DNA from: Bacteroidota bacterium
GTDB taxonomy: Bacteria > Bacteroidota > Bacteroidia > Bacteroidales > Prolixibacteraceae
Direction of reading: 5' to 3'
Length of the DNA: 11,873 nucleotides
Assembly (NCBI GenBank): GCA_030695265.1
Contig: JAUYTA010000265.1
Coordinates: 1 to 11,873, forward strand
Below the pieces are notes generated by a model. That model saw only the letters and a program-made list of their open reading frames with translations. It made no database searches and was not told the DNA's origin. The position numbers were made by a program, and so were the translations under genes. Below, piece after piece: positions 1 through 11,873 of the stretch (its first letter is position 1; each line of letters starts with the position of its first letter).

Positions 1-1
1 T

Positions 2-319
2 GGCACTGGTATTGCGCCATTCAGGAGTATGGTTCGTACTTATCCTGAAATTGATTACACGCTCATTCACGGTGTTCGCCTTGTAACCGAAGCCTACGAC
101 CGGCATGAATATGCAAGCGATCGCTATGTTTTATGCACAAGCCGCGACACGAATGGAACTTATACAGGTCGGGTTACAGGTTATTTAAAAAACTGTACTT
201 TCGCTCCTGAAACGGATTTTTACCTTTGCGGCAACAGTGACATGATTTTCGACGCGCTTGAAATACTAAAAGAAAAAGGGTTTGAACGCGACCAAATTCA
301 CTGCGAAGTTTACTTTTAG
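2..319 (+). CDS. Ferredoxin/flavodoxin-NADP(+) reductase-like protein, C-terminal part
   Basis: The gene starts before the window, and the reading frame is open from base 2. About 105 residues are visible, corresponding to the NAD(P)-binding half of a plant-type ferredoxin-NADP reductase fold. The first visible residues are GTGIAPFRSM, the pyridine-nucleotide-binding motif of this family. Near the C-terminus is YLCGNSDMI, matching the family's Y-x-CG element that contacts the nucleotide. The protein ends in CEVYF; an aromatic residue close to the C-terminus normally stacks on the flavin in these enzymes. The FAD domain lies outside the window, so the partner (ferredoxin or flavodoxin) and a role in electron supply are inferred. 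An internal ATG at 29 is not the true start, because the family motif continues upstream of it. It is followed at once by a palindrome that begins inside its stop codon. Confidence 0.85.
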   Translation, partial: GTGIAPFRSMVRTYPEIDYTLIHGVRLVTEAYDRHEYASDRYVLCTSRDTNGTYTGRVTGYLKNCTFAPETDFYLCGNSDMIFDALEILKEKGFERDQIHCEVYF

Positions 320-352
320 CAAGCTGCTGGCTGCTAGCCGCTAGCAACTTGC
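319..352. repeat. 34-bp imperfect palindrome after the reductase gene
   Basis: The segment begins GCAAGCTGCTGGC and ends AGCAACTTGC. Its two halves pair along almost their whole length, with two mismatches and one G-T wobble, centred on GCTAGCCGCTAGC. It starts at the last base of the TAG stop codon of the reductase gene and lies in the 58-bp gap before miaB. No T-run follows on either strand, so it is not a standard intrinsic terminator. It could be an mRNA 3'-end stabiliser or an interspersed repeat. It is unrelated in sequence to the C-rich repeats further right. Confidence 0.6.
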
Positions 353-377
353 CATTCAAAATAAAAATGTTCTATAA

Positions 378-1721
378 ATGAAATATCACCTGATTACATT
401 GGGTTGCCAGATGAACCTTTCGGACAGCGAGCGCGTGAGCGCCGTGCTCGAAAATATGGGTTACGAAAGAACTGAAAACGAGGAAGAAGCCAATTTACTT
501 GGTATGCTGGCTTGTTCGGTGAGGCAAAAACCCATCGATAAAGTTTATAACAAAATCGCCCAGTGGAACCGGTGGAAGAACAAGCGCAACCTGATCACTT
601 TTGTTTCAGGATGTTTGTTGCCTGCCGACAAGGAGAAATTCCTGAAAACGTTTGACCTGACATTTCAGATGAGCGAACTGGCGCAATTGCCGGAAATGAT
701 TCGCGGATACGGAGTTGTGACTCCTGCCGGACTTCGGTCGCCGCAACCGGTGATGCCTAAAAACGAGCACATTGCCGAAATGTGGCACATCAAACCTAAA
801 TACCAATCGAGCTACGAAGCTTTTGTGCCGATTCAAAACGGATGCGATAAATTCTGCACTTTTTGTGCGGTTCCATATACACGTGGACGCGAAGTTTCAC
901 GGCCATCCGTTGAAATCATCGAAGAAGTTCGCCATCTGGTGAATCAGGGCTATAAATCCATTACGCTTTTGGGGCAGAATGTAAATTCGTACGGACTGGA
1001 TAAAAATGGCCAGGAAATCAATTTTGCGGAATTACTTCGTCAGATTGGCGAATACGGCATCACTTCCGGCGAAGAATTTTGGGTATATTTTACCTCGCCA
1101 CATCCGCAGGACATGAACCGCGAAGTAATTGAAGTAATTGCTGCGTACGATTGTCTGGCGAAGCAAGTTCACCTGCCCATGCAAAGTGGCGACGAGCGTG
1201 TGCTGATAAAGATGAACCGTCGGCATTCTATGGACAAATACCGCCGGATTGTGGCCGACATTCGCGAACTGATTCCGCAGGCCACTTTGTTTACCGACAT
1301 TATTGTTGGATTTTCAAGCGAAGGCGAACCCGAATTTCAGAACACAGTGACTGCCATGAACGAATTCCGTTATAACATGGCCTACATTGCAATGTATTCG
1401 CCACGACCCGGAGCCGCCAGTTTCAGATGGGACAACGAGGTTTCTGCGGAAGATAAAAAAGACCGCCTGCACCGGCTAACCGAAATACTGAAAATTCATT
1501 CAAAAGAATACAATGAAACAATGGTTGGCAGAACAATGCGTGTTCTGATCAACGGAACCGACCGGAAAACAGGCTTTTCAACCGGACTCACTGAAGGCAA
1601 GCTTATTGTCCGACTCGATCACAGCGATGCATCATTGATGGGAAAGATTGTGGATGTGAAAATTACTTCGGCAGCCGATTTTTCTATGAGTGGCGAAATG
1701 TTGGTTTTAGTTAACCATTAA
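378..1721 (+). CDS. miaB: tRNA-2-methylthio-N6-dimethylallyladenosine synthase (MiaB family)
   Basis: Radical-SAM methylthiotransferase of 447 residues, a normal length for MiaB. The N-terminal UPF0004 domain has the three cysteines expected to hold the auxiliary [4Fe-4S] cluster: C10 (LGCQMN), C46 (ACSVRQ) and C79 (SGCLLP). The radical-SAM triad C156/C160/C163 is in NGCDKFCTFCAVPYTRGRE. LGQNVNSYG at about 198 is typical of MiaB rather than RimO, and a TRAM-like RNA-binding tail follows from about residue 380. The enzyme methylthiolates i6A37 in tRNAs that read codons starting with U. The motif usually reading NTCS(V/I)R is LACSVRQ here, and the N-terminus resembles a divergent MiaB subclade. 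The ATG at 378 is chosen because the alternative at 366 stops after four codons. The 3' end overlaps the convergent mevalonate kinase gene by 15 bp. Confidence 0.9.
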   Translation: MKYHLITLGCQMNLSDSERVSAVLENMGYERTENEEEANLLGMLACSVRQKPIDKVYNKIAQWNRWKNKRNLITFVSGCLLPADKEKFLKTFDLTFQMSELAQLPEMIRGYGVVTPAGLRSPQPVMPKNEHIAEMWHIKPKYQSSYEAFVPIQNGCDKFCTFCAVPYTRGREVSRPSVEIIEEVRHLVNQGYKSITLLGQNVNSYGLDKNGQEINFAELLRQIGEYGITSGEEFWVYFTSPHPQDMNREVIEVIAAYDCLAKQVHLPMQSGDERVLIKMNRRHSMDKYRRIVADIRELIPQATLFTDIIVGFSSEGEPEFQNTVTAMNEFRYNMAYIAMYSPRPGAASFRWDNEVSAEDKKDRLHRLTEILKIHSKEYNETMVGRTMRVLINGTDRKTGFSTGLTEGKLIVRLDHSDASLMGKIVDVKITSAADFSMSGEMLVLVNH

Positions 1722-2705
1722 CAATTCAATTTGATTCTTGCCGGCCCAGTTTTTAAGCCCATTTTTAGTTTCTGAAATGACCAGCAAAAAGCCGCCACCG
1801 CCCGATCCCAACAGTTTTATAAAAACCTTTTCGGTTAGCGCTGCTGAAATTATACCATGAAAATCTCCGGGAATCATTCGCTGGAAATGCTGTAACTGAA
1901 AGTGAATCAGTTGTTCCAGAAAAAGAAAAAAGTTTTGTTGATCGCCGTTCAGCAACGATTCTACGCAGCCGTTGTTGGCCGGAATAAACTGTTTATCGAA
2001 TGCCAGTTTAAACTCCGGAAAGTTCGACCGTTCAATAAAATGCTGAACCAGCGGGCCGGTTGGTCCGGTTGTTCCGGTATCAATTAACGCAAACGATAAA
2101 TCAGTTTCAGCCAAATTTATTTTTACATGGTGAATTGTTTTTTTTGAATCGATCAGCAAAGGACAGTTCAAAAATGAAATCAGCGGATCAATTCCCGAAC
2201 TTTTGCCGTGAAAATAGCTTTCCAGCATTGAAAAATCAACTTTCAGCGATTCAGGCGTAAGTTCAGCTTCTGGAACAGAACTTTCGGCATACCGGCTGAA
2301 AAGCGCCGCCACCAATGCGCCAGAACTTCCAACACCATATTGCTGCGGAATATTTGAGTTAAAATACAATCCTTTTTCAAGATCAGTTTTCAGGCTTTGC
2401 AAATCGAACGGAAAATTCAGTTTTTGGCTGTCATCGTCCGTTTTCAGGTGTTCGTAGAACTTTCGGATTTCGGTCGTACTTTCCTGATGCGATTGATCCG
2501 AATCAAAATCGAGAAAACCCGAAAACCGGTCGAACGGAACTGAAAGAGCTTTTGCACCGAACATCAGTCCGTATTCGCCAAAAAGAAGGAGTTTTGAGTT
2601 GAAGACGCAAGCCCCATCCCCAACCCTTCCCCCATGGGGAAGGGAGGAAAGCCCCTCTAAATCTCCCCGAAGGGGAGACTTCGGGAAATTGAAGGTTCTG
2701 AACAT
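1707..2705 (-). CDS. mvk: Mevalonate kinase (GHMP superfamily) with a repeat-encoded N-terminal insertion
   Basis: ATP-dependent kinase expected to phosphorylate mevalonate at O5. With the ATG at 2705 it has 332 residues. Family elements are FNSKLLLFGEYG at about 35-46, the ATP-loop YGVGSSGAL at about 123-131, FHGKSSGID with the likely catalytic Asp at 173, and the glycine-rich third motif LLGSGGGGF at about 298-306. An in-frame TTG at 2732 would add nine residues; I prefer the ATG. Residues about 8-34 do not belong to the family. They are translated from two abutting palindromic repeat modules (2610-2681) lying between the start codon and the conserved core. It is the last gene of the - strand cluster, about 90 bp after mvaD. 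Specificity for mevalonate rests on family resemblance and on the neighbours. Confidence 0.85.
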   Translation of the reverse strand: MFRTFNFPKSPLRGDLEGLSSLPHGGRVGDGACVFNSKLLLFGEYGLMFGAKALSVPFDRFSGFLDFDSDQSHQESTTEIRKFYEHLKTDDDSQKLNFPFDLQSLKTDLEKGLYFNSNIPQQYGVGSSGALVAALFSRYAESSVPEAELTPESLKVDFSMLESYFHGKSSGIDPLISFLNCPLLIDSKKTIHHVKINLAETDLSFALIDTGTTGPTGPLVQHFIERSNFPEFKLAFDKQFIPANNGCVESLLNGDQQNFFLFLEQLIHFQLQHFQRMIPGDFHGIISAALTEKVFIKLLGSGGGGFLLVISETKNGLKNWAGKNQIELLMVN

Positions 2706-2812
2706 TTTAGCTTTTTTAAACACTTGTTCCAATGTAAAATAATAAATCTCTGCATACCGATTCTTACTCCCCTCCTTCGGAGGGGTCGGGGGAGGCTATT
2801 TGGGGGAGGCTA
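2610..2812. repeat. Composite inverted-repeat element I (mvaD/mvk junction)
   Basis: The left arm has two tandem modules. Module A (2610-2647) contains a perfect 9-bp stem, CCCTTCCCC/GGGGAAGGG, around CAT (2624-2644). Module B (2651-2681) contains a perfect 7-bp stem, TCTCCCC/GGGGAGA, around GAA (2662-2678). The right arm (2766-2798) is module A in the opposite orientation, with stem CCCCTCC/GGAGGGG around TTC (2769-2785), and ends GGGGGAGGCTA. That 11-mer recurs at 2802-2812. The spacer is about 84 bp and holds the start codon of mvk. The left arm encodes the odd N-terminus of mvk; the right arm supplies the TAG stop and last residues (ASPK) of mvaD. The layout resembles a REP doublet (REPIN); mobility is inferred. 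Confidence 0.75.
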
Positions 2813-3857
2813 CCACCCTTACCGGCCCTTTTCCGATCCGGTCGTCAATCCAATTTCCATCTTCACAAAATTCCAGTAAATCACGTTCAATAAAAGCTTT
2901 CACATCCAGCTCATTCTTTTTGAAATAGAGCAAATGAATATTTGGTCCAGCATCAATCGTAAATAAAACCGGTATTTTCGCTCTTTCACGAAACCTTCTG
3001 ATTCGGCTGATCAATTCAAGACTATTCGGTTTCAGCAAAATAAACGATGGATTGGAAGTCATCATCATGGCATGCAAACTCAGTGCTTCATTTTCAACTA
3101 CTTCAATAAAACTTTCCAGATTTCCGGTGAGCATGGCAAGATACAACTCGTTGATATTCTGATGTGCCTGCCCAATACGTGCCCGTTGAAAAACATGATC
3201 GTTCATTAGCTCGTGCCCGACAGAACTGGAAACCTGTTTGGTACCTGAATCAACCATCAGAATGGCATCGCGAAGGCCGTAAAAAGCGGGGTGAATTCCT
3301 TCATATATCATTATCGCATGTTCGTCGCTGCACGATTCAAACAATTGTGTCTGACCCCAAATCGCGAAACCCGGATACACCGACCGGCAGGCGCTTCCAC
3401 TTCCCAGTCGCGCTATTTCCGAAGCTTTTAACCATAGATCCGGGTGGTCAGGTTCTCTTCCTGAAATGGCAAAGTCGATTTCAGTAATGCACAACGCCAA
3501 TGCGCCAAACGACGATGCCGACGACGCAATTCCAGCCGAATGCGGGAAACTGTTGTGACTGTGAATTCTGAAATTGTATTTGTGAATCCATGGCATTTGC
3601 TTGGAAATAGTATGGAGGAATTTTTCAATCCGATCGCCAAAAGCGCTGGGCGCACCCTCAAAATAAAACTCAACTTTCTGCTCACCTTCCTTCAGCAATT
3701 CCACCGATGTTTCGGTAAAGGCATTCTGAAGCACAAAACTCAACGATGGGTTCATTGGTTTCTGAAAATCACGTTTCCCCCAGTATTTCACCAGCGCAAT
3801 ATTCGAAGGACATCGCCATTTACTTGCCCAATGGACATGCTTTGTTGTTCCGGTCAT
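2796..3857 (-). CDS. mvaD: Diphosphomevalonate decarboxylase
   Basis: GHMP-superfamily enzyme of 353 residues that converts mevalonate 5-diphosphate to isopentenyl diphosphate, using ATP and releasing CO2. Visible family elements are CPSNIALVKYWGKRD at 16-30, NPSLS at 36-40, the phosphate loop FPHSAGIASSASSFGALALC at 104-123, SGSACRS at 153-159, and TIDAGPN with the catalytic Asp at 302. The set is complete, so an active decarboxylase is expected. Phosphomevalonate decarboxylase or mevalonate-3-kinase paralogues cannot be formally excluded by eye. The start ATG overlaps the stop of the upstream kinase gene as ATGA (4 bp), which indicates translational coupling. The last four residues (ASPK) and the TAG stop come from the flanking repeat, so the ancestral C-terminus was probably slightly different. 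Confidence 0.93.
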   Translation of the reverse strand: MTGTTKHVHWASKWRCPSNIALVKYWGKRDFQKPMNPSLSFVLQNAFTETSVELLKEGEQKVEFYFEGAPSAFGDRIEKFLHTISKQMPWIHKYNFRIHSHNSFPHSAGIASSASSFGALALCITEIDFAISGREPDHPDLWLKASEIARLGSGSACRSVYPGFAIWGQTQLFESCSDEHAIMIYEGIHPAFYGLRDAILMVDSGTKQVSSSVGHELMNDHVFQRARIGQAHQNINELYLAMLTGNLESFIEVVENEALSLHAMMMTSNPSFILLKPNSLELISRIRRFRERAKIPVLFTIDAGPNIHLLYFKKNELDVKAFIERDLLEFCEDGNWIDDRIGKGPVRVVASPK

Positions 3858-4792
3858 TGGTTTTCCCGTTTTAAGATCAGTTCATTCCATCTAAAAATAG
3901 TGGTTAATCCTCTATTATCAAAATATTTTTTCACTCCTGAAAAAGGCAGTGCTGACGAAATCAGGTAGAAGTCGCCACTCCATGCCCCCAACGATTTTAT
4001 CGCGCCATCAAAGTCATTGAAAAGCTGCTCTTTCACAGGTATTTGCCCGATCAGCCTGCCAACAATTTCTTCGTGTTGTCTTATTAATTTGTTGAAATTA
4101 TTTTGATCAAGGCAGCCTGCAAACTCGTCCGACAATGCCGAAACTTCCTGAATCAGCCGATCCGAAACCTTTTTCTCTTTCAGGAATGTACTGACTTCGG
4201 AACTTGTTTTTTTCTTTTTTCCTGAATACACCAGAAACAGTTGTTCTGAAAACGGATAATTCAATACAATTGGTTGCGCTGGTTTGTTCCTGACATACAA
4301 AATCGGTCCGTCAGCATTTGCGCAGGCAATGTCAAATCCTGAGCCTTGAAATACCAGTTCGTTCAGGATAAAAGGATCGACACCTGCCCATTGCGAAAGA
4401 AGGCTGATCAATGTGCTGCTGCTGCCAAAACCCCATTCTGGATTGGCTTCCAGCGATGTTTCTATTTTAGTTCCGGCTTTTGGATGAAAGATTGGATTCA
4501 GTGTTTTGATGGTTCGAAATATTTTGCTCAGTGTTGCCGCTTTTTCAGTATGACTGGTTTTGATAGCCGAAAAATCATTTGGATTTAGCTCACACGAAAA
4601 CCATACTTTTCCTTCATAAAAAGCCTGCCAAATTATGTCTTCAGAATTCAGTCTATCCTGAACGGTCAATTGTTGACCCAATTTAATCGGTAGCGCAATT
4701 GCCTTTGCCCCGTGAAGAATCAGGTATTCTCCGGTTAAAAGCAGCTTGCCGTTGGCGCGATATGTTGAGGAAGAAGTCAATAGATTCGACAT
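3854..4792 (-). CDS. GYDIA-family GHMP kinase, probable phosphomevalonate kinase
   Basis: A 312-residue GHMP kinase. The N-terminus ANGKLLLTGEYLILHGAKAIALP (13-35) is the family's first motif and WGFGSSSTL (120-128) is the ATP-loop. GSGFDIACANADG (150-162) corresponds to the signature that names the Bacteroidota GYDIA family, with Phe for Tyr. The third GHMP motif is degenerate: KSLGAWSGDFYL (266-277) instead of the usual glycine run, a feature I associate with this family. The pathway needs a kinase between mevalonate kinase and the decarboxylase, and no classical phosphomevalonate kinase is present, so phosphorylation of mevalonate 5-phosphate is the inferred role. The gene starts directly after the HMG-CoA reductase stop (TGAATG, no spacer) and overlaps mvaD by 4 bp, so it sits inside a tightly coupled unit. 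Confidence 0.85.
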   Translation of the reverse strand: MSNLLTSSSTYRANGKLLLTGEYLILHGAKAIALPIKLGQQLTVQDRLNSEDIIWQAFYEGKVWFSCELNPNDFSAIKTSHTEKAATLSKIFRTIKTLNPIFHPKAGTKIETSLEANPEWGFGSSSTLISLLSQWAGVDPFILNELVFQGSGFDIACANADGPILYVRNKPAQPIVLNYPFSEQLFLVYSGKKKKTSSEVSTFLKEKKVSDRLIQEVSALSDEFAGCLDQNNFNKLIRQHEEIVGRLIGQIPVKEQLFNDFDGAIKSLGAWSGDFYLISSALPFSGVKKYFDNRGLTTIFRWNELILKRENQ

Positions 4793-6112
4793 TCAAGATT
4801 CAAGATTCCTCCAATACTCTTCCACCGCCGAAAACGATACTGTTTTATCCTGAAAATAGCTTTGAATTTCAGCCCTTTTTTCCTCCGGAATATTCAGTTG
4901 GTTCAGGATATTGCTCAAATGCATTTTCATGTGTCCCTGCTGAATTCCGCCAGAAACCAGCGCTTTCACCGCTCCAAAATTGGATGCCAGTCCGGCCACT
5001 GCCAGATACATCATTAATTCCAACGCCGATGGATTTCCGAGTATCCGCATCGCCAGTTTCGAAAGTGGATGAACTGCTGTTACGCCGCCAACTACTCCGA
5101 CTGCCATTGCAATTTCGATGCTGAACCGAAACATTCTATTCTTAACCTGCACATCTGTTAGGCCAGCATATTGACCGTTGCGGGTGGCAAAAGCGTGTCC
5201 GCAAGCTTCAATGGCCCGAAAATCGTTTCCGGTTGCCACAGCCAGCGCATCAATACCGTTGAAAATACCTTTGTTGTGCGTTACTGCCCGCGAAACATCT
5301 GTCTGCGAAATGCGGATGGCCTGTTCAAACTTTTGTGCAAACTGAAAACATTCAGCTTCTGTTTTGCCGTCGAATAACTCATTGACCGGACATTCCACCC
5401 ATGCGCGAACACGGCTTTCAGGAGTATAATTGGATAAAATAGCCATGATGATTTCACATTCACGCTGGCCGGTTGAAATCTTTTCGCTGGTCAGAAAATA
5501 ATCCTGAAGGCTTTTACCGAATTGTTCCAAGCACGAATTGATAAAGTTGGCGCCCATTGCATCGCAGGTTTCAAAACCGGCATCAAGCTGAAAATAGTTA
5601 GGCAAAATAGTTGGCAATGATTTAAGTTCAATCTGGGTAATTCCGCCTCCGCGCTCTTCCATTTTTGCTGTCAGAAAAGCACTTTCAGTCAGCAACTTCA
5701 ATCGAATTTCAGGAAAAAGCGATTGTAAATACTCCGGATTCCCATTCCATTTGAAATGAAGTTGTCCTTTTTTTTCGGTGCCCAAAACTTCAGCATGAAA
5801 ACCGCCCCGCTTCGCCCAAAAACCGGCTGCATTTGCCAGCGCGGCAACAACCGAACTCTCTTCGGAAACCAATGGAAAAAATAAATTTTTGCCGTTCACC
5901 ACAAAATTTGGAGCTACGGAAAAAGGAAGATGAAAACTTGAAACCGGGTTTTCGCTCAAATCGTCGATGATTTTGCGGATAGTTTCGTTGGTTGCTTCGA
6001 AAGAACCAAGCCATTCAGCCAAATCTGGTTCAAATCCGTATTTCTGAATCAATGCATTGATTCGTTGTTGTTTGGTGTATTTCGAGAACCCCTGAATAAT
6101 GGAATTATCCAT
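4793..6112 (-). CDS. mvaA: Hydroxymethylglutaryl-CoA reductase, class II
   Basis: Soluble 439-residue reductase, close to the usual class II length and without membrane segments. It interconverts HMG-CoA and mevalonate using NAD(P)H. The four catalytic residues known from the Pseudomonas mevalonii enzyme can be placed: Glu85 in SEESSVVAALANAAG, Lys281 in THNKGIFNG, Asp297 in TGNDFRAIEACGHAFA, and His394 in QQGHMKMHLSNIL. DAMGANFIN (184-192) is the dinucleotide-binding helix motif. Class II enzymes can run in either direction, but the downstream kinases, decarboxylase and isomerase indicate mevalonate synthesis here. The substrate is the same compound made by the leucine-breakdown genes upstream. 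The start overlaps the fni stop by 8 bp, and the stop abuts the next ATG. The NADH or NADPH preference cannot be read from the sequence. Confidence 0.95.
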   Translation of the reverse strand: MDNSIIQGFSKYTKQQRINALIQKYGFEPDLAEWLGSFEATNETIRKIIDDLSENPVSSFHLPFSVAPNFVVNGKNLFFPLVSEESSVVAALANAAGFWAKRGGFHAEVLGTEKKGQLHFKWNGNPEYLQSLFPEIRLKLLTESAFLTAKMEERGGGITQIELKSLPTILPNYFQLDAGFETCDAMGANFINSCLEQFGKSLQDYFLTSEKISTGQRECEIIMAILSNYTPESRVRAWVECPVNELFDGKTEAECFQFAQKFEQAIRISQTDVSRAVTHNKGIFNGIDALAVATGNDFRAIEACGHAFATRNGQYAGLTDVQVKNRMFRFSIEIAMAVGVVGGVTAVHPLSKLAMRILGNPSALELMMYLAVAGLASNFGAVKALVSGGIQQGHMKMHLSNILNQLNIPEEKRAEIQSYFQDKTVSFSAVEEYWRNLES

Positions 6113-7115
6113 GATAATCGGGATTTATTTTTAAAAAAGCATTTGCAAGTTGAAGCGCCTGAATTTGATTTTCGAGGAAAGCTGCCAGCGATTCGTAACT
6201 TACAGAAGCATGTTTCAACACAGCTGAAGCCATTCCGAAAACAGCCGGCAACTGGCTTTTGGAAGTTAGATAATAACCGTCCAGGGCATTTTGAATTCCG
6301 CCCGAAATAATCAGCTGGCGACAAGCAGGATTCGGATTTTCTTTCAGGATTTGATTCACGGAGTTGACCATTTGACTGGCAGACTGGCCGACAAATGCAA
6401 ATGGCAAGCCCGCTTCCAGTTTTTGGGGATCGCCGCGCAACATTTCCAGTTTAGCGAAGTTGGTTCCTCCGTAGGCTCCAAATTCAATGGCTTCTATCGG
6501 AAGGGCAAGCAATTGCCGCATACTTTCAGGACCAAAACCCTGACCAACTTCCTTCACAATAATCTTAAAATCGACCTGAGTGAGCAATTGCTGAATCGTT
6601 TGCAAAGGAGATTGTTTCAGGCGGTTTCCTTCAGGCTGAAACCATTCCTGCAAGGGATTGACATGCACGATCAATCCGTCAGCGCGAAGTTCTCCGACCA
6701 GATCGCCAACTGCCTGAATATTCTTTGATGCGAGCAATTCTTCAATTTGTGCAATTCCCAAATTGGCCCAAAATGGCTGATCGTCGCCAATTTCATTCCT
6801 GAAATTAAAATCGTCCCAATTGGTTTTATCGAATAGTAATTTGCGACAGGAGCCGAGTCCCATTCCCATTCCAAATTCGCGGCAGGCGCGTGCAATGTTT
6901 CTGTTGATAGTCTGTGCCACACCAGTTCCGCCAGTCATGCTCGAAACCCAAATGGGATTTCGCATCGTTTTGCCGAGAAATAGAATACTCAAATCTGAAT
7001 TTTCAGGATGGGCAGCCAGCATTGGTTCGTAGTTGAAACGCTGGTCTTGCTCCGTCAGTTTGGTCTGCGAATCAAGCGCAAGTTTGATGTGTTCGAGTTT
7101 TCGGTCGGAAGCCAT
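6105..7115 (-). CDS. fni: Isopentenyl-diphosphate delta-isomerase, type 2 (FMN-dependent)
   Basis: FMN- and NADPH-dependent TIM-barrel isomerase of 336 residues that interconverts IPP and DMAPP. Family motifs in order are RKLEHI (5-10), WVSSMTGG (56-63), GLGSCRKLL (86-94), HVNPLQE (151-157, with the Gln and the Mg-binding Glu of the active site), KEVGQGFG (188-195), and FGAYGGTNFAKLE (212-224), which contacts the FMN phosphate region. It balances the two C5 units after the decarboxylase and supplies the DMAPP that MiaA would use to make the MiaB substrate. It starts 6 bp after the acyl-CoA dehydrogenase stop and overlaps HMG-CoA reductase by 8 bp. It therefore forms the physical joint between the leucine block and the mevalonate block. 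Confidence 0.95.
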   Translation of the reverse strand: MASDRKLEHIKLALDSQTKLTEQDQRFNYEPMLAAHPENSDLSILFLGKTMRNPIWVSSMTGGTGVAQTINRNIARACREFGMGMGLGSCRKLLFDKTNWDDFNFRNEIGDDQPFWANLGIAQIEELLASKNIQAVGDLVGELRADGLIVHVNPLQEWFQPEGNRLKQSPLQTIQQLLTQVDFKIIVKEVGQGFGPESMRQLLALPIEAIEFGAYGGTNFAKLEMLRGDPQKLEAGLPFAFVGQSASQMVNSVNQILKENPNPACRQLIISGGIQNALDGYYLTSKSQLPAVFGMASAVLKHASVSYESLAAFLENQIQALQLANAFLKINPDYHG

Positions 7116-7121
7116 TGAGAA

Positions 7122-8273
7122 TTATTTCAAGATATTTCGTGAAATTACCATCCGCAGAATTTCTGATGTTCCTTCACCAATCTGGAGCAATCGCTGATCG
7201 CGGTAGAAACGCTCGATGGGCCATTCCCGGTTTTTAAATAATCCGGCGCCACCCAGAATCTGAACCGCTTCGTCGGCCACCTCTCGGGCAATTTCAGAAC
7301 AATACAGTTTCGACATGGCTGCTTGTTGCGCGTATGAATGTCCATTGTCTTTCATCCAGCAGGCATTGTACAACGAGTTTCGCGCATTTTCAATTTTCAC
7401 GGCCATGTCTGCAAGTTTGAAGGCGATGACCTGAAATTCGCTCAACGATTTTCCGAATTGTTTGCGTTGTTTTGAATAGGCAAGGGCGATTTCGTAGGCT
7501 CCCTGTGCCAATCCGAGGCCTATGGCTGCAATCGATAAACGACCCGAATCAAGCGTTTTCAGCATGATTTTAAAACCATAACCGCGCTCGCCCAACTGGT
7601 TTTCGAGCGGAACCCGGCAATCGTTGAAATAAAGCATTCCATTATCCGCTGCACGCCAAACCAATTTGTTTTTCATGGTTTCGCGGATAAACCCCTGTCG
7701 TTCTTTTTCAACCAAAATGGCAGTAAATTCTTTTCGGCCATCCTTTTCGCCGGTAATGGCCAAAGTGGTCATTCCAGCTGATATTTCAGAGGTTCCGTTG
7801 GTGATATATTTTTTTGAGCCGTTTATCAGGAATTCATCTCCGGTTATCACAGCAGTTGTTTCAACTCCCTGTGCATCAGAACCTGCATTCTCTTCGGTCA
7901 GCCCGAAAGCCCAAAGCTTTTCTCCGGTACAAAATGCAGGAAGAAACTTTTCTTTTTGTTTTTGTGTGCCGAATTCCAGGATTGGGCCAACACCCAGCGA
8001 GTTGTGCGCAGCAAGCGTTGCAGCCATCGAGCTGTCAATCCGGGCAACTTCCTCAATGGCAATAATGTACGAAAGGTAATCAGCTCCCTGTCCACCAAAT
8101 TCTTCGGGAACATGCATCCCCAATACGCCGGTCTTGCCCATTTCCCGAACCAGTTCTACCGGAAATATCTCCTTCTCGTCAAAATCATCGATCACCGGTT
8201 TTATAAACTTCTCGGCAAAATGACGAACTTTCGCCCGTATCTGATGATGTTTTTCCTTTAATAATGCATTCAT
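7122..8273 (-). CDS. Acyl-CoA dehydrogenase (isovaleryl-/short-branched-chain role inferred)
   Basis: FAD-dependent acyl-CoA dehydrogenase of 383 residues, full length. WAFGLTEENAGSDAQG (121-136) is the flavin/substrate signature, and RKQFGKSLSEFQ near 273 and QILGGAGLFKN near 339 are typical. The catalytic base is in IGEGTSEI (Glu367), the position used by short- and medium-chain dehydrogenases. The position where known isovaleryl-CoA dehydrogenases carry their base (helix segment LDxERL) reads LDSGRL, with Gly244. The context, just after methylcrotonyl-CoA carboxylase and hydratase genes, suggests isovaleryl-CoA to 3-methylcrotonyl-CoA. The residues, however, look like a butyryl-CoA or 2-methylbutyryl-CoA dehydrogenase. 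Electrons would go to ETF, which is not encoded here. The gene begins after composite element II and an AT dinucleotide tract that abuts the ATG. Confidence 0.92.
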   Translation of the reverse strand: MNALLKEKHHQIRAKVRHFAEKFIKPVIDDFDEKEIFPVELVREMGKTGVLGMHVPEEFGGQGADYLSYIIAIEEVARIDSSMAATLAAHNSLGVGPILEFGTQKQKEKFLPAFCTGEKLWAFGLTEENAGSDAQGVETTAVITGDEFLINGSKKYITNGTSEISAGMTTLAITGEKDGRKEFTAILVEKERQGFIRETMKNKLVWRAADNGMLYFNDCRVPLENQLGERGYGFKIMLKTLDSGRLSIAAIGLGLAQGAYEIALAYSKQRKQFGKSLSEFQVIAFKLADMAVKIENARNSLYNACWMKDNGHSYAQQAAMSKLYCSEIAREVADEAVQILGGAGLFKNREWPIERFYRDQRLLQIGEGTSEILRMVISRNILK

Positions 8274-8284
8274 ATATATATATA
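8272..8284. repeat. AT dinucleotide tract abutting the dehydrogenase start codon
   Basis: Thirteen bases of alternating A and T run directly into the ATG of the acyl-CoA dehydrogenase as read on the - strand. The tract replaces any recognisable ribosome-binding site. AT-rich leaders are normal for this phylum, so function is not implied. Slippage here would change the leader length only, not the reading frame. Confidence 0.55.
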
Positions 8285-8290
8285 AATTAT

Positions 8291-8450
8291 GAGCCCCCTA
8301 AATCCCCCGTAGGGGGACTTCCTGGATTGTATCGTTTTTTATTTGTTCTCTATTTGTCAAAATTTCAGAATCTGTAATGTTCTTGTTTTGTTATTCTGTA
8401 AATCAGCACTTTTTTAATCTCCCCCTGCGGGGGAGTTGGAGGGGGCCTCA
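8291..8450. repeat. Composite inverted-repeat element II (carboxylase alpha/dehydrogenase junction)
   Basis: The left arm (8291-8320) is a module B copy, GAGCCCCCTAAATCCCCC..., with a 6-bp stem closing on GTA (8303-8317). The right arm (8418-8450) is module B reversed, with a perfect 7-bp stem CTCCCCC/GGGGGAG around TGC (8419-8435). The 97-bp spacer (8321-8417) is AT-rich and holds the stop codon of the carboxylase alpha subunit; the right arm encodes that protein's last residues. The left arm lies 17 bp upstream of the dehydrogenase ATG, outside its coding region. No convincing Bacteroidota promoter (TTTG/TAnnTTTG) is visible in the spacer. Neither hairpin is followed by a T-run, so a terminator role is unsupported. 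Confidence 0.7.
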
Positions 8451-10474
8451 AGCTCCAACAGTAATTGCTTTTCAATCACTGTATTCCCTTCCTTAATGTG
8501 AATTTTTTTAACCATTGCATCCACCGCACAAAGTACATGAATTTCAGTTTTCATCGATTCCAGCGTCAGTAATTTTTGTCCCGAACAGACTGCATCTCCC
8601 TCACATACATTTATTTTCAATACCCTACCAAACAAATCGGCGCAAATAAGGTTCTGAAAAATATTTATGGTTTCCAGATTTTTACGGTCAACTTTGGCCT
8701 GCTGAAGCAAACTGTTGCTTTGCAATTCATACGTGAAACCGTTTGTCCCAATCAATGTTCTCCCAATTTCTTCAAATATATAGAACTTTTCTGCTTGCCG
8801 ATCAATTTGAATTTCAAGTTTTTTGCCTGTCAGTTTCCAGTTATTCACCAGATATTCCTGATGATTGATTCTGAAAATCTTTCCGTTCTCAATTCCACAT
8901 TTGTATTTTTCTCCTTCAATCGAAACCTCAAATTCCTGCATTATTCTCCAGAATCCAATCTGGTTCCAAACCGAATCTTTTGTATAATTTGTTTGCTGAA
9001 AATGAAAAATCAGGTAGGCAATCACCAGCTTGTGATTGTTCTGGTTTTCTTTTTTATCCTGAATTTGCAGATTGATCAACTTTAAATTTGTGTCAATATA
9101 TCGTGTGGAAATTTTATTCTCTTGAAATTCGGTACTTTCAATCAATCCTGACAAAAATGAAAGATTGGTGTGAATTCCTGAAATACAGGTTTCGGAAAGC
9201 ACTTGCTTCATTTTTCCAATTGCCTTTTCGCGATTTTCGCCCCTGACAATTATTTTCGCAAGCAGTGAATCGTAATTGGGTGAAACGTTTATTCCTTCCG
9301 AAACAAAAGTTTCAAGCCTAATATTCTGTTCTGCCGGAAAATCCCAAACATTGATCTTTCCGGAGGATGGAAGGAAATCCCGGGTAGCGTCTTCGGCACA
9401 TAGCCGCACTTCGATGGCATGTCCAGAAATCTGAATATCTTCCTGATTTATTGGCAATGGATTTCCGGCAGCCACCAGCAATTGTAAAGAAACCAGATCC
9501 GAATTGGTAATCATTTCTGTAACCGGATGCTCCACCTGAATGCGGGTATTCATCTCCAAAAAATAAAAATGGCCGGTTTCGTCAAGCAAAAATTCGATGG
9601 TTCCAGCGTTCCGGTAATTCATCGACCGGGCAATTTTTACTGCTGCTGAAGTCAGTTCAATCCGCAGATTTTCGCTGATCGATGGCGAAGGCGCTTCTTC
9701 GATAATCTTCTGAAAGTTGCGTTGAACAGAACATTCGCGTTCGAAAAAGTGAAGTACTTTTCCATGATGGTCGGCTAAAAGCTGCACTTCAAGGTGGCGT
9801 GCTCTTGGCAAATATTTCTCAACGAACAATTCACCGTTTCCAAAATAGCTGATTGCCTGCCGTTCTGCTTTTTCGAGTGCAGGAAGCAATTCTTCCGGCG
9901 ATTCACAAATCACCATTCCTTTTCCGCCGCCGCCCGCCGAGCCTTTCACCATCACCGGAAATTCCATTTCATGAGTGTGCTGAGCCAATTCTGCAACTGT
10001 TCCGCGAAATGAAGGTAAAACGGGTATTCCCAGGGATTCAACGTATTTGAAAGCCTGATTTTTTTCACCCATCAGGCGGATGTTTTCAGGAGAAGGACCA
10101 ATAAAAATGAGTCCTGCATCGGCCACTTTTTGAGCAAAACCGGCATTTTCGGAAAGAAATCCATATCCGGGATGAATGGCTTCAACGCCAGATTTTTTTG
10201 CAATCTGAATAATTTTTTGCTGATTAAGATACGTATCGTTTAGGGTTTTTCCGGAAAGCAAAACCGCTTCGTCAGCCAGCGAAACATGCAAAGATTCAGC
10301 ATCGTCGGCGGCATAAACTGCCACAGTACGAACGCCGTTCTTTTGTGCCGCCCGGATGATCCGAACTGCAATTTCGCCTCTGTTGGCGATGAGAATAGCC
10401 TCCCCCAACCCCTCCGAAGGAGGGGAGAAAAACCTCGGCACTCGCGCATTTTCGGGTTGAAAGAGATTCGGCAT
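8414..10474 (-). CDS. Methylcrotonyl-CoA carboxylase biotin-containing (alpha) subunit
   Basis: Biotin carboxylase fused to a biotin carrier domain, 686 residues from the ATG at 10474. It carboxylates its own biotin using ATP and bicarbonate. Core motifs are ILIANRGEIAVRI at about 27-39, HPGYGFLSEN near 101, the ATP-grasp loop KGSAGGGGKGM at 177-187, and EMNTRIQVEHPVTE at 307-320 with the catalytic Arg. The biotinyl motif is LESMKTE, with the biotinylated Lys at about 642. The linker between the domains is divergent. Acetyl- or propionyl-CoA carboxylase alpha subunits look alike; the methylcrotonyl assignment rests on the LiuC-type hydratase and the acyl-CoA carboxyltransferase next door. An upstream in-frame start at 10600 would overlap the hydratase gene by 122 bp and is rejected. 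Residues about 17-28 (FSPPSEGLGEAI) and the last eleven (EAPSNSPAGGD) are repeat-derived. Confidence 0.88.
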   Translation of the reverse strand: MPNLFQPENARVPRFFSPPSEGLGEAILIANRGEIAVRIIRAAQKNGVRTVAVYAADDAESLHVSLADEAVLLSGKTLNDTYLNQQKIIQIAKKSGVEAIHPGYGFLSENAGFAQKVADAGLIFIGPSPENIRLMGEKNQAFKYVESLGIPVLPSFRGTVAELAQHTHEMEFPVMVKGSAGGGGKGMVICESPEELLPALEKAERQAISYFGNGELFVEKYLPRARHLEVQLLADHHGKVLHFFERECSVQRNFQKIIEEAPSPSISENLRIELTSAAVKIARSMNYRNAGTIEFLLDETGHFYFLEMNTRIQVEHPVTEMITNSDLVSLQLLVAAGNPLPINQEDIQISGHAIEVRLCAEDATRDFLPSSGKINVWDFPAEQNIRLETFVSEGINVSPNYDSLLAKIIVRGENREKAIGKMKQVLSETCISGIHTNLSFLSGLIESTEFQENKISTRYIDTNLKLINLQIQDKKENQNNHKLVIAYLIFHFQQTNYTKDSVWNQIGFWRIMQEFEVSIEGEKYKCGIENGKIFRINHQEYLVNNWKLTGKKLEIQIDRQAEKFYIFEEIGRTLIGTNGFTYELQSNSLLQQAKVDRKNLETINIFQNLICADLFGRVLKINVCEGDAVCSGQKLLTLESMKTEIHVLCAVDAMVKKIHIKEGNTVIEKQLLLELEAPSNSPAGGD

Positions 10475-10550
10475 GCTCTTATATGTTAAGATTTTCAGAA
10501 TTTGTAGCGCCTGCTCCCTTCTCCTTTGGAGAAGGGTTGGGGATGAGGCT
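10396..10550. repeat. Composite inverted-repeat element III (hydratase/carboxylase alpha junction)
   Basis: The left arm (10396-10427) is module A, TAGCCTCCCCCAACCCC..., with a perfect 7-bp stem CCCCTCC/GGAGGGG around GAA (10409-10425). The right arm (10514-10550) is module A reversed, with a perfect 9-bp stem CCCTTCTCC/GGAGAAGGG around TTT (10516-10536). The 86-bp spacer holds both the hydratase stop (10479-10481) and the carboxylase alpha ATG (10472-10474), which are 4 bp apart. Both arms are translated: the right arm into the hydratase tail (IPNPSPKEKGAGA) and the left arm into the N-terminus of the carboxylase (FSPPSEGLGEA). Confidence 0.75.
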
Positions 10551-11390
10551 GTAGTTTGGTTTTCGCTTTTCCAGAAATGCCTGAATTCCTTCCTGACCAT
10601 CTGGCGAGGAAAGCGCTTCCGCCAAAATTACTGCTGTCAGTCCGGTATCATTTACTCCAATGGCTCCGGACGTCACCTGATTGATCGTGTTTTTCGCTCT
10701 CTTCACTGCCGAAGGTGCTCCCGCATCGAAAGAGTTCAGAAATTCTGACAATGTCTTTTGCAACTGATCTTCTTCGTATAGAATATCCGCCAAACCTGCC
10801 TGATGTGCTTCGGTAGCATAGAATAAACTTCCGGTCAAGATCCATTTCCGCAGATTTTGAACTGACAATCTTTTGGCTACAAACGGCAAAATTGTAGCAG
10901 GTAAAAGGCCTAGTTTTACTTCACTGAACATGAAACGGGTGTTTGCTTCGGCCAGCACAAAATCACAGGCAGCCATCAGTCCAATGCCACCGCCAAATAC
11001 GTTTCCACGAGCACAAGCAATGGTTATTAATGGCAATTGGTATAGTTTCAATAACAGATCTGCTAAATGTTTATAGCGCGCCGCATTTTCCTCCTGATTG
11101 TTTTCGTCTGATCCGTAAAACCAGTTCAGATCGGCTCCGGCACAAAATGATCGGCCATTTCCGGAAAGTACCATAAAAAGCAGGTCGTTTCGGCCGGAAA
11201 TCTCATCCAGCGCCTGATCCAGTTCAGCAATCATCTCTAGAATAAGCGCATTGTGCCTCTCCGGACGATTTAATGATATCCGGGCGACGGCTTTCTCAAT
11301 CTTAACTTCAATATATTTATATGAGCCTCCCGCTGCCCCCTCCGAAGGAAGGGAGTAAGAGCCGGCGTTCATATGTCTTGAAAATTTCAT
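10479..11390 (-). CDS. liuC: Enoyl-CoA hydratase/isomerase family protein, probable methylglutaconyl-CoA hydratase (LiuC type)
   Basis: Crotonase-fold protein of 303 residues, longer than the usual ~260. The oxyanion-hole segments are SFCAGADLNWF (81-91) and ARGNVFGGGIGLMAACD (127-143). One catalytic Glu is kept (E157 in FSEVKLGL), while the position of the other crotonase Glu is Gly (GGGIGL). The loop GLLPATILPFV (161-171) resembles the PAxIxP(Y/F)V loop of bacterial LiuC enzymes and differs from the GGTQRL loop of general enoyl-CoA hydratases. The expected reaction is hydration of 3-methylglutaconyl-CoA to HMG-CoA. The extra length is repeat-derived: residues about 11-23 (SYSLPSEGAAGGS) precede the core start YKYIEVKIE, and a tail from about 281 (SLIPNPSPKEKGAG) follows the normal family end EKRKPNY. 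A second ATG at residue 7 could also serve as start. Confidence 0.87.
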   Translation of the reverse strand: MKFSRHMNAGSYSLPSEGAAGGSYKYIEVKIEKAVARISLNRPERHNALILEMIAELDQALDEISGRNDLLFMVLSGNGRSFCAGADLNWFYGSDENNQEENAARYKHLADLLLKLYQLPLITIACARGNVFGGGIGLMAACDFVLAEANTRFMFSEVKLGLLPATILPFVAKRLSVQNLRKWILTGSLFYATEAHQAGLADILYEEDQLQKTLSEFLNSFDAGAPSAVKRAKNTINQVTSGAIGVNDTGLTAVILAEALSSPDGQEGIQAFLEKRKPNYSLIPNPSPKEKGAGATNSENLNI

Positions 11391-11464
11391 CTTTTGTTTT
11401 CTATAATATTATTCAAAGCGTTTCTTTAAGCCCCCTCTTTCGGAGGGGGTTTGGGGGAGGCTTC
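11325..11464. repeat. Composite inverted-repeat element IV (carboxylase beta/hydratase junction)
   Basis: The left arm (11325-11355) is a decayed module A copy with the core CCCTCCGAAGGAAGGG, whose stem is imperfect. The right arm (11428-11464) is module A reversed, with stem CCCCCTC/GAGGGGG (11431-11449), and is bounded by AAGCC and GGCTT. The 72-bp spacer contains the hydratase ATG (11388-11390). The left arm encodes residues about 11-23 of the hydratase. The right arm starts 7 bp after the carboxylase beta stop codon, so here the upstream protein is not extended. This is the only right arm that lies wholly outside a coding region. Confidence 0.7.
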
Positions 11465-11471
11465 TTTCTCT

Positions 11472-11873
11472 TTACATCCTGAAAACTCCATAATCCGGTT
11501 CTCCGAACGAACGGTTCAGCGAGACAGAAATTGCCATTGCCAGCACTTTTCGGGTATCTGCAGGATCGATGATTCCATCGTCCCACAAACGTGACGAGCT
11601 GTAATAAGCCGAACTTTCCACATTAAACTGTTCGAGTAATTTATCTCCCGACCCATTGTTTCCAATGCTTTTCAAAACTCCGGAAGCTTGTTCGCCACCC
11701 ATCACCGAAATACGCGAATGTGGCCACATAAACAGAAAATGAGGATCGAACGAACGTCCTGCCATAGCATAATTTCCGGCGCCAAAAGAACCGCCAATTA
11801 CCACAGTAAACTTTGGAACTGCTGCATTGGCAACGGCATTTATCAGTTTTGCACCATCGCGGGCAATTCCTCC
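11472..11873 (-). CDS. Methylcrotonyl-CoA carboxylase carboxyltransferase (beta) subunit, C-terminal part
   Basis: The last 133 residues of an acyl-CoA carboxyltransferase; the gene begins beyond the right edge of the window. Visible are GGIARDGAKLINAVANAAVP, then TVVIGGSFGAGNYAMAGRSF and FLFMWPHSRISVMGGEQASG. These match the second carboxyltransferase half, with the oxyanion-stabilising glycines of the crotonase-like fold. The segment ADTRKVLAMAISVSLN near the C-terminus is typical, and GNYAMAGRSFDPHFLFMWP resembles methylcrotonyl-CoA carboxylase beta more than propionyl-CoA carboxylase beta. It transfers the carboxyl group from biotin on the alpha subunit to 3-methylcrotonyl-CoA. It is the furthest upstream visible gene of the - strand cluster, and element IV separates it from the hydratase. 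A GTG at 11804 is internal, since conserved sequence continues upstream. Confidence 0.93.
   Translation of the reverse strand, partial: GGIARDGAKLINAVANAAVPKFTVVIGGSFGAGNYAMAGRSFDPHFLFMWPHSRISVMGGEQASGVLKSIGNNGSGDKLLEQFNVESSAYYSSSRLWDDGIIDPADTRKVLAMAISVSLNRSFGEPDYGVFRM

Follow-up and report, generated by a model that had tools for sequence, protein, structure and literature searches.

A leucine shunt to mevalonate has been described in Halobacterium salinarum and Leishmania mexicana and also in Trypanosoma brucei (in an extract of PMC5993337). In Halobacterium and Leishmania the shunt rests, in the excerpts that describe it, on labelling, and an HMG-CoA synthase (HMGS) gene is described in T. 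brucei (same extract of PMC5993337) and, again in excerpted text, in the haloarchaeon Haloferax volcanii. The liu cluster of Pseudomonas (liu gene list in an extract of PMC9636800) has in common with the locus presented here an acyl-CoA dehydrogenase, both subunits of 3-methylcrotonyl-CoA carboxylase (MCC alpha and beta) and the LiuC hydratase. The Aib pathway of Myxococcus xanthus also joins HMG-CoA and isovaleryl-CoA via LiuC; as outlined in extracts of PMC9131029 and PMC9548883, it runs towards isovaleryl-CoA, begins with MvaS and uses AibA, AibB and AibC.

We analysed a contig from a fragmented MAG of the Prolixibacteraceae; the window (11,873 nt) is this contig in full, and on its minus strand nine genes run from the methylcrotonyl-CoA carboxylase end to the IPP/DMAPP end, all present (Table 1). 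An earlier note on this DNA had described nine consecutive minus-strand genes, with leucine and mevalonate blocks 6 bp apart and neither HMGS nor HMG-CoA lyase in the window. Profile matches recovered all nine, the gap between the dehydrogenase and fni is 6 bp, and both enzymes are absent among the window's genes. Unlike the known leucine shunts, that of Prolixibacteraceae would be one bacterial gene row, with synthase and lyase undetected, beside a marker of the MEP pathway. Compared with the Pseudomonas cluster as listed in that extract, the row is without liuE (HMG-CoA lyase) and liuR, its dehydrogenase is not of the LiuA type, and mevalonate genes follow. The order fni-HMGR-GYDIA-MVD-MVK is identical in Bacteriovoracaceae, Chitinophagales and Ancylomarina loci, but these mevalonate rows have no adjacent MCC or LiuC gene. 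A literature search (open-licence PMC) found no report of the nine-gene operon; the leucine shunt itself is already known, and what looks new is an operon with neither a synthase nor a lyase.

Table 1 Genes of the leucine and mevalonate blocks in the window, listed from MCC beta to MVK.
Gene product	Position	Strand	Profile evidence
MCC beta (3-methylcrotonyl-CoA carboxylase, carboxyl transferase), C-terminal 133 aa	11472..11873	-	PF01039 88.7 bits
LiuC-type 3-methylglutaconyl-CoA hydratase (crotonase)	10479..11390	-	PF00378 162 bits
MCC alpha (biotin carboxylase + biotin carrier)	8414..10600	-	Biotin_carb_N/C, CPSase_L_D2, Biotin_lipoyl
Acyl-CoA dehydrogenase, short-chain type	7122..8273	-	Acyl-CoA_dh_N/M/1
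Fni, type 2 isopentenyl-diphosphate isomerase	6105..7115	-	TIGR02151 203 bits, 5e-60, below cut-off 281
Class II HMG-CoA reductase (HMGR)	4793..6112	-	PF00368 246 bits, cut-off 27
GYDIA-family GHMP kinase	3854..4792	-	NF040656 303 bits, cut-off 225
Diphosphomevalonate decarboxylase (MVD)	2796..3857	-	TIGR01240 172.5 bits, cut-off 171.35; MVD-like_N + MDD_C
Mevalonate-kinase-like GHMP kinase (MVK), start uncertain	1707..2732	-	TIGR00549 70.5 bits, below cut-off 163; PF00288 25 bits, cut-off 22.3

The MCC beta gene is cut at the contig end, beyond which its 5' part lies. From MCC beta to MVK, the eight intergenic gaps measure 81, -122, 140, 6, -8, 0, -4 and 63 bp. Because MCC alpha, LiuC and MVK contain repeat-derived sequence at their annotated ends, the starts of these three genes are uncertain; MCC alpha likely begins at the ATG at 10474, which would turn its overlap with LiuC into a gap of about +4 bp. 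Promoter and terminator scans of the window gave sites not above the level of shuffled sequence, and Rfam and tRNA scans of the window were empty. Contamination, which amounts to 9.7% in this MAG, was dismissed as the origin of the contig: its MiaB and operon genes are 86–99% identical to those of a same-genus genome (L032), and the contig therefore belongs to the lineage.

On the mevalonate side, HMGR matched the HMGR of PDB entry 7n7s (411 bits), and its residues E85, K281, D297 and H394 are invariant in nine family sequences. The GYDIA-family kinase, which had no Pfam match at 0.001, is the probable second kinase of the pathway. Judged from the profile matches, the genes leading from HMG-CoA to IPP appear complete (HMGR, two GHMP kinases, MVD and Fni), with MVK and Fni scoring under their NCBIfam cut-offs.

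On the leucine side, a full-length MCC beta orthologue (L032:13083-14651) scored 666.8 bits against human MCC beta and 664.6 bits against P. aeruginosa MCC beta, compared with 444.4 bits against geranyl-CoA carboxylase (GCC) beta. MCC carries a three-residue insertion relative to GCC (in an extract of PMC4673880), and the orthologue aligned to P. aeruginosa MCC without a gap at this site; Phe191, a discriminating residue in P. aeruginosa MCC, was not placeable in PDB numbering and was left out of the comparison. By these scores, the operon's beta subunit is an MCC rather than a geranyl-CoA carboxylase. MCC alpha matched P. aeruginosa MCC alpha over its full length (3u9s, 437 bits) and carries the biotin motif ESMKT. 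For LiuC, the matches to PRK07468 (199 bits) and to PRK05674, gamma-carboxygeranoyl-CoA hydratase (187 bits), were both under cut-off, and the third-best PDB match was isohexenylglutaconyl-CoA hydratase (4zu2); the product of the hydratase would be HMG-CoA. The dehydrogenase matched PDB entry 5ol2 best (353 bits), with the short-chain enzyme 1jqi at 315 bits and isovaleryl-CoA dehydrogenases at no more than 255 bits. Its motif GEGTSE is of the short-chain and not the classical LiuA/IVD type, and the Glu of the xGTSE motif was present in 50 of 50 dehydrogenase frames caught by one pattern among 79 loci, to which a few genomes contributed more than once. Its role would be that of an isovaleryl-CoA dehydrogenase. 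The gene set from isovaleryl-CoA to HMG-CoA (dehydrogenase, MCC and hydratase) appears complete, with specificities taken from homology and that of the dehydrogenase the least certain.

The joined cluster, which the earlier note had suggested looking for in related genomes, is a feature of the family. Among 120 Prolixibacteraceae genomes, 68 carry HMGR, and 63 of these have genes of both blocks on one contig (two of the 63 show just the dehydrogenase of the liu side before the contig ends); the blocks are split in two genomes of genus g17, and three genomes are uninformative. In the three genomes that have operon-type liu genes but no HMGR, a contig end interrupts the locus. G042 and G070 were rejected as cases of liu without HMGR: near their crotonases just a second crotonase matched, and no other operon gene. 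Across the family, the liu and mevalonate halves are inherited together, being co-present or co-absent, in 13 HMGR-bearing genera; each of the genera g2, g5, g8, g16 and g17 contains members with both halves alongside members with neither. All nine genes occur in the same order and strand in 36 of the 40 fetched family loci, the remaining four being without end genes (MVK in L039, MCC beta in L041 and L056, both in L062). All nine were covered to at least 75% in 44 of 51 loci, the other seven being dropped from the identity and distance comparison, and pairwise identity went down to 28–29% (MVK, LiuC). Gene order is thus kept while protein identity drops to about 30%, and for this reason chance is not a sensible explanation. 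Distances correlated at 0.93 between blocks and at 0.94–0.95 within blocks, figures that include shared ancestry. In one locus, L197 (G091), LiuC is missing from its place between the two MCC genes, and another, L199 (G079), looks like a mis-assembly. As part of the leucine-shunt reading as a whole, in which we have good confidence, the nine genes would form one inherited unit.

In a survey of the flanks of 33 family loci, a 2-oxoacid dehydrogenase E1 (alpha/beta fusion) adjoined MCC beta upstream in 8, while lipoyl synthase and a MenA-like prenyltransferase lay downstream of MVK in 11 and 4, respectively; one E1, one MenA-like and two LipA members were scored against profiles. These genes may extend the proposed route at both ends, E1 upstream and lipoyl synthase or the MenA-like protein downstream. 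The E1 might belong to a pyruvate dehydrogenase instead of a branched-chain one.

Genome-wide searches for mvaS and the lyase, also proposed earlier, recovered neither, whether in the window's own assembly or elsewhere in the family. HMGS, the mark of the canonical acetyl-CoA mevalonate pathway, and thus MvaS, with which Aib begins, was found in none of the 120 family genomes with PF01154 or with A2, an alignment of seven Bacteroidota HMGS that gave 21 strong matches in 296 phylum genomes as a positive control; PF08540 had no match in the own genome. The search was not narrow, because of the 14 control genomes PF01154 matched 7, which included archaea as well as E. coli (the E. coli match is presumably FabH). 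Of the components of liu degradation, the MCC alpha/beta and LiuC cluster is present, and no HMG-CoA lyase exceeded the cut-off in the 120 family genomes (best 61.6 versus 246 bits). In the lyase controls, 3 of 14 genomes were over the cut-off and an outgroup locus reached 389 bits, none of them a Bacteroidota lyase; a lyase of an unrelated type is possible. IspG, a marker of the MEP pathway, occurs in 114 of the 120 genomes and in 64 of the 68 with HMGR, which suggests, by this one marker, that the pathway is present. Mevalonate as the only isoprenoid route is thereby ruled out, and the nine-gene cluster would be an additional rather than the sole supply. The earlier note had missed IspG.

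From these genes we infer the substrate specificities, direction, flux and physiological role of the shunt. Isovaleryl-CoA, supplied by leucine via its 2-oxo acid or by isovalerate, would be oxidised by the acyl-CoA dehydrogenase to 3-methylcrotonyl-CoA, MCC would carboxylate this with ATP, and LiuC would hydrate the product to HMG-CoA. No lyase that would cleave HMG-CoA was found, and its reduction would yield mevalonate; two phosphorylations and a decarboxylation would then give IPP, to be isomerised to DMAPP. The decarboxylase removes the same carboxyl group that MCC introduces, so that the C5 skeleton of isovaleryl-CoA would become one intact isoprene unit. The route would be redox-neutral from 2-oxoisocaproate, because two 2-electron oxidations balance the 4-electron HMGR step, and the forward direction would be favoured because MCC and the kinases are ATP-driven. 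Running beside the MEP pathway, the shunt would perhaps consume excess leucine or isovalerate released when protein is degraded. We consider it likely that the nine-gene operon encodes a leucine (isovalerate) shunt into isoprenoids, with leucine carbon probably feeding them directly. The earlier proposal that such carbon would flow to isoprenoids without acetyl-CoA condensation is supported as far as sequence goes.

That HMG-CoA instead comes from an unrecognised HMGS elsewhere, with the liu genes mere neighbours sharing regulation, appears improbable. A missed enzyme type would leave most related HMGR-bearing genomes HMGS-negative as well, and HMGS was indeed unseen in 46 of the 67 remaining phylum genomes with HMGR and in 36 of 38 genomes from named records that do not carry the operon; this latter search covered 48 of 49 genomes drawn from 80 named loci, with L104 left out and the operon carried by ten (L075-L077, L083, L084, L086, L087, L098, L115, L128). 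Weakly matching frames of about 320–390 aa, probably FabH-like, occur in most of these 48. The breadth of the PF01154 search argues against such an enzyme, as do the joint presence or absence of the two halves across genera and a route from MCC to HMG-CoA that is complete without a synthase and has no draining lyase found. The lack of a clear HMGS in most mevalonate-bearing relatives sampled, missed by the earlier note, reflects either a wider phenomenon or a limit of the models. Because of these counts, we tentatively entertain, while holding it doubtful, that mevalonate pathways free of HMGS are widespread among Bacteroidota and Bdellovibrionota (Bacteriovoracaceae included), with leucine or isovalerate as the normal HMG-CoA source and the Prolixibacteraceae operon as a physically fixed case.

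It is very unlikely that the row runs in reverse, from mevalonate or HMG-CoA to methylcrotonyl-CoA or isovaleryl-CoA for iso-fatty acids as in myxobacterial Aib. LiuC is bidirectional in Myxococcus (in an extract of PMC9636800), and the best NCBIfam models are a 'degradative' one for HMGR and acryloyl-CoA reductase for the dehydrogenase, both matched under cut-off. However, none of the nine genes is of the AibA, AibB or AibC type, and the two kinases, the decarboxylase and Fni indicate IPP; the Aib-like direction was set aside because no MvaS to make HMG-CoA was found in the 120 family genomes and steps such as the MCC carboxylation are ATP-driven. It is scarcely credible that the carboxylase/hydratase pair serves acyclic terpene utilisation, acting on geranyl-CoA or some other terpene acid and recycling isoprenoids. 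The relatives of LiuC include isohexenylglutaconyl-CoA hydratase, but geranyl-CoA or terpene degradation was rejected on the MCC beta scores, and the gap-free alignment at the MCC insertion and the lack of a detected lyase also speak against it.

If the leucine-shunt reading is true, the carbon skeleton of an amino acid or of a short branched fatty acid passes intact into the isoprene units of a bacterial lineage, by way of an operon that bypasses acetyl-CoA condensation. A shunt documented chiefly by labelling would gain a genetic basis, and the operon would provide a ready-made redox-neutral cassette from isovalerate to terpenes. It would also raise the question of why cells with an MEP marker retain a second supply tied to leucine.

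The nine minus-strand genes occupy 1707-11873 of the window, which is the complete contig C573 of its source genome, G000 (a MAG of 4.29 Mb, 1074 contigs, completeness 100%, contamination 9.7%), where their plus-strand neighbours are miaB and a partial ferredoxin reductase-like gene. Profile searches confirmed the row described in the earlier note, running from methylcrotonyl-CoA carboxylase (MCC) to the genes for IPP and DMAPP, as well as the 6-bp gap between dehydrogenase and fni at which the upstream (liu) and mevalonate blocks meet; the next three junctions measure -8, 0 and -4. Residues E85, K281, D297 and H394 of HMG-CoA reductase (HMGR), which we take to be catalytic as in the Pseudomonas mevalonii enzyme, were kept in all nine aligned family HMGRs, and the window HMGR matched PDB 7n7s over almost its full length. 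Imperfect palindromes of ~37 nt (core like CCCCTCCxxxGGAGGGG) were seen at operon junctions, some of them translated in frame as terminal parts of the LiuC, MCC alpha and MVK products.

Genes of the row, in order, and palindromes in the window
Feature	Strand	Position in window	Evidence
MCC beta	minus		profile search; truncated at contig end
LiuC-type crotonase	minus		profile search
MCC alpha	minus		profile search
acyl-CoA dehydrogenase (ACAD)	minus		profile search
fni	minus		NCBIfam 203 bits, below strict cut-off 281
class II HMGR	minus		TIGR00532 241 bits, below strict cut-off 260; Pfam 246 bits, cut-off 27
GYDIA GHMP kinase	minus		profile search
diphosphomevalonate decarboxylase (MVD)	minus		profile search
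mevalonate-kinase-like GHMP kinase (MVK)	minus		NCBIfam 70.5 bits, below strict cut-off 163
~37-nt imperfect palindromes		2610-2646, 2764-2800, 10394-10430, 10514-10550, 11330-11365, 11420-11462

Within Prolixibacteraceae (Marinilabiliales), of which Tangfeifania is a member, HMGR was found in 68 of 120 genomes and 13 of 23 genera. The joined cluster recurs in these relatives: 63 of the 68 carry liu-side genes on the HMGR contig, 57 with a LiuC match 3.9-7.4 kb from HMGR and six (G033, G050, G057, G091, G107, G112) with other liu-side genes, the dehydrogenase being the sole one before the contig end in G050 and G057. Both blocks are present but apart in two genomes of genus g17 (G016, G065), and three (G079, G085, G113) are fragments or mis-assembled. 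Strong LiuC matches occurred in 5 of the 52 HMGR-negative genomes; those of G060, G081 and G109 are operon pieces truncated at contig ends, while G042 and G070 were rejected as cases of liu genes without HMGR, their match being a different crotonase. This genome-by-genome survey of all 120 therefore gave no genome with contigs spanning the locus that has one half alone. The order MCCb-LiuC-MCCa-ACAD-FNI-HMGR-GYDIA-MVD-MVK was identical and single-stranded in 40 fetched family loci, with all nine genes in 36 and one or both end genes absent in four; fni was not found in the row in some genomes of genera g5, g13 and g17 (loci L194, L206, L209, L210, L212). In the 44 loci that have the complete gene set, protein identity between pairs fell to a minimum of 28-57% depending on the gene, and pairwise distances, with shared ancestry still included, correlated at 0.93 between blocks versus 0.94-0.95 within them.

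Some genera appear to extend the row. An 806-aa-type 2-oxoacid dehydrogenase E1 alpha/beta fusion, matching pyruvate and branched-chain enzymes about equally (143.6 and 133.9 bits), adjoins MCC beta, in the same orientation, in 8 of 33 loci, all from genus g16; in locus L064 the final E1 codon runs to 3410, and the MCC beta frame has its first ATG at 3406. Downstream of MVK lie a lipoyl synthase (11/33 loci) and a MenA-like prenyltransferase (4/33), one or two members of each flank family having been profile-scored and the MenA-like one falling below its cut-offs. In these genera, the row appears to reach a 2-oxo acid step with its cofactor, and an isoprenoid user.

The full-length MCC beta of locus L032 scored 666.8 bits against human and 664.6 against Pseudomonas MCC beta, and 444.4 against the beta subunit of geranyl-CoA carboxylase (GCC). 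PMC4673880 distinguishes MCC from GCC by a three-residue insertion, and in that region the L032 protein aligned with Pseudomonas MCC ungapped. PDB relatives of LiuC include isohexenylglutaconyl-CoA hydratase, which acts on a gamma-carboxylated enoyl-CoA, the product type of MCC. The dehydrogenase most resembles enzymes of the short-chain type: its top match scored 353 bits and the short-chain enzyme 1jqi 315, against ≤255 for isovaleryl-CoA dehydrogenases. All 50 family dehydrogenase frames caught by the pattern have the Glu of an xGTSE motif, which to our knowledge classical isovaleryl-CoA dehydrogenases lack. The substrate of the dehydrogenase is the weakest assignment of the upstream block.

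HMG-CoA synthase (HMGS) and lyase, both missing from the window according to the earlier note, were likewise not recovered from the family, with no HMGS and no lyase above cut-off in the 120 genomes. PF01154 matched none of these and 7 of 14 control genomes; PF08540, the other half of HMGS, matched nothing in the own genome and 4 of the 14 controls. Because PF01154 is weak on Bacteroidota synthases, an alignment of seven of them (A2) was built as a search model, which again gave 0/120 in the family and, as a positive control, matched 33 of 296 phylum genomes (21 strong, 658-842 bits, all in HMGR-positive genomes). The lyase model gave low-scoring matches in all 120 family genomes, most of them in 500-560-aa frames taken for 2-isopropylmalate-synthase relatives (best 61.6 bits, cut-off 246); three of 14 control genomes exceeded the cut-off, and the lyase of Bdellovibrionales locus L131 reached 389 bits.

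Widespread non-detection of HMGS in mevalonate-bearing relatives is a result against a simple reading of synthase absence. HMGR is present in 68 of the 296 phylum genomes, own genome included, and clear HMGS in only 21, so that 46 of the 67 other HMGR-positive genomes are without one. Among 48 genomes behind named mevalonate loci (that of L104 left out of 49), TIGR01835 matched 43, none above a cut-off that known Bacteroidota synthases also miss; only Crocinitomicaceae L135 (158 bits) and Cryomorphaceae L142 (164 bits) were synthase-like, the remaining 41 matches scoring ≤45 bits. Ten of the 48 are operon carriers; clear HMGS was not found in 36 of the other 38, and in 37 of these 38 the flanks examined around HMGR contained no MCC gene, the exception being L131. 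Bacteriovoracaceae and several Flavobacteriaceae are among the genomes with mevalonate genes and no clear HMGS (loci L091, L120, L126, L132, L133, L137 and others; genomes G426, G446-G449, G451). Such frequent non-detection in HMGR-bearing relatives therefore means either that an unrecognised synthase type exists or that HMGS-free mevalonate pathways are common, perhaps fed by unlinked leucine catabolism.

At L131:16278-21247, a liu cluster with HMG-CoA lyase is convergent to a fni-HMGR-GYDIA-MVD-MVK row, so the two modules adjoin outside Bacteroidota too, there with lyase. In Ancylomarina (L104:7694-14376, L127), the acyl-CoA dehydrogenase directly precedes the same five genes with no MCC or LiuC adjoining, and L104 has a MutS-like gene upstream of the row. 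Loci of Bacteriovoracaceae and similar ones repeatedly have an opposite-strand crotonase beyond MVK; it immediately follows MVK at L091:14348-15160 and L123:14334-15167, with weaker matches in L099, L136 and L141. Other-class Bacteroidota (G185, G278, G346, G354, G385) have HMGR in 755-779-aa open frames, perhaps fusions.

By known enzymology, the row would convert isovaleryl-CoA to 3-methylcrotonyl-CoA, this with ATP and bicarbonate to 3-methylglutaconyl-CoA, and the latter via HMG-CoA to mevalonate, which after two ATP plus a third would yield CO2 and IPP, and from IPP DMAPP. The carboxyl added by MCC would become mevalonate C1 and leave at the decarboxylase step, so that all five isovaleryl carbons would be retained intact, and ATP consumption at both ends would fix the direction. 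A review (PMC8791446) describes, from labelling in Halobacterium salinarum and Leishmania mexicana, a 'leucine shunt' that leads to HMG-CoA and that, to the reviewers' knowledge, had not been built in E. coli. PMC5993337 names leucine as the likely chief carbon supply for mevalonate synthesis and the steps after it in T. brucei (insect gut), despite a synthase gene. The Myxococcus route, as outlined in PMC9548883 and PMC9131029, runs in the opposite direction, from HMG-CoA to isovaleryl-CoA. Searches of the open-access PMC literature turned up no report of the nine-gene operon.

The earlier proposal that leucine or isovalerate carbon flows to isoprenoids is thus supported at the gene level, with the row as a predicted leucine-to-isoprenoid module. 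IspG, the sole gene of the MEP pathway searched, is present in 114 of the 120 family genomes and 64 of the 68 HMGR-positive ones; in IspG-bearing carriers the mevalonate row would be a second isoprenoid route.
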